Position numbers and translations under genes: made by a program. The notes under the pieces were generated by a model. That model had not been told where the DNA came from. It saw only the letters and a program-made list of their open reading frames with translations, and ran no database searches. 64,000 bases of DNA from Phycisphaerales bacterium (GTDB taxonomy: Bacteria > Planctomycetota > Phycisphaerae > Sedimentisphaerales > Anaerobacaceae), in the NCBI GenBank assembly GCA_020352515.1, contig CP070678.1, positions 5,451,660-5,515,659 on the forward strand, in the 5' to 3' direction. Shown piece after piece: positions 1 through 64,000 of this stretch (positions are counted from its first letter, which is position 1; every line of letters begins with the position of its first letter).

Positions 1-1110
1 GCCGCGAAGATACAGGAAGAAGACGCCGAGTTCAAACGCAAGCGACACGAACGCGAGGGGCGCAAGGGTCCGTACCCCGAGGTGCCTCTGTACACCGCGC
101 CCGATGCCGAGGCAACATTCCCGCATTTCTCACCGGTACGGTACAAGCAGCCGATGTCAATTGCCGAAGGCGTTGAGGCAACGTTGTGCGACGCGGGCCA
201 TGTCCTCGGCTCTTCGATAGTAAAGGTCCGGGTCAGCCGCGACGGCCGGGAGAGAACCGTCCTGTTCTCGGGAGACCTCGGAAGGCCCGACAGGCCTATA
301 GTCCACGACCCAACCTATGTCGATCAGGCCGACTATGTCCTCGTCGAATCGACATACGGCGACAGGGTGCACAAGAGCCGCCAGGACGCAGAAAAGATGA
401 TTGCCGAGGTCATAAACTCGACGAAGAAGGCCGGCGGCAACATCGTCGTCCCAAGCTTCGCGCTCGAACGCTCCCAGGAGATTCTGTACTACATAAACCA
501 GTTGCTACGAGAAGACCAAATCCCGCATTTGATGGTCTTTCTCGACAGCCCTATGGCCTCCAAGATCACCAAGGTCTTCCAGCACCACCCCGAATTGTAC
601 GACGAGGAGATGACCGAGTATGTGAAAAAGCATGAATCGCCGTTCCGCTTCCCCGGCCTGAAGATCATCGAGACTACAAGCCAGTCCAAGGCCATCAACC
701 ACATAAGGGGAACCATCATGGTGATTGCCGGCTCCGGCATGTGCACCGGCGGCCGAATCAAGCACCACCTCATCAACAATATCACCAGGCCCCAGAGCAC
801 TATCATGTTTGTCGGCTACCAGGCGATTGGAACCCTCGGCAGAAGAATCGTCGACGGTGAGAAAGAGGTCAGAATACTTGGCCAGAACTATCCGGTCCGC
901 GCGAGGATTGCACAGATAAACGGCTTCTCCGCCCACGCCGACAGGGATGAGATACTCCAATGGCTCACCGCATTGAAGAAGCCGCCCAGAAAGCTCTTTG
1001 TCGTCCACGGGGAAGCCGAAAGCGCGCAGAATTTCGGCGACTACGTCACTGAGAAGACCGGCTGGGATGTGGTTGTTCCTGATTATCAGCAGGAGGTAGT
1101 CCTCGATTGA
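1..1110 (+). CDS. Beta-CASP metallo-beta-lactamase RNase-like protein (5' end outside window)
   Basis: The reading frame is open from base 1, so the gene starts upstream; the residues before the GTG at 82 (rich in K, R and E) are typical of the middle of this family and the GTG is not the start. Visible family motifs are DAGHVLGSS, FSGDLGR, ESTYGDR, SFALERSQE (beta-CASP region), AGSGMCTGGR, FSAHAD and VHGE. These are the metal-binding and RNA-specificity motifs of CPSF73/RNase-J-like nucleases of the MBL-fold 'RNA specificity' group, which cleave RNA with two zinc ions in the cytoplasm. The N-terminal HxHxDH motif would lie in the missing part. It is convergent with the radical SAM gene. The family call is firm; the RNA substrate is unknown. 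Confidence 0.9.
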   Translation, partial: AAKIQEEDAEFKRKRHEREGRKGPYPEVPLYTAPDAEATFPHFSPVRYKQPMSIAEGVEATLCDAGHVLGSSIVKVRVSRDGRERTVLFSGDLGRPDRPIVHDPTYVDQADYVLVESTYGDRVHKSRQDAEKMIAEVINSTKKAGGNIVVPSFALERSQEILYYINQLLREDQIPHLMVFLDSPMASKITKVFQHHPELYDEEMTEYVKKHESPFRFPGLKIIETTSQSKAINHIRGTIMVIAGSGMCTGGRIKHHLINNITRPQSTIMFVGYQAIGTLGRRIVDGEKEVRILGQNYPVRARIAQINGFSAHADRDEILQWLTALKKPPRKLFVVHGEAESAQNFGDYVTEKTGWDVVVPDYQQEVVLD

Positions 1111-1191
1111 CCTGAGATCGCGCCGTTTCGCACATTCAGTCCGACCAGATCGTAATGACTGCTCGGTTCTGCTCTTTCCCTCTGTGGGCGT

Positions 1192-2628
1192 CTATTCGCC
1201 CCTGAGCTTCTGAAGAATGTCCCAGTATGCCCCGCGTTCGCCCGCTGTTATGGCGTTGACCAGCTCGGTGTTGTCGTTGTAATTGTGGTCCTTCGACGGG
1301 CCGCCCTCCTCGACCATCTCCTCCGTCGGCTCGAAGAACCTCTTGTCACCGGCAATCAGATCCTTTATCAGCCTCGCCGGATTTGACCCCAGCTTCCGGG
1401 AGATATAGAACGTTGGCTCGAAGAGATTGACCTTGCCCGAATACTTCCTGCGGATACTGGGGTTTGTCTCAGCCGGGCCTTCGCCGGCCACTATATCCGC
1501 CATCTCCGTGCCCGGATAGACTCTGACGCCGAGCGGCGCCCCGGCACAATCCGGCCCGATCCGCCTGACAAACTCGATAGTCTCGGCCGCCGTCTCGCGA
1601 GTCTCACCCGGCCCGCCGAACAGCAGGTCTATCATGACCTTGATGCCGTTATCCCGACAGAGCCGAACCGCCGCGGCAAGGTCTTCCTTCACGTGTCGCT
1701 GGCGGTAAGCTCCCAGAATCACACTGCTGGCCGAGTCGCCCGTGAAGTTGATCCCGACACACCCGGCCTTCCGCATAACCCGCGCCAGCTCTGTGTCGAA
1801 CGGAACAACCGCCATGTACGTGTACCAACGCAGCTTCTCCCCAAGCGAGCGGCGGCAGAATTCCTCGCAAACCGCCATCGCATGGCTGCGCGGTATGTTG
1901 AACTCCGAGTCGCAAAGATGCAGCACGCCGGCGCCCTGCGATAGCAGCACCTCCGCTTCATCGGCAACCTCCAAGGGCTCCCGCAGCCTCAGCCTCCTTC
2001 CCTTGGATAGATGGTCCGCACAGTATACGCATCGTCGGTCGCACCCCCGCTTGGTCTCCAGCCCGCACTGGCCCCCTTTCTCAAAGTACGCCCTGTTGGC
2101 GATTGCGTCCCTGCGCGTCGACAGTGACAGAGGCTCTGGCCACGCCGGGGCGTTGCATCGCACGACACCGCCCGACCGCCACACTAAGCCCGCTACCTCC
2201 TCGAATCGCCTCGAGCCTCCAAGCTCATGGTACAGCGCCACCGTCGCCTGCTCTCCGTCCCCTCGAATCCCAAAGTCCGCCCCCGTATGCTCGACAATCT
2301 CCCTGGCGAAAATCGAAAAGCCCACGCCGCCGAGCACGACAGGTGCATCGGTTATGCCCCGCAAATCACGGACCGTCTGTGCCAGCGCGGGCACGAACCA
2401 CTCTGCGCTCGGCCAGAAGCAGTCGTCGACGTTGCGAAAAGAAAGGCCCACGAGTCTCGGACTGTGCCCGTCGAAGTAATCCTCGAGTGTCTTCCACGGC
2501 TCGTCAGCCAAGCACAGATCAACCACGTCCGTATGGATCCCGGCGTTGCGCGAGGCCCCCGCAATGTAGTCCAGACCGATAGGCCCGATGGGCGGCGTCA
2601 TCCTGTTCGTGTTAATCAAGGTCAGCAT
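1192..2628 (-). CDS. B12-binding domain radical SAM protein
   Basis: About 478 residues from the ATG at 2628, where the protein opens with MLTLINTNRMTPPIGPIGLD, the usual beginning of a cobalamin-binding Rossmann domain. The frame stays open to 2715 but the extra 29 residues look unrelated. The N-terminal ~150 residues match a B12-binding fold ending in GIRGDGEQA. The radical SAM cluster motif CDRRCVYC (CxxxCxxC) lies near residues 195-202 and binds the 4Fe-4S cluster that cleaves SAM. GGPGE, further on, is typical of the SAM-binding barrel. Related enzymes carry out methylations or rearrangements on unactivated carbons. The substrate cannot be read here. It is not an anaerobic sulfatase-maturing enzyme, which lacks the B12 domain. 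Confidence 0.88.
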   Translation of the reverse strand: MLTLINTNRMTPPIGPIGLDYIAGASRNAGIHTDVVDLCLADEPWKTLEDYFDGHSPRLVGLSFRNVDDCFWPSAEWFVPALAQTVRDLRGITDAPVVLGGVGFSIFAREIVEHTGADFGIRGDGEQATVALYHELGGSRRFEEVAGLVWRSGGVVRCNAPAWPEPLSLSTRRDAIANRAYFEKGGQCGLETKRGCDRRCVYCADHLSKGRRLRLREPLEVADEAEVLLSQGAGVLHLCDSEFNIPRSHAMAVCEEFCRRSLGEKLRWYTYMAVVPFDTELARVMRKAGCVGINFTGDSASSVILGAYRQRHVKEDLAAAVRLCRDNGIKVMIDLLFGGPGETRETAAETIEFVRRIGPDCAGAPLGVRVYPGTEMADIVAGEGPAETNPSIRRKYSGKVNLFEPTFYISRKLGSNPARLIKDLIAGDKRFFEPTEEMVEEGGPSKDHNYNDNTELVNAITAGERGAYWDILQKLRGE

Positions 2629-2731
2629 ACAGCCGCAATGATAGCCCGGCCGAACGTGCGATTCAAGTCTTATGCCCGCTGCTCGCACTAAACGTTGCGG
2701 CGCCTGACCCGCCATCCGAGACTCGAACCCT

Positions 2732-2760
2732 TTGACAAAAAGCGGTACTTTCGGTACAAT
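2732..2760 (+). promoter_or_regulatory. Sigma-70-type promoter of the secreted glycoside hydrolase
   Basis: TTGACA at 2732-2737 and TACAAT at 2755-2760 are separated by 17 bases, a near-consensus housekeeping promoter. Start of transcription would fall near 2767, giving a leader of roughly 70 bases before the ATG at 2835. The spacer holds a short direct repeat, CGGTAC, twice. Confidence 0.7.
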
Positions 2761-2834
2761 ACATCCGGCCCTATACGTTGCCTTTTGCCTGTTCCGGCAG
2801 GTTGTTCTATATGACTCCCGAAAGCAGGAAGAAA

Positions 2835-5834
2835 ATGAAGAAAAGGATCGCGGCGCTTCTACTGTCGATTGCCCCCGTTCTGACCGGCAGCTTGTGCCTC
2901 GCGGGCAGCGAGGCCGTTTGGATCGAAGGTGAGGACTTCACATCCTCGACCTGGAACAACCACTCCTGGTACCGCGGCAGCGGCATAAAAAAGGACCTCC
3001 TCTCACCGGGCTCGCCCGGCCTCTCCGATGGCGACTGGCACGCCCACTACACCAGCAACGCCTCCCCCGATTCAGCAGTTGCAACCTACACCTTTAAGAT
3101 CACCCAAGGCGGGACCTACAACTGGTGGATTCGCCTCAATCCCTTCAGCAACAGCAACGGCGGCGCCGACTACTCGTACAGGTACAAGCCTCCTCGAGGC
3201 GTGTGGTCCGCCTGGAAGAGCCTCGACGTCTCCGAGGCGCGCCCCAATGCAATCAACCTGGTTGAGCCCGGCATCGACATCCGCTTTATTGCCTGGGCGT
3301 ATGGTGACAGCTTCGATTTGCGGGCGGGCTCCCAGGAGTTCCAGATACGCCTTTCCGACCGCAGCGGCGCCGACAAGGAAAACCACGGAGGCATCGACGT
3401 GATGGCCTTCGTGAATTTCCTCTGGGCGCCCGCGGGTGTTGTCCCCCCGAATCCCAATCCTCCGCCCGCAGGTCCCAATGACTGGTTCGTGCTCATGGCC
3501 GGCCCCGACCCGTTCTCTGCCGATTCAATCACAGACGTCAGCCGCCTCATCCACAAACCCGCCGGAAAGCACGGTTTCCTGAAAGCCCCCGGAAAGGACT
3601 TCAAGTTCGAGAACGGCACTGCCGTCAAGTTCTGGGGAGTCGATGCCTCCATGGCCGCAACGCCCGAGCTGCAGCAGAGGCAGGCCCGGTTCTACGCCAA
3701 GCACGGCATCAACATGATTCGCCGGCACCCTGTCGAGAGTGTGCTGGGGCCCCTCCAGGGCAGCCCGTCCAACCGACGCTTCGACCCGGAAAGGCTCGAC
3801 AAATGGGACCGGTGGTTCTCAATCCTCAAGGAAAACGGCATCTACATGACCTGGTCCCTTTTCTATCACCACGTCGTTCTGCCCGACCAGGGTGTTCAGC
3901 CCGCCCTCTACAATGAGCTGCCCGATTCCGGCCCCGGCAAAGACACCTACGGCATGGCCACGTTCGTCAAAGAATACCAGGATTCTCAATGGCAGTATGC
4001 CGGCCTCCTGCTCAACCATGTCAACCCGTACACCGGCCTGGCCTACAAGGACGACCCGGCGCTGGCCATCGTGGAAGCCCGTAACGAGGACAGTGTGTTC
4101 TTCCATAACCCTCTCGGTGACGGCTTTGCACGCGGCCAGTCCCGCCCCAATCACGCAGCCCGCCTGAAAGCCATGTGGCGCCAGTGGGTCAAGAGCTCCT
4201 ATGGCGATGACGACGCTCTGGCCGCGGCGTGGGGTGCGGGCCTCAAGACCACTACTATCCGCAATGGCGACGGCTCCCTGCGCAGCCTGCCCGATTCGGT
4301 CGATCAGGACAACATGTATATATACGCCGCCTGGGAGATGGAGGCCGACGGGCCCAACTGGAACAAGGCCGCCGAGCGAAAACGCATGGGCGACTTCATC
4401 CGCTTCCTCGCCGAAATGCAGCGGGACACCTACCTGACATATCAACAGCGCCTTCGCGACATAGGCTACCGCGCCGTAACCGTCAGCACCGCATGGAATG
4501 CCGGTGGCCCGGCCGCCTCGGCCGCGAACCTGTGGACCGACGATGCCATGGACGCCATCGACCGCCACAACTACTTCGGCGGCGGCCAGGGCGGACACGA
4601 CATTGCAGCCGGCTCGGTCAACAATGACACGCACATGAACAAGCCCGGTCGCGGAATCCTCTCGAGCGGCCTCTGGCAGGTCGAGGACAAGCCGTTCATC
4701 ATCACCGAATGGACCCAGAAGCCGCCCAACCAGTGGAAGGCCGAGATTGCCCCGCTCTTTGCATTCTACGGAATGGGCCTTCAGGGCTGGGACGCATCCT
4801 ACCACTTCGCGGCCTCCCGCACCTACATGGGCTCCGGGTGGCCCGGGATGAGATCCTACGTCACCTGCACCCCGCATTACCTCGGCCAGTTCCCTGCCCT
4901 CGCCTTCGCCATCTACAAAGGGCACTTCGACGAAGCCGACATTGTCTCGGCCCGCCGCCTCTCGACGGACGACGCCTTCGCAGGAATCGACGAGCTCGAC
5001 CAGAAATACGGCCTCGTCGGCTACGACGAGCACGAGCTGCTTGCCCACGGCGGCACCCCCGTCGAGGCGCTCGCAGTCGGCCGCGTGACAATCAAGGTAA
5101 AGGACGACCAGCAGCCTTCCTATCTGGCCGACCTCGAAGAATACTGGTCCGACCGCTCCCAGCTTGTCAAGAGCAGCACCGACCAGTTGACCTGGCGCTA
5201 CGCCGACAAAGTCGTCACCGTACACTCCGAAAAGACGCAGGGCGTTATCGGCTTTGCCCAGGGCGGAACTTATCACCTGCCCGCCGTCACGGTCAGCCAG
5301 ATAGAAACGCCCTTTATAAGCCTGCTTTTTACCCCGCTCGACGACAGGCCGCTCATCCAGTCCGAGCACATCCTGATCACGGCTTTGGCACAGGATAAAC
5401 AGTACGGCGCCGTCTATAACTCCGACGGAACCCAACTGCTCGAAACCGGCGGCCCGCCTTTGCTTCTCGAGCCTGTCAGGGCCACCCTGACCTTCAAAGG
5501 CGCTCCGCTGACCTCGGTCAAAGTCGTGGACGTTTACGGCGTCCCGACGCAGCGCCAGGTCGAGCGGTCCGGCAACACATTTACAATAGACGGCCGCTAC
5601 GCGACGTACTATTACCAGGTCAAACGTTCCGTTGACTGCGCCGACGCCGACGTGGACGGATTGCCTCCTGTCAATGGCGTGGACCTCGCAATCATTGCTG
5701 CCGATTGGCTTTCGACCGGCGTCCAGTTGATCGGAGACCTCAATAAAGACAGGAGCGTTAATCTCCTGGATGTCGCCTGGCTTTCATGCCACTGGCTCAG
5801 CGATTGTGACTCGCTCAAGCTCGCCGCCCGGTGA
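2835..5834 (+). CDS. Secreted clan GH-A-like glycoside hydrolase with C-terminal dockerin
   Basis: 999 residues from the ATG at 2835, which follows AGGA and begins a clean signal peptide (MKKRIAALLLSIAP, cleavage near GSLCLAG); the upstream in-frame ATGs lack these. After the signal, residues ~25-210 (VWIEGEDFTSSTW onwards) look like a carbohydrate-binding jelly-roll. The central part resembles a cellulase/beta-galactosidase TIM barrel: EARNED near residue 417 (acid/base Glu after Asn) and ITEW near 625 (nucleophile Glu) are the two expected strand-end glutamates. The end, ~930-995, carries two F-hand-like repeats (the second is GDLNKDRSVN..DV...HWL), that is, a type I dockerin-like module. 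It is probably an extracellular polysaccharide hydrolase. Family number and substrate are not assignable by eye. Confidence 0.82.
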   Translation: MKKRIAALLLSIAPVLTGSLCLAGSEAVWIEGEDFTSSTWNNHSWYRGSGIKKDLLSPGSPGLSDGDWHAHYTSNASPDSAVATYTFKITQGGTYNWWIRLNPFSNSNGGADYSYRYKPPRGVWSAWKSLDVSEARPNAINLVEPGIDIRFIAWAYGDSFDLRAGSQEFQIRLSDRSGADKENHGGIDVMAFVNFLWAPAGVVPPNPNPPPAGPNDWFVLMAGPDPFSADSITDVSRLIHKPAGKHGFLKAPGKDFKFENGTAVKFWGVDASMAATPELQQRQARFYAKHGINMIRRHPVESVLGPLQGSPSNRRFDPERLDKWDRWFSILKENGIYMTWSLFYHHVVLPDQGVQPALYNELPDSGPGKDTYGMATFVKEYQDSQWQYAGLLLNHVNPYTGLAYKDDPALAIVEARNEDSVFFHNPLGDGFARGQSRPNHAARLKAMWRQWVKSSYGDDDALAAAWGAGLKTTTIRNGDGSLRSLPDSVDQDNMYIYAAWEMEADGPNWNKAAERKRMGDFIRFLAEMQRDTYLTYQQRLRDIGYRAVTVSTAWNAGGPAASAANLWTDDAMDAIDRHNYFGGGQGGHDIAAGSVNNDTHMNKPGRGILSSGLWQVEDKPFIITEWTQKPPNQWKAEIAPLFAFYGMGLQGWDASYHFAASRTYMGSGWPGMRSYVTCTPHYLGQFPALAFAIYKGHFDEADIVSARRLSTDDAFAGIDELDQKYGLVGYDEHELLAHGGTPVEALAVGRVTIKVKDDQQPSYLADLEEYWSDRSQLVKSSTDQLTWRYADKVVTVHSEKTQGVIGFAQGGTYHLPAVTVSQIETPFISLLFTPLDDRPLIQSEHILITALAQDKQYGAVYNSDGTQLLETGGPPLLLEPVRATLTFKGAPLTSVKVVDVYGVPTQRQVERSGNTFTIDGRYATYYYQVKRSVDCADADVDGLPPVNGVDLAIIAADWLSTGVQLIGDLNKDRSVNLLDVAWLSCHWLSDCDSLKLAAR

Positions 5835-5999
5835 GTGACCCCGCTTGTGCATACCCGGATCCTGCCCTCCCGCGCGCCTGAGGTCTGTCGGCGTCGACTG
5901 CACAGGGCATTATCACGAAGCTCCGGCGGACCATGGCGCGCGGGGGCAGCCCGCTGCCAATCGAACGCTCCAAAAGCGCTGAGAGGGAAAGTTGCGGGG

Positions 6000-7046
6000 T
6001 TAGCGGGCCAGCGGCCGCAGGTAGTAAAGCCAGAGCGCGGCGCACTCGCGGAGAATGAAGAATGGCAGTTTCGTCAGCGTGTAGGACTCCTTCGCCGGGA
6101 CCGTGTAGACGTTGAGCCCGGCCCGCTGGTACGTCATCTTTATGCGGGGCAGGTGGTAGAAGTGGCTTACGGCCAGGATTTTAGCCGGTCCCAGCCGCTG
6201 AAAGAAAAGCGACGTGTTATAAACGGTCGCACTCGTGTTGACCCCGTTTGCGTCCACGTAAATGGCGTCCGCGGCCACGCCCAGATCGAGCGCCATCATC
6301 TTCATGGCCTCAGTCTCGTGTACGCCCCCGTCACCCGGGCCGCCCGAGAACACGAGCAAGGGGGCCAAGCGGTCGAGATAGAGCCGGCAGCCTGTTCTGA
6401 CCCGGTCGGCGAGTGCGTCTGACGGCCGCCCGTCCGCGTAGACGCGCGCGCCGAACACGACAATGGCGTCGGCAGGGCGGCGGTAGTCGGTCTTGCCGAA
6501 GCAGTACATCTGGGCGACGGGAAAGCCGATCATACAGAGAGCGACCGTCCCGGCGATGATTGCCGGCGCGGCCGCCCTTTGCTTTGTCCGGCACCGCCCC
6601 CGGCGAAATGCGGCCGCAAAGACCACGCCGAGTGCAGCGCTGACTATCAGCGAAAACGCAATCGGGAATCCCGCCCCAATGGCCCGCCGCCAGAGGAGGA
6701 CATAGAACCGCATCGAATTCCAGAGGGTGACAAAGAGAAGTATTCCTGTAAAGCCGAGCGTCACAGTCCGCCGCCCGGAGGACATGACGGGCCGGATTGA
6801 GTATGCCAGAAGAAATAGAGATGCGAACGCGAGAAGCGGCTGCGATATCGGGGGCCGAACGGGACGAAAATCAATCCACCAGTAGTTCGCGTCAAAGCCG
6901 GAAAAGCGGATGTCTCCGAGCAGATTAAGCAGCGAGAACGCGCCGAGGAACAGCGCTAAGCCGCGCCCGGCGGCGCCCAGAGCAAGCAGGAGGCGCGGCC
7001 CTGATGGCTTGAGCTTTCGGCGCTTGTGCTTTCTGCGTTTTGCCAA
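6000..7046 (-). CDS. YdcF/SanA-like DUF218 membrane protein
   Basis: 348 residues starting at a TTG with a good Shine-Dalgarno (GAGGAG, 6 bases upstream). A very basic N-terminus (MAKRRKHKRRKLK) is followed by about five hydrophobic segments up to residue ~180. The C-terminal half is a DUF218 domain: ADAIVVFGARVYADGRPSDALADRV, then LLVFSGGPGDGGVHETEAM and AVSHFYHLPRI, matching the ElyC/SanA/YdcF pattern. These proteins sit in the inner membrane and in E. coli affect envelope integrity, but the reaction is not settled. It lies 54 bases downstream of the Gfo/Idh/MocA gene and may be cotranscribed. Confidence 0.85.
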   Translation of the reverse strand: MAKRRKHKRRKLKPSGPRLLLALGAAGRGLALFLGAFSLLNLLGDIRFSGFDANYWWIDFRPVRPPISQPLLAFASLFLLAYSIRPVMSSGRRTVTLGFTGILLFVTLWNSMRFYVLLWRRAIGAGFPIAFSLIVSAALGVVFAAAFRRGRCRTKQRAAAPAIIAGTVALCMIGFPVAQMYCFGKTDYRRPADAIVVFGARVYADGRPSDALADRVRTGCRLYLDRLAPLLVFSGGPGDGGVHETEAMKMMALDLGVAADAIYVDANGVNTSATVYNTSLFFQRLGPAKILAVSHFYHLPRIKMTYQRAGLNVYTVPAKESYTLTKLPFFILRECAALWLYYLRPLAR

Positions 7047-7100
7047 CTTCTCTCCTCTCTTTCTGCATCGCCTGTTGTCAGGCTAACGCCTGAGCGTCGC

Positions 7101-8411
7101 TCAGCTTTCAGCGGCGAATACCTGCTTTCTTGTCTGCCATTTTCCGCCCGTGAAGTCGGGCGCCTTGACCGGTGCGCTGCCTTTGGCTATGGATTCGGCC
7201 GAAAGCGGAATCACCACGCTCATGGTCACGGAGTCGTAGACGTCCAGGGGCGTCTGCGTCTTGTTGCGGACGGCCTCTACAAAGAGCGCCAGCTCTATAT
7301 AATCGACCCCGCCGTGCCCGGCGCTGGCGGCCTGCCCGCCCATGGTCTTCCACCATCTGTGGGCGAACTGTTTCTGGTACGGCTCGAAGGGCTCCCACTG
7401 ATGGTCCCCGGGGCTTCGGCCGGCGATATAGACCGAGGCCTTGTCCTCGTCGTATATTCCGCGCGTCCCCTGGACCAGCCAGCGATTGTCGTACGGGCGG
7501 GGCAGGTGCACGTCATAGTTGACGACCACGGTCTTGCCGCCGACGGTCTTGATTACGCTGGTGACAATGTCACCCTGTTCGTACCGCGCCTTGGCCGCAG
7601 GGTGGTCGGGGCCGAATTTTCGCGCAAAATAATCGGCCATGCGCAGCGGCTTTGTGGCCGTGGAGGTCAGGTAATCGAATCTGTCACCGCAGTTGATGTC
7701 CAGCCAGCTCAGGACCGGGCCGAGGCCGTGGGTGGTGTAGAGGCTTCCGTTGAAATTGAGCAGGTACTTGCCGGGCCACCGCATTTGCCCTGTTCGCGCG
7801 TCGAAAAACCACCCGATGCAGTCGTGCGAATATGCGCAGTGGGCGTGAACGATTTGGCCGAGCAGGCCGGCGCGAATCATGTTGAGCACGGCGAGGTTGT
7901 CGCGGCGAAAGCTCCAGTTTTCGAGCATCATACACGGCCGGCCGGTTCTCTCGGATGTCCTGACCAGGTCCCAACACTGCTTGAGCGTGAGGGCCGCGGG
8001 GACTTCTACGGCCGCGTATTTGCCGGCATTCATCGCCGCCAGGGCCATTGGTGCGTGCCAATCCCAGGGCGTGGTGATCATAACGGCATCAAGGTCGTCC
8101 CGTTCGACGAGCTTCTCAAAGGCATGTTCGCTGCCGGAATAGCCCTCGGGTTTTTCTTGCCCGGCCTTGACGACGATATCCTGGGCGGCAGCCAGATTAT
8201 CAGCATGTGTGTCGCATAGCGCGGGAACGACCACCCCCGGCAGTCGCATGAGCGTTCGGAGGTGACTGCCGCCGCGCCGGCCGGTGCCGATTATACCGAT
8301 TCGCGCGGCGCTCCTGTCGGTCGCCGTAACTGGGCTGACACCTGCAGCGGCCAGACCCACGGCGGCGCCCGCCTTAAGAAATTCCCTGCGAGTCGTCTGG
8401 TTATCGAGCAT
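7101..8411 (-). CDS. Tat-exported Gfo/Idh/MocA family oxidoreductase
   Basis: 436 residues from the ATG at 8411, preceded by GAAGGAA; the frame is open further upstream but with no matching protein. The N-terminus carries a twin-arginine signal (TRREFLKAGAAVGLAAAG), then the Rossmann motif GIIGTGRRGGSH near residues 39-50. Family members use tightly bound NAD(P) to oxidise or reduce sugars, often forming 3-keto sugars; the Tat leader suggests export with cofactor already bound. The middle ITTPWDWH and EVPAALT match the family's nicotinamide-side motifs (usually EKP, here EVP). It lies in a minus-strand run with the beta-helix and isomerase-like genes. Substrate unknown. Confidence 0.88.
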   Translation of the reverse strand: MLDNQTTRREFLKAGAAVGLAAAGVSPVTATDRSAARIGIIGTGRRGGSHLRTLMRLPGVVVPALCDTHADNLAAAQDIVVKAGQEKPEGYSGSEHAFEKLVERDDLDAVMITTPWDWHAPMALAAMNAGKYAAVEVPAALTLKQCWDLVRTSERTGRPCMMLENWSFRRDNLAVLNMIRAGLLGQIVHAHCAYSHDCIGWFFDARTGQMRWPGKYLLNFNGSLYTTHGLGPVLSWLDINCGDRFDYLTSTATKPLRMADYFARKFGPDHPAAKARYEQGDIVTSVIKTVGGKTVVVNYDVHLPRPYDNRWLVQGTRGIYDEDKASVYIAGRSPGDHQWEPFEPYQKQFAHRWWKTMGGQAASAGHGGVDYIELALFVEAVRNKTQTPLDVYDSVTMSVVIPLSAESIAKGSAPVKAPDFTGGKWQTRKQVFAAES

Positions 8412-8563
8412 CCCTTGTTCCTTCAATAGTTCCATTTGTGGGCCAAGTGTTGGAAGGCAAGTATAACTGAGAGGCGGTTGGCCGACCAGCACAAAGTCGA
8501 CACACAGCAGGGGGGCCCTCGGACCAGGCGCCCGGTGGGTGAAGCCGGAGCAGCCCGGCGGCG

Positions 8564-9388
8564 CTACTCCGGCGCGAAGGGAATCTGGATGTCGTGATTC
8601 TTCAGCAGGTAAGCGAGCTTGCCGGAGCCGCTCCGCCACAGTGTGATCGCCTGGCTCTTTCCCCCGGTGCCGCAGGCGAGCAGCCGCCCACCCGGCGAAA
8701 AGGCAAGGCTCTCGTAGAGGTCACCGGCACGGGGCAGCCTGCGGATGAGTTTCTTTAGCTCGATATCCCAGAGGAAGGCCTCCTGGAATCGGCCGGAGCT
8801 GGCGAGTGTTCGCCCGTCCGGTGAGAATGCGATGGAATGCAGATAATCGTCGTGTCCCTTGAACGAGTGGACGAGCACGCCGGAGCGGGCATCCCATACG
8901 TACACCGCCGACAGATCGATGCCGATGCCGTCACTGCACGCCGCGGCCAGCAGCCCACCGTCTGATGAAAACGCCACGGCTCGGACTCTCTTGCGACCCC
9001 CGACGGTCAGCTTCACCTCACCGCTCCTTGTATCGCGCACTCTTATATCGCTGCCCGCAGCAACGGCAAGAGCACTGCCGTCTGGAGAGAATTTCAGACG
9101 CGTGATTCTGTCGCCCTCCGTGCGCCAGGCGCCGAGGACTGCGCCGGTATTGACATCCGTGATGCATACATCACCTGCTGACCCGCCCAGATCTGCCGGG
9201 CCGGCGGAGGCGACTATCCGGCGCTCGGTACTGAGCGCGTATAGCTCACCGGCAAGGCCGAACCGTTGTGTGAAACGACCAGTCAGCAGGTCCCAGAGGC
9301 CGAATGTCCCCCTCCCGTCGCGGTTGCCAAAGCAGACTGCCAGAAATTTCGGGCTAAAGGAACCCCGCTTCGGTGATCGTTGCGCCAT
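8564..9388 (-). CDS. WD40 propeller, probable frameshifted continuation of the beta-helix gene
   Basis: This frame encodes six WD40-type blades ([38 protein letters not shown] with WD or similar ends). An ATG is available at 9388, but it has no Shine-Dalgarno and lies inside the upstream gene, and the first residues (MAQRSPKRG) do not fit a blade. The first blade becomes complete only when joined to the preceding frame (TEAGF then SPKFLAV). Together with the blade at the end of the upstream frame this makes seven, a complete propeller. I therefore read it as the C-terminal domain of one protein of about 1,223 residues, reached by +1 frameshifting or split by a mutation or sequence error. Function: protein-interaction propeller, probably extracytoplasmic. 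Confidence 0.72.
9353..9368 (-). promoter_or_regulatory. prfB-like +1 frameshift signal at an in-frame UAG
   Basis: Read on the minus strand, the codons are GCG GGG TTC CTT TAG followed by C. The known prfB (release factor 2) recoding site is AGG GGG TAT CTT TGA C: a GGGG Shine-Dalgarno-like run, three bases, then CTT and a stop codon followed by C. The spacing is identical here, with TAG in place of TGA. Slipping of tRNA-Leu from CUU to UUU enters the frame that encodes the remaining WD40 blades. What is seen is the sequence identity and the exact open frame after a +1 shift; that it works as a programmed site is inference. Confidence 0.5.
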
Positions 9389-12236
9389 CGTCGGGAAGCA
9401 TTAGCACGCGGTCGAGGGCGCCGGTGGTGACATTCCAGAGCTCGATTGCACTGCCGGTGGCGGCGGCCAGAAGACTCGAGTCGGCCGAGAAACTCAGGGC
9501 CGGATACCCGCCGGCCCAGACAGGACCGTGTTGTCTGCCCTTCGCGACTGCTTTGTTCACTATCTGGACGTTGTCGAGAAAAAACGTCGTGCGTTTTGTT
9601 GCGTTGCTGGTGAACCCGAGCCAGGTAAGCCGCTCGAACTGCTCGCTGCCGTTCGCGAGCTTTCTGAACTGAATTCTCTCGCCGCCCGGCAGCGTGACCG
9701 CCAGGTCCCACGTGCCGGACCGGGCATCCCCGATGAGAGCCTCGATCTCGAAGTGAAGCCACTCGTCCACAGGCAGCTCGCACAGCACTCTATCGCGTGT
9801 ACGCAGCTTCGTTCCGTTGACCCAGAGACTCGGCCCCACGCGGTAGGGCGAGCCCCGCCAGTCGCGCCATTCGTGATTGATCTGGACGCCGGGCCCGATT
9901 CGCAGGTCGAACTCGCACCGGGTCAGACCCTCCTTGTGATTGGGACTGTACACCAAGTGCGGATTGAAGGCCTGCCGGAGCCCTTCAGCATCCGTGATCT
10001 TGAGGCTGCGGCGCCCGCCTGCGGCGGTTTCGTCCGTCACGGCGATCGAGTCGCCCTTGTTTTCCACGTGGGCCTGCGCCTCTGCCGGCCGCGAGCCGAC
10101 CGGCGTCCTCTCGAAGCTGTCGTTTATAGCCCTCGGCGGTGGGTCCGGCGGAATTTCGAGCGGTGGGTAATTGTAGCTCTTTGCCTTTTCTATCCAGGCC
10201 GCTTCGCCGTACACGCCGGCCTTCGTGTAGTCGAATTCCTTAAAGCCGACCTTCAGCGCCGGTGAGCCCGTCTTCAAATTGAAGTCGTAGTTCTCGACGT
10301 CAACAAAGAGCGGATCGGCCACAACCGAGTTGACGTCGTAGCCTTTCTTGCGCCACTCTTCAAGTGACAGTCCGACGAAGTCCACGCCTTTGCCCGAGGC
10401 GTTGAAGTAGCAGTTCTTGTCCACGTTCACGCGGACCTGTGTCCAGGGACCGGCCAGCAGGGGGCCCGTGTTCCAATAAACGATGTTGTTTTCGAAGTTG
10501 AACGACAGGTGGTCCTCGACGCGCGTCGCCTGAATCTGGTGCAGCATCGAGTTGACCAGGATGTTGTTTCGGACGATGTTCTCGCGCCCGTAGTGCTGGT
10601 GGAAGCTCCCTGTCTTTGTGTTGTAAACCAGGTTGTTCTCCATCAGGATGCCCGTGCTGCCCTCGTCGGTGTACAGTCCCCAGCCGCCGTAGGAGTAGGC
10701 GTGGATGTCGTGGAAAACGTTGTCGCTGATGACGGTCCCTTCGGACGGGCCGAGCGTATAGATTCCGCCCATGTCACTGAGGACCCACCAGCCGAGATGG
10801 TGCACGTGGTTGAAGCGAACGGTGTTGCGCTTGCTCAAACTCTCGGCGTACCCCCATCGCCAGCCGACGGAAAAGCCCGAGTAGAACAGGTCGCTGATGT
10901 CGTTGTGGGTCATGGTGTTGTCGCCGCTCTGGCCGACCCAGAGCCCAACGGCGGAGGTGTAGATGCGGCCCCCGGAGCGTATGATATTGTTGTCCACGGT
11001 TATATGGCTCGTTCGCGATGGCTCATCGGCGCGTATCTGCCCCTCCCCGATTCGAACACCGCCGGCCCCCATGTCGTGAATCAGCGACCGCTCAAGCGTG
11101 CAGTCTTTGCATCCCTGTCGAAACCACACGCCGTACGTCGCGATGTGCCTGACCTCGCAGTCCTCTATTACGACGTTGCGCGCGCCGTCGGCCATAATTG
11201 CCGCCTCGGTGACATAAGCCGCTTGGAACGGGGCATACCCGCTGCGGCCCAGCAGCTCCTGGTTGTGCTCGAACACGAGGCCCTTGAACCGCAGGTCGTG
11301 AACGAACCTTTCCTTCTCGGGTTGCCCATCGAGTACGAGCAGCTTCTCTAACACCGGCGCCACCACCCCGGCTTTCGCCATGTCTTCACCGGGCAGAGGC
11401 ATATAATAGAGCCTGCCGTCACGCGCGAGGAACCATTCTCCCGGAGTATCGAGCGCCGTGCGGAAGTTCTCCAGATGATACCGCGTATTCACGGGCCAGC
11501 CCGAGTAGCTCTTCAATTTCTCGCCTATCGTGATGATCACGTTCTCAGCCGTGTCTATTGCAGTTATAAACCGCCGGCTGATGCACCATTTGTGGTAGGC
11601 CACGAGAGTGACATCCTCAAGCTCGCCCTGCTCAAGGTCCTTGAGCGGTTCAAGGGCGTCCGCCCTGACGGACGTGGTGCGCCGGAATTCTCCGCCGTCG
11701 GCCGGGATTTCAGAAGTCGAGCCCATGTAGTGATACCACTTGTTGGGCGTCCTCGCGCGGACCGCCCGCCGGCCGTTGACGAACAATTGCTCGAAATACC
11801 ACTTGCCCCCCTTGACGTCCGGTATGTAAGTCTCCCAGACCCCGTTCTTGCCCTCTTTCCAGCCGGTGATCTCGCGTCCCCCGGTAATGACGGGCCGCGC
11901 GCCTGGCGCGGCCTCGTAAGTAATGGTCCGACCGTTGCGCCCGCTGTCCTCGGGCTTCAACACAAACGCCTCTCGCAGCGCGTAAGTCCCATCGGCGATT
12001 ATGACCCGTACCGGTTCGCTCATGACCCTGCGTATCTTCAGTTGCCGCACCACGCTGCGGGCCCCGCTCAGGGTCGCAAGCGGCCCGTCCGTGCCGTCCG
12101 CCTTAGGCTCGGGCAGCTTTCCCGACCAGCGGTTCCTGCCGTTAGGAGACACGTAAATGTCAATTGTTGCGGCGCAATCGACAGCTACCAGCGTCAGAAT
12201 TACCAGCGACCACAATTTCAATCTCTTTGCGTTCAT
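9354..12236 (-). CDS. Secreted right-handed parallel beta-helix protein (N-terminal part of split beta-helix/WD40 gene)
   Basis: 960 residues from the ATG at 12236, which has GGGAGG eight bases upstream and opens a signal peptide ([19 protein letters not shown]). [12 protein letters not shown] at residue ~30 is the usual entry of pectate-lyase-like beta-helix proteins. Residues ~60-690 form the helix, with many NN.I..N/H asparagine ladders ([39 protein letters not shown]). Residues ~730-910 look like a jelly-roll concanavalin-type domain ([11 protein letters not shown] onwards). The last ~45 residues are the first WD40 blade ([13 protein letters not shown]), cut by a TAG inside the second blade. 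Probably a polysaccharide lyase or hydrolase; the catalytic residues are not assignable. Confidence 0.82.
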
Positions 12237-12365
12237 TTGAACCGACCTCCCTTTTTTACACTTGGGCGTACCGACTCCTGCCCTGCCCCATATATATGTC
12301 ACCAGACCCCCCAACCACGGAGAGTCGAAACACACACTTCTCGGTAGAAAACGCTCAGCCCCCGT

Positions 12366-13937
12366 CTACACGCTGAGGTTCTCCCACTGTATCCCGACCT
12401 TCTTGAGCGCGTAGCCCAGCTCTTTCATGTAGTCGCCGTATCCGGTCATCCAGTGGAATCCCGGCATCCTCTCGGCGAGCCTCAGGTCGTCACAGGTGTA
12501 CTTGATGTCAATCTGCGAGCGGCAAATATCCATAAACGGCGCATCAATGACGTCGCCGAGCAGCCCGACCCAGCGCTTCGACGCAAAATCCGGAATAATA
12601 TTCGTTGTTACACGCCCCCTCTTCATCTCTACCTTCGGGGCCGCGCCGTAGTCCGACTCGAAGTGCGTAAGTATCCTGACCGGCTCCAGGTCCTTGCCGT
12701 CCATCAGCCGCGGCGCCGTGCAGTGAGCCAGCGTGATGACTCCGTCGTGCGGATAGGTAGGGTCGTTCAGAAAGACCGGTTTTCCGGAGATGTTGCCGAG
12801 CAGCACCCCGGAAGGAATTACGACGAAGTCCGACTCGCAGAAGGCTAAGTAGCCAGCGTCGTTGAGCAGGGTCAGGGTCAGGCAGGCGGACGTCTCGGCG
12901 ATGGGCATGATGGTCCCCATGCAGCCGTTAATCGTGATGGCCCCGCACCCGGCCTTGTTCATTATTCCCCGAAAGACCTGCTCCAGCAGAAAACAATTGT
13001 CCACAAACTGCCGCTTGGTCTCCAGCGACACCCCCTTTACCGCCAGGTACTTCTCGGCACGCTTCTTGGCGCGCTCGACCGCCACCCCATCCGCACGCGC
13101 CGCCTTGATCAGCTTGCCCAGTTCGCTGTATGGAAAGCTCTGCATGTCGAACTTCCAGATATCCTTGACCAGGTTGGGCACCACATCTCTCGGCTGGGCC
13201 CAGGCGCCGGGGCCGCCGATGGCGACTATTCGCGTGCCCATCGTGTTGCGAAGACCGCACAACGCCCGGAGCCGCCAGAGTATCTCATCCTGGCTGTCAA
13301 CAATGACGTCCGTGTCGTCGATGCCCTCCAGTGCGAGAGTGTCCTTATGCTGTCGCAGATAGCGCGGGCTTATGATCTCGTACCAGAGGTAAACCGGGCC
13401 GGACTTGTGGCGACAGAAGAATATCATGTCTTTGCCCTGCTTGGCCAAGGCGTCGAAAGTACCCATCCCTCCACCGGCGGCGTAGACCAGAAACACATCC
13501 GCCGTCTTCAGGTCGCCCAGGCTCGGGGCGTTTGTGCCGCCGCGTGTCTTGCCGACCGGAAGAAACTCAACGGGAAAATCAGCTTTGCCGGCGATATCTT
13601 TCAGCTCGGCCTCGATTCTTGCAGTCTCATCGGCTGCGTGCTGCTCTGTCTGGATTCCGCCCCAGCTTCGCCAGCTCCTCTGGGGACGCCGCTGTGGCAC
13701 GCTGTAAACGAGGATGGGCTTCACCACAAGGGCCCGGCGTTTGGGGGCGGTCTCCCCTTCCGCTTCGGCCATCGCCACCATCGACCAGGTCAAACCGGTA
13801 AACGCCGCGCCCAGCAAGGTCGCGCCGCCCACTCCCTGCAGGAAGTCACGCCTGGTTATATTATCGTTCGAATGGTGCCCCCCGGAGGGACAGCACGTGC
13901 AGCGCACCGGCCGTGCTTCGTGATCTTCTCGACTCAT
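12366..13937 (-). CDS. Tat-exported protein with L-fucose/arabinose isomerase-like fold
   Basis: 523 residues; the ATG at 13937 has AAGGAG nine bases upstream. A twin-arginine motif (TRRDFLQG, residues ~28-35) precedes a hydrophobic stretch, so export by Tat is likely. The body shows two Rossmann-like parts (KPILVYSV...; ADVFLVYAAGGG) and then GCGAITINGCMGT, AFCESDF and LNDPTYPHDGVITLAHCTAPR, a pattern of fucose-isomerase-like C-terminal domains, where acid and histidine residues bind Mn2+. The assignment to this superfamily is from pattern recognition, not a strong signature. It heads the minus-strand run of sugar-related genes. An isomerase exported with a folded Tat route would be unusual. 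Confidence 0.6.
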   Translation of the reverse strand: MSREDHEARPVRCTCCPSGGHHSNDNITRRDFLQGVGGATLLGAAFTGLTWSMVAMAEAEGETAPKRRALVVKPILVYSVPQRRPQRSWRSWGGIQTEQHAADETARIEAELKDIAGKADFPVEFLPVGKTRGGTNAPSLGDLKTADVFLVYAAGGGMGTFDALAKQGKDMIFFCRHKSGPVYLWYEIISPRYLRQHKDTLALEGIDDTDVIVDSQDEILWRLRALCGLRNTMGTRIVAIGGPGAWAQPRDVVPNLVKDIWKFDMQSFPYSELGKLIKAARADGVAVERAKKRAEKYLAVKGVSLETKRQFVDNCFLLEQVFRGIMNKAGCGAITINGCMGTIMPIAETSACLTLTLLNDAGYLAFCESDFVVIPSGVLLGNISGKPVFLNDPTYPHDGVITLAHCTAPRLMDGKDLEPVRILTHFESDYGAAPKVEMKRGRVTTNIIPDFASKRWVGLLGDVIDAPFMDICRSQIDIKYTCDDLRLAERMPGFHWMTGYGDYMKELGYALKKVGIQWENLSV

Positions 13938-14249
13938 CAGCTATTCTCCTTTCGATTCAGTTATGCCAACGGACAGGCCGCCTGATTTCAAACCGAGCCG
14001 CCTGCGGCCCCGGGAGCCGTGACGAACAGTGTCTCAGGGCACGCAAGTATAACCGATTGCCGGCCGCTGCAAAAGCAAAAAAGATGCCCCAACGCTCCGG
14101 GAACTCGGGGATTTACTTGGCAGACTATTTTCTGCTTGCAAATTCCGCCACCAAATGTAGGCTATTTTCGGCGGCAGCACTCGGTTTGTTCTTTGTTCGA
14201 GGACCCGGCGGTCGACCATGGGCTTTCGCAATTGGAAAGGACACGCATC

Positions 14250-14975
14250 ATGAAAGGCAATCGCAGGTCAATTGCGCAGACACTCGGGGCGCTCGTTCTG
14301 CTTGCTCTGCTCGTCCCGGCGGGCTGCTCATTGCAGGGCGACGAGAAGGCCGGAAAGTCCGATGGGTGGTCGAAGCAATTCGGTGTCGAAAAGCGGACCC
14401 TGTCCCCGACGGGAAAAAATCGCTATTTCGTTCTGGAGCCGGGTTTTCAAATTGTTCTCCAGGGGCCGGATGAGAAGGTGATCATAACCGTTCTCGACGA
14501 GACAAAAGTGATTGGCGGCATAGTCACGAGGGTCCTCGAGGAAAGAGAAGAAAAGGACGGGCGGCTTGCAGAGGTCTCGAAGAACTTCTTTGCCGTCTGC
14601 GAGGATACCGGCGACGTGTTCTACTTCGGCGAGGACGTGGATGACTACGAGGACGGCAAGGTCGTCCGGCATTCAGGGCAGTGGCGGGCCTACGAGAAAG
14701 GGGCCAGGCCCGGCCTGATGATGCCCGGCGAGCCCTCGGTCGGGGCCAAATACTACCAGGAGATAGCGCCCGGAAAGGCGATGGACAGGGCAGAGATTGT
14801 AAGCCTTAGCGAAACCTTCAAGACACCGGCGGGGACCTTCGCCGATTGCCTGAAAGTGGAGGAGACTTCCGGCCGGAGCCCCGGCGAGAGGGAGTACAAG
14901 ACCTACGCCCCCGGTGTCGGCATGATCCAGGACGAGGACCTGCTTATAATCCGGTATGGCTTTGTGGGCAGGTAG
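14250..14975 (+). CDS. Predicted lipoprotein, function unknown
   Basis: 241 residues from the ATG at 14250 (GGAAAGG upstream); the open frame reaches back to 14019 but the upstream part has no signal. MKGNRRSIAQ, a hydrophobic stretch and the lipobox LVPAGC mark lipidation at Cys ~26. The mature part is mixed beta-rich: YFVLEPGFQIVLQG, then VIGGIVTRVLEEREE, FFAVCEDTGDVFYFGEDVDDY and a C-terminal FKTPAGTFADCLKVEETS...YAPGVGMIQDED. The latter resembles the 'DUF3108-like' beta-barrel pattern in which TPAGTF.dC..v and ..PGVG.i recur, but I cannot assign a family firmly. It stands alone, divergent from the isomerase-like gene. Confidence 0.8.
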   Translation: MKGNRRSIAQTLGALVLLALLVPAGCSLQGDEKAGKSDGWSKQFGVEKRTLSPTGKNRYFVLEPGFQIVLQGPDEKVIITVLDETKVIGGIVTRVLEEREEKDGRLAEVSKNFFAVCEDTGDVFYFGEDVDDYEDGKVVRHSGQWRAYEKGARPGLMMPGEPSVGAKYYQEIAPGKAMDRAEIVSLSETFKTPAGTFADCLKVEETSGRSPGEREYKTYAPGVGMIQDEDLLIIRYGFVGR

Positions 14976-15228
14976 GCGGCCTGCGCAAGAGAGTAGGTCT
15001 GGCCTTATCTTCTCAAACGCGGCGATTCTCCTTGTATTGTCCGCTTCTTGAGATGGTCGCTTGTGAGCGTGAGATGCCCGGGCGCCCTACGTGACGTTTG
15101 TTGGCGGGGCGACCGACGGGGACGGAGTCCCGAAGCATCCGGCCAATACACCTGGGGCGGCAAGAGCAGAGACGAGAGCTTGAGGTGCCTCTGGAGGGAA
15201 TTGGAGCAACATAGGTCCGGGAGGCAAT

Positions 15229-15897
15229 ATGACGGAAGCGAGATTTGTTCCGCTGGCGAGTTATCGGCAATACACACCGGAGCGGATGAAAGAGCGCGCA
15301 GCGAGCTTTCGCGCTGACATGCAGCGCAGGCGCAGCGTGCGGCATTTTTCGTCCCGGCCGGTGCCTCGCCGGGTTATTGAGGACTGCATTCTAACGGCCG
15401 GTTCGGCCCCCTCCGGGGCAAATATGCAGCCGTGGCATTTCGTGGTCGTTAGCGCCGCCCACGTAAAAAGGCGCATACGTGAAGAGGCCGAAAAGGGCGA
15501 GAAGGAATTCTATCAGCACTTGGCCGGCCGGGAATTCCTCGATGCGCTCTCGGGCCTGGGAACCGATTATAACAAGCCCTTCCTCGAAGAGGCGCCCTAT
15601 CTTATCGTCGTGTTCGCTCGGAGCAAGGGCCTCTCGCCGGACGGGCGGCAGATCAAGCATTACTACGTCCGCGAATCCGTCGGCATAGCGACGGGCCTGC
15701 TGATAGCGGCCATTCACAACGCCGGCCTTGCCGCGCTGCCCTATACCCCGAGCCGGCCGATAGCTTTGAACGAGATACTCGAGCGGCCCGAGAGCGAGAG
15801 GCCCTTTCTCGTGCTCGTCGTCGGATACCCCCCCGACGGGGCCCTCGTGCCGGATATATGCAAAAAGACGCTCGAAGAGATAGCCACATTCGTGTAA
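15229..15897 (+). CDS. Nitroreductase-family flavoprotein, iodotyrosine deiodinase-like
   Basis: 222 residues; GGGAGG lies just before the ATG. RRRSVRHFSSRPVP (~33-46) and GSAPSGANMQPWHF (~58-71) are the FMN-binding motifs of the nitroreductase fold, which acts as a homodimer in the cytoplasm. The segment after residue 85 has E91, Y95 and K116, with the same spacing (4 and 21) as the Glu-Tyr-Lys triad that clamps halotyrosine in mammalian iodotyrosine deiodinase, and the end (VVGYPPDGALVPDICKK) also matches that subgroup. Reductive dehalogenation of halotyrosine-like phenols is thus plausible; ordinary nitroreductase or ene-reductase activity remains possible. No neighbour gives further context. 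Confidence 0.85.
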   Translation: MTEARFVPLASYRQYTPERMKERAASFRADMQRRRSVRHFSSRPVPRRVIEDCILTAGSAPSGANMQPWHFVVVSAAHVKRRIREEAEKGEKEFYQHLAGREFLDALSGLGTDYNKPFLEEAPYLIVVFARSKGLSPDGRQIKHYYVRESVGIATGLLIAAIHNAGLAALPYTPSRPIALNEILERPESERPFLVLVVGYPPDGALVPDICKKTLEEIATFV

Positions 15898-16150
15898 TAC
15901 TGTGCGCCGGCGCGCGGCGCGAACACGCGAGCTTGAGTCAGGTGGGTTTATGCTGACTATGCAGTGTTTCGCTAGGGGTGTGCCAAATTATGTCGATAAG
16001 AGAGCGTGATTCGTCAAGTGTTATGGATGGCCGAGCGCGGGGTCTTGGCCTAACGCGGTGTCCCGGCAGGGCCAGGCCGTCCACGGCCGGGCTCAGATAA
16101 GGCCGCTTGGAGAGAAGGCATGGAGGTCGAATTGATCGGTAGCAACCGGC

Positions 16151-16169
16151 CCAAGGCTTTGCGCCTTGG
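16151..16169 (+). promoter_or_regulatory. Leader hairpin directly before the sulfatase ribosome-binding site
   Basis: CCAAGGC (16151-16157) and GCCTTGG (16163-16169) form a perfect 7-bp stem with a 5-base loop, followed by CATCTTTT and the GGGAGG ribosome-binding site. It could attenuate transcription or shield the start; no ligand class is recognisable. Confidence 0.35.
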
Positions 16170-16189
16170 CATCTTTTGGGAGGATTTGT

Positions 16190-17731
16190 ATGGCTCGGAT
16201 AAGCAGGCGTGATTTCTTAAAGATCTCGGGCGGCGCTCTGGCGGGTATTGGCCTGTCCGATCACCCGGGATGGGCAATGGATTCTCCAGCGAAGCCGAAT
16301 GTAGTGCTGGTGCTCGTTGACGACATGGGCTTCTCGGACTTGGGCTGCTACGGCGGCGAGATCGATACGCCGAATATAGACAGGCTCGCCCGCGAAGGCA
16401 TTCGCTTCACGCAGTTCTACAATACCGCCAAGTGCTCCCCGACCCGGGCTTCGCTGCTTACCGGCTGCTATCACAGGGAAGTCGGCCAGCAGAAGCTTGC
16501 AAGCTGCATGACGCTTGCCGAGGCGATGCGGAGGGCCGGATACACCACACTGATGACCGGCAAGTGGCACCTGCCCGGCAGCCCGGTCGATAGGGGATTC
16601 GACCGTTACTTCGGGCACTTGAGCGGCGCGACAAACTACTTTCGCGGCGACAAGACTTTCAGGCTGGACAACAGGCCCTTTGAGGTTCCCGAAAAGGGAT
16701 TTTACACCACCGACGCGAATACCGACTACGCAATGCGTTTTCTCGACGATGCCCCAAAGGACAAGCCCTTCTTTCTCTACATCGCTTACAATGCCCCCCA
16801 CTATCCGCTTCAGGCCTGGCCGCAGGATATTGAAAAGTACCGCGGCAGATTCATACAGGGCTGGGACAGCCTTCGCCGCCTGCGATACGAGCGCCAGTTG
16901 AAGATGGGGTTGATTAAGCGGAGCTGGAAACTGACGCCGCGGGATGAGCAAGTCCCGGCCTGGGACAGCCTCTCCGACCAGCAGAAGAAAAAGGAAGACC
17001 TCACAATGGCCGTCTATGCCGCCATGATTGACCGGATCGACCGTAACATCGGCAGGCTAAGGCTTAAGCTCGAAAACATGGGCGCCGCCGACAATACGCT
17101 GTTTCTGTTCCTCAGCGACAACGGCGGCTGTCCTTTCCAGCGGACCAGGACGCCGGAGATTGACCCCGGTCCGGCCGAATCGTACTGGACTTATCACAAG
17201 GGCTGGGCGCAGGTGAGCAACACCCCGTTCCGGCTCTACAAGCAGAATCAACACGAGGGCGGCATCGGCACGCCGCTTATCGCACGCTGGCCCGGCGTTA
17301 TCCAGGCCGGCTCGCTCACCGACCAGCCGGGCCACCTCGTTGACATAATGGCTACGCTGCTGGATATCACCGACACCGACTATCCCGATACCCTCGGCGG
17401 ACAGAAACTGCGCCCGCTGCGCGGGCTGACCCTCATGCCCGTCTTCAAGGGAAAGCAACGCCGGGGGCACGACGAGATATTCTTCGAGTACGCCAGATAC
17501 AAGGGCCTCCGGGCCGGAAAATGGAAGATAGCCTGGCAGACCGGCCCGTGGGAGCTCTACGACATGGAGGCCGACCGAACCGAGCTCAACAACCTCGCGC
17601 CTCAGATGCCCGAAAAGGTAAAGGAGCTTGCCGCACGACACCAGGCATGGCTCAAGGAATTGGGCGGCTCGCGGACGGTCTCGAACCGCAAGAAACCGCC
17701 ACAGGGCAAGGGCCGCACCAAAAGCAGGTGA
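16190..17731 (+). CDS. Tat-exported sulfatase (formylglycine type)
   Basis: 513 residues from the ATG at 16190, preceded by GGGAGG. SRRDFLKISGGALAG is a twin-arginine signal. NVVLVLVDDMGFSDLGCYGG (~37-56) supplies the metal-binding aspartates, and CSPTR at residues 82-86 is the CxPxR motif whose Cys is converted to formylglycine. TGKWHLPG, SDNGGC and GGIGTPLIARWPG are further alkaline-phosphatase-superfamily sulfatase motifs. The protein hydrolyses sulfate esters, most probably on polysaccharides, in the periplasm. No maturation enzyme is encoded nearby. The C-terminus (WELYDMEADRTELNNLA) is the normal end of the arylsulfatase A-like group. Specific substrate not assignable. Confidence 0.95.
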   Translation: MARISRRDFLKISGGALAGIGLSDHPGWAMDSPAKPNVVLVLVDDMGFSDLGCYGGEIDTPNIDRLAREGIRFTQFYNTAKCSPTRASLLTGCYHREVGQQKLASCMTLAEAMRRAGYTTLMTGKWHLPGSPVDRGFDRYFGHLSGATNYFRGDKTFRLDNRPFEVPEKGFYTTDANTDYAMRFLDDAPKDKPFFLYIAYNAPHYPLQAWPQDIEKYRGRFIQGWDSLRRLRYERQLKMGLIKRSWKLTPRDEQVPAWDSLSDQQKKKEDLTMAVYAAMIDRIDRNIGRLRLKLENMGAADNTLFLFLSDNGGCPFQRTRTPEIDPGPAESYWTYHKGWAQVSNTPFRLYKQNQHEGGIGTPLIARWPGVIQAGSLTDQPGHLVDIMATLLDITDTDYPDTLGGQKLRPLRGLTLMPVFKGKQRRGHDEIFFEYARYKGLRAGKWKIAWQTGPWELYDMEADRTELNNLAPQMPEKVKELAARHQAWLKELGGSRTVSNRKKPPQGKGRTKSR

Positions 17732-17791
17732 CCCATCCGGGCGGACAAAGAGCAATATGTGTGGCCTAAAGCCGAACGCGAAAAATCGCGT

Positions 17792-17820
17792 TTGGCCCTT
17801 GGTGCAACTTGAGTTATAAT
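17792..17820 (+). promoter_or_regulatory. Sigma-70-type promoter before the short ORF at 17859
   Basis: TTGGCC at 17792-17797 and a perfect TATAAT at 17815-17820 with a 17-base spacer. Transcription would start near 17828, about 30 bases before the GTG of the short ORF and ~190 before the gene at 18017. Confidence 0.55.
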
Positions 17821-17858
17821 AGCCGCTGTTCCGGCGCGGGGCAGGTTTTAGAAGGGAC

Positions 17859-17981
17859 GTGTCCGAAGTGAAAAGCAAGGCAGCACTTCTGATTCTGGCG
17901 CTCGGAGGTGCATATTATGGCCGAGGAACCGGCGGGCCGCCCGAGAGTCTCAATACGCATCCCTATGGACGCCCGAATTGA
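17859..17981 (+). CDS. Candidate 40-residue membrane peptide
   Basis: A short frame with GTG start, AAGGG just upstream and TGA at 17979. It would read MSEVKSKAALLILALGGAYY and then a Gly/Pro-rich tail ending in HPYGRPN. A basic start, ~14 hydrophobic residues and a polar tail look like a small single-pass or signal-like peptide. Support: a consensus promoter sits right upstream and the next gene starts 36 bases downstream. Against: very short, no known family, a second in-frame GTG (17868) could be the start. It may instead be only leader sequence for the downstream gene. Confidence 0.35.
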   Translation: MSEVKSKAALLILALGGAYYGRGTGGPPESLNTHPYGRPN

Positions 17982-18016
17982 CCTTCCGGTACTGCCGGGA
18001 TTTGAGAGGAAGAAAA

Positions 18017-19099
18017 ATGGATAGCACAAATTCAGTCAATTTCAACAAGTACAGTTGTGTCTTCCGGCCTTACATCAGACTCCTGGTCGCATTTCTTATC
18101 GTCTTTCTTGTGGCCGGTGGTGTCGCGAACGGGCGGATCGGGCGGGTGCCTGACAAAGGCGACGACAAGCCCGGCGCCGAGGCGGCCAAGGGCGGCGCAA
18201 GGCTGCTCAGGCTGTATCCGGCCGCGGGCGCTAAACCCGCCGCTGATATTCGGCTGCTTCCGCCCGCCGACAAAATGAAAGATGGTGACGCCTGCCCGCT
18301 GTACGAAAAGGCCGCAGAATCCCTCCCGAAAGGTATTGACTGGAGCAGGATAGACGATTGGCTCTCCAGGCCGCTCGAACAGCTTCCCTTGCCCGATGTC
18401 AATTCAACACTGCTGCAGTTCGACCGAACCCTAAATCTGCTCGAGCAGGCGGCCGGTTACAAGAAGGCCGATTGGCCGTGGGTCGACGTGGAAGATATGT
18501 CGCCGACAAGGCAAAACTGGCGGCAGCTTATGTTTGTGCTGGCACTCAAGAACCGCCGTCAGCTCAAATGCCGGGATTATGCTCGCGCGGCACAAACCCT
18601 GCAGACCGGTTTCGGCATGGCCGCGCATCTGGCAAAAGGTCCGAGCCCGGTGTACGGAATCACTGGTGTGGGCGTTAGCGCGAGGATGTGCCGGGAGGTG
18701 GAGCTTTTTGCCCAGCAGCCGGGCGCGCCCGGCCTGCTTGCCGCGCTCGACTCGATGCCCAGGCCGTTGATCGATATGACCGAGCAATTGCAGGCCGAAG
18801 CAATTGACCCCAAAGATCCCGTCGGTATGCGCATTCGCGGTCTGTCAATACGGCTGGACCAGCACATAGCGGCCCTGCGATGTGTCGAATTGGTGCGCCT
18901 GCATGCGGCCCGCCGCGGGACCCTGCCGGATTCGCTCGCTCAGATCGAGGGCGTCACCATACCCACCGATCCGGTCACCGGAAAACAGTTTGCTTATCGC
19001 CGCGAGCGGCAAAGAGCATTTCTGACCGGTTCTATTCCCAAGGGCGGTGATGCCAATGAAACCACACGTTATGAGTTGACCTTGTCGCCAAGCAGGTGA
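18017..19099 (+). CDS. Membrane-anchored protein of unknown function
   Basis: 360 residues from the ATG at 18017, with GAGAGGA upstream. One transmembrane segment lies at ~19-37 (PYIRLLVAFLIVFLVAGGV) and the rest would be outside the cytoplasm. The body is mostly helical (DRTLNLLEQAAGYKK, QLMFVLALKNRRQL, DYARAAQTLQTGFGMAAHLA) and ends with GTLPDSLAQI, TDPVTGKQFAYRRE, a C-terminal arrangement I associate with a family of hypothetical planctomycete proteins. No catalytic motif is visible. It follows the short ORF at 17859 and may share its promoter. Confidence 0.82.
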   Translation: MDSTNSVNFNKYSCVFRPYIRLLVAFLIVFLVAGGVANGRIGRVPDKGDDKPGAEAAKGGARLLRLYPAAGAKPAADIRLLPPADKMKDGDACPLYEKAAESLPKGIDWSRIDDWLSRPLEQLPLPDVNSTLLQFDRTLNLLEQAAGYKKADWPWVDVEDMSPTRQNWRQLMFVLALKNRRQLKCRDYARAAQTLQTGFGMAAHLAKGPSPVYGITGVGVSARMCREVELFAQQPGAPGLLAALDSMPRPLIDMTEQLQAEAIDPKDPVGMRIRGLSIRLDQHIAALRCVELVRLHAARRGTLPDSLAQIEGVTIPTDPVTGKQFAYRRERQRAFLTGSIPKGGDANETTRYELTLSPSR

Positions 19100-19165
19100 C
19101 GCCGCTTGCCCGGTCTCTTCCCGCCGCTGGCAAGGGCGAAGGAGAATTCGTAAAATACCGGCACA

Positions 19166-19197
19166 ACAGAATTCTGTGGGTCGTCGGCCAACCGACG
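19166..19197 (+). promoter_or_regulatory. Palindrome and hairpin before the Bax-inhibitor gene
   Basis: ACAGAATTCTGT (19166-19177) is a perfect 12-base palindrome, a possible operator. CGTCGG/CCGACG (19182-19197, 4-base loop) is a hairpin ending five bases before AAGGAG. A TAAAAT-like -10 hexamer lies at 19151. Function unproven. Confidence 0.3.
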
Positions 19198-19215
19198 TAC
19201 GAAAGGAGAAATTTT

Positions 19216-19926
19216 ATGGACACATACCAGGACATCCGAGTGCTGACGGTCGCGCAGGCCCAGCCCGATGTGCGTGCGGCGTTCATAAGGCGGACATACG
19301 TGCATCTTGCCGGTGCGGTGGCCGCCTTTATCGGCGTCGAGGCGCTTCTGTTGAAGTCCCCGCTGGCGCCGGCCATGCTCAAGTTCATCTCGGCCAACCG
19401 CTACGGCTGGCTGATGATCCTCGGCGCTTTTATTCTGGCCGGGTGGCTCGGGCGGAGCCTCGCTTCCGGCGTCAGGTCGGTTGGCGCGCAGTACGCGGGT
19501 CTGGCCGGCTATGTGGTCGCCGAAGCGATTATCTTCGTTCCTCTCATCTACATCGCCGTGCTCTATTCATCCCCAAGCGTAATCCCCAATGCGGCAATCC
19601 TCACGGCCCTGCTCTTTGCCGGGCTGACGACGGTGGCCTTCACCACGCGAACCGATTTCTCGTTTCTGCAGGGCATCCTGACAATCGGCGGGTTCGTTGC
19701 ACTGGGGCTGATAGTGTGCGGCGCGATCTTCGGGTTCGGCTTGGGACTTGTCTTCTCGGTTGCGATGGTGGGGCTGGCCAGCGCGGCGATTCTCTATGAT
19801 ACCTCGAAGGTCATCCATCACTTTTCGCCGGATCAGCACGTGGCCGCCTCTCTGGAGCTTTTTGCGTCGGTGGCGCTCCTGTTCTGGTACGTGCTCAGAA
19901 TCCTGATGAGTCTGTCGCGAAGATAG
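19216..19926 (+). CDS. Bax inhibitor-1 (BI-1/YccA/TMBIM) family membrane protein
   Basis: 236 residues from the ATG at 19216 with AAAGGAG upstream; the open frame to 19096 is not used. Seven hydrophobic segments follow a soluble N-terminus (MDTYQDIRVLTVAQAQPDVRAAFIRRTYVHLAGAV). AAFIRRTYVHLAGAV and ILYDTSKVIHHFSPDQ near the end are the family's signature regions; conserved acidic residues near the C-terminus (D in LYDTS) act as a pH-sensing pair in the Bacillus YetJ calcium leak channel. Probable inner-membrane pH-dependent Ca2+ leak or stress protein. It is followed closely by the ICMT-like gene. Confidence 0.92.
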   Translation: MDTYQDIRVLTVAQAQPDVRAAFIRRTYVHLAGAVAAFIGVEALLLKSPLAPAMLKFISANRYGWLMILGAFILAGWLGRSLASGVRSVGAQYAGLAGYVVAEAIIFVPLIYIAVLYSSPSVIPNAAILTALLFAGLTTVAFTTRTDFSFLQGILTIGGFVALGLIVCGAIFGFGLGLVFSVAMVGLASAAILYDTSKVIHHFSPDQHVAASLELFASVALLFWYVLRILMSLSRR

Positions 19927-19933
19927 GATTGGC

Positions 19934-20677
19934 GTGCGGATCTGCCTCACGGGCGGAAAGGAAGGCATTGATTTGGCGCAAGAACCAGGGGGCGGGGGAA
20001 CAGGCCGGCGTGTTGCCGGGCCTGTCACGGCTATCGTTTTTGTTGCGGTTTTCATCGGGGGACTTTACTGGATTGGCGGGGACCTTCACTGGCTTCGTGG
20101 ATTGGCGTACGCCGGTCTGCTGGGCCTGACGCACGGTTTGAGCGGCCTTTATCTCTGGCGGAGGAATCCCGAGCTTATAAGGCGGCGCGCCGTTGCAGGC
20201 GAGGGGTCGAAAACTTGGGACAAGGTCGTCATGGGCTTTTTTGGGCTGGCCCATACCGGTACGTTGATTGTGGCGGCCCTCGATCACCGCTACGGATGGT
20301 CCGCAATGCCCATACTCCTCTGGCCGGTCGGTGCGGCGCTGTATATCACATTCGTGGCTATCCTAACCTGGTCGATGCGCGTGAATACGCACTTCGAGAA
20401 GTTCGTAAGAATTCAGAGCGACCGTTCCCATCGCGTGATCAATTCCGGCCCTTACCGTTACGTAAGGCATCCCGGCTACGCGGCGACGATTCTCGGCTTC
20501 TCGATTGCCACGCCGCTCCTGTTGGGCTCGTGGTGGTCGTTTCTGCCCGCGTTTCTTTCGGTCGCCTTTCTCCTGGTGCGAACGCACCTCGAGGACCGGA
20601 CCCTGCACAAAGAGCTGCGTGGCTATGGCGAATATGCCGGGCGCGTGCGTTACCGCCTTGTCCCCGGCCTATGGTAG
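19934..20677 (+). CDS. Isoprenylcysteine carboxyl methyltransferase-like (ICMT/PEMT) membrane protein
   Basis: About 247 residues if the GTG at 19934 is used; the start is uncertain because no good Shine-Dalgarno precedes it and a TTG at ~19972 is possible. Five to six transmembrane segments. The C-terminal half has the cofactor motif NSGPYRYVRHPGYAATIL and EYAGRVRYRLVPGLW, typical of ICMT/NnrU-type methyltransferases, where the RHP motif and a Glu-Tyr pair bind SAM at the membrane face. Substrate unknown; bacteria lack prenylated proteins, so a lipid or small hydrophobic acceptor is likelier. Begins eight bases after the BI-1 stop. Confidence 0.85.
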   Translation: MRICLTGGKEGIDLAQEPGGGGTGRRVAGPVTAIVFVAVFIGGLYWIGGDLHWLRGLAYAGLLGLTHGLSGLYLWRRNPELIRRRAVAGEGSKTWDKVVMGFFGLAHTGTLIVAALDHRYGWSAMPILLWPVGAALYITFVAILTWSMRVNTHFEKFVRIQSDRSHRVINSGPYRYVRHPGYAATILGFSIATPLLLGSWWSFLPAFLSVAFLLVRTHLEDRTLHKELRGYGEYAGRVRYRLVPGLW

Positions 20678-20753
20678 ATATTCTGCAAAAGCACACAGCG
20701 GCAGGCGGCGCCGGTTAGCCGTATCGTCGCCTGCCCAAAGAAAGGAGAAAGAG

Positions 20754-21140
20754 ATGAACCACAAGACGATGATTTGTGCGTTACTCATCGGCGCTGTCGC
20801 CATGGGAGGCGGGTGCCAGCAAACCTGTACGGGCTACAAGTCTTCCGCGACAATCGCCCCCGGAGAGGAAAAGGACACGTACATGGTCGAAGTAAAGCTC
20901 AGCCAGCTCAGCGCGGCCGACGGCGCAGAAGAGAGAGTGCTCATTGCGCCCCGCGTTACGGTCCTAGCCGGCGAATCGGCGGCCATACAGGTTTCCGACG
21001 AAAAGCTCGACGGCATCTTCGCCACCGTGCTTGTCCCGCAGCGGCAGGCCGGTGGCACGGCAAAGTGCTCTATTCACCTCAAGCAGAACGGCCGCACAAA
21101 GTACCTCAGCACCTTCGAGCTTACGCTGCCGTATGATTGA
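20754..21140 (+). CDS. Small predicted lipoprotein
   Basis: 128 residues; AAAGGAGAAAG precedes the ATG. MNHKTMICALLIGAVAMGGGC is a lipoprotein signal with lipidated Cys 21. The mature part is beta-strand rich (TYMVEVKLSQLS, VLIAPRVTVLAGESAAIQVSD, GIFATVLVPQRQAGGTAKCSIHLKQ). This pattern resembles secretin-associated or 'general secretion' short domains (ptl: P.v.v..G..a.i), but I do not assign it. An 8-bp hairpin, GGCAGGCG/CGCCTGCC at 20700-20735, lies just before the ribosome-binding site. The methyltransferase gene starts 26 bases downstream. Confidence 0.78.
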   Translation: MNHKTMICALLIGAVAMGGGCQQTCTGYKSSATIAPGEEKDTYMVEVKLSQLSAADGAEERVLIAPRVTVLAGESAAIQVSDEKLDGIFATVLVPQRQAGGTAKCSIHLKQNGRTKYLSTFELTLPYD

Positions 21141-21166
21141 GCGGGCCGGGGCTACGAACAGTCGCA

Positions 21167-21946
21167 ATGGCTTACGAGTTTGACGGCAAGAGATACCGGG
21201 ATGCATCCAGCCACCAGAAGCGGTGGGGCGGCAGGATAATCTCTGAGCTGCCGCTGCGGGGCGACGAGCGCATTCTCGACCTCGGCTGCGGAGACGGAGC
21301 CCTGACCGCCGAGCTTGCCGAAAGAGTCCCCGACGGCTCGGTCCTCGGAATAGACGCCTCCGAAGGAATGATTCGAGTCGCCGAAAAGAACGCGCTGCCC
21401 AATCTGAGATTCCAATTGCTGGATATCAACGCGCTGGCAAGCCTCGGCGAAGAATTCGACCTGGTATTCTCAAATGCGACGCTGCACTGGGTCAAGGACC
21501 ACGCCACGTTGTTGCAGAACGTGCATAACCTGCTCAGCGACGGGGGCTGCGCCCGTTTCAATTTCGCCGGAGAGGGCAATTGCTCCAACCTCTTAAAGGT
21601 GCTCAGGCGGGCCATGAGCCTCGAGCGGTTCACCGTTTACTTCTCTGATTTCGAGTGGCCCTGGCACATGCCCGCGGTTGGCCAATATGAGCTTCTCGTG
21701 GCCTGGTCCGCCTTTCAAGACTACCGCGTGTGGCCGGAGAACGCGGACCATTTCTTCTCCGATGCCGACGAAATGATCGCATGGATCGAACAGCCGAGCC
21801 TCGTTCCGTTCCTCGCATCCGTTCCGCAGCGCGACAAACTGGCCTTTCGCAATTTTGTTGTCGAACAGATGCTCCTCCAGACGCGGCAAACCAACGGAAG
21901 GCACTTCGAGACCTCCCGCCGCATAAACGTTTTGGCCTTCAAGTGA
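21167..21946 (+). CDS. Class I SAM methyltransferase, trans-aconitate methyltransferase-like
   Basis: 259 residues from the ATG at 21167, where MAYEFDGKRYRDASSHQ begins the recognisable protein; a TTG at 21137 overlapping the previous stop is possible. ILDLGCGDGALTAEL (~34-48) is SAM-binding motif I, VLGIDASEGMI supplies the acidic loop, and FSNATLHWVKDH is the motif seen in Tam and related methyltransferases. The cytoplasmic enzyme would methylate a carboxylate or small acceptor. Identity to Tam itself is not certain. Same strand and close to the lipoprotein gene. Confidence 0.88.
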   Translation: MAYEFDGKRYRDASSHQKRWGGRIISELPLRGDERILDLGCGDGALTAELAERVPDGSVLGIDASEGMIRVAEKNALPNLRFQLLDINALASLGEEFDLVFSNATLHWVKDHATLLQNVHNLLSDGGCARFNFAGEGNCSNLLKVLRRAMSLERFTVYFSDFEWPWHMPAVGQYELLVAWSAFQDYRVWPENADHFFSDADEMIAWIEQPSLVPFLASVPQRDKLAFRNFVVEQMLLQTRQTNGRHFETSRRINVLAFK

Positions 21947-21991
21947 TATCGTGCCAATGCGCCTAAGCATAGCACTCAAGGGTTTACAACC

Positions 21992-22405
21992 ATGACCGGG
22001 CAGGAGCGGTTTCTAAGACTCTTTTTGCGGATAGTGGCAAGTGCGTCGGCCCTGGCCGCGCTCTGCGTCGTCTTTCCCTACTCCTGGATGAATGCCGTCC
22101 ACCAGTGGCTCGGCATGGGCACGCTGCCGCCCGAGCCTATTGTCGGCTACCTGGCCCGTTCCACCTCCGCTTTCTACGCACTGGTGGGCGGGCTTATGTG
22201 GCTCGTGTCGTTCGATCTCCAAAGGCACCGGGCGGCCCTGTGCTATCTCGGTGCCGCCTTCATCGTCTTCGGCCTGACCCTCTTTGTTGTCGACCGGCTC
22301 GAAGGGATGCCGCTTCTCTGGACACTTCTCGAAGGACCGATCGACGTCGCATTCGGAGTCGTAATCCTCTGGCTCGCCTGTCGCCTCAGGGCCCGGCCTT
22401 CGTAG
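21992..22405 (+). CDS. Small four-helix membrane protein, unknown
   Basis: 137 residues with four hydrophobic segments: IVASASALAALCVVFPY (~14-30), AFYALVGGLMWLVSF (~60-74), ALCYLGAAFIVFGLTLFVV (~82-100) and PIDVAFGVVILWLAC (~115-130). No charged catalytic motif is seen. It starts 45 bases after the methyltransferase. The ATG has no strong Shine-Dalgarno. The pattern is that of a generic small integral membrane protein; no family recognised. Confidence 0.72.
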   Translation: MTGQERFLRLFLRIVASASALAALCVVFPYSWMNAVHQWLGMGTLPPEPIVGYLARSTSAFYALVGGLMWLVSFDLQRHRAALCYLGAAFIVFGLTLFVVDRLEGMPLLWTLLEGPIDVAFGVVILWLACRLRARPS

Positions 22406-22667
22406 TCCGGCGGCACAGGCCACCGATTATCTGTTTCCAAAAGATGAGCTTCTGTACGGCGAGTTGATCAAAGCTGCGGTGCCTGAGCTGGCTGTATACC
22501 GATAGCACTGAGCCCTGCCCGTGCAGACCCAACACCCCGCACGAGCCTGGAAAAGCCTCCGGAAATCCGTGATTTTTCTTCATTGTTGTGCGTATTCATG
22601 AGTGAGAAGGCAGCGTGCTGCATGAGGCCGATGCCTCGAAATGGCACGACGTGGGAGAACTTCGATC

Positions 22668-23111
22668 ATGGGAATGCGGTATAAGTTTAACGTGCTTGCT
22701 GGATTGTTGCCCGGCGAGAAGGTGCTGTTCTTCAAGCCGTGGGTCTGGGCCGCCTCGAACAAATCGCTTCCGAGCTACCGCGGCTTCTTCTCGCTGCCTC
22801 CCCTCTGGGAAGCCGGCCTGTATGTCACGGACAGGCGCGTGCTGTTTGTCGCGCAGCTCTTTCGGCTTGTCACCCAAGAGTTGGATCAGTGGTTTGAGGG
22901 AAAAAATCGGCCGGGAGATGATGAGGTTATCAAGCAGGTAAGGGTAGGAAAGAGCCGGTTGTTCGGACCGTACGTGGAGATTGTATCCGATGACCCGGTA
23001 AAGCGCTGGTATCGCTCACGCCGTGCGAGGCTGCGGTTTTTTATGAAGCAGGCCGAATCTGTTTGCAGTACAATATCCGAGGCAATGGCGAAAGGCGCTG
23101 AGCAGATGTAA
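22668..23111 (+). CDS. Hypothetical protein with possible bacterial PH-like fold
   Basis: 147 residues from the ATG at 22668, nine bases after GGGAGA; an upstream ATG at 22641 has no ribosome-binding site. LLPGEKVLFFKPWVWAAS...GLYVTDRRVLFVA is the layout of GRAM/bacterial PH domains (GE.vl....g.lyvTdrRll). The C-terminus is helical and basic (WYRSRRARLRFFMKQ). No signal peptide. A role in membrane or protein docking would be a guess. Followed by a GC-rich inverted repeat and TTTTT at 23112-23163, just ahead of the next gene. Confidence 0.72.
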   Translation: MGMRYKFNVLAGLLPGEKVLFFKPWVWAASNKSLPSYRGFFSLPPLWEAGLYVTDRRVLFVAQLFRLVTQELDQWFEGKNRPGDDEVIKQVRVGKSRLFGPYVEIVSDDPVKRWYRSRRARLRFFMKQAESVCSTISEAMAKGAEQM

Positions 23112-23174
23112 CGCCCGGCTGCACGGCGATGCGCCAAGACGGGCGCTTGAGCCGTACTTTTTAAGGAGACATCG

Positions 23175-23480
23175 ATGGATAACAGGCAAATAATGAAAAT
23201 CATCGGCATTGTGTGCCTGGTAGTCTGCGCGGTCTGCATATTTGTGGCAATCGAGCGCTACCAGACAAATGCCAGCAACGTCCGGGCCATGAATTCCTTT
23301 CGGCAGTCATCGCCTCTCGGCGGTATCACCGGTCCCATGAGGCCTGCTACACCTGCCGCCACCAAGTATGCGATCCTGTTCGCCGTGATTTCCGGCGTCG
23401 CCGGGGCCGTTCTGCTAATCAAGAGCGCCCGGCCTCAAACCGATGCCGGCTCTGCAGTCCAGAGCGAAACAAATATCTGA
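23175..23480 (+). CDS. Small two-helix membrane protein
   Basis: 101 residues; AAGGAG lies nine bases before the ATG. Hydrophobic segments at ~8-25 (KIIGIVCLVVCAVCIFVA) and ~65-82 (YAILFAVISGVAGAVLLI) flank a polar loop with Ser/Gly/Pro. No recognised family. It overlaps nothing and is followed by the flavodoxin-fold gene at 58 bases. Confidence 0.7.
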   Translation: MDNRQIMKIIGIVCLVVCAVCIFVAIERYQTNASNVRAMNSFRQSSPLGGITGPMRPATPAATKYAILFAVISGVAGAVLLIKSARPQTDAGSAVQSETNI

Positions 23481-23538
23481 GCGCACAGGCAGATCGTGTA
23501 TCAGCCAACGAATTGGGAAACTTCGACTGGAAATGCCG

Positions 23539-24141
23539 ATGAGCAAGAAAGTTGTAGCAATAGTCGGGACGTATCGCAGGAGGGGAATCACCGACCAGAC
23601 AGTCACGGCAATGCTCGAAGCGGCCCGCGAAAAGGGAGCCGAAACTACGAAGATCGACCTGCTCGATAAGAATATCGAGTTCTGCACGAACTGCCGCACC
23701 TGCACGCAGGAGCCCGGAACCGCCCACGGCCGCTGCGTGCACAACGACGACATGGAGCAAATCCTGGCCGAAATCGAGTGCGCCGATGCAATCATACTGG
23801 CCTCGCCCGTCAACTTCTTCAATGTCACGGCCCTGATGAAGAGGTTCATCGAGCGATTGGTGGCCTATTCCTATTGGCCGTGGGAAAAGCCGATGCCTAA
23901 GAAACGTACAGACAAGCTCGCCAGACGTGCGGTGGTTGTCACGTCTAGCGCATGTCCGGCCTTCATCGGAAGAATTCTTATGCCGGGAGCCCTCGGATTG
24001 CTCAAGAAAACGGCCAATCTCATGGGCGCAAAGGTGGTCAGATCGGTCTATTTCGGAACCGCCTGCCTCACCGAGCACCAGAAGCTAAGCGAAAAGCAGA
24101 TTCAAAAGGCCAGGGCTGCCGGTGCCCTCCTTGTAAAATAG
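23539..24141 (+). CDS. NADPH-dependent FMN reductase/flavodoxin-fold protein
   Basis: 200 residues from the ATG at 23539 (MSKKVVAIVGTYRRRG); an ATG two codons earlier is also possible. GTYRRRGITDQTV is the FMN phosphate-binding loop, and ASPVNFFNVTALMKRFIERL the second flavin loop. Between them CTNCRTCTQEPGTAHGRCVHNDDM is the Cys-containing insertion of the iron-sulfur-flavoprotein/NAD(P)H reductase group (CxxCxxC). Such proteins transfer electrons from NAD(P)H or a ferredoxin; cytoplasmic. The exact partner is unknown. Confidence 0.88.
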   Translation: MSKKVVAIVGTYRRRGITDQTVTAMLEAAREKGAETTKIDLLDKNIEFCTNCRTCTQEPGTAHGRCVHNDDMEQILAEIECADAIILASPVNFFNVTALMKRFIERLVAYSYWPWEKPMPKKRTDKLARRAVVVTSSACPAFIGRILMPGALGLLKKTANLMGAKVVRSVYFGTACLTEHQKLSEKQIQKARAAGALLVK

Positions 24142-24194
24142 CGCCGCCGGTTCGCCCGAACAAATGAACAACATTACTTATGGGAGAGAACTAT

Positions 24195-24860
24195 ATGTTT
24201 GATTTCATCAAGCGTCTTTTCACAAAGAAACCGGCTCGGCAATTCTCCGCCGAGGAATATGAACGCCACGCAGAGGCCAAAACAGCAGCCATGGAGACGA
24301 TACTCGGCCCGATGCACGATATGGTCGGCCATGCCGTAATACCTTTCCAGGTGGGCGGCGCCGTGGACATGTACTACTTCCCCAATTGTATGCCCGGCAC
24401 GGCCTTTGCCACGATGGAGCTTATCGATCCCGACGGCAAGGGCCCCAGGCCAAACCGCCTCGGCACTTACGAGCTGGTGGCCTTCACCAGACATGCCATA
24501 CCCGCCGACGGCTCCGGGGGCAGGGACAAAGGTCCTTTCGGGCAGATCGAACAGCGCATCTGGGCCATCTTCACGACGGTAGGGCACTATGGCCGCCAAG
24601 CTGTTCTAAATCCGGGAGAAACCTGTGAGGTCCCGGCTGGCGAAGGTCAACAAGAGCTTTGCCTCTTATTTGACACGTATGCCAAAGACGGTGGAGAATT
24701 CGAGATAGACGGGCAGAAGCACTCCCTGCTTCTCTGCATCGAGGTCTTTCGAGAGGAAATGGAGTACGCAATGGAAAACGGCAGTAAGGCGCTTATTGAA
24801 AAGCTCAAGGCCGCCGCCTGCTACCCTTACAGCGATCTGGACCGCGACCCGGTGGTGTGA
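24195..24860 (+). CDS. Suppressor of fused (SUFU) domain protein
   Basis: 221 residues from the ATG at 24195, following GGGAGAG. After a short basic helix (MFDFIKRLFTKKPARQF) the protein follows the bacterial SUFU layout: VIPFQVGGAVDMYYFP, GTAFATMELI, YELVAFTRH and LLLCIEVFREEMEYAMENGSKALIEKLK at the end. Bacterial SUFU proteins have been described as immunity factors in polymorphic toxin systems and as orphan domains; no toxin gene is visible next to it. Only three bases separate it from DUF1622, so the two are probably one transcript. Confidence 0.85.
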   Translation: MFDFIKRLFTKKPARQFSAEEYERHAEAKTAAMETILGPMHDMVGHAVIPFQVGGAVDMYYFPNCMPGTAFATMELIDPDGKGPRPNRLGTYELVAFTRHAIPADGSGGRDKGPFGQIEQRIWAIFTTVGHYGRQAVLNPGETCEVPAGEGQQELCLLFDTYAKDGGEFEIDGQKHSLLLCIEVFREEMEYAMENGSKALIEKLKAAACYPYSDLDRDPVV

Positions 24861-24863
24861 ATT

Positions 24864-25217
24864 ATGGACGAATTCCAATCGATCCTTCAGTATGGCAACC
24901 GCATCATTTCAGGGCTCTGCCACGTGTTCGCAATGCTCGTTATCACAATCGGCGTTGCCAAGGCGCTCTCGATATACCTCAAAGACGTGTTCACGACGCA
25001 CAGCGCCGCCGAGGCCATCCGCGAGAGCCGCCTCGAAATCGGCCACTCGTTTTCGCTGGCCCTCGCGTTCCTCATTGGAGCCAGCATCCTCAATACGACG
25101 CTCGCCCCGACCTGGACCGACATCGGACAGCTCGCGGCCATCATCGCTCTTCGAGCCGGCCTTAACTACCTGCTCCTGTACGAGATCAGATCCGAGACTC
25201 CGTCCAACTCTTCCTGA
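24864..25217 (+). CDS. DUF1622 family membrane protein
   Basis: 117 residues, starting three bases after the SUFU gene. Three hydrophobic segments (HVFAMLVITIGVAKAL ~20-35, FSLALAFLIGASIL ~63-76, LAAIIALRAGLNYLLLYEI ~89-107) with the family's middle pattern R..LE.G..fslaLaFliga.il.T...PtW..ig.La.I..lR..l.y.L. Function of DUF1622 unknown; inner membrane. Translational coupling to the SUFU gene is likely. Confidence 0.88.
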   Translation: MDEFQSILQYGNRIISGLCHVFAMLVITIGVAKALSIYLKDVFTTHSAAEAIRESRLEIGHSFSLALAFLIGASILNTTLAPTWTDIGQLAAIIALRAGLNYLLLYEIRSETPSNSS

Positions 25218-25298
25218 GTACTGGGCGTGTGGAGGCTCCGTTTGCCCGCATGATGGGTGAGGGCCACGGCCGGCACGAGACTTATGGAGGTCAATTCG

Positions 25299-27149
25299 AT
25301 GAAGACAAAACTCACGTCGCTTATAGCGATTGTTATTTTGACTATAGCCGTTTATTTGTCCGCGGCGCACGCGGCGCGGTCGCGGTCCGGGACCGATGGC
25401 CCCATAGCGGATGTCCCGGCCGGCGTGAAGGTGATCGGCAACATCGCCTATCGGCCGGGTCCGAGCGGTGCGTGGCGGCTTGACTTGGCCATGCCCGAAG
25501 AGCGAGGTGAAAAGCCCATACCGGCGATAGTCTTCGTACACGGGGGCGGCTGGCGGAGCGGCGACAAGCGAAGGCCCAATTTCCTCCGCCCGACGCTCGA
25601 GTTCGCCGCGAAAGGCTACGTGTGCATAACCGTCAATTACAGGCTACTGGGCGAAGCGCCGATGCCGGCGTGTATCGAAGACGTCAAGTGCGCCGTTCGC
25701 TGGCTTCGCGCCCACGCCGCCGAATACAACGTCGATCCCAACCACATCGGGGCCTACGGCAACTCCGCCGGCGCCCACCTCGTGGCAATGCTCGGTCTCT
25801 GTCCACCCTCGGCCGGTCTCGAAGGCGACGGGCCCTGGCTGCAGTATTCGAGCATGGTCCAGGCGGTCGTTTGCAGCGCCACACCCGCCAGCTTCCTGAG
25901 CCCGATGAACAGCAGGCAGAAGCAGCAGCCCGCCCGCACCGGCGCCGCCGCCCGCCTCCGCGCGCTGTCCGAAGAGATGCGAAGGAGGATGTCCCCAATC
26001 ACGTACGTGACCGCCGATGCCCCGCCTTTCCTGGTCATCCACGACGCATCGGACCGGCTCGTGGCGGTCCGGCAGGCCGATGAATTTGTCAAGGCCCTGC
26101 GCCGGGCCGGGGCCAAGGACGTCACCTACATGCGCTACGACAACGGCACCGGCCACGGCGTGTTCTTGAAGAACATCCAGGAAACCGGCCCCGCAAGAGA
26201 AGAATTCTTCCAGCGAACCCTGAAGAACAAGACGAAGACAAGCTCCAGGCCGGCCGTCCCGGATAAAGAAGCTGCCGCCGAAACCCCGCCCAGCAGGCCG
26301 CGGCCGCGCGCGCCTTTTCCCCCCGGCACAAAGATCAAGCGTGACATCGTCTATGCCACGGTGGGCGACCGTAAGCTGCTTTTGGACCTCTACGTGCCGC
26401 CGACCGACGCAAAGCCCATGCCCGTCATAGTCTGGGTGCACGGCGGCGGCTGGCGAGGAGGAAGCAAGGGATCGGGCGGGATGGCGCTGCCCATGCTCGG
26501 CAGAGGCTTTGCCGTCGTTGACGTCGGCTACCGGCTCAGCGGCGAGGCCATCTTCCCCGCGCAGGTCCAGGACTGCAAGGCCGCCGTCCGCTGGGTCCGG
26601 GCCAACGCCAAGAAGTACGGCCTCGACGCCGACCGCATAGGCGCCTGGGGAAGCTCGGCAGGGGGGCATCTTGTCGCCCTGCTGGGAACCGCCGGTGACG
26701 TGAAAGAATTCGACACCGATGCCAATCCCGAATACTCCAGCGCCGTGCAGGCGGTCTGCGACTGGTTCGGACCGACCGATTTCCTGAAGATGGACGAGCA
26801 CTCCCTCGAAGGCGCCCGCCTGATTCACAACGCCCCCGGCTCGCCCGAGTCCCTGCTCGTGGGAGGGCCCATTCAGAAAGAGCCCTACCGCACAATGGCG
26901 GTCAAGGCCAACCCGATCACGTACGTAACCAAAAACGACCCGCCGTTTCTTATCATGCACGGCGACAAAGACATGCTCGTACCTCTTCATCAGAGCCGGT
27001 TACTCTACGACGCCCTGAAGAAAGCCGGCGTCGATGCGACCCTGCATGTCGTTGAAGGCGCTGGACACGGCCTGCGCAACGGCCGACAAAGCACCCACGA
27101 ACTCGTCGAAATAGTCGCCGACTTCTTTGAAAGCAATTTGACGCGTTAA
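25299..27149 (+). CDS. Secreted tandem alpha/beta-hydrolase (esterase) with two BD-FAE-like domains
   Basis: 616 residues from the ATG at 25299 (GGAGG upstream); MKTKLTSLIAIVILTIAVYLSAAHA is a signal peptide. Two homologous hydrolase domains follow. Domain 1 (~45-315) has VFVHGGGWRSGDKR and GAYGNSAGAHL; domain 2 (~345-612) has VWVHGGGWRGGSKG and GAWGSSAGGHL. HGGG is the oxyanion loop and GxSxG holds the nucleophile (S ~155 and ~453). DASDRLV/GTGHGVF and DKDMLV/GAGHGL supply the acid and histidine. A Pro/Arg-rich linker (~318-345) joins them. Relatives are esterases that remove acyl or feruloyl groups from polysaccharides. Both domains look intact. Confidence 0.92.
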   Translation: MKTKLTSLIAIVILTIAVYLSAAHAARSRSGTDGPIADVPAGVKVIGNIAYRPGPSGAWRLDLAMPEERGEKPIPAIVFVHGGGWRSGDKRRPNFLRPTLEFAAKGYVCITVNYRLLGEAPMPACIEDVKCAVRWLRAHAAEYNVDPNHIGAYGNSAGAHLVAMLGLCPPSAGLEGDGPWLQYSSMVQAVVCSATPASFLSPMNSRQKQQPARTGAAARLRALSEEMRRRMSPITYVTADAPPFLVIHDASDRLVAVRQADEFVKALRRAGAKDVTYMRYDNGTGHGVFLKNIQETGPAREEFFQRTLKNKTKTSSRPAVPDKEAAAETPPSRPRPRAPFPPGTKIKRDIVYATVGDRKLLLDLYVPPTDAKPMPVIVWVHGGGWRGGSKGSGGMALPMLGRGFAVVDVGYRLSGEAIFPAQVQDCKAAVRWVRANAKKYGLDADRIGAWGSSAGGHLVALLGTAGDVKEFDTDANPEYSSAVQAVCDWFGPTDFLKMDEHSLEGARLIHNAPGSPESLLVGGPIQKEPYRTMAVKANPITYVTKNDPPFLIMHGDKDMLVPLHQSRLLYDALKKAGVDATLHVVEGAGHGLRNGRQSTHELVEIVADFFESNLTR

Positions 27150-27545
27150 CTGCTCTGACCAGACTGTTTTGTGCCTCAGAATTGTGCCTCTCTTCCACTG
27201 ATTGTTGGATTCTGTCCATCTGACGGAAAAAAAAGTTTGGTCTGCCCTTAAAATCCCGTAGTTATACGGATAGACACGCAATATGGCATTCTGTACACTT
27301 CTGCGTAATGAACTAAGGTCGGCTCATCAAGTCGATGTCTTGCACGCGGGCCGATTCATCGTGAACACATGTGCGGCGGAGATATCTGCCGAGTTCACTT
27401 TAAAGGCGGCACGGCGAAAGAGGCAACCATCAAGACAGAGCATGACTCTGAACATAGGGGCAGGAACACAATGGCAAATCACAGCTTCCGGTCTTCTTCA
27501 AGCAGATAATGAAAAGATATCTTCACTACCCGTGGGAGGCATAAA
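27150..27545. other. 396-base intergenic region without a recognisable gene
   Basis: Visibly richer in A and T than its surroundings, with runs such as AAAAAAAA at 27226. An open frame at 27283-27660 overlaps the next gene in another frame and its translation lacks any sensible pattern, so I reject it. No promoter with both hexamers was found, though TTATAC occurs at 27262. The only firm element is GGGAGG just ahead of 27546. Confidence 0.5.
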
Positions 27546-28001
27546 ATGTACGACTATAAAACCGATATTGAAAGGCTTAAGGACCCTCGAAACATTCGCG
27601 AAGCCGTGTACGCAAGCAGTCCGTATGTCCTCAAGACGACTTTTGACGATGACGTTATAGTACGACGCCTCATCGACGCCGGCAATGAGGTGGTCCCGCT
27701 TATACGCGAAGAGTTGAAAAGCAATTTCGCGGAACTGCCTGAAATCACCCTTGCCTGTTTCGCGTATATTCTTCAGAAAGTGAACGCGGCATCCGCAGAA
27801 CAAGTCCTAAAGCCCCTGTTTGTAAGAGCCGCCGAAAAACCAGGCCCATTTTTCGTCAATTTCGCCGCACACGCCATTCGAAAAAGCAAACAGCTGCCCG
27901 TGTCCACCGAAAAAATGTCGCTCACTAAGGCTGAATTGCTCGAGACGCTGAAAGCCGTGCAAGACGAAAAACCGAAGCCAAAGAAAGACAAGGAGGTGTG
28001 A
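27546..28001 (+). CDS. Small helical protein upstream of the vWA gene, unknown
   Basis: 151 residues with GGGAGG eight bases before the ATG. Predicted all-helical: DDDVIVRRLIDAGNEVVPLIREEL, LPEITLACFAYILQKV and FFVNFAAHAIRKSKQL read like short HEAT-type helices, followed by a Lys/Glu/Pro-rich tail (KPKPKKDKE). No signal peptide or membrane segment. Its stop lies one base before the start of the vWA gene, so the two are surely cotranslated and may form a complex. No family recognised. Confidence 0.78.
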   Translation: MYDYKTDIERLKDPRNIREAVYASSPYVLKTTFDDDVIVRRLIDAGNEVVPLIREELKSNFAELPEITLACFAYILQKVNAASAEQVLKPLFVRAAEKPGPFFVNFAAHAIRKSKQLPVSTEKMSLTKAELLETLKAVQDEKPKPKKDKEV

Positions 28002-28002
28002 A

Positions 28003-30906
28003 ATGCCTGACATATATACCGCTGCCGGAGTCCTTCTGGAGCACGTCCTTGACTTGGATGGTGGGGTTAGTCACGATTCCGACCCAAGGACATGTGAGTA
28101 TACCCACTTTGACCTTTCCACAGAACAGTTGGGCAGAACGAGTCGATACAACTGTTGGGGGTTTACCTTCCTGCCAAGACGTTATTGGATCAACAGCGAT
28201 ACCGACGTGGACAACATCCTGAGGGATAATTGTGATCCGGTTCCTGACGGCTCTGTCCGCCCGGGTGACGTTATCCGATATCGAAACAGCTCAGACGTCA
28301 CCACGCACACCGGTCGTGTCTGGCAGACCGACGGCGCAGGCCATGCGACCTTGATTCGCAGCAAGTGGGGGGGATGGGCCGAATATATACACCCCCCTCT
28401 TGGCGGAAGCCCCGAACCCGTGCCGTCCAGCTACGGCACCAACCTGGCCTATTTCCGCCAGAAGGCCCCGTTGCTCGGTGTCGCCGACCTGTGGTTGCAG
28501 GACTCTCCGGCAGATTCCGGAGAGCAGTTCACGGAAACCCCTTATTGGAATAGCCCTGATATTGTCGTCGATGCGCCGCCTTACGATGGAGTCCCTGATT
28601 CGAATGCCGCCTTCGGTGAGACGAATCGCGTTTGGGCTGTCGTTCGAAATCGAGGTGACCAGGCAGTCTCCGGCGTGTACGTTCGTTATTACTGGGCCGA
28701 GCCCGCCTCTGGGGCAGCACCTTCAAACTGGCATCTCATTGCGCCAACATCAGGACACCCCAATCCGGCGGGGCCGTTCAGCATCGGCGCCAATTCCAGC
28801 GCCGAAGCCCCCTATGTTGAGTGGAGCACCGCCTCGACCCCCGCACATTTGTCTCTGATGGCGATAGCTTACATAAATGACGACCCCACAGATTCCTCAA
28901 ATCCCGATCCTCTGGTCTATCCCTTCGAAATGCGGTGGGATAACAACATAGCCGTTTGCGAAGCCACTATGCTTGTACAATTGCAGAATCCGGGCATTAA
29001 CTTTAACGATGTCCCCGAGGGCGAGACAACCGTCCGGGCAGCGGTCTTTGCCGTGAGATCTTGCCGCTCGGTCACGCTTGAGATTGTCAGTGGCCCGACT
29101 GGCGGGAGCTTTGGTACACCCCTCGGCACCTCCGTCACGCTCGGTACCGCTGAGCTGTTCAACGCACCCGAGCGTTTTGCGCGTATTTGGCTGTCCTACA
29201 CTGGGACCAATGACGGGGATACGGCCTCGGGTTCGGTGAGGATTCGCTGTAACCAAACCGGGCAAGAGTGGGATATTCCGATCACGGCAAACACCATTGC
29301 CCGCCCTTCGGTGGCGGTTGTGCTGGCACTGGACAAATCCAACAGCATGAATTTCGATTCGGGAATTCCCGGTTACAAGCGGATTGATGTCCTGCATTTT
29401 TCGGCCCCGCCCTTTGTTGATGTTATCCAGGAGGGGAACGCAATCGGCATGGTTAGTTTTGACCATGATGCGTATGATGAAATGCCTGTCACCGGCCCCT
29501 TGGGTCCGCCCGGCGCCATTGACCCCGACCGAGCAACGGCCCGAGGCAATATACTTTCTCACATGCCGAATCCGGAAGGGTGGACGTCCATCGGGGACGC
29601 GGTCGAGCTGTCTCATAACCGCCTTGCCCCGGTGAGCGGGTACGACGTCAAGGCAATGATCGTTCTTACCGACGGGCATGAGAATCGCCCCAACTATATC
29701 GCGGATGTTGCCGGCCTCATCAACGAGCGTGTTTATGCGATAGGACTGGGTACAGCCGAGCAAATCCAGCCGACCGCTCTGACAGCATTAACGAATGGAA
29801 CAGGCGGATACCTGCTCATGACGGGCTCCCTCGACACCGACACCTATTTTAGACTCGCCAAATACTACCTCCAGATACTCGCAGGCGTGACCAATCACGA
29901 TATCGTCCTGGACCCCGAGGGCTACGTCGCACCGGGTCAAACACACCGTGTTTCATTCGACCTCAACGAAACCGACATCAGCACCGATATCATTCTGTTG
30001 AGCCCGGCTCCATACGTATTCAAGTTTCTCGTCGAAACGCCGGCGGGCCAAATCATTGATCCGAGTCTTGCCGCCGCTACTCCTGGTGCTCTGTTTGTGC
30101 CAGGCAGCAACGTACATTACTACAGGATGTCACTTCCTGTTCCCGTGGGTGCTGGTGCCGCCGGCTCCGGATTGTGGCACGTGCTGCTCTGCATTAACAA
30201 GAAGTACTACGACCGCTACCTCAGGATAGCTGACGCGAAAGGTCTGTATGCGTGTACCACCCACCAGGTTCATGGAATGCGTTACAGCCTGAGCGTCCAT
30301 GCCTATTCTAACATTCGCATGAAAGCGAGAATTCTACAGTCCGGCAATGAGCCTGGAGCTCGGCTGACCCCGCGCGTTCAATTAACCGAATACGGGCTTC
30401 CCGTCGAACGACGCGCCAAGATCGTCTGCGATCTCGAACGCCCGGACAAGACGTTCGTCACACTGGAGTTGTCCGAAGTTGAGCCCGGTGTCTTCCAGAC
30501 CGAAACGCAGGCGATTATGTCTGGTGTCTACCACTTCAACGTACGTGCACAAGGAACGACGCTTCGAGGGCGTCCGTTTAGTCGCCAGCAGGTTCTTACC
30601 GGATCAGTATGGCCGGGCGGGAATGAGCCGCCGCCGAAAACCAGAGATGAGCCCGATGAGCGGCTTTGCAGACTGCTGGCATGTCTCCTCGGCCCCCGAA
30701 CGGTTTCAAAAGAAATGCAGCAGAGACTCTTGAAACTGGGTCTGAACATCGATGCCGTGCGTGAGTGTTTCAAGAAGTACTGCGCGCCAGGTGAGCCGCG
30801 CGGTCAATTGGACGACGGTGGCCTGAAGCTTGTTGAGACGGTCAGGATGCTGGAGCCCCGCGCCAAAGCCCTGCTGAAAGAGCTTATGGACGAAGTGGAG
30901 CCCTGA
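28003..30906 (+). CDS. Large multidomain protein: NlpC/P60-like, CARDB-like and von Willebrand A domains
   Basis: 967 residues; AAGGAGG lies seven bases before the ATG. Residues ~45-150 look like a papain-like NlpC/P60 or CHAP domain: NCWGF (Cys 51), RPGDVIRYRN, then TTHTGRV (His ~102) and GHATLIRSKWG. Residues ~185-290 resemble a CARDB/Ig-like sandwich (VWAVVRNRGDQAVSGVYVRYYW). A vWA domain begins near 435 with the MIDAS motif DKSNS (~444) and continues to VLTDGHEN (~560). A second beta-sandwich follows (~645-880), then a Cys-containing helical tail. There is no N-terminal signal peptide, which is odd for such domains. Base composition appears less GC-rich than neighbours. Function unknown; adhesion or cell-wall-linked role is inference. 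Confidence 0.85.
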   Translation: MPDIYTAAGVLLEHVLDLDGGVSHDSDPRTCEYTHFDLSTEQLGRTSRYNCWGFTFLPRRYWINSDTDVDNILRDNCDPVPDGSVRPGDVIRYRNSSDVTTHTGRVWQTDGAGHATLIRSKWGGWAEYIHPPLGGSPEPVPSSYGTNLAYFRQKAPLLGVADLWLQDSPADSGEQFTETPYWNSPDIVVDAPPYDGVPDSNAAFGETNRVWAVVRNRGDQAVSGVYVRYYWAEPASGAAPSNWHLIAPTSGHPNPAGPFSIGANSSAEAPYVEWSTASTPAHLSLMAIAYINDDPTDSSNPDPLVYPFEMRWDNNIAVCEATMLVQLQNPGINFNDVPEGETTVRAAVFAVRSCRSVTLEIVSGPTGGSFGTPLGTSVTLGTAELFNAPERFARIWLSYTGTNDGDTASGSVRIRCNQTGQEWDIPITANTIARPSVAVVLALDKSNSMNFDSGIPGYKRIDVLHFSAPPFVDVIQEGNAIGMVSFDHDAYDEMPVTGPLGPPGAIDPDRATARGNILSHMPNPEGWTSIGDAVELSHNRLAPVSGYDVKAMIVLTDGHENRPNYIADVAGLINERVYAIGLGTAEQIQPTALTALTNGTGGYLLMTGSLDTDTYFRLAKYYLQILAGVTNHDIVLDPEGYVAPGQTHRVSFDLNETDISTDIILLSPAPYVFKFLVETPAGQIIDPSLAAATPGALFVPGSNVHYYRMSLPVPVGAGAAGSGLWHVLLCINKKYYDRYLRIADAKGLYACTTHQVHGMRYSLSVHAYSNIRMKARILQSGNEPGARLTPRVQLTEYGLPVERRAKIVCDLERPDKTFVTLELSEVEPGVFQTETQAIMSGVYHFNVRAQGTTLRGRPFSRQQVLTGSVWPGGNEPPPKTRDEPDERLCRLLACLLGPRTVSKEMQQRLLKLGLNIDAVRECFKKYCAPGEPRGQLDDGGLKLVETVRMLEPRAKALLKELMDEVEP

Positions 30907-31181
30907 GAGACACAAGTCTTTGAACCATGAAAGCGAGTTCCGGCGCGCGTTGTCAAGTCAAACTGACAGCAGACGAGCGGTGTCCCGGCTCTTTGACTCG
31001 TGGACAACTCTTCCAATCGTGGCTAGACCTCAAGTAGTATTTTTCGGATTCTCCGGGTATTGGGCGGGACTGTTAAGGGGGGGGCTGTTTCGTAAATGTT
31101 TTTGGCCGCTTGCAGCCATGTGCACCGGTTTGTTAATCTGATGAGGCCGCGCCCGGCGGCTCAAATGTAGCGTGTTTCCGC
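30907..31181. other. 275-base intergenic region
   Basis: No credible gene. The only open frame (30920-31141) gives a composition without family resemblance and no ribosome-binding site. A run of eight G (31077-31084) is notable and could be a point of sequence uncertainty. Confidence 0.4.
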
Positions 31182-31445
31182 TTGAATGTGTACGTCCCGT
31201 TCAACTTCGTCGAAGCCTTGCTCTGGCTCGCGTGCGCGGCATACGTGCTGTTCCGTGCGCTTCGCGGGAACACTCGCCCGATTGAGTTCGTTTACTCCTC
31301 GGCATTTGTAGTCTTCGCCCTAACTGATCTTACGGAGGTGTTCTACCTGCCTGTCTGGCTTCTATTGCTAAAGGGCCTCGTATTACTATCCCTGCTAATA
31401 TTGCGTAAGAATGTCATTAGACTATACGCTGGTGCAAAGCTGTAG
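31182..31445 (+). CDS. Small membrane protein, unknown
   Basis: About 87 residues if the TTG at 31182 is used, 85 with the GTG at 31188; neither has a convincing Shine-Dalgarno. Three hydrophobic segments: NFVEALLWLACAAYVLFRAL, FVYSSAFVVFALTDL and LPVWLLLLKGLVLLSLLIL, with a basic end. The mid-segment pattern (P.E..YS.AF..FalTD..E.f..P.WLL..Kg..l) recurs in small bacterial membrane proteins of unknown function. Next gene begins 14 bases later. Confidence 0.65.
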   Translation: MNVYVPFNFVEALLWLACAAYVLFRALRGNTRPIEFVYSSAFVVFALTDLTEVFYLPVWLLLLKGLVLLSLLILRKNVIRLYAGAKL

Positions 31446-31458
31446 GTGTGGAAAAAAG

Positions 31459-31833
31459 ATGAAGAAGAGAATACCCATACTTGTCACGCTCGCTATCATT
31501 GTTGCTGCCGGCTATCGCTACATAAGCATCATTCCGGAGAACGTTGGGACCGGCGAAACCGCCAAATCGCCCAACGGCAGGTACGAGGCATCCGCCATGG
31601 AGTGGCACTCCGAGAGCTTCTGGGGCCGCAAACGCCACTGGCTGAGATTCGAGATCAAGGACGTCAAAAGCGGCGCCGTTGTCAACACTCTCGAAACCAC
31701 CCCGATAGAAGGTCCATACTTCGGATCTCGCTCAGACCACAGGGTCGTGTTCTGGTCGGACGACTCGCGAGAGGTTCGCTTCGTATTCCCGACGGTGGAG
31801 ATTAAAATGGCGGTCGAGGCCGACGACGACTGA
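31459..31833 (+). CDS. Small exported/anchored protein, unknown
   Basis: 124 residues from the ATG at 31459. MKKRIPILVTLAIIVAAGYRY is an uncleaved signal anchor or signal peptide. The rest is a small beta-rich domain with SPNGRYEASAMEWHSESFWG, WLRFEIKDVKSGAVVNTLE and HRVVFWSDDSREVRFVFP. This order resembles a single blade of WD40/TolB-like repeats (SPDG.y.a......D...r.l...), but at this length it cannot form a propeller. No family assigned. Confidence 0.72.
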   Translation: MKKRIPILVTLAIIVAAGYRYISIIPENVGTGETAKSPNGRYEASAMEWHSESFWGRKRHWLRFEIKDVKSGAVVNTLETTPIEGPYFGSRSDHRVVFWSDDSREVRFVFPTVEIKMAVEADDD

Positions 31834-31930
31834 CCTTTATCTCCGGGAGCTTCCATGAGTGCGACGACCGCGCAAATCCCGCCCAGGCGGATAGGGCAAA
31901 GACGCCAACGATGTGATATTGGAGAGCAGA

Positions 31931-32509
31931 ATGTGTGAGGTAACAATACGATTGCCCGGCTGGGTGGAGCGGTTTGTCGACGAATCGCCCGAAGTCTTCC
32001 TGAGTGTCGAGGACCGGATGCGTTTCGTTATTGCGCTCGCCAGGCAGAACGTGCAGCACAAAACGGGCGGCCCTTTCGGCGCGGCCGTCTTCGACGATGC
32101 CGGCCGGCTGAAGGTGCCGGGCGTGAATCTCGTTGTCAGCGCCAATTGCTCCGTCGCCCACGCAGAAATTGTGGCGGTGACCCTCGCCCAGATAGCCCTC
32201 GGCCGCTACGACATAGGTAACGGGGGAACGGCCGACTACGAGCTTGTTTCCTCGGCCGAGCCCTGCGCGATGTGCTTCGGGGCGATCCCGTGGTCAGGCG
32301 TGAGCCGCTTGGTCTGCGGAGCGAGGGAGGCCGATGCAAGGGCCGTCGGCTTCGACGAGGGCGCCAAGGTCTCCGACTGGGTGGCCGCGCTCTACGGCCG
32401 CGATATAGAGGTGCTGCGGGACGTCCTCCGCGAAGAGGCCGCGGCGGCGTTGCGGGAGTACGCCGATGCGGGCGGCCCCTTCTACAACGCGGGCCCGCCG
32501 CGCCAATAG
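31931..32509 (+). CDS. Nucleoside/guanine deaminase-like protein (CDA superfamily)
   Basis: 192 residues from the ATG at 31931 with GGAGAG upstream. HAE (in SVAHAEIVAV) and PCAMCFGAI are the zinc-binding HxE...PCxxC motifs of cytidine-deaminase-fold enzymes, with Glu as the proton shuttle. GGPFGAAVFDD before and the tail ...EYADAGGPFYN fit the guanine deaminase/nucleoside deaminase branch (GuaD-like) better than TadA. The cytoplasmic enzyme would deaminate guanine or a related base. Exact substrate is not fixed by the motifs. Confidence 0.88.
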   Translation: MCEVTIRLPGWVERFVDESPEVFLSVEDRMRFVIALARQNVQHKTGGPFGAAVFDDAGRLKVPGVNLVVSANCSVAHAEIVAVTLAQIALGRYDIGNGGTADYELVSSAEPCAMCFGAIPWSGVSRLVCGAREADARAVGFDEGAKVSDWVAALYGRDIEVLRDVLREEAAAALREYADAGGPFYNAGPPRQ

Positions 32510-32583
32510 CCCCTCGTTAATTGTCCAGGCTTGAAGAGGACCTTGATAACCGGAATACTACGGATTGACCACGAGGAACGCAG

Positions 32584-33015
32584 ATGAAGAAGTTTCTTTT
32601 GCTTGCGCTCTTTGCCCTGCTGTTGCCCGGCGGGTGCGGAAAATCGCCGACCTACACTTCGTATGGCTGGGCTGTCGTTACTGTTGAGGCAAAAGGCGAG
32701 ATCGTCGCAAAGGCGGTCACAATGACCCACGAATCGATGGCCGACTGGGTCACCGACCCCAACGGCGCCCGGACCGACCCCTCCTTTTCACGTAGCGGCC
32801 GCACATGGTCCAGCAGGGACAGTACCACCAGGGCCAATATCGTCGAGACCACGTTTCGCTCCAAGGCGGGCGACGACTGCTCCATCCAGACGATACAAAT
32901 CAGGAAAAGGCCGGTCATGGTCCTGATCTCCGCCGAGAACGATGAGGCGGCCATCAGACTGCACAACGAGCTCATCACGTCGTTTGCCAAACTCGGCGTC
33001 GCGCGCAAAGAATAG
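32584..33015 (+). CDS. Predicted lipoprotein, unknown
   Basis: 143 residues. MKKFLLLALFALLLPGGC is a lipoprotein signal with lipidated Cys 18. The mature part is short alpha/beta (WAVVTVEAKGEIVAKAVTMTHESM, then a Ser/Arg-rich section and VMVLISAENDEAAIRLHNELITSFAKLGV). No family recognised. It precedes the DUF4177 gene by 57 bases. Confidence 0.75.
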   Translation: MKKFLLLALFALLLPGGCGKSPTYTSYGWAVVTVEAKGEIVAKAVTMTHESMADWVTDPNGARTDPSFSRSGRTWSSRDSTTRANIVETTFRSKAGDDCSIQTIQIRKRPVMVLISAENDEAAIRLHNELITSFAKLGVARKE

Positions 33016-33072
33016 CTCAAAACGCCGGCGTATTACTTTGAGAGCCCGTCCATTGTGCGGCAGGAGGTTTCC

Positions 33073-33279
33073 GTGAAGCAGAAATACGAGTATAAGTTCG
33101 TGCGCCTGGGAGAGGGTATCCTGGTGGCAAGAAAAGAGGCACGCACACGCTACCGCGACGTTGTCCACGAGCACGCCCGCGACGGATGGAGGTTCGTCCA
33201 GGTATTCGCTCCGGGCCGCGGCTACGGCGCCACCAAGTACTTCGAGCTGATCTTCGAACGTGAGCTATCCAGTGGGTGA
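33073..33279 (+). CDS. DUF4177 domain protein
   Basis: 68 residues from a GTG at 33073 preceded by GGAGG at 33063. KYEYKFVRL..., RYRDVVHEHARDGWRFVQVFAP and YFELIFER show the DUF4177 layout: a starting beta strand, a helix carrying GWxx and two closing strands. Function of this tiny domain is unknown. An alternative GTG start at 33055 would overlap the ribosome-binding site. Confidence 0.82.
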   Translation: MKQKYEYKFVRLGEGILVARKEARTRYRDVVHEHARDGWRFVQVFAPGRGYGATKYFELIFERELSSG

Positions 33280-33353
33280 CCACCTCGGCGCAGATGCGAA
33301 GGCGGGCATACTGAGGACAAACACAAGTACGCCAAAAACGCATCGCCTGCTCC

Positions 33354-33374
33354 CGGCGGCTTCTGCTGCCGCCG
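33354..33374 (-). terminator. Hairpin after the Kazal-repeat gene
   Basis: CGGCGGC (33354-33360) and GCCGCCG (33368-33374) form a 7-bp GC-rich stem directly beyond the stop of the minus-strand gene, between two convergent genes. No T-run follows, so intrinsic termination is uncertain. Confidence 0.35.
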
Positions 33375-34928
33375 CTAAAGCTCGGCGAGCCAGCTCTCAG
33401 CCCAGAGCGCCAGGTCGGCGAAGTTGACCAGGTTGTTGTTGTCGAGGTCGCCCCGCTTGCGGTGTTCTATGATCACGATGGCTTCACCGCGGGCGGCGCC
33501 GTTTTCGTCCCCGTCGATGGGAAGTCCGCTCGCCAGGCCGTATGCCGAATCGCCGATTACTATCGTGTATCTGTCGTGCAAGAGCCGCTGCTTGAAGGTT
33601 ATCCTCATTATCTCTGAGCCGCTGCCGGCCGCCGCAAAGCCCACCAACGCGTTGTCCTGGTCTATTACGGTAACATCGTCGGCCTCGAAAACAACGGCCT
33701 CGCTCCAAAGTATCCGCAGCAGCTTGAGCCCTGAAGCGCCCGTGTGCACGTCATCGTCCGCTGCACGCGGCTCCACCATCAGAATCTTCGGCCCGGGCGG
33801 CGGACATTCTCCCGCAAAATCCACGCTGACGCCCGCCATCGCGGCATAACACGAATTGTCGTAGGTATGCCCGTTGCACCCGCAGACCGGCTCCCAGATA
33901 TCGGGACACGCTTCCGGCAGCTCGCTGCACAGTCCCTCCCCGCCGCAGTCGCCCGGCTCCTTCCGGCAGTAGTACACGCCGCCGCAGTCAATGTTGTTCG
34001 TGCATATCACCGGGCACGGACCCTCGGCCCCGACATTGACACCGGCCATTGCCGCGCTGCATGCGTTTGCATAGGTCACCCCGTCGCAGCCGCATACCGG
34101 GTCCCAAAGTGGAGGACACAGCTCGGGACGCTCCCGGCACAGCCCCCTCGAATCACATGCGCCCGGTTCCTTCCGACAATAGAAATTCGGATCGCAGGCG
34201 TTGTTGTCCGTGCAGAATGTCTGGATGCACACACCCTTGTAATCCGTGTTGACGCCCTCCATGGCCGCAAAGCAAGAATTCTGATAGGTCCGCCCATCGC
34301 ACCCGCATATCGGGTCCCAAACCTCGGGACATATCTCCGGGCGGGCGGCGCACAGTCCCGTCCCGTCGCAATCACCATCATTCTTTCGGCAGAAGTACCC
34401 TCCATCGCAATCGTTGTTGTCCCGGCACGGTGTCACGCAGGGCCCCGCATGGTCCACGCTCACACCGGCCCTGGCGGCGTAGCAGGCGTTCGAGTAAGTT
34501 CGCCCGTCGCACCCGCAGACAGGGGCCTGTATATCCTGACAACGAGTCGGCCGTTCAAAGCACTGGCCCTTGCCGTCGCAGTCGCCCGGTGCTTTCAGGC
34601 AGTAGTAGCCGGGGCCGCAGCCGCTGGTGTTCCAGCAGGGTGGCGGCTTGCACTGGCCGCCGTATAGAACGTTCACGCCCGCTGCCGCCGCCTCGCAATC
34701 GTTCCCGTAAGTCCGGCCGTCACAGCCGCACACGGGAGCCCATACATCCGGGCATATCGTCGGCCGCACCGCACACTCGCCTTTGCTGTCGCAGCCTCCC
34801 GGCGCCTTCCTGCAGTAGTAGCCCTCCGGGCAATCCTGGTTCGACGTGCATGCTCCGGCCCCCCGCACGGTCGGAGCTACGATAAATGGCGCTCCCAATG
34901 CGAGCAGCATGAATAATCGCCTGAACAT
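33375..34928 (-). CDS. Secreted protein with five Kazal-like repeats and a dockerin-like end
   Basis: 517 residues; GGGAGG precedes the ATG and the first ~25 residues are a signal peptide. Five tandem units of ~73 residues follow (from ~27 to ~380), each made of a Cys-rich half (C..N.DC..GYYCRK.PG.CD..G.C) and a Kazal-like half (C.....PVCGCDGRTY.N.C.A...GV....G.C). Kazal domains act as tight serine-protease inhibitors through a loop before CGCDGxTY. Residues ~385-485 form a beta-sandwich (ILMVEPRAADDDVHTG...), and GDLDNNNLVNFADL..WAESWL is a single dockerin-like F-hand at the C-terminus. Multi-Kazal architecture is uncommon in bacteria; targets could be host, prey or own proteases. Confidence 0.9.
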   Translation of the reverse strand: MFRRLFMLLALGAPFIVAPTVRGAGACTSNQDCPEGYYCRKAPGGCDSKGECAVRPTICPDVWAPVCGCDGRTYGNDCEAAAAGVNVLYGGQCKPPPCWNTSGCGPGYYCLKAPGDCDGKGQCFERPTRCQDIQAPVCGCDGRTYSNACYAARAGVSVDHAGPCVTPCRDNNDCDGGYFCRKNDGDCDGTGLCAARPEICPEVWDPICGCDGRTYQNSCFAAMEGVNTDYKGVCIQTFCTDNNACDPNFYCRKEPGACDSRGLCRERPELCPPLWDPVCGCDGVTYANACSAAMAGVNVGAEGPCPVICTNNIDCGGVYYCRKEPGDCGGEGLCSELPEACPDIWEPVCGCNGHTYDNSCYAAMAGVSVDFAGECPPPGPKILMVEPRAADDDVHTGASGLKLLRILWSEAVVFEADDVTVIDQDNALVGFAAAGSGSEIMRITFKQRLLHDRYTIVIGDSAYGLASGLPIDGDENGAARGEAIVIIEHRKRGDLDNNNLVNFADLALWAESWLAEL

Positions 34929-35290
34929 TTTTAGCCTCCCTATTCAATCTCGGCGAATCTGCCTTGATGGCCTCTCGGTCATACGCCTCGCCGAACATCG
35001 ATAAACCTCAAAAGCCGCGCGTCACAGCATCGTCGGCGTACGTCGCCCCCCCTCAAAGCGAATCACACTACAGAACACATGTATTATAGGAGTGCCGCTG
35101 CCCCAAGTCAATTGCCGAATCCGTGTTTGGAACGTCGCTGATGGCTTGCAGATGCATTTGCCGCACTATGCTTGGGCTGCCGGCCATTGACGCCGGAGGG
35201 CCGATGCAATAGAATACCGGCCCGCAACTGTCCGGCAGGGCAGGCGGGCCTGATAGAAGGCCGATTCGCAGTGAAAGAGCAGGGAAAACC
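34929..35290. other. 362-base divergent intergenic region holding the dapL promoter
   Basis: Separates the divergent Kazal and dapL genes. It contains the promoter at 35187-35215. The rest shows no gene, though TATTAT occurs at 35082. Confidence 0.6.
35187..35215 (+). promoter_or_regulatory. Sigma-70-type promoter of dapL
   Basis: TTGACG at 35187-35192 and TAGAAT at 35210-35215, spacer 17 bases. Start near 35222 would give a leader of about 70 bases. Confidence 0.6.
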
Positions 35291-36520
35291 ATGATAAAAG
35301 TAAATGAGAACTTCCTAAGGCTCCAGGCCGGTTATCTTTTTCCGGAGATCGGGCGGCGACGACGGGCGTTTGCCGCGGCCAATCCCGACGCGAAAATAAT
35401 CAGCATGGGCATCGGCGACGTGACCCAGCCCCTTGCCCCCGCCGTGGTCGAGGCGATGAAAAGGGCGGTCGAGCAAATGGGCCGGCCCGACGGCGTACAT
35501 GGCTACGACGACGGCGGTGTCGGATACGAATTCCTCCGCCGGGCCATCGCCGAAAACGACTTCGCCTCGCGCGGCATCCAAATCGACATCGACGAAATCT
35601 TCATCAGCGACGGCGCCAAGTGCGACACGGGAAACATCCAGGAACTTTTCGGCCTCGACAACGTTGTAGCAGTCTCCGACCCCGTCTATCCGGTCTATGT
35701 CGATACGAATGTTATGGCCGGCAGAACAGGCGGCGCTGCCGGCCCCGGGCGCTATGAAGGCATCGTCTATATGCCGTGCACCGAAGAGAATGGCTTTGTC
35801 GCCCGGCCCCCCGCCCGGAAGGTTGACCTTATATACCTCTGCTTTCCCAACAACCCCACCGGCGCGGTCGCCACGAAGGACCAACTGACCCGCTGGGTGG
35901 ACTATGCCCGCAGCAACAGGGCGATCATCCTATACGATGCCGCCTACGAGGCCTTTATTTCCGACCCGGAAATCCCGCACTCGATCTACGAAATCGAGGG
36001 GGCCAAAGAAGTGGCCATCGAATTCAGGAGCTTCTCGAAGACGGCTGGCTTCACCGGCGTTCGCTGCGCTTTTGCCGTGGTCCCAGGAGATTTGAAGGCG
36101 TACAAGAAGCACGGCGCCGCCGTCGATGTCCGCCCCCTCTGGAGCCGGCGTCACTGCACGAAGTTCAACGGCGTCTCATACGTCACACAGCGAGGCGCCG
36201 AGGCCGTTTACAGCCCCGAGGGCAAAGAGCAGGTCCGCCGAACCATCCAAATCTACATGGCCAACGCCGCTCTGATCCGCGAGACGCTCGGCAGCCTCGG
36301 CTACACGGTTTACGGCGGCGTTAACGCACCGTATATCTGGCTCAAGACCCCCAAAGGCACCGGCTCGTGGGAGTTTTTCGACCTGCTCCTGAACAGGGCC
36401 CACGTTGTCTGCACTCCAGGTGCAGGCTTCGGCTCGGCAGGGGAGGGCTACGTTCGGCTGACCGCTTTCGGCCAGCCCGACAGCGTCAAGCAGGCCCTCG
36501 AAAGATTCGCAAAGCTCTGA
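35291..36520 (+). CDS. dapL: LL-diaminopimelate aminotransferase
   Basis: 409 residues, normal for Dap[24 protein letters not shown] is the characteristic start, [12 protein letters not shown] follows, and the PLP-binding lysine lies in SFSKTAG (K250). CFPNNPTGA and VCTPGAGFG are further fold-type I aminotransferase motifs. The enzyme makes LL-diaminopimelate from tetrahydrodipicolinate and glutamate in one step, for lysine and cell-wall synthesis. Its use rather than the succinylase route is typical of PVC bacteria, chloroplasts and some archaea. It has its own promoter; the next gene begins 68 bases on. Confidence 0.97.
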
Positions 36521-36588
36521 TTCGCGCCGCAAGAGTTGACAGACCCGTGCCCGTGGCAGGCCAAGCCTGGAGTAGGAGTATAAGGACA

Positions 36589-38550
36589 ATGAAACACACG
36601 CATAGATTTCTCTCAGTCGTCCTGCTCGGTTTGGCGATTACCTCGGCAGGCATCACGTTTGCCGCCGAGGGCGCACCTGAGCTGCCGCCAGAGTGGCGCC
36701 CGGCATGGAACGATCCCCCGGCCGACTGCCGCCCGCTCCAGATAGTCCACGCGCTGCCCCCCTCGCAGGCAAACCCGGAGGCAATGAAAAAGCTCAAGGA
36801 CCTCGGACTCGGCGGCATCGTTTGCAACGTCAGCTTCGACGGATACCTCCGCCATGGAGCCCACTGGCGCACGCTCATCGATGCCGTTCGGGCCTGCCGC
36901 GAAACCGGACTCATCGTTTGGATATACGACGAGCACGGCTACCCCAGCGGAGCGGCAGGGGGGCGCGTGCTCGAAAACCATCCCCAACTCGAGGCCCTCG
37001 CCCTTGCCCATGACCCCGCCGGCCCCAAGCCCTTTGCCATCCGCCCGTCCTACGAGCACACACACGCAAGCAATAACTTCCACGCCGCCCGCCGCTACCC
37101 GAACCTCCTCGACGAGGGTGCCACGAAACGCTTCATCGAACTCACACATGCCGCCTACCTCAACCGGCTCCAGCCCTGGTTCGGAAAGACAATTCGCGCG
37201 TTCTTTACCGACGAGCCCTCCCTGATGGCCGTCAACATAGGCCCGCTACCCGACAATGTCCGCAAGAACGTGCCGGTGGCCGACCCGCTCGATCCCAACC
37301 TCAAGCCTCTTGCCTCGGTGCCGTGGGTGTCTGACCTCCCCGATCTGTACAAGAGTCGCTTCGGAGAGGACCTGACCGCCGTCCGCAAAAGTCTCTTCGA
37401 AGGGGCTGCCGAAGCCGACCGGCGGGTTCGGCGCAGCTTCTGGTCGCTTGTCTCGGACCTGCTTGCCGAGCGCTATTACGGCCGAATACAGCAATGGTGC
37501 GCCGCCCGCAGAGTTGCCTCTTCCGGCCACATCCTCTGGGAGGAAATGCCGCTCCACGGTGTGCCCCTCGAGGGAAATCCCTTGCAGATGCTTATGAGGA
37601 TGGATATCCCCGGACTCGATATGTTGACCTCCAATCCTGAGGCCGTAATTCACACCGGCTGGCTCACCGCGACCCTCCCGGCCTCCGCCGCAATCTTCAA
37701 CGGTGGCCGAAAGGTCATGACCGAAGTCAGCGACTTCTCCGAGCAGATGGCCGGCAAAGGCCACGTCTCGCTCGATGAGATGCGAGCCGCCGCGGCCTGG
37801 CAGGCCGCCCTCGGCGTGACGGAATTCACCCTCTATTACAACCGCGCCGCCAGAGAGCCTCAAGACTACCGTGCCTACTGCGACTATGTCGGCCGGCTGA
37901 ACGCCGTGCTCCGTGACGCCGCACTGCAAACCAACGTCCTGCTCTATTATCCCGTCTGGGACCTCTGGGCCGAGTATGCCCCGGTCGCCGAGAAGCTTAC
38001 CCTCGCATCCCAGTCGGATCGAATGAAGAAAATCGTCGAGTCCTTCATGTCACTCGGCCGCCAAATGACACGCCGCCGCATATCCTTCGCACTTGCCGAC
38101 CACAACCTCCTCGCGGACGCCCAAATCCGCCACGGCCTGCTCTGGGTAAGAGGGCGGGCCTTCGATGCCCTCGTCCTGCCTGCCGCAGTGGAGCTGCCCG
38201 AACGCGTCACCAAAATGGCACAGCAATTCCGCAGCCACGGCAGAACCGTTATACAGCCCGATTCGAAGCCGCCGGATTTCGATGCAATAAGTCCCGCCGC
38301 CGGCACGCTCAGCCCGCCGGATGACCGGGTCATAATTGGCCGGTTCACCCGCGAAGGCCGCGAGATCCTCCTCGTCGTTAACGTGGGTGCCAAATCCTAC
38401 AACGGGAAAATCACAATTGAAAACCCCGCATCCTTGTTCATAGCCGACCCGGCCACCGGCCGAATCGCGAAGGCCAAAGCCGATGACACAGGCCCAATCG
38501 CGCTCTCTCTGCCGCCCCGAGCCTCGCTCTTACTCATCGGACCTCAGTGA
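36589..38550 (+). CDS. Secreted glycoside hydrolase, GH106-like (alpha-L-rhamnosidase family)
   Basis: 653 residues from the ATG at 36589, which begins the signal peptide MKHTHRFLSVVLLGLAITSAG; the longer frame to 36367 overlaps dapL. VWIYDEHGYPSGAAGGRVLENHP is the phrase I associate with GH106-type rhamnosidases and their relatives (usually YDEDGWPSG.AGG). AFFTDEPS and EEMP contain acidic residues at the ends of barrel strands; the second half has a beta-sandwich (TLYYNRAAREPQDY..., LLYYPVWDLWAEYAP). It is shorter than typical GH106 enzymes (~1,000), lacking a C-terminal beta-sandwich set. Probable extracellular glycosidase; the family is moderately certain. Confidence 0.75.
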   Translation: MKHTHRFLSVVLLGLAITSAGITFAAEGAPELPPEWRPAWNDPPADCRPLQIVHALPPSQANPEAMKKLKDLGLGGIVCNVSFDGYLRHGAHWRTLIDAVRACRETGLIVWIYDEHGYPSGAAGGRVLENHPQLEALALAHDPAGPKPFAIRPSYEHTHASNNFHAARRYPNLLDEGATKRFIELTHAAYLNRLQPWFGKTIRAFFTDEPSLMAVNIGPLPDNVRKNVPVADPLDPNLKPLASVPWVSDLPDLYKSRFGEDLTAVRKSLFEGAAEADRRVRRSFWSLVSDLLAERYYGRIQQWCAARRVASSGHILWEEMPLHGVPLEGNPLQMLMRMDIPGLDMLTSNPEAVIHTGWLTATLPASAAIFNGGRKVMTEVSDFSEQMAGKGHVSLDEMRAAAAWQAALGVTEFTLYYNRAAREPQDYRAYCDYVGRLNAVLRDAALQTNVLLYYPVWDLWAEYAPVAEKLTLASQSDRMKKIVESFMSLGRQMTRRRISFALADHNLLADAQIRHGLLWVRGRAFDALVLPAAVELPERVTKMAQQFRSHGRTVIQPDSKPPDFDAISPAAGTLSPPDDRVIIGRFTREGREILLVVNVGAKSYNGKITIENPASLFIADPATGRIAKAKADDTGPIALSLPPRASLLLIGPQ

Positions 38551-38634
38551 ATTAGCCGGACGCACCGGTCCCATTGCCTCGATCCGCGCCCCCTTCGTGA
38601 CGAAAACCTGAGCGTCAATAGTACAAAAGCACAC

Positions 38635-38663
38635 TTGAGACTCGGACGAAATTGCGATATTAC
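38635..38663 (+). promoter_or_regulatory. Sigma-70-type promoter of the flavoprotein gene
   Basis: TTGAGA at 38635-38640 and TATTAC at 38658-38663 with 17 bases between. A start near 38670 leaves a ~105-base leader before the GTG at 38775. Confidence 0.45.
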
Positions 38664-38774
38664 TTAGTTCTGACGCCGCCCCGGGATGCACGAGTTTACC
38701 GGCGAAGCCCCGCTCTCACATGCCCGCAGGCTCGGCAACCGTACGTTAAGTATCCTGAACCTGGAGTTCACGCT

Positions 38775-39848
38775 GTGTACGACGTGACAATCATAGGAGC
38801 CGGCCCGGCCGGCTCGACCTTGGCAAGGTTGATCGGCCGGCACTGCAGAGTGCTCCTTGTGGACAAGAGGCCCCTTGATGGTGACGCCACAGACGCCGCT
38901 TCGTCAAAGTGCTGCGGCGGGCTGCTCGCTCCCGATGCACAGGCAATGCTTTCGAAGATGGGCCTCGGCCTGCCGAAAAGTGTGCTCGTCGACCCTCAGC
39001 TCTTCGTTGTGCGCGCGATAGACTCTCGCCGAAACCTCGAAAGATACTATCAGCGATACTACATAAATATGGACCGTCTCAAATTCGACCGGTGGCTGCT
39101 GTCGATGGTTCCCCCGGATGTCGAAAGGGGCCTCGGATGGCGATTCAGATCATGTCAAAGAAGTGGAGAAGCAATTACAATGCGCCTCACCCGTCGCGGG
39201 CAAATCCGTCGCGTACAGACCAGAATACTCGTCGGCGCCGACGGCGCGTCCTCCCGCGTCCGCAAACTTGCTCTCGCCGACAGGCCCTCCCCAAATGTGT
39301 ACATCGCCATCCAGCACTGGGTCGAGGCGAACCGTCAGTTGCCCTATTTCTCCACGCTCTTTGATCCCCGCATCACCGACTACTACTGTTGGACGATTCC
39401 AAAGCAGGAGCACCTGATTATCGGTGCGGCCCTTCGTCCTCGCGACCGCGTGCGCGAGAAATTCGAGATGCTCAGACAAAGCCTTGCCGACTGGGGCATC
39501 GAATTCGGCAAGACCGTTCGGCGGGAAGCGGCCATGCTCTTGCGCCCGACCCGTCCCTGGAACGTATCCACAGGCGAACCGCAGATATCGCTGATCGGCG
39601 AGGCCGCAGGATTCATCAGCCCGAGTTCCGCCGAGGGACTCAGCTATGCCTTCAAGAGTGCGGTTATCGCCGCCGATATACTGCGTAAATCCCCTGACGA
39701 CTTTCACAGACGCATGCGCGCCCGAACCAGACGCCTCAGGGCCAATCTGCTTCTCAAAAACATCAAATCGCATTTCATATACGATTCGCGGCTGCGCGGC
39801 GCAATAATGCGATCCGGCCTTGCCGGTATGCATCTCCTCAAATCGTAG
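38775..39848 (+). CDS. FAD-dependent oxidoreductase, geranylgeranyl-reductase-like
   Basis: 357 residues from the GTG at 38775, with GGAG eight bases upstream and the FAD-binding motif immediately after (VTIIGAGPAGSTLARLI). The open frame reaching to 38652 adds residues unrelated to the family. SSKCCGGLLAPDAQAML is the conserved Cys-Cys-Gly-Gly region of this subgroup; VGADGASSRVRK and ISLIGEAAGFISPSSAEGLSYAFKS are the second and third flavin motifs. Related enzymes reduce isoprenoid chains or act on aromatic substrates. No electron donor or lipid gene is adjacent, so the substrate is open. Confidence 0.88.
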   Translation: MYDVTIIGAGPAGSTLARLIGRHCRVLLVDKRPLDGDATDAASSKCCGGLLAPDAQAMLSKMGLGLPKSVLVDPQLFVVRAIDSRRNLERYYQRYYINMDRLKFDRWLLSMVPPDVERGLGWRFRSCQRSGEAITMRLTRRGQIRRVQTRILVGADGASSRVRKLALADRPSPNVYIAIQHWVEANRQLPYFSTLFDPRITDYYCWTIPKQEHLIIGAALRPRDRVREKFEMLRQSLADWGIEFGKTVRREAAMLLRPTRPWNVSTGEPQISLIGEAAGFISPSSAEGLSYAFKSAVIAADILRKSPDDFHRRMRARTRRLRANLLLKNIKSHFIYDSRLRGAIMRSGLAGMHLLKS

Positions 39849-39975
39849 CGATTGTGATGCACGCCTGGGGTCCGGCCGCTGCGTCTCGATACACGAATCG
39901 AACATATCTCTTGAAAACGCCGGCCGTTCTGATAAATATGGGTGCTTGAGAAACCACCGTGCAGGGTAAGCTTAG

Positions 39976-41100
39976 ATGGCACAATCGACAACCGCATACG
40001 TGGGGCTCGGCTCGAACCTTGGCGACCGTGCCCGCTACATCGCCGATGCCGTCCGGATGCTTTCCGAACAGCCTGCTTTACGGTCCGTGGAAACAGGCGA
40101 CGTTCTGGAAACCAAGCCCCTCGGCCGCGGCGATCACCACCCCTATCTCAACGCCGTCGCCCGGGTCCGGACCACGCTTGCCCCCGAAGACCTGCTCCGA
40201 ACGCTCCAGAGAATCGAAAAAGGGCTCGGCAGGACACGCCCGGAAAAATGGGCGCCCCGAACCATCGACCTCGATCTCCTTCTTTTCGGCGAAGATATTA
40301 TCGACCTGCCCCACCTGAAAGTCCCGCACCCGCGGATGCACCTGAGGTCCTTCGTATTAATAGGTCTCTGCCGGCTTGACCCAACCCTGCGCCATCCGGT
40401 TCTTGAGGCCACGGTCCGCGAGTTGGCCGAAAGGCTCAACGGCGGGGATTTCGCGCTCGACGCCCGGGTCCCGCAGCTCGTCAGCATCGCAGGCAACATC
40501 GGCGCCGGCAAAACAACGCTCGCAAATAAGCTCTCCGCCCGCTTCGGCTGCCCGCTCCTGCTCGAACCGTATGACACCAATCCCTTCATGCCCGACGTGT
40601 ACGCCGGTCGAAAGGAGCTTGCTCTCGATTCCCAGTTGTACTTCCTTACCAGCCGAATCGACCAGTTAAGCCCCGACTCACTCTCGGCGGGGCAAATCGT
40701 CCTGACCGACTACGTGTTTGACAAGGAGATGATTTACGCGCGCCGGCTGCTCGATGAGCGACAGCTCGAGCTGTACGAGAAAACCTATGCGCCACTCGCC
40801 GCAAGAGTTGCTGAGCCCGTCCTCGTACTGTATCTGCGTGATTCGGCCGAAGAATGCCTCCAGAGAATTCACGACCGCAACCGCCCCTACGAGCAGCAAA
40901 TTACCCTCGATTTCCTCAAGGACCTCGCCGGCGACTATGAAACCCTCTTTGACAACTGGAAAAACTGTCCCGTTATCCGCTTGAACACGCCGAATCTTGA
41001 TTACGGCGACGGCAATACCATCGCGCGTCTGGCCGACCATCTAAGACACTATCTCTCCACCGAATCCGTTGCTTGTTCGTCCCCGCAGGTCAAGAGTTGA
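39976..41100 (+). CDS. folK: Fusion of HPPK (FolK) and deoxynucleoside kinase
   Basis: 374 residues. Residues 1-160 are 6-hydroxymethyl-7,8-dihydropterin pyrophosphokinase: YVGLGSNLGDR, ETKPLG and the signature PRTIDLDLLLFG (~94-105). It transfers pyrophosphate from ATP in folate synthesis. Residues ~167-365 form a P-loop kinase of the deoxynucleoside kinase group: GNIGAGKT (173-180), EPYDTNPF, QLYFLTSR and the lid RIHDRNRPYEQ. It would phosphorylate deoxynucleosides for salvage. A TTGAAA/TAAATA pair at 39911-39938 may be the promoter. It lies 12 bases before panC. The fusion joins two enzymes that are normally separate. Confidence 0.9.
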   Translation: MAQSTTAYVGLGSNLGDRARYIADAVRMLSEQPALRSVETGDVLETKPLGRGDHHPYLNAVARVRTTLAPEDLLRTLQRIEKGLGRTRPEKWAPRTIDLDLLLFGEDIIDLPHLKVPHPRMHLRSFVLIGLCRLDPTLRHPVLEATVRELAERLNGGDFALDARVPQLVSIAGNIGAGKTTLANKLSARFGCPLLLEPYDTNPFMPDVYAGRKELALDSQLYFLTSRIDQLSPDSLSAGQIVLTDYVFDKEMIYARRLLDERQLELYEKTYAPLAARVAEPVLVLYLRDSAEECLQRIHDRNRPYEQQITLDFLKDLAGDYETLFDNWKNCPVIRLNTPNLDYGDGNTIARLADHLRHYLSTESVACSSPQVKS

Positions 41101-41112
41101 GGAGAGTCGCGA

Positions 41113-41958
41113 ATGCAGGTTGCAGAGACGATCAGTTCCGTTAGAAAGGCGGTCAAAGCCGCCCACCGCCGCAGCAAGACAATCGGATTTGTCCCGACGA
41201 TGGGCGCCCTGCATGTCGGGCATCTCTCCCTGATCGAGGCGGCCAAAAAAGACTGCGACTACGTCATCGTCAGCATCTTCGTCAATCCCACGCAGTTCGG
41301 CCCCGGCGAGGACTTCCAAAAGTATCCGCGCCCGCTCGAAAAAGACCTCGATATGTGCAGAAAGGCCGGCGTCGACCTCGTCTTCGCCCCGGCGCCCGCC
41401 GAAATGTACAAGAGCGGGAATATCACCTGGGTCACCGTCGAAAAACTCACCGACCCGCTCTGCGGACGCTCGCGACCGGGCCACTTTCGCGGCGTCACCA
41501 CAGTCTGCGCCAAGCTGTTCAACATCGTCGGCCCCGACCTTGCCTACTTCGGACAGAAGGACGCCCAACAGGCAATCGTAATAAGGCGGATGGTCGAGGA
41601 CCTCAACATGCCCCTGCAAATCGTCATCTGCCCGACAGCCCGCGAGCCGGACGGCCTGGCCGTCTCCAGCAGAAACAAGTACTTGAACGCCGACCAGAGA
41701 AAAGACGCCGCAGCCCTCTACAGGTCGCTCGAAAAATGCCGCCGGATGGTGGAAGCCGGCACAACGGATACCGCCGCCCTTGCTGCCGAGATGCGCAAAA
41801 CTCTCGGAGAATTCCCGGCTATCGAAATCGAGTATCTAAGCATCGTTGACGCCGAAACGCTTGAAGATACCGACCGCATCGCCGGCAGGGCCCTCGTGGC
41901 CCTCGCCGCACGCCTCGGCCCCGCGCGGCTCATCGACAACATAATAGTGGAAGCCTGA
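41113..41958 (+). CDS. panC: Pantothenate synthetase
   Basis: 281 residues, the usual length; GAGGAGAG precedes the ATG. PTMGALHVGHLSLI contains the HIGH-type nucleotide motif, FVNPTQFGPGEDF and GPDLAYFGQKDAQQ, KxRxR-like SSRNKYL, are all family motifs. It condenses pantoate and beta-alanine with ATP in the cytoplasm. Directly downstream of the folK fusion and likely cotranscribed; panD, which makes the beta-alanine, lies 2.7 kb further on behind two unrelated genes. Confidence 0.97.
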   Translation: MQVAETISSVRKAVKAAHRRSKTIGFVPTMGALHVGHLSLIEAAKKDCDYVIVSIFVNPTQFGPGEDFQKYPRPLEKDLDMCRKAGVDLVFAPAPAEMYKSGNITWVTVEKLTDPLCGRSRPGHFRGVTTVCAKLFNIVGPDLAYFGQKDAQQAIVIRRMVEDLNMPLQIVICPTAREPDGLAVSSRNKYLNADQRKDAAALYRSLEKCRRMVEAGTTDTAALAAEMRKTLGEFPAIEIEYLSIVDAETLEDTDRIAGRALVALAARLGPARLIDNIIVEA

Positions 41959-42149
41959 AACGCGCCAAAGCAGGCGCCTCGACCGCCTCCTGCCCTCTCT
42001 CCCCCGAAGCTCCCCCTCAAAGCCACCGGTAGCTGCCCGCCGGATTTCGAATCTTTTTCTGCTACTCCCGCCGCCGATTCCCCGGTAGAATACAACCGTC
42101 GCAAGGTGATCAACGGCTTTTTCGTCATCTATTTTGAGGAGACAGACAA

Positions 42150-42869
42150 ATGAAAAGGGCAATTCTGATCAGCATCGTAATCGTGGCCGTCATTGTCGCG
42201 GCAGCCGGATTCGTGGCCGCAGCCCGGGACGCCAAGGTCAAGGTCCTCTTCCTTCGCGGCGGCGGGGTCCACGACTGGAAGGGCTGCACTCCAATCCTCA
42301 CCGAGGTGCTCAACAACAGCGGCGACTTTGCCGTCACTTATACCGAGAACCTCGACGACCTGAAGGACCGCATCAGGCAGTTCGATATCATCATCCACTA
42401 CACGACCGGCCTGCAGCTAAACGAAGACCAGGAAACCGGCCTCTGCGACTTCGTCAACAACGGCGGCGGATATCTCGGAATACACAGCGCAAGCGACTCC
42501 TTCAAAAACTCCGACCGCTTCTGGGAGATGGTCGGCGGACGCTTCGCCGGGCACGGTGGCGGAAAATTCACCGTCCACATCTATGACGCCGAACACCCCA
42601 TCACAAGGGGCCTGCAGGACTTCGAAATCCAGGACGAAACCTACTCCCACAACTACCACAAGAACGCGACCATGCGATGTCTTACGAGGATGAGCCGCGG
42701 CAACGAGCGACAGTCCATGTGCTGGATCAGCCACTACGGAAAGGGCCGCATGTTCTACACCGGCAACGGACACGGACGCCAGGCTTGGGCCAACCCCACC
42801 TTTCAGCGCCTTGTCGTCCGCGGGGCCTACTGGGCCGCCGGCCTCAAAGTCAAAGACCCGCCACGATAG
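42150..42869 (+). CDS. Secreted ThuA-domain protein
   Basis: 239 residues with GAGGAGA before the ATG and a signal peptide (MKRAILISIVIVAVIVAAAG). The ThuA fold is class I glutamine-amidotransferase-like: FLRGGGVHDW, FDIIIHYTTG, NGGGYLGIHSASDSF (nucleophile position is Ser/Ala rather than Cys), GGRFAGHGG and RMFYTGNGHGRQAW. ThuA takes part in 3-ketotrehalose breakdown in Rhizobium and is frequent beside DUF1080 and oxidoreductase genes. Here it stands directly before a tandem DUF1080 protein. Probable sugar-metabolism enzyme outside the cytoplasm; reaction unproven. Confidence 0.92.
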   Translation: MKRAILISIVIVAVIVAAAGFVAAARDAKVKVLFLRGGGVHDWKGCTPILTEVLNNSGDFAVTYTENLDDLKDRIRQFDIIIHYTTGLQLNEDQETGLCDFVNNGGGYLGIHSASDSFKNSDRFWEMVGGRFAGHGGGKFTVHIYDAEHPITRGLQDFEIQDETYSHNYHKNATMRCLTRMSRGNERQSMCWISHYGKGRMFYTGNGHGRQAWANPTFQRLVVRGAYWAAGLKVKDPPR

Positions 42870-42942
42870 GACACCTCTTTACGAATGAACCCTCTTTTTC
42901 ACTGACAAAGCCAACAAAGAGCAAAACTGGAGGAACGCGAAA

Positions 42943-44253
42943 ATGAACAAGCTAACTGCAATCTCCACACTCGTCTTCGTATTGGCGCTCGCCGCCGGCC
43001 CGGCGCCGGCCGCCGAAACCGAACCGCAAGCCTCCGACGACGGCTTCGTCAGCCTGTTCAACGGCAAGGACCTCACCGGCTGGGACGGTGACTCCAGACT
43101 CTGGTCCGCCAAAGACGGCGCAATCCGCGGGCAAACAACCGAAGAGAACCCCACAAAAGGGAACACTTTCTGCATCTGGCGCGGCGGAACACTCAAGAAC
43201 TTCATCCTCCGGATGAACGTCCGAATCCAGAACGGAAATTCCGGCATCCAGTACCGCAGCAAAGAGGTCGGCAAGTGGGTCATATCCGGCTACCAGGCCG
43301 AGGTCGCAAACGGAAGGGGAAGCGCCGGATTCCTCTACCACGAAAAAGGCCGGGCCTCCCTCGTCAGGGTCGGTGACTTCGTCGTCATCGACGAAAAGGG
43401 CCAAAAGAACATCGTGGGCAAAGTCGCCGACAGAAACGAGCTTCTCAAGGCCCCTTACTACAGGGACCGGGATTGGAACCAATACGTCATCATCGCTCGC
43501 GGAAATCACATCGTGCACTACCTCAACGGCCTTCCGACAATCGAGCTCATCGACAACGACCGTCTCACAAAGCCGGACGACCCAAAGGACCGCAGAGGCG
43601 CCGCCCTCGAGGGGCTCCTCGCGCTGCAGATTCACGCAGGCCCGCCGATGGTCGTCGAGTTCAAGGATATCTACGTCAAGCACCTGCCCGAAAACTACGG
43701 CAGGGCGGTCACCCTCTTCAACGGAAACGACCTGACCGGCTGGACCCCCTCCAGTGACGCGCTGAAGGATACCTTCGGCGTTAGGAACGGCGTTATGACC
43801 GACACGGGCAGACCCGCAGGCTACATCCGGACAAAGAAGGATTACGCCAACTACGTCCTCCGCCTGCAGATGCGCCACGTAAAGCCGGGCAACAGCGGCG
43901 TCCTCGTCCGCGTCGTCGGACCCGACAAGGTCTGGCCGAAGAGCATCGAGGCCCAGGGCGCCTCCGGCAACATGGGTGACATCTGGAACATCGACAAGTT
44001 TCCGATGCGCGTGGACCCGAAGCGAACACGCGGCAGACGAACGGCCAAGATGAACCCGTCGAACGAAAAACCCACAGGCCAATGGAACGATTACGAGATA
44101 CATCTCAACGGCGGTGACCTGCGAATCTATGTAAATTCAATGCTCCAGAACATGGCCACGGAGGTCGAAGAGGTGCCCGGAAAAATCGCACTCCAGTCCG
44201 AGGGCTCGCCGAAGGAGTTCCGAAACATCGTGCTTGTCCCCATAAACCGCTGA
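42943..44253 (+). CDS. Secreted protein with two DUF1080 (3-keto-disaccharide hydrolase) domains
   Basis: 436 residues; GGAGG precedes the ATG and MNKLTAISTLVFVLALAAG is the signal peptide. Domain 1 (~30-245) opens with FVSLFNGKDLTGWDGD and contains NSGIQYRSKE; domain 2 (~250-435) opens with AVTLFNGNDLTGWTPS and contains NSGVLVRVVG. Both end in the sheet ...LQSEGSPKEFRNI. These concanavalin-like domains cleave 3-keto glycosides formed by Gfo/Idh/MocA-type oxidation. Domain 2 is shorter than domain 1. Paired with ThuA 73 bases upstream, it suggests a 3-keto-sugar route. Confidence 0.92.
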   Translation: MNKLTAISTLVFVLALAAGPAPAAETEPQASDDGFVSLFNGKDLTGWDGDSRLWSAKDGAIRGQTTEENPTKGNTFCIWRGGTLKNFILRMNVRIQNGNSGIQYRSKEVGKWVISGYQAEVANGRGSAGFLYHEKGRASLVRVGDFVVIDEKGQKNIVGKVADRNELLKAPYYRDRDWNQYVIIARGNHIVHYLNGLPTIELIDNDRLTKPDDPKDRRGAALEGLLALQIHAGPPMVVEFKDIYVKHLPENYGRAVTLFNGNDLTGWTPSSDALKDTFGVRNGVMTDTGRPAGYIRTKKDYANYVLRLQMRHVKPGNSGVLVRVVGPDKVWPKSIEAQGASGNMGDIWNIDKFPMRVDPKRTRGRRTAKMNPSNEKPTGQWNDYEIHLNGGDLRIYVNSMLQNMATEVEEVPGKIALQSEGSPKEFRNIVLVPINR

Positions 44254-44707
44254 CGCCGCCTCTGTACTCGTCGCCACAGACAAAGCCCGTTACTGGCCGC
44301 CCGGGACCGTCCGACACGCTCGTGCGCCGCGTCAATCGACTCGGCGCGGACTACACTGAATGTGCACGTGTTCATGCTCGCCGCCGATTCGCCCGGACCT
44401 GTCTCGATATCGCCGAACGCGCCGAAACCACCCTCATAAAGCTCGCACATCTCTTCGCCCGAAATGGCCCGTTGAAAATCGCCGCCTCGTCTATTCTTGT
44501 GGGACGCCCAAATTCAAGCAAATAATGCCTATTCGATCCGGCAAAGCAGCCGCAATTGCCCATTGAACACCTAAACTGGCGCCCCTGGCGAACCAAAAAA
44601 ACCATCTTTCTTTGACAGGCTCGCCCGAATACTTTATAGTGCTGCTCAGGGTCGTTCCGGCCCGCTTGACCTGAACCAACCGTGTCTTTTCTAAGTAGAA
44701 ATTTGTT
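44254..44707. other. 454-base intergenic region before panD
   Basis: No credible gene: short open frames at 44322-44525 and 44360-44566 have unnatural Arg/Pro/His-rich translations. It holds the panD promoter at 44612-44640 and nothing else recognised. Confidence 0.55.
44612..44640 (+). promoter_or_regulatory. Sigma-70-type promoter of panD
   Basis: Perfect TTGACA at 44612-44617 and TATAGT at 44635-44640 with a 17-base spacer; start near 44647, leader about 60 bases. Confidence 0.72.
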
Positions 44708-45067
44708 ATGTTCGTCAAATTACTAAAAAGCAAATTGCACCGTGCCAGGGTAACGCAGTCCAGCCTCGATTATCCCGGCAGCATCGCCATAGACTCCGAG
44801 CTTATGGAGGCGGTGGGCATCCTGTCGTACGAGTCCGTCCTCATAGCCGACCTCAACAACGGCAGCCGGCTCGAAACCTACGTCGTTCCCGCCGACCCCG
44901 GCTCAAAAGAGATCACCGTCCTCGGTGCCGCCGCCCATCTCATAAAACCGAAAGACATCGTCATCATCATGGCCTTCGCCTTCCACACACCGGAGCAGGC
45001 CGCCGAAGCGAAGCCGAAAATCGTCGTCCTCGACGAGAACAACGAAATAATAAAGCGCATGCCGTGA
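44708..45067 (+). CDS. panD: Aspartate 1-decarboxylase
   Basis: 119 residues, normal for PanD. It is made as an inactive proenzyme cleaved before S25 (YPGSIAID, G24-S25), giving the pyruvoyl group that decarboxylates aspartate to beta-alanine. K9 in LLKSKLHRA, R54-type in NNGSRLETYV and GAAAHLIKPKDIVIIM match the family. Together with panC it completes the beta-alanine branch of pantothenate synthesis. Own promoter; no clear Shine-Dalgarno. Confidence 0.96.
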   Translation: MFVKLLKSKLHRARVTQSSLDYPGSIAIDSELMEAVGILSYESVLIADLNNGSRLETYVVPADPGSKEITVLGAAAHLIKPKDIVIIMAFAFHTPEQAAEAKPKIVVLDENNEIIKRMP

Positions 45068-45123
45068 GTGCGTTCCTTTGGGAAAAGAGGTAACAACTAT
45101 TCGAGACGCCGGATAATCAGTGA

Positions 45124-46101
45124 ATGCATCCCGAACTCTTCGAGATACCTTTCCTTCACGTTACGGTCAAAAGCTATGGCCTGATGATGGTCATCGGCTT
45201 CCTCGCCGCCGTCGCGCTCATAAGACGGCTCAGCCGCAGCTTCACCCCGGACCCCCAGTTGATTACCAACGCCGCCCTCTATGCCTTGATAGGTGGGGTC
45301 GTCGGCGCCCGCCTGTTCTTTGTAATTCACTATTTCGAGCAGTTTCGCGGCGACGCCCTCTCCGTCTTCGCCATCTGGAGAGGCGGCCTTGAGCTTCTCG
45401 GCGGCGTTCTACTCGCAATCGCAATCATCTTCGCATACCTGATGTACCATAAGCTCCCCATCCGCCGCTACCTCGATGCCCTCGCCGTCGGCCTGATGCT
45501 CGCCCTCGTTTTCGGAAGAATCGGCTGCCTGCTCAATGGCTGCTGCTATGGAAAGCCCGCCAACCTGCCCTGGGCCATCCGTTTCCCCTATAATTCGTTC
45601 GCCTACCGCAGCCAGGTCAGTCCGAACCCCCTCAGAAACAGGTCCGAACCCCATCTCAAGCTCCCCGACGACTATCTCGTTTACCACGCCGACGGCACAG
45701 CCTCCCCAAAGCCCTTCGACGAGTTGACCCCCGCGCAAAAGTACGCCGTCATAGAAGGCCCGTATCGCTGCCTGCCCGTCCACCCAACCCAGATATACGG
45801 CTCGGTCAACGCGCTGCTCATGTGCCTCGTGCTCTACCTCTTCCGCCGAAGAAGCCTGAACGCCGACCTCGCCGACAGCCGCGCCCGGTTCCTCACAAAG
45901 CCCGGCCAAACCTTCGCGCTCATGTTCATAATATACGGCGCCGCCAGATTCCTCCTCGAGCTTCTGCGCGACGACAATCCCTACGAAGTGGACGGACTTA
46001 CAGTCTCCCAGAACATCGGCATCGCACTCGTCGTGCTCGGAATCATCTTTATGCTCATCTTCCAGAAGATGAAACGATACAGGATGCCCCCTATGAAGTA
46101 G
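45124..46101 (+). CDS. lgt: Prolipoprotein diacylglyceryl transferase
   Basis: 325 residues, longer than the usual 260-290 because of an insertion between ~155 and ~215 (rich in Pro/Tyr). GRIGCLLNGCCYG is the family signature with the essential Arg, and HPTQIYGSVNALLM closes the active-site region. Seven membrane segments span the inner membrane. It transfers diacylglycerol from phosphatidylglycerol to the lipobox cysteine, and many proteins in this window carry such a cysteine. ATG chosen for MHPELFEIPFL, the usual start. Confidence 0.96.
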   Translation: MHPELFEIPFLHVTVKSYGLMMVIGFLAAVALIRRLSRSFTPDPQLITNAALYALIGGVVGARLFFVIHYFEQFRGDALSVFAIWRGGLELLGGVLLAIAIIFAYLMYHKLPIRRYLDALAVGLMLALVFGRIGCLLNGCCYGKPANLPWAIRFPYNSFAYRSQVSPNPLRNRSEPHLKLPDDYLVYHADGTASPKPFDELTPAQKYAVIEGPYRCLPVHPTQIYGSVNALLMCLVLYLFRRRSLNADLADSRARFLTKPGQTFALMFIIYGAARFLLELLRDDNPYEVDGLTVSQNIGIALVVLGIIFMLIFQKMKRYRMPPMK

Positions 46102-46233
46102 TCCCTGACGCCCCTCGGGCGAGCCCCTCGTCATTATCAGGCTTTTTCCACTTGAACATTGTCCCGGATTTGACGATAGTATATAGGTCGAACCGCATAG
46201 AATTAACGAAAAGCGCTCTTCTCAGGCGAACTT

Positions 46234-47094
46234 ATGGGACTATACGACAGAGACTACACGCAGGCCGACTCCAGGTCTGAGTTTCGCTACGCCTCTCGAC
46301 CGCACATGATGTTTCCACGCCTGACCCCGGTGGTCAAGTGGCTCCTAATAATCAACGTGGTCCTCTTCGTAGCATCACTGCTCATAACCCCCCTTGCCAG
46401 ATTTCTGCTCTACTGGTTCAGCGTCTTTCCCGGCCAGGCAAGGTCACTTCAGATTTGGAGGCCACTGACCTACCAGTTCCTCCACGATACCGGGGGATTC
46501 GGGCACATCTTCTGGAACATGCTACTGCTCTTCTTCTTCGGCACCATGCTCGAAAGGACATGGGGCTCGAAAAAGTTTCTCCTCTATTACCTGCTCTGCG
46601 GAGCTGCCGGCGGCCTGTTCTATCCTCTGCTCGTCCTGGCCGGCTGGCTCGAAGCCGGACCTCTGATTGGGGCTTCCGGCGCCGTATTGGGCGTGCTCGC
46701 GGCCAATGCCATATTGTTCCCCAACCAGCGGCTCTACGTCCTCGGAATGTTCCCGATTAGAGTCAGCGTCCTGGCCCTGATTCTGGCAGGCATAAGCATC
46801 CTGACGCTGCTTCGACCGACAGAGCTGGCAAACGCCGGTGGCGAGGCCGCACATCTCGGCGGAATGGTGGCCGGCGCAATCTACGTCTTCACCGAATCTG
46901 CAAGGGCAGGGTTCAAATTGAAGCTTCGCAAAGGCGCCTGGCGGAAAAAAGTCACGGAAACCCGTAATCTGCAGGTCGAGGTGGACCGCATCCTCCAAAA
47001 AGTCCACGATTCCGGCATACACAGCCTCAGCCGCAAGGAGAAGAAAATTCTCCGCGAGGCCACCAAGCTCGAACGGCTGCGCAACGGCCTGTAG
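46234..47094 (+). CDS. Rhomboid family intramembrane serine protease
   Basis: 286 residues. Six hydrophobic segments. GASGAVLG holds the catalytic serine and AHLGGMVAGAIY the histidine; HIFWNMLLLFFFG is the loop with HxxxN. The enzyme cleaves single-pass membrane proteins within the bilayer. A basic, helical C-terminal tail (KLRKGAWRKKVTETRNLQVEVDRIL, ~220-286) extends into the cytoplasm, as is common in planctomycete rhomboids. It follows lgt by 132 bases on the same strand. Confidence 0.95.
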   Translation: MGLYDRDYTQADSRSEFRYASRPHMMFPRLTPVVKWLLIINVVLFVASLLITPLARFLLYWFSVFPGQARSLQIWRPLTYQFLHDTGGFGHIFWNMLLLFFFGTMLERTWGSKKFLLYYLLCGAAGGLFYPLLVLAGWLEAGPLIGASGAVLGVLAANAILFPNQRLYVLGMFPIRVSVLALILAGISILTLLRPTELANAGGEAAHLGGMVAGAIYVFTESARAGFKLKLRKGAWRKKVTETRNLQVEVDRILQKVHDSGIHSLSRKEKKILREATKLERLRNGL

Positions 47095-47138
47095 AAAACC
47101 TCCCTCGTTGAAGTCCGGCCCAACACCCGGGCCCAGGA

Positions 47139-48164
47139 TCAATCGAGCCAGCCCATAAGAACCAGCTTCGCCTCCTGCTCGAATGTCACAACCTTCCGCA
47201 ATTCCAGTTGTGCTCCCCGCAGTTGCCTGCCGGCCTCATCCCTCGCCTTGCGCAGCGCGGCCAGTTTCTCTCTAATCTCCTGCTGACTTTCCTTGCCGCT
47301 TTCCAGAGCATCGAGCAGATCTTCAGCGCTTCTCTCGGCCTTGGTAAAATCGGCCGGGCTTTTCCGCGCAGACGGTCTCGACCATTGCCAGCCGCTCTGG
47401 CTCCAGCTCCCACCCGCATCGGTCTCCGTGTCCTGCAACGGCCTCCAGTCGCCACCCACATTCGCGCCCCCGCCGCTTGCTCCGAATCCGCCACCTGCAC
47501 TACCCCCACCGCCCGCGCTGCCGCCCCCTGAGCCGCCAGTTCCTCCGCTCGCTCCCCATCCGCCGCCACCGCTGCCCCCCATTCTGTAGGTTCCGCTTCC
47601 ACCCGAAAAGCCGTCTCCTCCCCGGATCGCGACCCAGCCACCCCCGGACCCGCCGCGTCCCCCGCTCGCCCCCCATCTACCGCTGGTGCGGAATCCCACG
47701 CTTTCCGAACGCCAGGTTCCGCCCTCCCAAGACCGGCCTATGCTCCCCGAGCTTCCGCCCGAGCTGTAACCCACCGTCGCCAGCGCAAACCGCGCCTCAC
47801 CCATAAGGCTCCGCACCTTGTTGAGCCTCGGCTCGATCTGCCTCCACTGTTCATCCGTTGCCCCGAGAGCCTGCTTGATCGATTCGCCCCGAACCCTTTC
47901 CAAATTTACCATACTCCCGGGCCCTTGTTGGAGCATCTGTCTTCGTCTCTGTTCCCTCTCGATTGCCCTTTGTCTGCTTCGTGCAGCGGCTTGCGCCTGC
48001 GAACGCATCATTCGCTCTTCCGGGGTCATCTGTACGGAACGATTCGGCGCTGATCCGCTGCTCGTTCTGTATCGCCCAGGCGCCTCTGATACCGACCACA
48101 TCGCACAGGCCGTTGCCACCACGAATACAGCACATCCGAGAAACATCTTCCTCGACGTCATCAT
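47139..48164 (-). CDS. Exported Gly/Ser-rich protein of ECF module 1
   Basis: About 341 residues from the ATG at 48164 (AAAGGGG just upstream; TTG at 48167 and ATG at 48161 are alternatives). A signal sequence (MFLGCAVFVVATACAMW) precedes a charged, helical section with RRQRAIEREQRRRQMLQQ, then ALGATDEQWRQIEPRLNKVRSLM, which resembles Spy/CpxP-like helices. A low-complexity stretch of Gly, Ser and Trp (~130-245) follows. The end, DEAGRQLRGAQLELRKVVTFEQEAKLVLMGWLD, recurs in planctomycete proteins next to sigma factors. Structural or stress role is inference. Confidence 0.82.
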   Translation of the reverse strand: MMTSRKMFLGCAVFVVATACAMWSVSEAPGRYRTSSGSAPNRSVQMTPEERMMRSQAQAAARSRQRAIEREQRRRQMLQQGPGSMVNLERVRGESIKQALGATDEQWRQIEPRLNKVRSLMGEARFALATVGYSSGGSSGSIGRSWEGGTWRSESVGFRTSGRWGASGGRGGSGGGWVAIRGGDGFSGGSGTYRMGGSGGGGWGASGGTGGSGGGSAGGGGSAGGGFGASGGGANVGGDWRPLQDTETDAGGSWSQSGWQWSRPSARKSPADFTKAERSAEDLLDALESGKESQQEIREKLAALRKARDEAGRQLRGAQLELRKVVTFEQEAKLVLMGWLD

Positions 48165-48185
48165 CAAGCCCCTTTCGCACGCAAA

Positions 48186-49253
48186 TTAGTATGTGAATAT
48201 CTGCACGTTTTGCCGGAACGTCTCCGAATCCACCTTGCCCTTGGCAAACTCATCCACATCCGGCTTCTTTGCCCTGATTGTCATTACCGTGGCCCGTGCA
48301 GCGCCCGGTCCGCCCAATGTCGCTCCTTGCCCGGCGCCGCCCCCAAAACCGCCGCCGCCTCCAAAACCGACCGCGCCCCCTGGAAAGGCGGCCGCGCCCC
48401 CTCCCCGGCTGCCATAAGCGGTGCCTCTACCTGTGTTCGTAGAGTAATATTCGAAAAAGCCGTACCCGCCCCCGTCGCCGCCGGAACGCCGCCCGTTCGT
48501 CACCGTCACTACTACCCACTCGTTCTGTTGCAACTGACGAATGTTTGCCGCATGCTTGAGGGACTTCACAATCTCCCCCTTAAGCGCCTTGACCCTGCGG
48601 GAGTCGTACTCCTCCGGCAGGTGCGAACGCCTCCTGGTATGTTCCGGCGAGAATAGCTCATCCCTCGCCTGCTGCCAGGTCTTGTCAACCTCCTCTTCAG
48701 GCGGCGCCACATCCGGGGCCTCCATCCCCTCGGGAGGAGACAGTAGAATATCCGTTTCGATGATAAAAAGTGCCCCGTACCCCTGCAAATAGATTGCCTG
48801 CGGCGAGCCCCTGTCGCTCGTTAACAAATCCCCGAACTCGGCAAAAAACTGCTCCGCCTGAGCCATGGCCGCACCGGCGCTCTTGGCAAGAATGTGCGAC
48901 ATCACCTGCATGTCCTCGCCTATCCTCGCAACCTGCTCGGCATCAATATCCGCTGTGGGTATCACCAACGGCTTGCGGACTGCCGGCCCTCGAAACTGTC
49001 TCGGTCCTTCTGCGCGGTCATACCCATAAGCACGGCCCCTCCTCCTTTCATCGTACATCGGCTGCCCTGTCCTGCGGACATTCCCGGAGACCGCCCCGCC
49101 GGTCGGAGCTGGCGTTACAGCCTCACTCATCTCATCGACTGCAGCCGGCCCGCCCGACTTCTCCCGGGCCTCTTGCATCCCCAACGTGGTCGCCGCCGTA
49201 ACAAGTACGCCCAATACGACGATCACTGTGACAGCTCGTTTTACACGTTCCAT
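48186..49253 (-). CDS. Exported Gly-rich protein of ECF module 1, unknown
   Basis: 355 residues from the ATG at 49253, nine bases after AAAGGAG; the open frame to 49319 overlaps the upstream gene end. A signal peptide (VKRAVTVIVVLGVLVTAATT) is followed by an Arg/Pro/Gly section, a helical domain (~110-260, MSHILAKSAGAAMAQAEQFFAEF..., GYGALFIIETDILLSPP, VKALKGEIVKSLKHAANI), the strand WVVVTVTNGRR, and a Gly-rich run (~300-330) before MTIRAKKPDVDEFAKGKVD. The combination is seen next to ECF sigma factors in planctomycetes. No enzymatic motif. Confidence 0.8.
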   Translation of the reverse strand: MERVKRAVTVIVVLGVLVTAATTLGMQEAREKSGGPAAVDEMSEAVTPAPTGGAVSGNVRRTGQPMYDERRRGRAYGYDRAEGPRQFRGPAVRKPLVIPTADIDAEQVARIGEDMQVMSHILAKSAGAAMAQAEQFFAEFGDLLTSDRGSPQAIYLQGYGALFIIETDILLSPPEGMEAPDVAPPEEEVDKTWQQARDELFSPEHTRRRSHLPEEYDSRRVKALKGEIVKSLKHAANIRQLQQNEWVVVTVTNGRRSGGDGGGYGFFEYYSTNTGRGTAYGSRGGGAAAFPGGAVGFGGGGGFGGGAGQGATLGGPGAARATVMTIRAKKPDVDEFAKGKVDSETFRQNVQIFTY

Positions 49254-49322
49254 GATCTGCTCCTTTGCTTTTGAAGTTCCGTTTCCGATATCTTCCGCCT
49301 CATCGCGCATTCTTACCAAGCC

Positions 49323-49976
49323 CTAATCCGGCCTGCCCGCAGGCGCCTCAACCGCGTATGCCACCAGCGACCTCAAGCCGTTCCGCAACTGGTCCTTGTC
49401 GTACCGGCGATTCAGCTCCATTTCACGCAATACCTCTCCAACGCTCTGGCGGTCAGCAAGTCGCGCCGCCTCGAATTGCTCCGCAAGCTCCGTCAGCCGC
49501 CTGTCCGTCAGGCTGCCCGCGGCCGCCAGGGTCTGCACCGCCGCTTCCTTCACGTCACGACGCAATTGCTCGCCCAGCCCCTCCCTCAACTCTGCGAATC
49601 TCGCATCCAGACTCGAAGCACGCTCCGCACCCGTTATCTCCTCGATCTTGCTCTCAAGCGCCTCATCTAGCCTTGCCGCCATAGATGACTCAACCACCGA
49701 CCGAATCTCTTCGACGTCCGGCGCACCGGCGGCAGACAGCCGTCCTGCAAGATACCCCAGTCCAACCATAAGGACAGCCGCTGCCGCCAGTTTCGCAGTC
49801 GCTCCCTTCGCGATCAGTTGCCATATCCTCGGCATCAGACGCTTGTGAGCTTTCTCGTTTCTCAGGACAACATCCCTCGCCCTCGCCACGGCCCGTTCCG
49901 TGGCCTCTTGCCCCGGCTCGATCTGCGAAATCGCCTCTAACTGACGCCTTATCTCTGTTTCATCCATCTTCGACAT
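49323..49976 (-). CDS. Membrane-anchored probable anti-sigma regulator of ECF module 1
   Basis: 217 residues; AAAGGAAG precedes the ATG. A cytoplasmic N-terminal ~55 residues (MSKMDETEIRRQLEAISQI, EATERAVARARDVVLR) resemble anti-sigma N-termini but lack the HxxxCxxC zinc motif. One membrane segment at ~58-80 (AKLAAAAVLMVGLGYLAGRL) is followed by a long coiled-coil (VVESSMAARLDEALESKIEEI..., FAELREGLGEQLRRD). It lies 12 bases after the sigma gene. The anti-sigma role is inferred from position and topology. Confidence 0.78.
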   Translation of the reverse strand: MSKMDETEIRRQLEAISQIEPGQEATERAVARARDVVLRNEKAHKRLMPRIWQLIAKGATAKLAAAAVLMVGLGYLAGRLSAAGAPDVEEIRSVVESSMAARLDEALESKIEEITGAERASSLDARFAELREGLGEQLRRDVKEAAVQTLAAAGSLTDRRLTELAEQFEAARLADRQSVGEVLREMELNRRYDKDQLRNGLRSLVAYAVEAPAGRPD

Positions 49977-49988
49977 AACGTCTTCCTT

Positions 49989-50510
49989 TCACTCCGATTG
50001 CCCACCCCTCGAAACCAGCGCATCACGAAGCTGTCCCATCGCCTTGGCGCACAGGCCCCGGACCTGGTGTGTTGTCCTGTCCAGCCTCGCCGCAATATCA
50101 TCGTAAGACTCCTCTTGTATGTATCGCATAACAAGAACCTCCCGGCATACACCATTCAATCGGCCGACAGCATTCAGCATCTCCTGCAGCTCTTCCGTGC
50201 GTATCAGCCTGCCGACCGGACCGTCATCGCTGCCTGGCCGGCACCTCAGACGCTCCGGCGCCGGCCTCCGTCCGTTCCTGCGCCGCCAGTCGAACGCCAG
50301 ATTGATTGCCGTAGCCCGTGCGTATGCCTCCCAGTTGCCGACCTTATCCAGCCCACTGGCGCCGTTCAGCTTTATGAACAACTCCTGCATCAGTTCCTCG
50401 GCAACGTCCTCGTGCAGGGTCAGCCGGGTCAGCAGTGCAAACAGACTCGCCCCTGACCTGTCCAGCAACTCCAGAAGTTTTTCCGTTCGGCTTCTCAAAT
50501 CGGCTCCCAA
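49989..50510 (-). CDS. ECF-family RNA polymerase sigma factor (module 1)
   Basis: 173 residues from a TTG at 50510, the first residue of the recognisable protein, without a clear Shine-Dalgarno. Region 2 is AEELMQELFIKLNGASGLDKVGNWEAYARATAINLA; region 4 is CREVLVMRYIQEESYDDIAARLDRTTHQVRGLCAKAMGQLRD. It directs RNA polymerase to ECF promoters and is probably kept inactive by the membrane protein encoded next. TATAAT on the minus strand at 50535-50540 may be its own -10 box. Confidence 0.93.
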   Translation of the reverse strand: MGADLRSRTEKLLELLDRSGASLFALLTRLTLHEDVAEELMQELFIKLNGASGLDKVGNWEAYARATAINLAFDWRRRNGRRPAPERLRCRPGSDDGPVGRLIRTEELQEMLNAVGRLNGVCREVLVMRYIQEESYDDIAARLDRTTHQVRGLCAKAMGQLRDALVSRGGQSE

Positions 50511-50534
50511 GAACCGCCGGCTTGGCGCCCTACC

Positions 50535-50540
50535 ATTATA
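50535..50540 (-). promoter_or_regulatory. Possible -10 box for ECF module 1
   Basis: TATAAT on the minus strand, about 25 bases before the sigma start; no matching -35 hexamer at the right distance, so it is weak evidence. Confidence 0.25.
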
Positions 50541-50712
50541 GACGATAACGCCCCATCCGGCGCAACCGAATCCTCTGATAAGTCCGGAGACGCCAAGTAC
50601 CGCAACTGCCGCCGAAGAACCCCCCGCTATTCAGTAGACTCACAGCCGCAATCAAGTATAATTCGGCAAGGACTTCAGCACGTGGCTGACGACCTCTCAA
50701 CACAAAATGTCC

Positions 50713-50729
50713 GTCCGACACCGTCGGAC
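50713..50729 (+). promoter_or_regulatory. Hairpin before the sugar-isomerase ribosome-binding site
   Basis: GTCCGAC (50713-50719) and GTCGGAC (50723-50729) with a 3-base loop, followed by AATTTTAG and AAGGAG. Perfect 7-bp inverted repeat; operator or leader hairpin. Confidence 0.35.
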
Positions 50730-50750
50730 AATTTTAGAAGGAGCAACCAC

Positions 50751-51662
50751 ATGGAATCAGAATCTCTTTCCAGACGCGCCTTGCTTGCCGGCAGCGCCGC
50801 CGCCGCAGCCTTGCTCACTCCCACCGTAAGAGCGGCATCAGGAGCCGCCACAAGAAGGGCCGGCAACGGCAGAAGGCCCATGCGGCCGACCCCCATCGGC
50901 CTCCAGCTCTATTCGGTCCGCCGGGACTGCGCACGCGACCTGCCCGGCACCATCGCCGCCGTGGCGAAGATGGGCTACAGGGGCGTTGAGTTCGCCGGCT
51001 ACCACAACCGCACAGCCCCCCAGCTCCGCAAGATGCTCGATGAAAACGGCCTCGTCTGCTGCGGCACACACACAGCGATCGATACCCTGCTCGCCGACAA
51101 CCTCATGCCGACCATCGAATTCAACAAAATTATCGGCAATAAATACCTTATTGTGCCCGGCCTGCCCGAAAAGTACCGCAACTCACGCCAGGCATGGCTC
51201 GATACCGCAAAGCTCTTCAACGAGCTGGCCGAAAAAGTAAAGCCGCATGGAATGCTCGTTGGATACCATAACCACAGCGTCGAGTTCAAGCCCATGGATG
51301 GCCAGATACCCTGGGATACCTTCTACGGCAATACCTCAAAAGATGTGGTAATGCAGATCGATACAGGCAACGCGCTACACGGTGGCGCCGATCCACTGCC
51401 CTTCCTATACCGCTATCCCGACCGGGCCATAACCGTCCACCTAAAGGAGTTCAGCAAAACGAACAAAAAGGCCCTCATCACCGAAGGAGAAATCAACTGG
51501 AAGGCCTTCTTTGCCCTCTGCAGGGCCGTCGGGGCAACCGAGTGGTACATCGTCGAACAGGAGTCATACGCCTATCCACCGCTCAAGTGCGCCGAGCTGT
51601 GTTTGCGCAACCTCCGCAGCGCCGGGCTCATCCGTGGCGGCCCGGCGGCGCCGGTGCGATAA
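50751..51662 (+). CDS. Tat-exported sugar phosphate isomerase/epimerase family protein (TIM barrel)
   Basis: 303 residues from the ATG at 50751 with AAGGAG upstream. SRRALLAGSAAAAALLT is a twin-arginine signal. The barrel begins PIGLQLYSVRRDCARDLPGTIAAVAKMGYRGVEFAGY, a classic start of AP-endonuclease-2-like isomerases. LVGYHNHSVEF and MQIDTGNALHGG, HLKEF and WYIVEQE supply metal-binding His, Asp and Glu on the strand ends. Substrate likely a sugar or 3-keto sugar; exported members are frequent in planctomycetes. Ends in a strong terminator. Confidence 0.92.
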   Translation: MESESLSRRALLAGSAAAAALLTPTVRAASGAATRRAGNGRRPMRPTPIGLQLYSVRRDCARDLPGTIAAVAKMGYRGVEFAGYHNRTAPQLRKMLDENGLVCCGTHTAIDTLLADNLMPTIEFNKIIGNKYLIVPGLPEKYRNSRQAWLDTAKLFNELAEKVKPHGMLVGYHNHSVEFKPMDGQIPWDTFYGNTSKDVVMQIDTGNALHGGADPLPFLYRYPDRAITVHLKEFSKTNKKALITEGEINWKAFFALCRAVGATEWYIVEQESYAYPPLKCAELCLRNLRSAGLIRGGPAAPVR

Positions 51663-51677
51663 AACCCGACAAGCGAC

Positions 51678-51721
51678 CCGCAGCCTCACCGGGATATGGA
51701 GGTGAGGCTGCGGGCTTTTTA
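51678..51721 (+). terminator. Strong intrinsic terminator after the sugar isomerase
   Basis: A perfect 14-bp stem, CCCGCAGCCTCACC (51678-51691) with GGTGAGGCTGCGGG (51702-51715), a 10-base loop and then CTTTTT. Clear rho-independent terminator. Confidence 0.92.
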
Positions 51722-51802
51722 AGACCCTTGTCAGAGAACCGCTGCCTCGCTTCCGACCGCAAGAGTTGGTGCTTAAAGCAGAGTGTGAAAGGAGACTTGC
51801 CG

Positions 51803-52012
51803 ATGACTATTGTAAAAGTAGGGGCCGACAGGTACATAAACGTTGACCGAATCACGTACGTGGAGCCGGCTCGAAAGGGAAGGCTCGTGATCCATTTTGC
51901 CGTGGGGGGCGGCGACGTCGCCGGGCCGGCCTGCCGAACCGAACTCGAAGCACAGGAAGCCCAAAACTTCAGATTATGGCTCGATTCAAAAAGCCACGAT
52001 CCCGCCCTGTGA
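51803..52012 (+). CDS. Small conserved-looking protein, unknown
   Basis: 69 residues; AAAGGAG lies nine bases before the ATG. MTIVKVGADRYINVDRITYVEPARKGRLVIHFAVGGG...LEAQEAQNFRLWLDS reads as a compact beta-sheet with one helix, similar in layout to small LytTR-like or 'DUF' regulators, but no family can be named. It sits alone between the terminator and the convergent coiled-coil gene. Confidence 0.68.
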   Translation: MTIVKVGADRYINVDRITYVEPARKGRLVIHFAVGGGDVAGPACRTELEAQEAQNFRLWLDSKSHDPAL

Positions 52013-52060
52013 CATCCCGCCGCAGAACACGTGCCCGCCCCGGCGCCTCGCTTCGACTGT

Positions 52061-52092
52061 AAAAAAAGCCTTGCGGCATGAAGCCACAAGGC
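52061..52092 (-). terminator. Intrinsic terminator of ECF module 2
   Basis: On the minus strand, GCCTTGTGGC (52092-52083) pairs with GCCGCAAGGC (52077-52068), one mismatch, followed by TTTTTTT (52067-52061). A good rho-independent terminator 26 bases after the stop of the coiled-coil gene. Confidence 0.82.
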
Positions 52093-52117
52093 CGCAAATA
52101 ATGCTCGCCAGGGAATC

Positions 52118-52954
52118 TCAATCCCACTTGAAGGGGACTTTCTTCTTTATCAGGTCCTCCGTCCGGCTCTTGACGTTCTCACCCTTGAACTTTGCGTCCT
52201 CCCACTTGGCAATCTCCTCCCTGCTCGCTTCAACACGCTTCTGAAGCTCCGCAATCCAGCGCAGCAGCCGACTGTACGCTATCTGCTTGCGACGGACTAT
52301 CAGGTCGAATCGCTGAGCCACTATCTGCTCGAGCTGAGCCGTTAGCTTCGCTTTCTCATCCTTGCTCTTGGCATCCCAGATCTTCTTGAGAAGAACAGCA
52401 CGTTTGTCCTTCAGATCAAGATCCTCTTTGAGAACAGCCGCCAGCTCAGGGTTGTTTCGCCTCTCAGCCTCGTAAATCGGCTCGTACTCTTCCTGAATGT
52501 GCCTGAGCCGCTCGGCGTAAAGGCTTGGATTCTTCTGCTTTAGCTTGCCAAGCTCGCGCGCAACCTTCCGGTAGTTCTTCTCCAGCCACTCCAGAAACTC
52601 CGCCTGCCTCCTCTGTATCCAGGCCTCGGCCCGCTCGCCAATTATCTTGGTCAGTTCTGCGCCCCCGTGTTCTCTCAGCAGTGCCTTGAACTGCTCTGGA
52701 TCCTTCTCACGCAGGCCCTCCAGTTGTTTGGCCCTGCGCGGATCCTCCTTCTTCAGACTCCTCAATATCCGCCCTATCTCTTCCTCCGTAAGCTCGAAAC
52801 GCCGGTACCCGCGAGGACCCCTCGGATCCGTCTGAGACCAGATGTCTTCCTTCTCCTGCCCTTCCTCACTTGCCTCGCACGCGTACGGGAGGACGAAAAA
52901 AGCTGCCGCAACAGCCGCCAACAGGAAAAAACTACATCCTCGCCTAAAATCCAT
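52118..52954 (-). CDS. Exported coiled-coil protein of ECF module 2
   Basis: 278 residues; AGGAG lies near the ATG. FFLLAAVAAAFFVLPYACEAS is the signal sequence. The rest is nearly all charged helix (TEEEIGRILRSLKKEDPRRAK, AELTKIIGERAEAWIQRRQAEFLEWLEKNYRKVARELGKLK, LTAQLEQIVAQRFDLIVRRKQ), a periplasmic coiled coil. Function unknown; it is the last gene of a sigma/regulator/effector series with 5-base gaps, so its production is tied to that sigma factor. Confidence 0.82.
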   Translation of the reverse strand: MDFRRGCSFFLLAAVAAAFFVLPYACEASEEGQEKEDIWSQTDPRGPRGYRRFELTEEEIGRILRSLKKEDPRRAKQLEGLREKDPEQFKALLREHGGAELTKIIGERAEAWIQRRQAEFLEWLEKNYRKVARELGKLKQKNPSLYAERLRHIQEEYEPIYEAERRNNPELAAVLKEDLDLKDKRAVLLKKIWDAKSKDEKAKLTAQLEQIVAQRFDLIVRRKQIAYSRLLRWIAELQKRVEASREEIAKWEDAKFKGENVKSRTEDLIKKKVPFKWD

Positions 52955-52959
52955 TTCTC

Positions 52960-53475
52960 CTACCCCTTCCAGAAATCACCGCTAATGTTCGTCAGCTCGG
53001 CCTCCAGTTCCGAGATTGCGCTGTCCCCGTTGCCGCTCTCCTCCCCCGACTGCAACGTCTCTATCTGCTCCTCGATCTGCTCTATCTCTGCCGTATACGC
53101 CACCAGATCAGCGTCCTCTGCCGCTATGTCTGCGCTCTCCCACAGCACAGCCGGAATCACCGACCCATATACAAGGTCACTTGACTTGCCGCCCGGCTCC
53201 ATTCGCGCCAAAAAGCTTACCAAAACCACTATTGCCGCCGCCACTGCCCCCAGCCTGTAGGGCCTCTGACGAAGGTGATACCACCTCCGGTGCGACAGAC
53301 GCACCGAAATCGTGGCCTCTATACTTTGAAGAAGCTCTTCGCTCGGCCCGGGCGCCGGGTGTTCGCCAAGAAGCTCGTCACCCCTGCGAATGTCCTCAGC
53401 CGAACGATTTGCCTCCTCGGAGCCCATGAATCGCTCGAAAAGCTCTCTGAAATTGTCCTCGTTTCTCCCTTTCAT
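52960..53475 (-). CDS. Membrane-anchored probable anti-sigma regulator of ECF module 2
   Basis: 171 residues, 5 bases from both neighbours. N-terminal ~65 residues cytoplasmic (NFRELFERFMGSEEANRS, PGPSEELLQSIEATISVRLS), a membrane segment at ~75-91 (LGAVAAAIVVLVSFLARM) and an acidic, helical exported tail (LVAYTAEIEQIEEQIETLQ). No zinc motif. The topology and position fit an anti-sigma factor without the ZAS domain. Role inferred. Confidence 0.76.
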   Translation of the reverse strand: MKGRNEDNFRELFERFMGSEEANRSAEDIRRGDELLGEHPAPGPSEELLQSIEATISVRLSHRRWYHLRQRPYRLGAVAAAIVVLVSFLARMEPGGKSSDLVYGSVIPAVLWESADIAAEDADLVAYTAEIEQIEEQIETLQSGEESGNGDSAISELEAELTNISGDFWKG

Positions 53476-53480
53476 AGCCT

Positions 53481-54011
53481 TTACTCCATCATTGCCCTCA
53501 ACTTCTTGAGTCCCCGGTGAAGCTTCGACAGCGTCGTGCCTATCGGCTCGGACCGTATTGCCGCTATCTCCTTTAGGCTCAGTTGCGAATAAAAACGCAA
53601 CATTATCAACTCCCGGGTCGCCACATCGAGCCTGCCAAGCTGCACCTGCAGTCTGTCCATCTTCTCACTGCCCAACCGCTCCACTCTGTCGGACTCGGAT
53701 TTAGCCTCTCTAGTCCGAACCTCTAGCGCCTTGCTGCGCCGCTGTTTGACCCTCAGGTGGTCGTTGAAGATGTTTGACGCAATCTTAAACAGCCAGCTTT
53801 CGAAAGAGCCACCCTTGTAGGACCCGATTTTCTCCACCAGTTTGACAAACAGCTCACTAAGGAGCTCATCACTCAGGTCCCTGTTGCCCGTCAAACGGTA
53901 AAAATAACCATAACACCGACCCGCATAACTGTCCAACAGCGCCGAAAAGCACTCGGCCTTGCCTTTTTTGCACCCGGCTATTATCGCGGCTAAGTCACCG
54001 GTTTTAGCCAT
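53481..54011 (-). CDS. ECF-family RNA polymerase sigma factor (module 2)
   Basis: 176 residues from the ATG at 54011. Region 2: RDLSDELLSELFVKLVEKIGSYKGGSFESWLFKIASNIFNDHLR; region 4: ATRELIMLRFYSQLSLKEIAAIRSEPIGTTLSKLHRGLKKLR. Belongs to the same broad class as the sigma in module 1 but is not a close copy. Heads the operon of three. Confidence 0.94.
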   Translation of the reverse strand: MAKTGDLAAIIAGCKKGKAECFSALLDSYAGRCYGYFYRLTGNRDLSDELLSELFVKLVEKIGSYKGGSFESWLFKIASNIFNDHLRVKQRRSKALEVRTREAKSESDRVERLGSEKMDRLQVQLGRLDVATRELIMLRFYSQLSLKEIAAIRSEPIGTTLSKLHRGLKKLRAMME

Positions 54012-54298
54012 ACTTAGCGTTTCTTACCTTGGATTAAGACGACGGCCGGCCCCGATATATTGCATAAAAATCGGCTTTGCGACACACCTGAAGCGACTCT
54101 TCAGCTCCGGCGACCGCCGCCGGAAAATCACATCGCCCCTATTCTACCGGAATTCATACCCCGCCTCAACCCCGGACTTACCACAGCCGCTAAAGCCTCT
54201 GCACTCCCGGCCCCGTATATCGGCCCCAACCGCCGATAACTGATACCTCAAATCGACCCGCCAAATGCCGGGATCGGACTTTCGGCCCCTCGATTGGT

Positions 54299-55453
54299 CT
54301 ATTCGCCCCCTGCCGCCAGGCTGTCTACCAGCTCTCTCGGATAGCAGATGGCCCGGTAGAGGGCGACATGGCCGCCGTTCTTGTACCGGTCCGGATTGAG
54401 GAATTCCCAGACCATCTCACCCTCGCTCGTAACCTCGAACAGCCGCCCGGAGTCCGACTCCGCAATAAACGTATTCCCGTTCGGCAGCCTCTGATTTGAG
54501 CCGCGAGAGGGCGAGTAGAAACTCCGCGGCGGCTCCGCCTTGTACTCCCAGACAACCTTGCCCGAAATCGGCTCAATTTCCAGCACCCGCGTATAACCCC
54601 GCACACTAACGCTGGCGTTCTGCCCGTTGTCATAAACGAGAATATGGCCGCTCGGCAGCATCGTTGGCATGTGCGGCCCAAGCAGCTCGCCCGGACCCCA
54701 TGCCCATACGACCCTTCCTGTTGCCCGCTCGATTACCGCGATCGTGTCGATGTGACGCCCGCATATCAGGATGTTGCCCGCCTTGAATCGCCCATCGAGT
54801 CTGGCCGCGGGCGAATCGGGCAGCGACTCGCAAGTGTTGATGTGCGGCCAGTCGCCGAATTTCACACAGGGCAGAATCAGCTCCACATGCTCGGCAAACT
54901 CGTCAACGTGCTCCTCAACGTTCCACTCCCACACTGTCCGGCCGTCGGGCGTCTGCTCGTAGATTATATCATACGAAAGCGCCTTCTCCGGATTTACTCG
55001 GGGACACGTCAGTCGCCGACGCGAGACAACCAGAGTATTGCCGTTGGCCAGACGCGCAAAATCGTGGTGCGCCCGAGTTTTCATCTTCCACCTTAGTTTG
55101 CTCTCCCAGTCCAATTCCAGGATCATGATATCCTTGGCAATCGCAACCAGATGGCCGTTCTCAAGCATCTCCGCGTAGTGCCACGTGTAGCCCTGCGGGT
55201 ACGACCACCGGTGCACCTCTCGCCCCTCGATATCGATCAGACGCGCAACCTCCGAATTTCGACTCGAGTACAGCCGATAGCCGTCGTAGCATTTCCCTTT
55301 CTTGAGCAGCGTAACACCCGACTGTTTCTCCTCCCGTCCCGCGCTCGCCTCTGTCACGACCGCCCATGCCAGAACGGTGATCGCAATAAACCCGGCTATT
55401 GCTGAACGCGCCCGATAACCACCCCCGCCACAACTTTCCCCAAACCCTTTCAT
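54299..55453 (-). CDS. Exported arylsulfotransferase-like propeller protein
   Basis: 384 residues from the ATG at 55453, eight bases after AGGAGG; an ATG at 55459 is too close to it. A signal sequence (IAGFIAITVLAWAVVTEASA) precedes blades with GYRLYSSRNSEVARLIDIEGREVHRW, HYAEMLENGHLVAI, HHDFARLANGNTLVVSRR, WGPGELLGPHMPTMLPSGHILVYDNG and SNQRLPNGNTFIAES. H..f..L.NGN is the signature of the ASST/PQQ-like propeller family, in which a histidine carries sulfate during PAPS-independent sulfotransfer. Whether the catalytic histidine is present is not certain by eye. May instead be a non-catalytic relative. Confidence 0.82.
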   Translation of the reverse strand: MKGFGESCGGGGYRARSAIAGFIAITVLAWAVVTEASAGREEKQSGVTLLKKGKCYDGYRLYSSRNSEVARLIDIEGREVHRWSYPQGYTWHYAEMLENGHLVAIAKDIMILELDWESKLRWKMKTRAHHDFARLANGNTLVVSRRRLTCPRVNPEKALSYDIIYEQTPDGRTVWEWNVEEHVDEFAEHVELILPCVKFGDWPHINTCESLPDSPAARLDGRFKAGNILICGRHIDTIAVIERATGRVVWAWGPGELLGPHMPTMLPSGHILVYDNGQNASVSVRGYTRVLEIEPISGKVVWEYKAEPPRSFYSPSRGSNQRLPNGNTFIAESDSGRLFEVTSEGEMVWEFLNPDRYKNGGHVALYRAICYPRELVDSLAAGGE

Positions 55454-55755
55454 GGGCATGTCCTCCTAAATACGCCAACAGAATCACGAATCGCTATTCC
55501 TCGGACCAATAGCCGCCCCTGCCAATCGTCCTGCCTGCATCGGCCCAGTGCCGTTGCCATCTTCCAATTCACCTCAAACTGCTGTCTGCATCGCGACAAC
55601 GCCGCCCAAAAGCCTCCCTTCGATAACATTTCACCTCAAGTCTACTGCCTCTCCTGCGGAAAATAAAGCAAATCATTCCTGTTGCCGGGCGCTCGTGACC
55701 CCGGCAGCCCGATTATTCTTGGACAATACACCACCCGAAGTTATACTCTGCCACC
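55454..55755. other. 302-base divergent intergenic region
   Basis: No gene recognised. Holds the promoter for the acetyltransferase at 55719-55747 and the AGGAGG of the minus-strand gene. Confidence 0.5.
55719..55747 (+). promoter_or_regulatory. Sigma-70-type promoter giving a leaderless acetyltransferase mRNA
   Basis: TTGGAC at 55719-55724 and TATACT at 55742-55747, spacer 17. Only eight bases separate the -10 box from the ATG at 55756, so transcription would begin at or within a few bases of the start codon and there is no room for a Shine-Dalgarno. Confidence 0.6.
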
Positions 55756-56220
55756 ATGAACGTGCGAAATGCAACAGTAGCCGATGCCCGGGCCATCAGT
55801 GCCCTTATCAACCAATACGCCGAGCACGACAGGATGCTCTTTCGCTCGCTCGCCGATATCTACGAGAACCTCCAGACGTTCACGGTGGTCGAGGCCGAAG
55901 GCGAAGTGGTCGGCTGCTGCGCGCTCGACGTCGTCTGGGCAGACCTCGCTGAGATAAAATCCTTGGCCGTGGATCAGAAGTTCATGAACAGGGGCGTCGG
56001 CTGCATGCTCGTGGGAGCCGCAACCGAGCAGGCTCAAAAGCTCGGCTTGCCCAGGCTCTTCGCCCTCACCCTGACCCCGGCATTCTTCGTCAAATTGGGC
56101 TTCGAGATAATCGACACGGACAAGCTGCCCATGAAGGTCTGGAGCGACTGCGCGAGGTGCCCGAAACAGCAGAACTGCGATGAAACAGCCGTCGTGAAAA
56201 CCCTCCCGCCACAAGCATGA
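55756..56220 (+). CDS. GNAT N-acetyltransferase of the short ArgA-like type
   Basis: 154 residues. NVRNATVADARAISALINQYAE..., GEVVGCCALDVVWADLAEIKSLAV and NRGVGCMLVGAATEQAQKLG (acetyl-CoA loop) form the GNAT fold. PAFFVKLGFEIIDTDKLPMKVWSDCARCPK followed by CDE is the ending of short amino-acid acetyltransferases that substitute for N-acetylglutamate synthase in arginine synthesis. The Cys pairs at the end may bind metal. Cytoplasmic. No arginine genes adjoin. Leaderless translation likely. Confidence 0.88.
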   Translation: MNVRNATVADARAISALINQYAEHDRMLFRSLADIYENLQTFTVVEAEGEVVGCCALDVVWADLAEIKSLAVDQKFMNRGVGCMLVGAATEQAQKLGLPRLFALTLTPAFFVKLGFEIIDTDKLPMKVWSDCARCPKQQNCDETAVVKTLPPQA

Positions 56221-56263
56221 CTGCCCCGGCTGAAAAGCCGGCCCCGGAAACGAGCTTCACTTG

Positions 56264-57328
56264 TCAGCCAACCTGCCGGCGCTGGAACAACGCAACTGCT
56301 ATCGCCAGGATCGCCGCCGTGTAGCACAGCCCGTAAGAGGCGCTTATCAGAATGTAAGCCGGCGGGACCGAGTTCTCCTCGTAGATCGCGTCGCTGATCC
56401 AGAAAACCTGCATATTCGGAACGAGCGACCGCCCTATAGTCGCCCACAACCGCCGTCGAGGCTCCTTACCCTCGAGGTCATACCGCCCCGCGTCCGTCGG
56501 TAGATTATCCGACTTGAAAAGCTCGTACTCGCCCGTCTCCATATTCCGGACTCGGTAACTGCTCGGCCTCGCAAATGTATAGTCGCTCACCAAACCCAGC
56601 AGGAAGATGCCGATGCAGGCCGATAGTGTCACCACTATGTTGAACCTCGCCGACAACGCCAACGCCACGGCCAGCATCACCATCACCCCCAGAAGCAGAA
56701 GAACCGACCCGTACACATCCGCCGAGTTGATGCCGTTGTGCGCCGGATTGAACTTCAGCTCCCTGTCGATGAACGCCAGAAAAATTATGCCGAATGTCGC
56801 GAATATGCCCGTCAATAAAATCGCCGTCGAGGAAAACCTCCAGTCGTAGGCGTAGTTGAAAAAGGCGGTTATAACCAGCGCCATGGCCGCCACAACCCCG
56901 GCAGTCCCCAGAACCGTCCAGTCGTGCGTGTCCGAAGCCGTCTCCAGAACGCCGTGGCGAATCGACATCAAAAGCGCAATGCTGCAGATGTAGTGTGCCA
57001 CCACAACAGCCGCCGCAACACCGAAAAACTTCGCCAGAATGAATATGGGACGTTGAACCGGCTTGCTCAATACCGTTGTTACCGTCTTGTTCCGCAGCTC
57101 CTCCGCAACCGCTCCCGACGCCGAGAAAATTGCAATGAACAAGCTCGTCAGGAATAACGTAGATAATCCTATCTCGCGAAGGAGTTTGTTGTCGTCGCTC
57201 ATGGTGTACATGGTCAGGGACGGGCTTAGAAAGAATAGGAACAACGCAATGACGATTATCACCGCGTAGATGGGTTGGCGGAGTGTCTCGATGAACGTGT
57301 TCTTCGCTATCGTATATAACTTATTCAT
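56264..57328 (-). CDS. ABC-2 type transporter permease
   Basis: 354 residues. MNKLYTIAKNTFIETLRQPIYAVIIVIALFLFFLSP is the standard start of ABC-2/NatB-like permeases; SASGAVAEELRNKTVTTVLSKPVQRPIFILAKF is the conserved cytoplasmic gate. Six or seven membrane segments; a large soluble loop (~255-310) with YELFKSDNLPTDAGRYDLEGK is outside or between the last segments. The ATPase partner is not on this strand within the window. Substrate unknown; efflux of a lipid or peptide is possible. Confidence 0.92.
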   Translation of the reverse strand: MNKLYTIAKNTFIETLRQPIYAVIIVIALFLFFLSPSLTMYTMSDDNKLLREIGLSTLFLTSLFIAIFSASGAVAEELRNKTVTTVLSKPVQRPIFILAKFFGVAAAVVVAHYICSIALLMSIRHGVLETASDTHDWTVLGTAGVVAAMALVITAFFNYAYDWRFSSTAILLTGIFATFGIIFLAFIDRELKFNPAHNGINSADVYGSVLLLLGVMVMLAVALALSARFNIVVTLSACIGIFLLGLVSDYTFARPSSYRVRNMETGEYELFKSDNLPTDAGRYDLEGKEPRRRLWATIGRSLVPNMQVFWISDAIYEENSVPPAYILISASYGLCYTAAILAIAVALFQRRQVG

Positions 57329-57541
57329 CTTTCAGCAACACTCCCTTGCGGCCACGTCGTCAGCCGATTTCTACGGATTACAGCGTGATTCAAAAACGTG
57401 ATTTTTTATCAATTGTCCCTATACGTCGGTAGCGGCTCTTGTTATAGTACACAATCCGCAATTTGTAAAGGGTCTATGGATATACGTAGTAGTTACTGTG
57501 TTGCTCGCTCTTTTGTTCGCAACGCAGCGCCGGGATAGGAA

Positions 57542-59617
57542 ATGACAGCAGCCTCCAAACGTGCCGAACAGCTTGCCTGGGTCTCTCTTGTTCTATGCGT
57601 CCTGTTCTTCGGGGTCGCCTTCTTCATCGGCCGTTGGAGCGCCTTCTTCGCCGTCTCCGCACTGAGCTGGCTCGCACTTCCCGCCGCACTTATCTGGTTC
57701 GCCCTCGCCGTCCAGTTCCACCAGAGAGCTTTGGCCGAACGCGAAAAGCTCGACATCAGCCAGCTCGCAAGAGACCGGCAGACCTCCGCCATCTTCCAGG
57801 CAAAAGGCGAGGGCGCCGCACTGCTCGCCGCCGCCCAACGAAGGGTCCGTATCCTCGAAAAATGGTTCATTCCAATATTCTCCGGATTGATCGCCGCCTG
57901 CCAGATTGCCCTCGGCCTCTACCTGCTGAAATCCGTTGTACCCGCCCAGGATGTCCAGACCAAACAGCCCCTCGTATGCGCCGTCTCAATGATAACCGTC
58001 GCTTTCGTCAGCTTCGTAATCTCACGCTACGCCACAGGCATGTCCGCCGAGCCCGCCTGGAAACCGCTCAGGGCCGGCGGAAGCTTCCTCCTGGCGATAG
58101 CCCTAACCTGCTTCGCTCTCGCCGTCGGCCTGGCGCTGGCACAGTTTCAGTTCTTCCACGTCGTAAACGCAATTTCCTATGTCGTGCCGGTAATGCTGAT
58201 TGTGCTCGGCGCCGAAACCGCCTTCAATGTCGTCCTCGATATCTACCGCCCGAGGCTCAAAGGCCAGTACAGCAGGGCCGCCTTCGACAGCAGGCTGCTC
58301 GGCATCATCAACGAGCCCGGCGGCATCTTCCGCAGCGCCGCAAGCGCCATCGACTACCAGTTCGGCTTCAAGGTCTCTCAAACATGGTTCTACAGGCTCC
58401 TCGAAAGGGCTATCGTGCCGCTTGTCCTCTTCGGCGCTCTGACCTTGTATTTGATGAGTTGCTTTGTAGTCGTCGGCCCCAATGAAGAGGCGATAATAGA
58501 ACATTTCGGCAACCCCCTCGACGCCGAAGGAAAAACTCGCCTTGCCGGCCCCGGCTTAACCCTAAAGTGGCCCTGGCCCATTGACATTGCCTACAAGCAC
58601 CCGACAAAAAGGGTAACGGAGATATACGTCGGTTACGTCCCCAAAACCGACCCGGACACCGGGCGAATCATACATGAGAAAGAGCTTCTCTGGGGACAGA
58701 GTCATTACGAAGAGGAATACCCCCTGATTGTCGCCAGCCCCTACACCGGCCAGGCCGCCGACGAAGGAGGCGTCCCCGTCAGCGTCGTCAACGCCAACAT
58801 ACCCGTACAATACAGAATAAAGGACCTCTACTCCTTCGTCTACGGCCACAGCAATCCGAAAGAACGCCTCGAGGCCATCTGCTATAATGAGCTCGCCAAG
58901 TTTGGCGCAGGCGCCACAATCGAGGTCGACACCGAACAGGACCTCCGCAACAGCCTCCTCGGAGCCGGAACCGACATGGCCAAAGAGGTCTTGACCCAAA
59001 ACATTCAAAAGGCCGCCGACGACGCCGGCCTCGGCGTCGAAATCGTCTTTCTCGGCCTCCAGGGAATTCATCCGCCCGTCGCTGTCGCCGCGGACTACCA
59101 GGAAGTCATGGGCGCCGTCCAGGAGAAGCAATCATATATCCTGAAAGCCCAAACCGAGCGAAACACCATTCTCACCTCACTGGTCGGCTCCGTCAGGGAT
59201 GCAAACGCCCTCTACGCGCTCGCCGCCAGGTATCAAAAGGCAGAAGCCGAAAACAGACCCGAAGACGTCAACCGCCTCGGCACCGAGCTGGACGCCGCTT
59301 TCAGGGCCGCCGCAGGCGAAATATTCAAGAAGCTCCGGGAGGCCGAAAGCTATGCTGTACAGAAGGTGACGGACGCAAAGGCCGCCGGTCAGCGATTCGT
59401 CGGCCAGCTTCAGGCGTACAGGGCCGCGCCCGAAATCTACTTGGAGGATCAGAGGCTCGAGGTCATGGAGCAGACTTACAAAGGAATTAGGAAATTCGTA
59501 CTCGTTGATGACCCAAATGACGAGCAGGTTATTATCTTCGACGTCGCAGAGACCGTGCAGCCTGACATTTACAAGATGGGTATACCCGGCGTTGAAAAAA
59601 GGAGCAGCGAACAATGA
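57542..59617 (+). CDS. Polytopic HflK-like SPFH domain protein
   Basis: 691 residues, far longer than E. coli HflK (~420). Six hydrophobic segments (~11-30, 36-57, 108-128, 144-161, 178-200, 207-228) precede a seventh at ~289-308 that leads into the SPFH/Band-7 domain (VVGPNEEAIIEHFGNP..., GPGLTLKWPWPIDIA, ~308-560). A helical segment with QEVMGAVQEKQSYILKAQTERN follows. It probably forms a ring with the next gene product (HflC) at the inner membrane and restrains the FtsH protease. The start follows AGGA. Its stop overlaps the hflC start by four bases (ATGA). Confidence 0.88.
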   Translation: MTAASKRAEQLAWVSLVLCVLFFGVAFFIGRWSAFFAVSALSWLALPAALIWFALAVQFHQRALAEREKLDISQLARDRQTSAIFQAKGEGAALLAAAQRRVRILEKWFIPIFSGLIAACQIALGLYLLKSVVPAQDVQTKQPLVCAVSMITVAFVSFVISRYATGMSAEPAWKPLRAGGSFLLAIALTCFALAVGLALAQFQFFHVVNAISYVVPVMLIVLGAETAFNVVLDIYRPRLKGQYSRAAFDSRLLGIINEPGGIFRSAASAIDYQFGFKVSQTWFYRLLERAIVPLVLFGALTLYLMSCFVVVGPNEEAIIEHFGNPLDAEGKTRLAGPGLTLKWPWPIDIAYKHPTKRVTEIYVGYVPKTDPDTGRIIHEKELLWGQSHYEEEYPLIVASPYTGQAADEGGVPVSVVNANIPVQYRIKDLYSFVYGHSNPKERLEAICYNELAKFGAGATIEVDTEQDLRNSLLGAGTDMAKEVLTQNIQKAADDAGLGVEIVFLGLQGIHPPVAVAADYQEVMGAVQEKQSYILKAQTERNTILTSLVGSVRDANALYALAARYQKAEAENRPEDVNRLGTELDAAFRAAAGEIFKKLREAESYAVQKVTDAKAAGQRFVGQLQAYRAAPEIYLEDQRLEVMEQTYKGIRKFVLVDDPNDEQVIIFDVAETVQPDIYKMGIPGVEKRSSEQ

Positions 59618-60522
59618 AAAAAGTGGGAATAATCATCTTTGTCGTGTTCCTCATCGCGGTCCTGGCCCTCGCTTTCGCATCCTTTCAGGTCAGAGAAACT
59701 CAATCAGCACTTGTCACAACCTTCGGAAAGGCCACCCGCGAAATCACCGAGCCCGGCTGGTACTTCAAGTGGCCCCCCCCAATCCAGAGCGTCTACACCT
59801 TCGACTCCCGAATGAGGGTCCTCGAAGCAGACCTCGGCGAGACAACAACCAAGGGCGCCGTACCGATCATTGTAAACCCCTACGTCGTCTGGAAGATCGG
59901 AAAACCACTCGAATTCTTTAACGCCCACGGCCAGGGAAGCATCGCCGAGGCCGAGGATAAGCTCCGGGCGCAGATCAGCGATACCAGAAAGCGGGTCATA
60001 GCCAGATACTCCTTTGGACAGTTCGTAAACAGCGACCCCAACAAGATAATGTTCGAGAAAATAGAGCAGGATATGCTCACAGACCTGCGCCTCGCAATCG
60101 AGGACGCCCAATACGGCATCGAAATTAAGGTGATCGGAATTAAGCAGCTCAAAATCAACGAGGAAAACACGAAGAAGGTCTTCGCCAGAATGTCAGACGC
60201 AAGAAACAGCAGAACCGAGGCGACGCGCGAAGAGGGCAGGTCACAGGCCACTCAGATAAAATCCGAGGCCGAGGCAAAGAAAATCGAGCTGATGGCCGCC
60301 GCCCAGGCCAGAGCTACTGCAATACGTGGGCAGGGGGACGCCGACGCCGCAAGGTACTACAAAATGCTCCAACAGGACCCCGAGCTTGCGATATTCCTCC
60401 GCCAAAACGAAGCCCTGAAGGAAATGCTCAAAGAAGGCGTCACTTACCTCATAACCACTGGCGCCGAGCCCTTCAAGCTGCTCAGAGAGCTGCCCTCGCT
60501 CGAACCTGCAAAACCCAAATAG
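59614..60522 (+). CDS. hflC: HflC-like SPFH protease modulator
   Basis: 302 residues; AAAAGGAG lies ~10 bases before the ATG, which overlaps the preceding stop (ATGA), so the two are translated together. A single membrane segment (~5-23) and then VRETQSALVTTFGKATREITEPGWYFKWPPPIQSVYTFD, the HflC form of SPFH. The coiled end EATREEGRSQATQIKSEAEAKKIELMAAAQARATAIRGQGDADAA is standard. Partner of HflK in modulating FtsH. Confidence 0.9.
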   Translation: MKKVGIIIFVVFLIAVLALAFASFQVRETQSALVTTFGKATREITEPGWYFKWPPPIQSVYTFDSRMRVLEADLGETTTKGAVPIIVNPYVVWKIGKPLEFFNAHGQGSIAEAEDKLRAQISDTRKRVIARYSFGQFVNSDPNKIMFEKIEQDMLTDLRLAIEDAQYGIEIKVIGIKQLKINEENTKKVFARMSDARNSRTEATREEGRSQATQIKSEAEAKKIELMAAAQARATAIRGQGDADAARYYKMLQQDPELAIFLRQNEALKEMLKEGVTYLITTGAEPFKLLRELPSLEPAKPK

Positions 60523-60574
60523 CCGGGGCCGCCCGACCCATGAAAATGCGTAAACCGGGCGATACTGAAATAAA

Positions 60575-61897
60575 ATGGCCGAAAAAGACAGCCGACAAAA
60601 TGAAGATTTGAACCTGGGCGCCGGGCCGACATCCGCCGGTCCCGAGCTTGACGCCGCCGGAAGAAGCCTCGCCGGCGCCCTCAGAATCAGCTTTGTCGCC
60701 CTAAAGATTATTATGCTGGTGCTGATTATCGCATTTCTCGCCTCCGGTTTGAAAATGGTCGGACCCGATGAAAGGGCCATTGTCCTGCACTTCGGAAAAA
60801 TCCGGGGCGTGGGCGAAGGAAGGGTCCTCGGGCCCGGCCCCCACTGGATACTGCCATACCCGATACAGGAGATGATCAAAATCCCCGCCGAGAAGCTGGT
60901 CACCTTGCCGGTCAACTCTTTCTGGTACTTCCAGTCACAGAGGGAGCTCGTTTCGAAAACGCCCAGACAGGTTCCGATTCACGAACCACTGAATCCCAGC
61001 AGGGACGGCTATTGTCTCACGAGGGGCGAAAGAACCGGCCGAGGCCTGACCGGCTCCGATGGAAGCGACTACAACATCGTCCACTCCAAATGGCAGTTGA
61101 CATATAAGGTTGACGATATCGAGCGATTCTTCAGAAATGTCTACGTCGAGGAAATTATGCCCGGCGACGTCTACTTCGATTCCATGACCCGCAGCATTGA
61201 GCCCCTGCTCAAGTTCCTCGTCGAGGACGCCGTCGTCACCGCCATGGTAAACTATACCATCGACGAAGCACTCGAAAGCAGGGATAGAATCCAACGCCAC
61301 GTCAGAACGCTTTTGGAAAGAAAGCTCAGGGATATCGAAAGCGGCATAGAGGTCATATCAATATACCCCCTCGACATAACCTATCCCAGGCAGGTCAACG
61401 AGGCCTTCGCCGCCGCCGTCAGCGTCAGCCAGGAAAGCTCCAGCGAGATAACCAATGCCCGGACCGCTGCCCAGACCATTCTAAATGAGACCGCCGGACC
61501 TCTCGCCCGGATACTTCTTGACTCCCTGCACGACCCGAATATGACCGAGCTCGAAAAAGAGCGACTCTGGGAAAACGTCCCGGGACAGGCCGGAAAAATC
61601 ATTGCAGAAGCAAGGGCTTATAGAGGTGAAATAGTCCAGATTGTAAAGGCAAGGGCCGAATACATGAAGCACCTCCTGCCCGAGTATGCCAAGTACCCCA
61701 AACTCGTTATCCAGAGAATCTACCAGGATACCATGCAGGAAGTTTTCGAAAACGCCGCCGAAAAGCTGATCGCGCCCCCGACCGAAGGTGGAAAGGGCAG
61801 GCAAATCAGAATCCAGACGAACAGGAGCCCGCTCCTCAAAAAAGAACCCGAAAAGCAAACGGACGCCGAGCAGAAAACCGGCCGACAGACCGACTAA
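60575..61897 (+). CDS. Third SPFH domain protein, HflK-like
   Basis: 440 residues, 52 bases after hflC. A single membrane segment (~38-62, AFLASGLKMV) then VGPDERAIVLHFGKIRGVGEGRVLGPGPHWILPYPIQEMIKIP, an SPFH domain with an insertion (~130-160, NPSRDGYCLTRGERTGRGLTG). The end carries a helical domain (NEAFAAAVSVSQESSSEITNARTAAQTILNE). It differs from the first HflK-like protein in lacking the polytopic N-terminus. Likely a paralogue in the same complex. Confidence 0.86.
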   Translation: MAEKDSRQNEDLNLGAGPTSAGPELDAAGRSLAGALRISFVALKIIMLVLIIAFLASGLKMVGPDERAIVLHFGKIRGVGEGRVLGPGPHWILPYPIQEMIKIPAEKLVTLPVNSFWYFQSQRELVSKTPRQVPIHEPLNPSRDGYCLTRGERTGRGLTGSDGSDYNIVHSKWQLTYKVDDIERFFRNVYVEEIMPGDVYFDSMTRSIEPLLKFLVEDAVVTAMVNYTIDEALESRDRIQRHVRTLLERKLRDIESGIEVISIYPLDITYPRQVNEAFAAAVSVSQESSSEITNARTAAQTILNETAGPLARILLDSLHDPNMTELEKERLWENVPGQAGKIIAEARAYRGEIVQIVKARAEYMKHLLPEYAKYPKLVIQRIYQDTMQEVFENAAEKLIAPPTEGGKGRQIRIQTNRSPLLKKEPEKQTDAEQKTGRQTD

Positions 61898-61942
61898 TAC
61901 GGTTCTCCGCCGGATAACAAATAGACTATAAGAATACATATT

Positions 61943-63889
61943 ATGGCGCATGAACATTTGCATTTCAAAGAGGACATCGCACTCGAACATACGCACGGCA
62001 AGCAGGTCCGCGTAAGCATCGCTCTGCTCGGGACCCTTGCCGGAGGCATGCTGCTCATTAGCAGCGGCCTCGCAGGGTCGAAGTTCCTATACGGCGGCGA
62101 CAGCTTCCAGGCCCGGTCACTCGCAATGCTCGCGGCTATACTGCTCGGTGGCCCAATTGTCTGGCACGCACTCAAAAGCTTCATAAGAGGCCGGATGCAC
62201 ATGGACGAGCTCGTCGCCCTGGCAATAGGGGCTGCCTTCGCCACAAAAAACTACACCGCCGCCGGCGTCGTCGCCTTCTTCATGCTACTCAGCGAGCTTA
62301 TGGAATCCAGGACCGCTCTCGGTGCTCGTGCCTCAATCGAGTCCCTGATACAACTCACCCCCACAACCGCAAATCTCCTGCGCCCCGGAGGTGCCGAACA
62401 GGAAGTCAAGGTCAGCAGCCTCAAGGCCGGTGATTCCATCAGGGTCCGGCCGGGCGACAATATACCCGCCGACGGCGAGGTCGCCGACGGCCTAAGCTCC
62501 GTAAATGAGGCCACCATAACTGGTGAATCCCTGCCCGTCGACAAGGTGCCCGGCATGCAGGTCTTTGCCGGAACAAATAACCTCACAGGCGTCCTCGATA
62601 TTACCGTCACTAAGGCCGGCCGAGATACCACCCTCGGAAAAGTCCAGTCCCTCATTATGCAGGCCGAGCAGACAAAAATACCGATAATGCGGATAATCGA
62701 CCGCTACGTGAAGTGGTACACCCCCACCATACTCATGGTCGCCGGAATAGTCCTCTTCTTCACTCGCGATGTCGACAGGGCCATCACGATACTCGTAATA
62801 TCATGCCCCTGCGCGCTGATCCTCGCTACCCCCACTGCTATGGTCGCCGCGATCTCCGCCTCCGCACGACTCGGAATTCTGATAAAAAATGTCGCCGACC
62901 TCGAGGCCGCCGGAAAAATCACCGCAATGATCTTCGACAAAACCGGAACTGTCACTACCGGAAGGCTCTATGTCACAAAGCTCACGCCCGCCGAGGGCGT
63001 CGAGCCCGCCGAGCTGCTCGCAGAGGCCGCAGCCGCCGAAAAAATGAGCAAGCATCCCGCCGCAAGGGCCCTGCAGGAAGTCGCAAAAGAGGCAAACCTC
63101 ACCCTGCCCGAGGCCCGCGACTTCCAGGAAACGCCCGGAAAGGGTGTGACCGCAACAGTCAATTCCGCCCGAATCCTTGTCGGAAGGGACACCTTCCTCG
63201 CCGAAAACGATGTCCGGGTCGCAAATGTCCCCGACCCTAAATTGCATGAGGAGCAGGGCTTTAGCACTCTCTATGTTGCCAGAGCCTCTGTCTGCATCGG
63301 CTGGATAGGCCTTCAGGACAAAACCAGGCCCGAAGCACAGCAGGCCGTCAGCGAGCTGCACGACCTCGGCGTCAAGCGCGTTACAATGCTCACCGGCGAC
63401 AGGACCGAGGTGGCAAACCGCGTCGCCGCAGAGCTGGCCTGCACCGATTATAAGGCGAACTGTCTGCCCCAGGACAAGCTCGCAATTGTCGAGAAGATAA
63501 AGGATGACGGCCATACCGTCGTCGTCGTCGGTGACGGAATAAACGACGCCCCCGCTCTCGCCGCAGGTGACCTCGGAATTGCAATGGGCGCCGCCGGAAG
63601 CGATGTCGCAATAAACTCCGCCTCAATCGCACTGATGAGCAGTGACTTGAAAAGGCTCCCTTTCCTCGTGCGCCTCTCAAGAAAGACAACCGGAGTCATT
63701 CGCTGGAACCTCGGTTTCGGAATTATCTTTATTATTCTCGGGGTCGCCGCCGGGGCTGCCGCATGGCTTCCCGCCGTCTATGCGGCATTCTTGCATTTCG
63801 CCGGCTCGCTGATTGTCGTTTTCAACAGCGCCCGCCTCGTCAGGTTCGGCGAAGAGCTTGACCATGAACACACCGCCCTCGGCGCATGA
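61943..63889 (+). CDS. P1B-type heavy-metal-transporting ATPase
   Basis: 648 residues. The N-terminus is short and His-rich (HEHLHFKEDIALEHTHGK) and has no HMA domain. TGES (193-196) is the phosphatase loop, CPC (288-290, SCPCALILATP) the metal site, DKTGT (332-336) the phosphorylated Asp, GDGINDAP (~530) the hinge. CPCALILATP resembles zinc/cadmium members, whereas copper pumps usually read CPCALGLATP. The last segment ends in HFAGSLIVVFNSARLVRF, different from both usual motifs. It pumps metal out of the cytoplasm; which metal is uncertain. Follows the SPFH genes on the same strand; TATAAG at 61927 may be a -10 box. Confidence 0.94.
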   Translation: MAHEHLHFKEDIALEHTHGKQVRVSIALLGTLAGGMLLISSGLAGSKFLYGGDSFQARSLAMLAAILLGGPIVWHALKSFIRGRMHMDELVALAIGAAFATKNYTAAGVVAFFMLLSELMESRTALGARASIESLIQLTPTTANLLRPGGAEQEVKVSSLKAGDSIRVRPGDNIPADGEVADGLSSVNEATITGESLPVDKVPGMQVFAGTNNLTGVLDITVTKAGRDTTLGKVQSLIMQAEQTKIPIMRIIDRYVKWYTPTILMVAGIVLFFTRDVDRAITILVISCPCALILATPTAMVAAISASARLGILIKNVADLEAAGKITAMIFDKTGTVTTGRLYVTKLTPAEGVEPAELLAEAAAAEKMSKHPAARALQEVAKEANLTLPEARDFQETPGKGVTATVNSARILVGRDTFLAENDVRVANVPDPKLHEEQGFSTLYVARASVCIGWIGLQDKTRPEAQQAVSELHDLGVKRVTMLTGDRTEVANRVAAELACTDYKANCLPQDKLAIVEKIKDDGHTVVVVGDGINDAPALAAGDLGIAMGAAGSDVAINSASIALMSSDLKRLPFLVRLSRKTTGVIRWNLGFGIIFIILGVAAGAAAWLPAVYAAFLHFAGSLIVVFNSARLVRFGEELDHEHTALGA

Positions 63890-63912
63890 CCCCGCCGATA
63901 TGCTCATTGCGC

Positions 63913-63959
63913 TGGCGGCCGCTTGTTACTGCCGCCAAACTCGGCCCAAAACGCTTGGG
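63913..63959. terminator. Paired hairpins after the P1B ATPase
   Basis: TGGCGGC (63913-63919)/GCCGCCA (63931-63937) and CCCAA (63945-63949)/TTGGG (63955-63959) form two stems shortly after the ATPase stop; no T-run. Possible weak terminator. Confidence 0.3.
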
Positions 63960-64000
63960 GCTGAGCCGGTTGATCCGGTGACCTATGGAATACGCAGTTG

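Follow-up and report, generated by a model that had tools for sequence, protein, structure and literature searches.

The window in this work is a stretch of 64,000 nucleotides on contig CP070678.1 of a Phycisphaerales bacterium. On its minus strand, positions 33375–34928 form an intact open reading frame of 517 aa. From its N-terminal end, the protein has a signal peptide, five units with ten cysteines each, an Ig-like domain, and, at the C terminus, a short motif with one loop. The predicted signal peptide (MFRRLFMLLALGAPFIVAPTVRGA, about residues 1–24, 34857–34928) shows a charged start, a hydrophobic core, and small residues preceding unit 1. Units 1 to 5 were mapped, all on the same strand, to 34650–34850, 34437–34637, 34227–34427, 34014–34214, and 33804–34004, respectively. 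Each of them spans 67 residues from the first to the last cysteine with the pattern C-x5-C-x5-C-x6-C-x5-C-x6-C-x7-CGC-x8-C-x14-C, and their starts are spaced by 70 or 71 residues. That is, the five tandem units claimed in the original prediction for exactly this reading frame are present, while the claimed period of about 73 residues is slightly too long. The rest of the protein consists of an Ig-like beta-sandwich domain (about residues 382–488, 33465–33785, minus strand), assigned from AlphaFold2, Foldseek, and the homologous tails at other loci, and the C-terminal motif GDLDNNNLVNFADLALWAESWLAEL (33378–33452, minus strand), possibly a sorting or anchoring end.

The genes nearby are ordinary, i.e., a class I/II aminotransferase, a deaminase, and an FAD oxidoreductase, and among the relatives compared we have found no conserved neighbour or operon partner. 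On the plus strand of the window, three other reading frames are worth recording. One (39976–41100) fuses HPPK (folK, E = 3.2e-36) with a deoxynucleoside kinase (dNK, E = 2.9e-31) and adjoins a pantoate-beta-alanine ligase gene; another (28003–30906) encodes a protein of 967 residues, which begins with a DUF7689-like stretch and also matches, weakly, a von Willebrand A domain (E = 9e-4); the third (25257–27149) carries two tandem BD-FAE-type esterase domains in a single protein.

In the Pfam search, the protein matches Kazal_1 (E = 3.1e-36, far beyond chance) and Kazal_2 (E = 8e-30), each in five stretches, and the Kazal profile score is 123.6 bits against a curated cut-off of 21 (PF00050/PF07648). 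Apart from these five units, no Kazal_1 domain was found in the genome (5.84 Mb). The structure prediction that had been proposed as a check of the fold agrees well with the profiles. For AlphaFold2 we have aligned the units of this gene with those of other bacteria, 110 in total, and the resulting model of unit 1 (67 residues) has a mean pLDDT of 97.9, with all residues above 90. With this model, Foldseek retrieves Kazal inhibitors from the PDB, including 1tgs, 1ovo, LDTI, and silk protease inhibitor 2, at a probability of 1.00, the E-values being modest (best 3.7e-3) because the domain is tiny. The Kazal half of unit 1 superposes on LDTI (2kmo) at 0.7 Å over 36 residues with 50% identity, and gives a TMt of 0.83 against silk protease inhibitor 2 (4hgu). 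Independently, the unit sequence profile picks up ovomucoid, SPI2, LDTI, and agrin in the PDB. Overall, the model and the profiles indicate that the units almost certainly carry the Kazal fold, with its short helix, small antiparallel sheet, and exposed loop from Cys II to Cys III.

With the Kazal family (PF00050/PF07648; peptidase inhibitor family I1), and with LDTI as a member, the units share the fold, the seven-residue loop, the PVCGxDGxTYxNxC core, and the P15′ Asn; they differ from it in lacking Cys V, in the extra cysteine of CGCDG, in the four-cysteine N-terminal half, and in an acidic residue or Pro at P1. Silk protease inhibitor 2 of Galleria (profile E = 9e-12) also has a Kazal core without the I–V pair, and has P2′ Trp, P3′ Asp, P4′ Pro, and P5′ Val in common with the units, although it is a single free domain with neither the N-terminal half nor the CGCDG cysteine.

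The cysteine scheme deserves a closer description. In all five units the classical Cys V is missing and an extra cysteine (C8) stands in CGCDG or CGCNG, and the classical six-cysteine pairing 1–5/2–4/3–6 is absent. This excludes the classical subgroup, but not the Kazal family, because accepted variants (EPI1a and CrSPI-1 domain 1) also drop one pair. We have gathered 327 bacterial units, which come from many phyla and about 92 loci, and C8 is present in 324 of them. An upstream cysteine, 4–13 residues before Cys II, accompanies it in 321 of these 324 units, Bacteroidota units without the N-terminal half included, and in 0 of the 3 units that lack C8. Since the presence of C8 tracks the upstream cysteine, this pattern, which draws on three losses, suggests that a C5–C8 pair stands in for the usual I–V disulfide while II–IV and III–VI are kept. 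A Kazal domain without one disulfide can still be a strong subtilisin inhibitor (PMC1236909).

In plan, the whole unit resembles the follistatin domain (as in follistatin, FSTL1, agrin, and SPARC/hevin), which is likewise a two-part ten-cysteine unit of similar length with the Kazal half last. The unit profile aligns with follistatin over nearly its whole length (E = 4.5e-8), and the whole unit model matches the follistatin domains 2b0u and 5jhw with TMq values of 0.61–0.62 over 75–77 columns (rmsd 4.1–4.5 Å for the best), which exceed those of the Kazal-only matches. Follistatin domains in follistatin are growth-factor binding modules, and many follistatin domains bind rather than inhibit. 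For this reason a structural or binding role stays a live rival to inhibition: the units might make up a stiff, disulfide-rich rod by which the Ig-like end is spaced or displayed, or might bind a surface ligand, with the loop as a relic. On the other hand, the N-terminal half is not recognisable as FOLN, and its cysteine spacing differs from that of follistatin domains. Its profile alone finds no follistatin and nothing convincing in the PDB, and its members match neither Pfam FOLN nor any Pfam family above cut-off; Dickkopf_N, Lustrin, and Myxo_Cys_RPT, which were considered as the known family of this half, all stay below threshold. The likeness of the whole unit may thus be an analogy, and the unit is best called follistatin-like in plan. 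We consider the structural or binding reading rather unlikely. The units are a bacterial variant of a known family; they have a cysteine scheme of their own and a follistatin-like composite build, with a small disulfide-rich N-terminal half in front of a Kazal half.

It is well established for the Kazal family that P3 is the second cysteine of the domain and that P1 stands two residues further on. This naming of the second cysteine can also be found in the literature (PMC1236909). The loop between Cys II and Cys III has seven residues in each of the five units, the length that it also has in ovomucoid and LDTI, and from these two points P1 is assigned as Asp (codon 34746–34748), Asp (34533–34535), Glu (34323–34325), Pro (34110–34112), and Asp (33900–33902) in units 1 to 5, respectively, by homology. 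Therefore, VWAPV and its counterparts, which were originally taken as the P1 region, are the P1′–P5′ residues. The loop geometry is kept across bacteria: 320 of the 327 units have the seven-residue loop, and among these 308 have the P15′ Asn, which all five units of this gene possess, and 284 an aromatic P2′. This supporting Asn holds the loop via the P2 and P1′ carbonyls (PMC3082530).

As for P1 itself, the 320 units with a seven-residue loop have Asp (98), Glu (48), Leu (38), Arg (28), Thr (27), Ala (17), Gln (16), and Pro (12), counts that are somewhat biased since the scan patterns held some loop residues; weighted by locus, Asp and Glu together make up 45%. For most S1 proteases, an acidic residue or Pro makes a poor P1, and unit 4, with its Pro, is probably the likeliest weak inhibitor head. 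The frequent acidic or Pro P1 speaks for the structural or binding role, and the bias of about 45% towards Asp and Glu could mirror a shared non-inhibitory ligand. Nevertheless, an acidic P1 is compatible with inhibition, because domain 2 of CrSPI-1 from horseshoe crab, with Glu at P1, inhibits subtilisin with a Ki of 2.5 nM (PMC3082530). In the same paper, P1 Glu is said to raise the specificity of Kazal inhibitors for subtilisin, and the P1 Glu domains of SPIPm2, a five-domain shrimp protein, are also subtilisin inhibitors (PMC3082530). In addition, the ovomucoid variants Asp18, Glu18, and Pro18 have been solved in complex with a serine protease (1sgd, 1sge, and 2sgp).

It has been described that ten contact positions are hypervariable in Kazal inhibitors (PMC1236909). 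We have compared pairs of units within the same protein with no preselection (19 loci, 126 pairs), and the proportion of differing comparisons is 0.689 at the contact positions versus 0.501 at other variable positions (p = 0.013 overall); within the Kazal half only, the excess has p = 0.0017. P1 is the 15th most variable of 57 sites over all 126 pairs, and the 1st for pairs at least 50% identical, while for pairs at least 60% identical the contact excess is weaker and not significant over the whole unit (p = 0.12; within the Kazal half, p = 0.036). In the N-terminal half, exposed sites are as variable as P1, so exposure probably explains part of the variability. A run with pairs chosen by non-contact identity (P1 rank 1, p about 0.01–0.04) was discarded, as this filter biases the result upward. 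Overall, the variability gives moderate support to the inhibitor reading. Contact positions that outvary the rest of the Kazal half, together with the kept loop length, P15′ Asn, and P2′ aromatic residue, argue against a relic loop in a merely structural or binding module.

Among known inhibitors, CrSPI-1 and SPIPm2 are also multi-headed, with P1 Glu heads that act in the way discussed above. CrSPI-1 also has non-classical cysteines (PMC3082530), but with a different cysteine shift, and both are animal immune proteins in which a follistatin-like N-terminal half is not described. EPI1 of Phytophthora resembles the present protein as a microbial secreted multi-domain Kazal inhibitor, and one disulfide-deficient domain of it is active against both subtilisin and the P69B of plants (PMC1236909). 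It differs in having lost Cys III–VI, not I–V, in its eukaryotic origin, and in its two domains without the ten-cysteine unit.

The last 147 residues are modelled by AlphaFold2 as a beta-sandwich with a moderate mean pLDDT of 76.9 (mostly 85–95 in the strands), and the one-loop motif and helix after the Ig-like domain are poorly modelled. According to Foldseek, the nearest structures of the Ig-like domain are CopC/PcoC-like domains and SbsC. Homologous tails exist at loci L043, L044, L046, L127, and L035–L037, and the end EHRxRxD...N...DLxxxAxxWL is conserved in eight proteins. Since such a tail ends unrelated proteins of the order (L127, L035–L037), it is a shared C-terminal module, which perhaps serves sorting or attachment. 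As a module (33378–33818; L127, L035, L036, and L037), the Ig-like domain plus this end has no covering Pfam family.

In the original prediction the tail was dockerin-like, and the inhibitor would be tethered through it to protect polysaccharidases. What we have found instead is the Ig-like domain plus one Ca-loop-like motif, whereas a type I dockerin (PF00404) has two Ca-binding repeats; the Pfam search detects no dockerin in the tail up to E = 10, and the genome-wide scan gives none here at E ≤ 0.1. The single loop, the 66 weak dockerin-like matches in the genome (E ≤ 0.1), and the two-domain BD-FAE-type esterase gene 6 kb off would fit a dockerin-tethered shield for a polysaccharidase complex. 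However, no cohesin (PF00963) is detected at E ≤ 0.1 in the genome (87.5% complete), a conserved neighbour is lacking among the relatives compared, and the homologous tail also occurs on proteins without a recognised enzyme domain (L035, L127), all of which make such a shield highly improbable. As for the 66 dockerin-type motifs in a genome with no detectable cohesin, either they have a different use or their partners are unrecognised.

The original prediction also described Kazal inhibitors as mainly animal proteins. Kazal units are not confined to animals: among the phyla with loci are Planctomycetota, Myxococcota, Verrucomicrobiota, Bacteroidota, Deltaproteobacteria, Gemmatimonadota, Zixibacteria, and others. 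The distribution of the unit is patchy, both in the phylum sample (11 of 392 genomes) and in the order (6 of 161, one marginal). Close relatives with the homologous tail have 6 (L043), 5 (L044), and 3 (L046) units, and another relative has 9 units and a different end; such freely varying numbers in relatives (3, 5, 5, 6, and 9) are a further point in favour of the structural or binding role. Two loci are unusual. In Saprospiraceae (L081), 14 Kazal halves occur without the N-terminal half, each with a C-[IVL]-D motif ahead of it. A very long reading frame with eight closely similar Kazal units (L045:4432–8763) lies on the chromosome CP070760.1, which is assigned to Candidatus Heimdallarchaeota, and this is either an archaeal protein or a misassigned bin. 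In the open-access literature we have found no paper on bacterial Kazal proteins; the nearest is a paper that mentions in passing that a sponge-associated thaumarchaeon has a Kazal-type inhibitor gene (PMC6697440).

Based on the above analyses, the multi-headed inhibitor already proposed in the original prediction is plausible, and the secreted protein is probably a serine protease inhibitor of the Kazal type, with five heads and the standard mechanism. The loop geometry, the contact variability, and the literature on acidic P1 residues likewise make it fairly likely that the units inhibit serine proteases. The Kazal half would hold the Cys II–Cys III loop in a rigid canonical shape, and P1 would enter the S1 pocket of the protease as a poorly cleaved substrate. 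An acidic P1 would point to subtilisin-like (S8) or Glu/Asp-preferring serine proteases, and not to trypsin-, chymotrypsin-, or elastase-like ones; that S8 proteases are the target seems to us a nearly even call. The likely role would be to shield the cell surface or secreted proteins from the proteases of neighbours, or to control the cell's own S8 proteases.

The latter, a housekeeping sub-case of the inhibitor reading and not an alternative to it, could draw on the S8 peptidases encoded by the genome itself (eight matches, about seven places), some of them on open frames of 1,200–3,500 residues; these peptidases also count in favour of the inhibitor reading as a whole. We regard it as unlikely, since there is no S8 gene among the adjoining genes checked and no conserved neighbour, and since a gene in only about 5 of the 161 genomes of the order fits better to accessory defence. 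More tentatively, the bacterial units may represent a widespread class of their own, made up of multi-headed Kazal inhibitors that are follistatin-like and have C5–C8 in place of I–V and mostly Asp or Glu at P1. Such inhibitors would have diversified head by head into an antiprotease arsenal, directed at subtilisin-like or Glu/Asp-cleaving enzymes of microbial competitors or predators.

To our knowledge, Kazal inhibitors, although they are model proteins, have been studied almost wholly in animals and oomycetes. In the bacterial population described here, the arrays reach 14 heads, the cysteine scheme is shifted, and acidic P1 residues are frequent; its reactive site is predicted residue by residue, so that it is directly testable. 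The bacterial units also bear on the origin of the Kazal and follistatin domains. If active, they would provide bacteria with a standard-mechanism antiprotease shield, and would be a source of subtilisin inhibitors.
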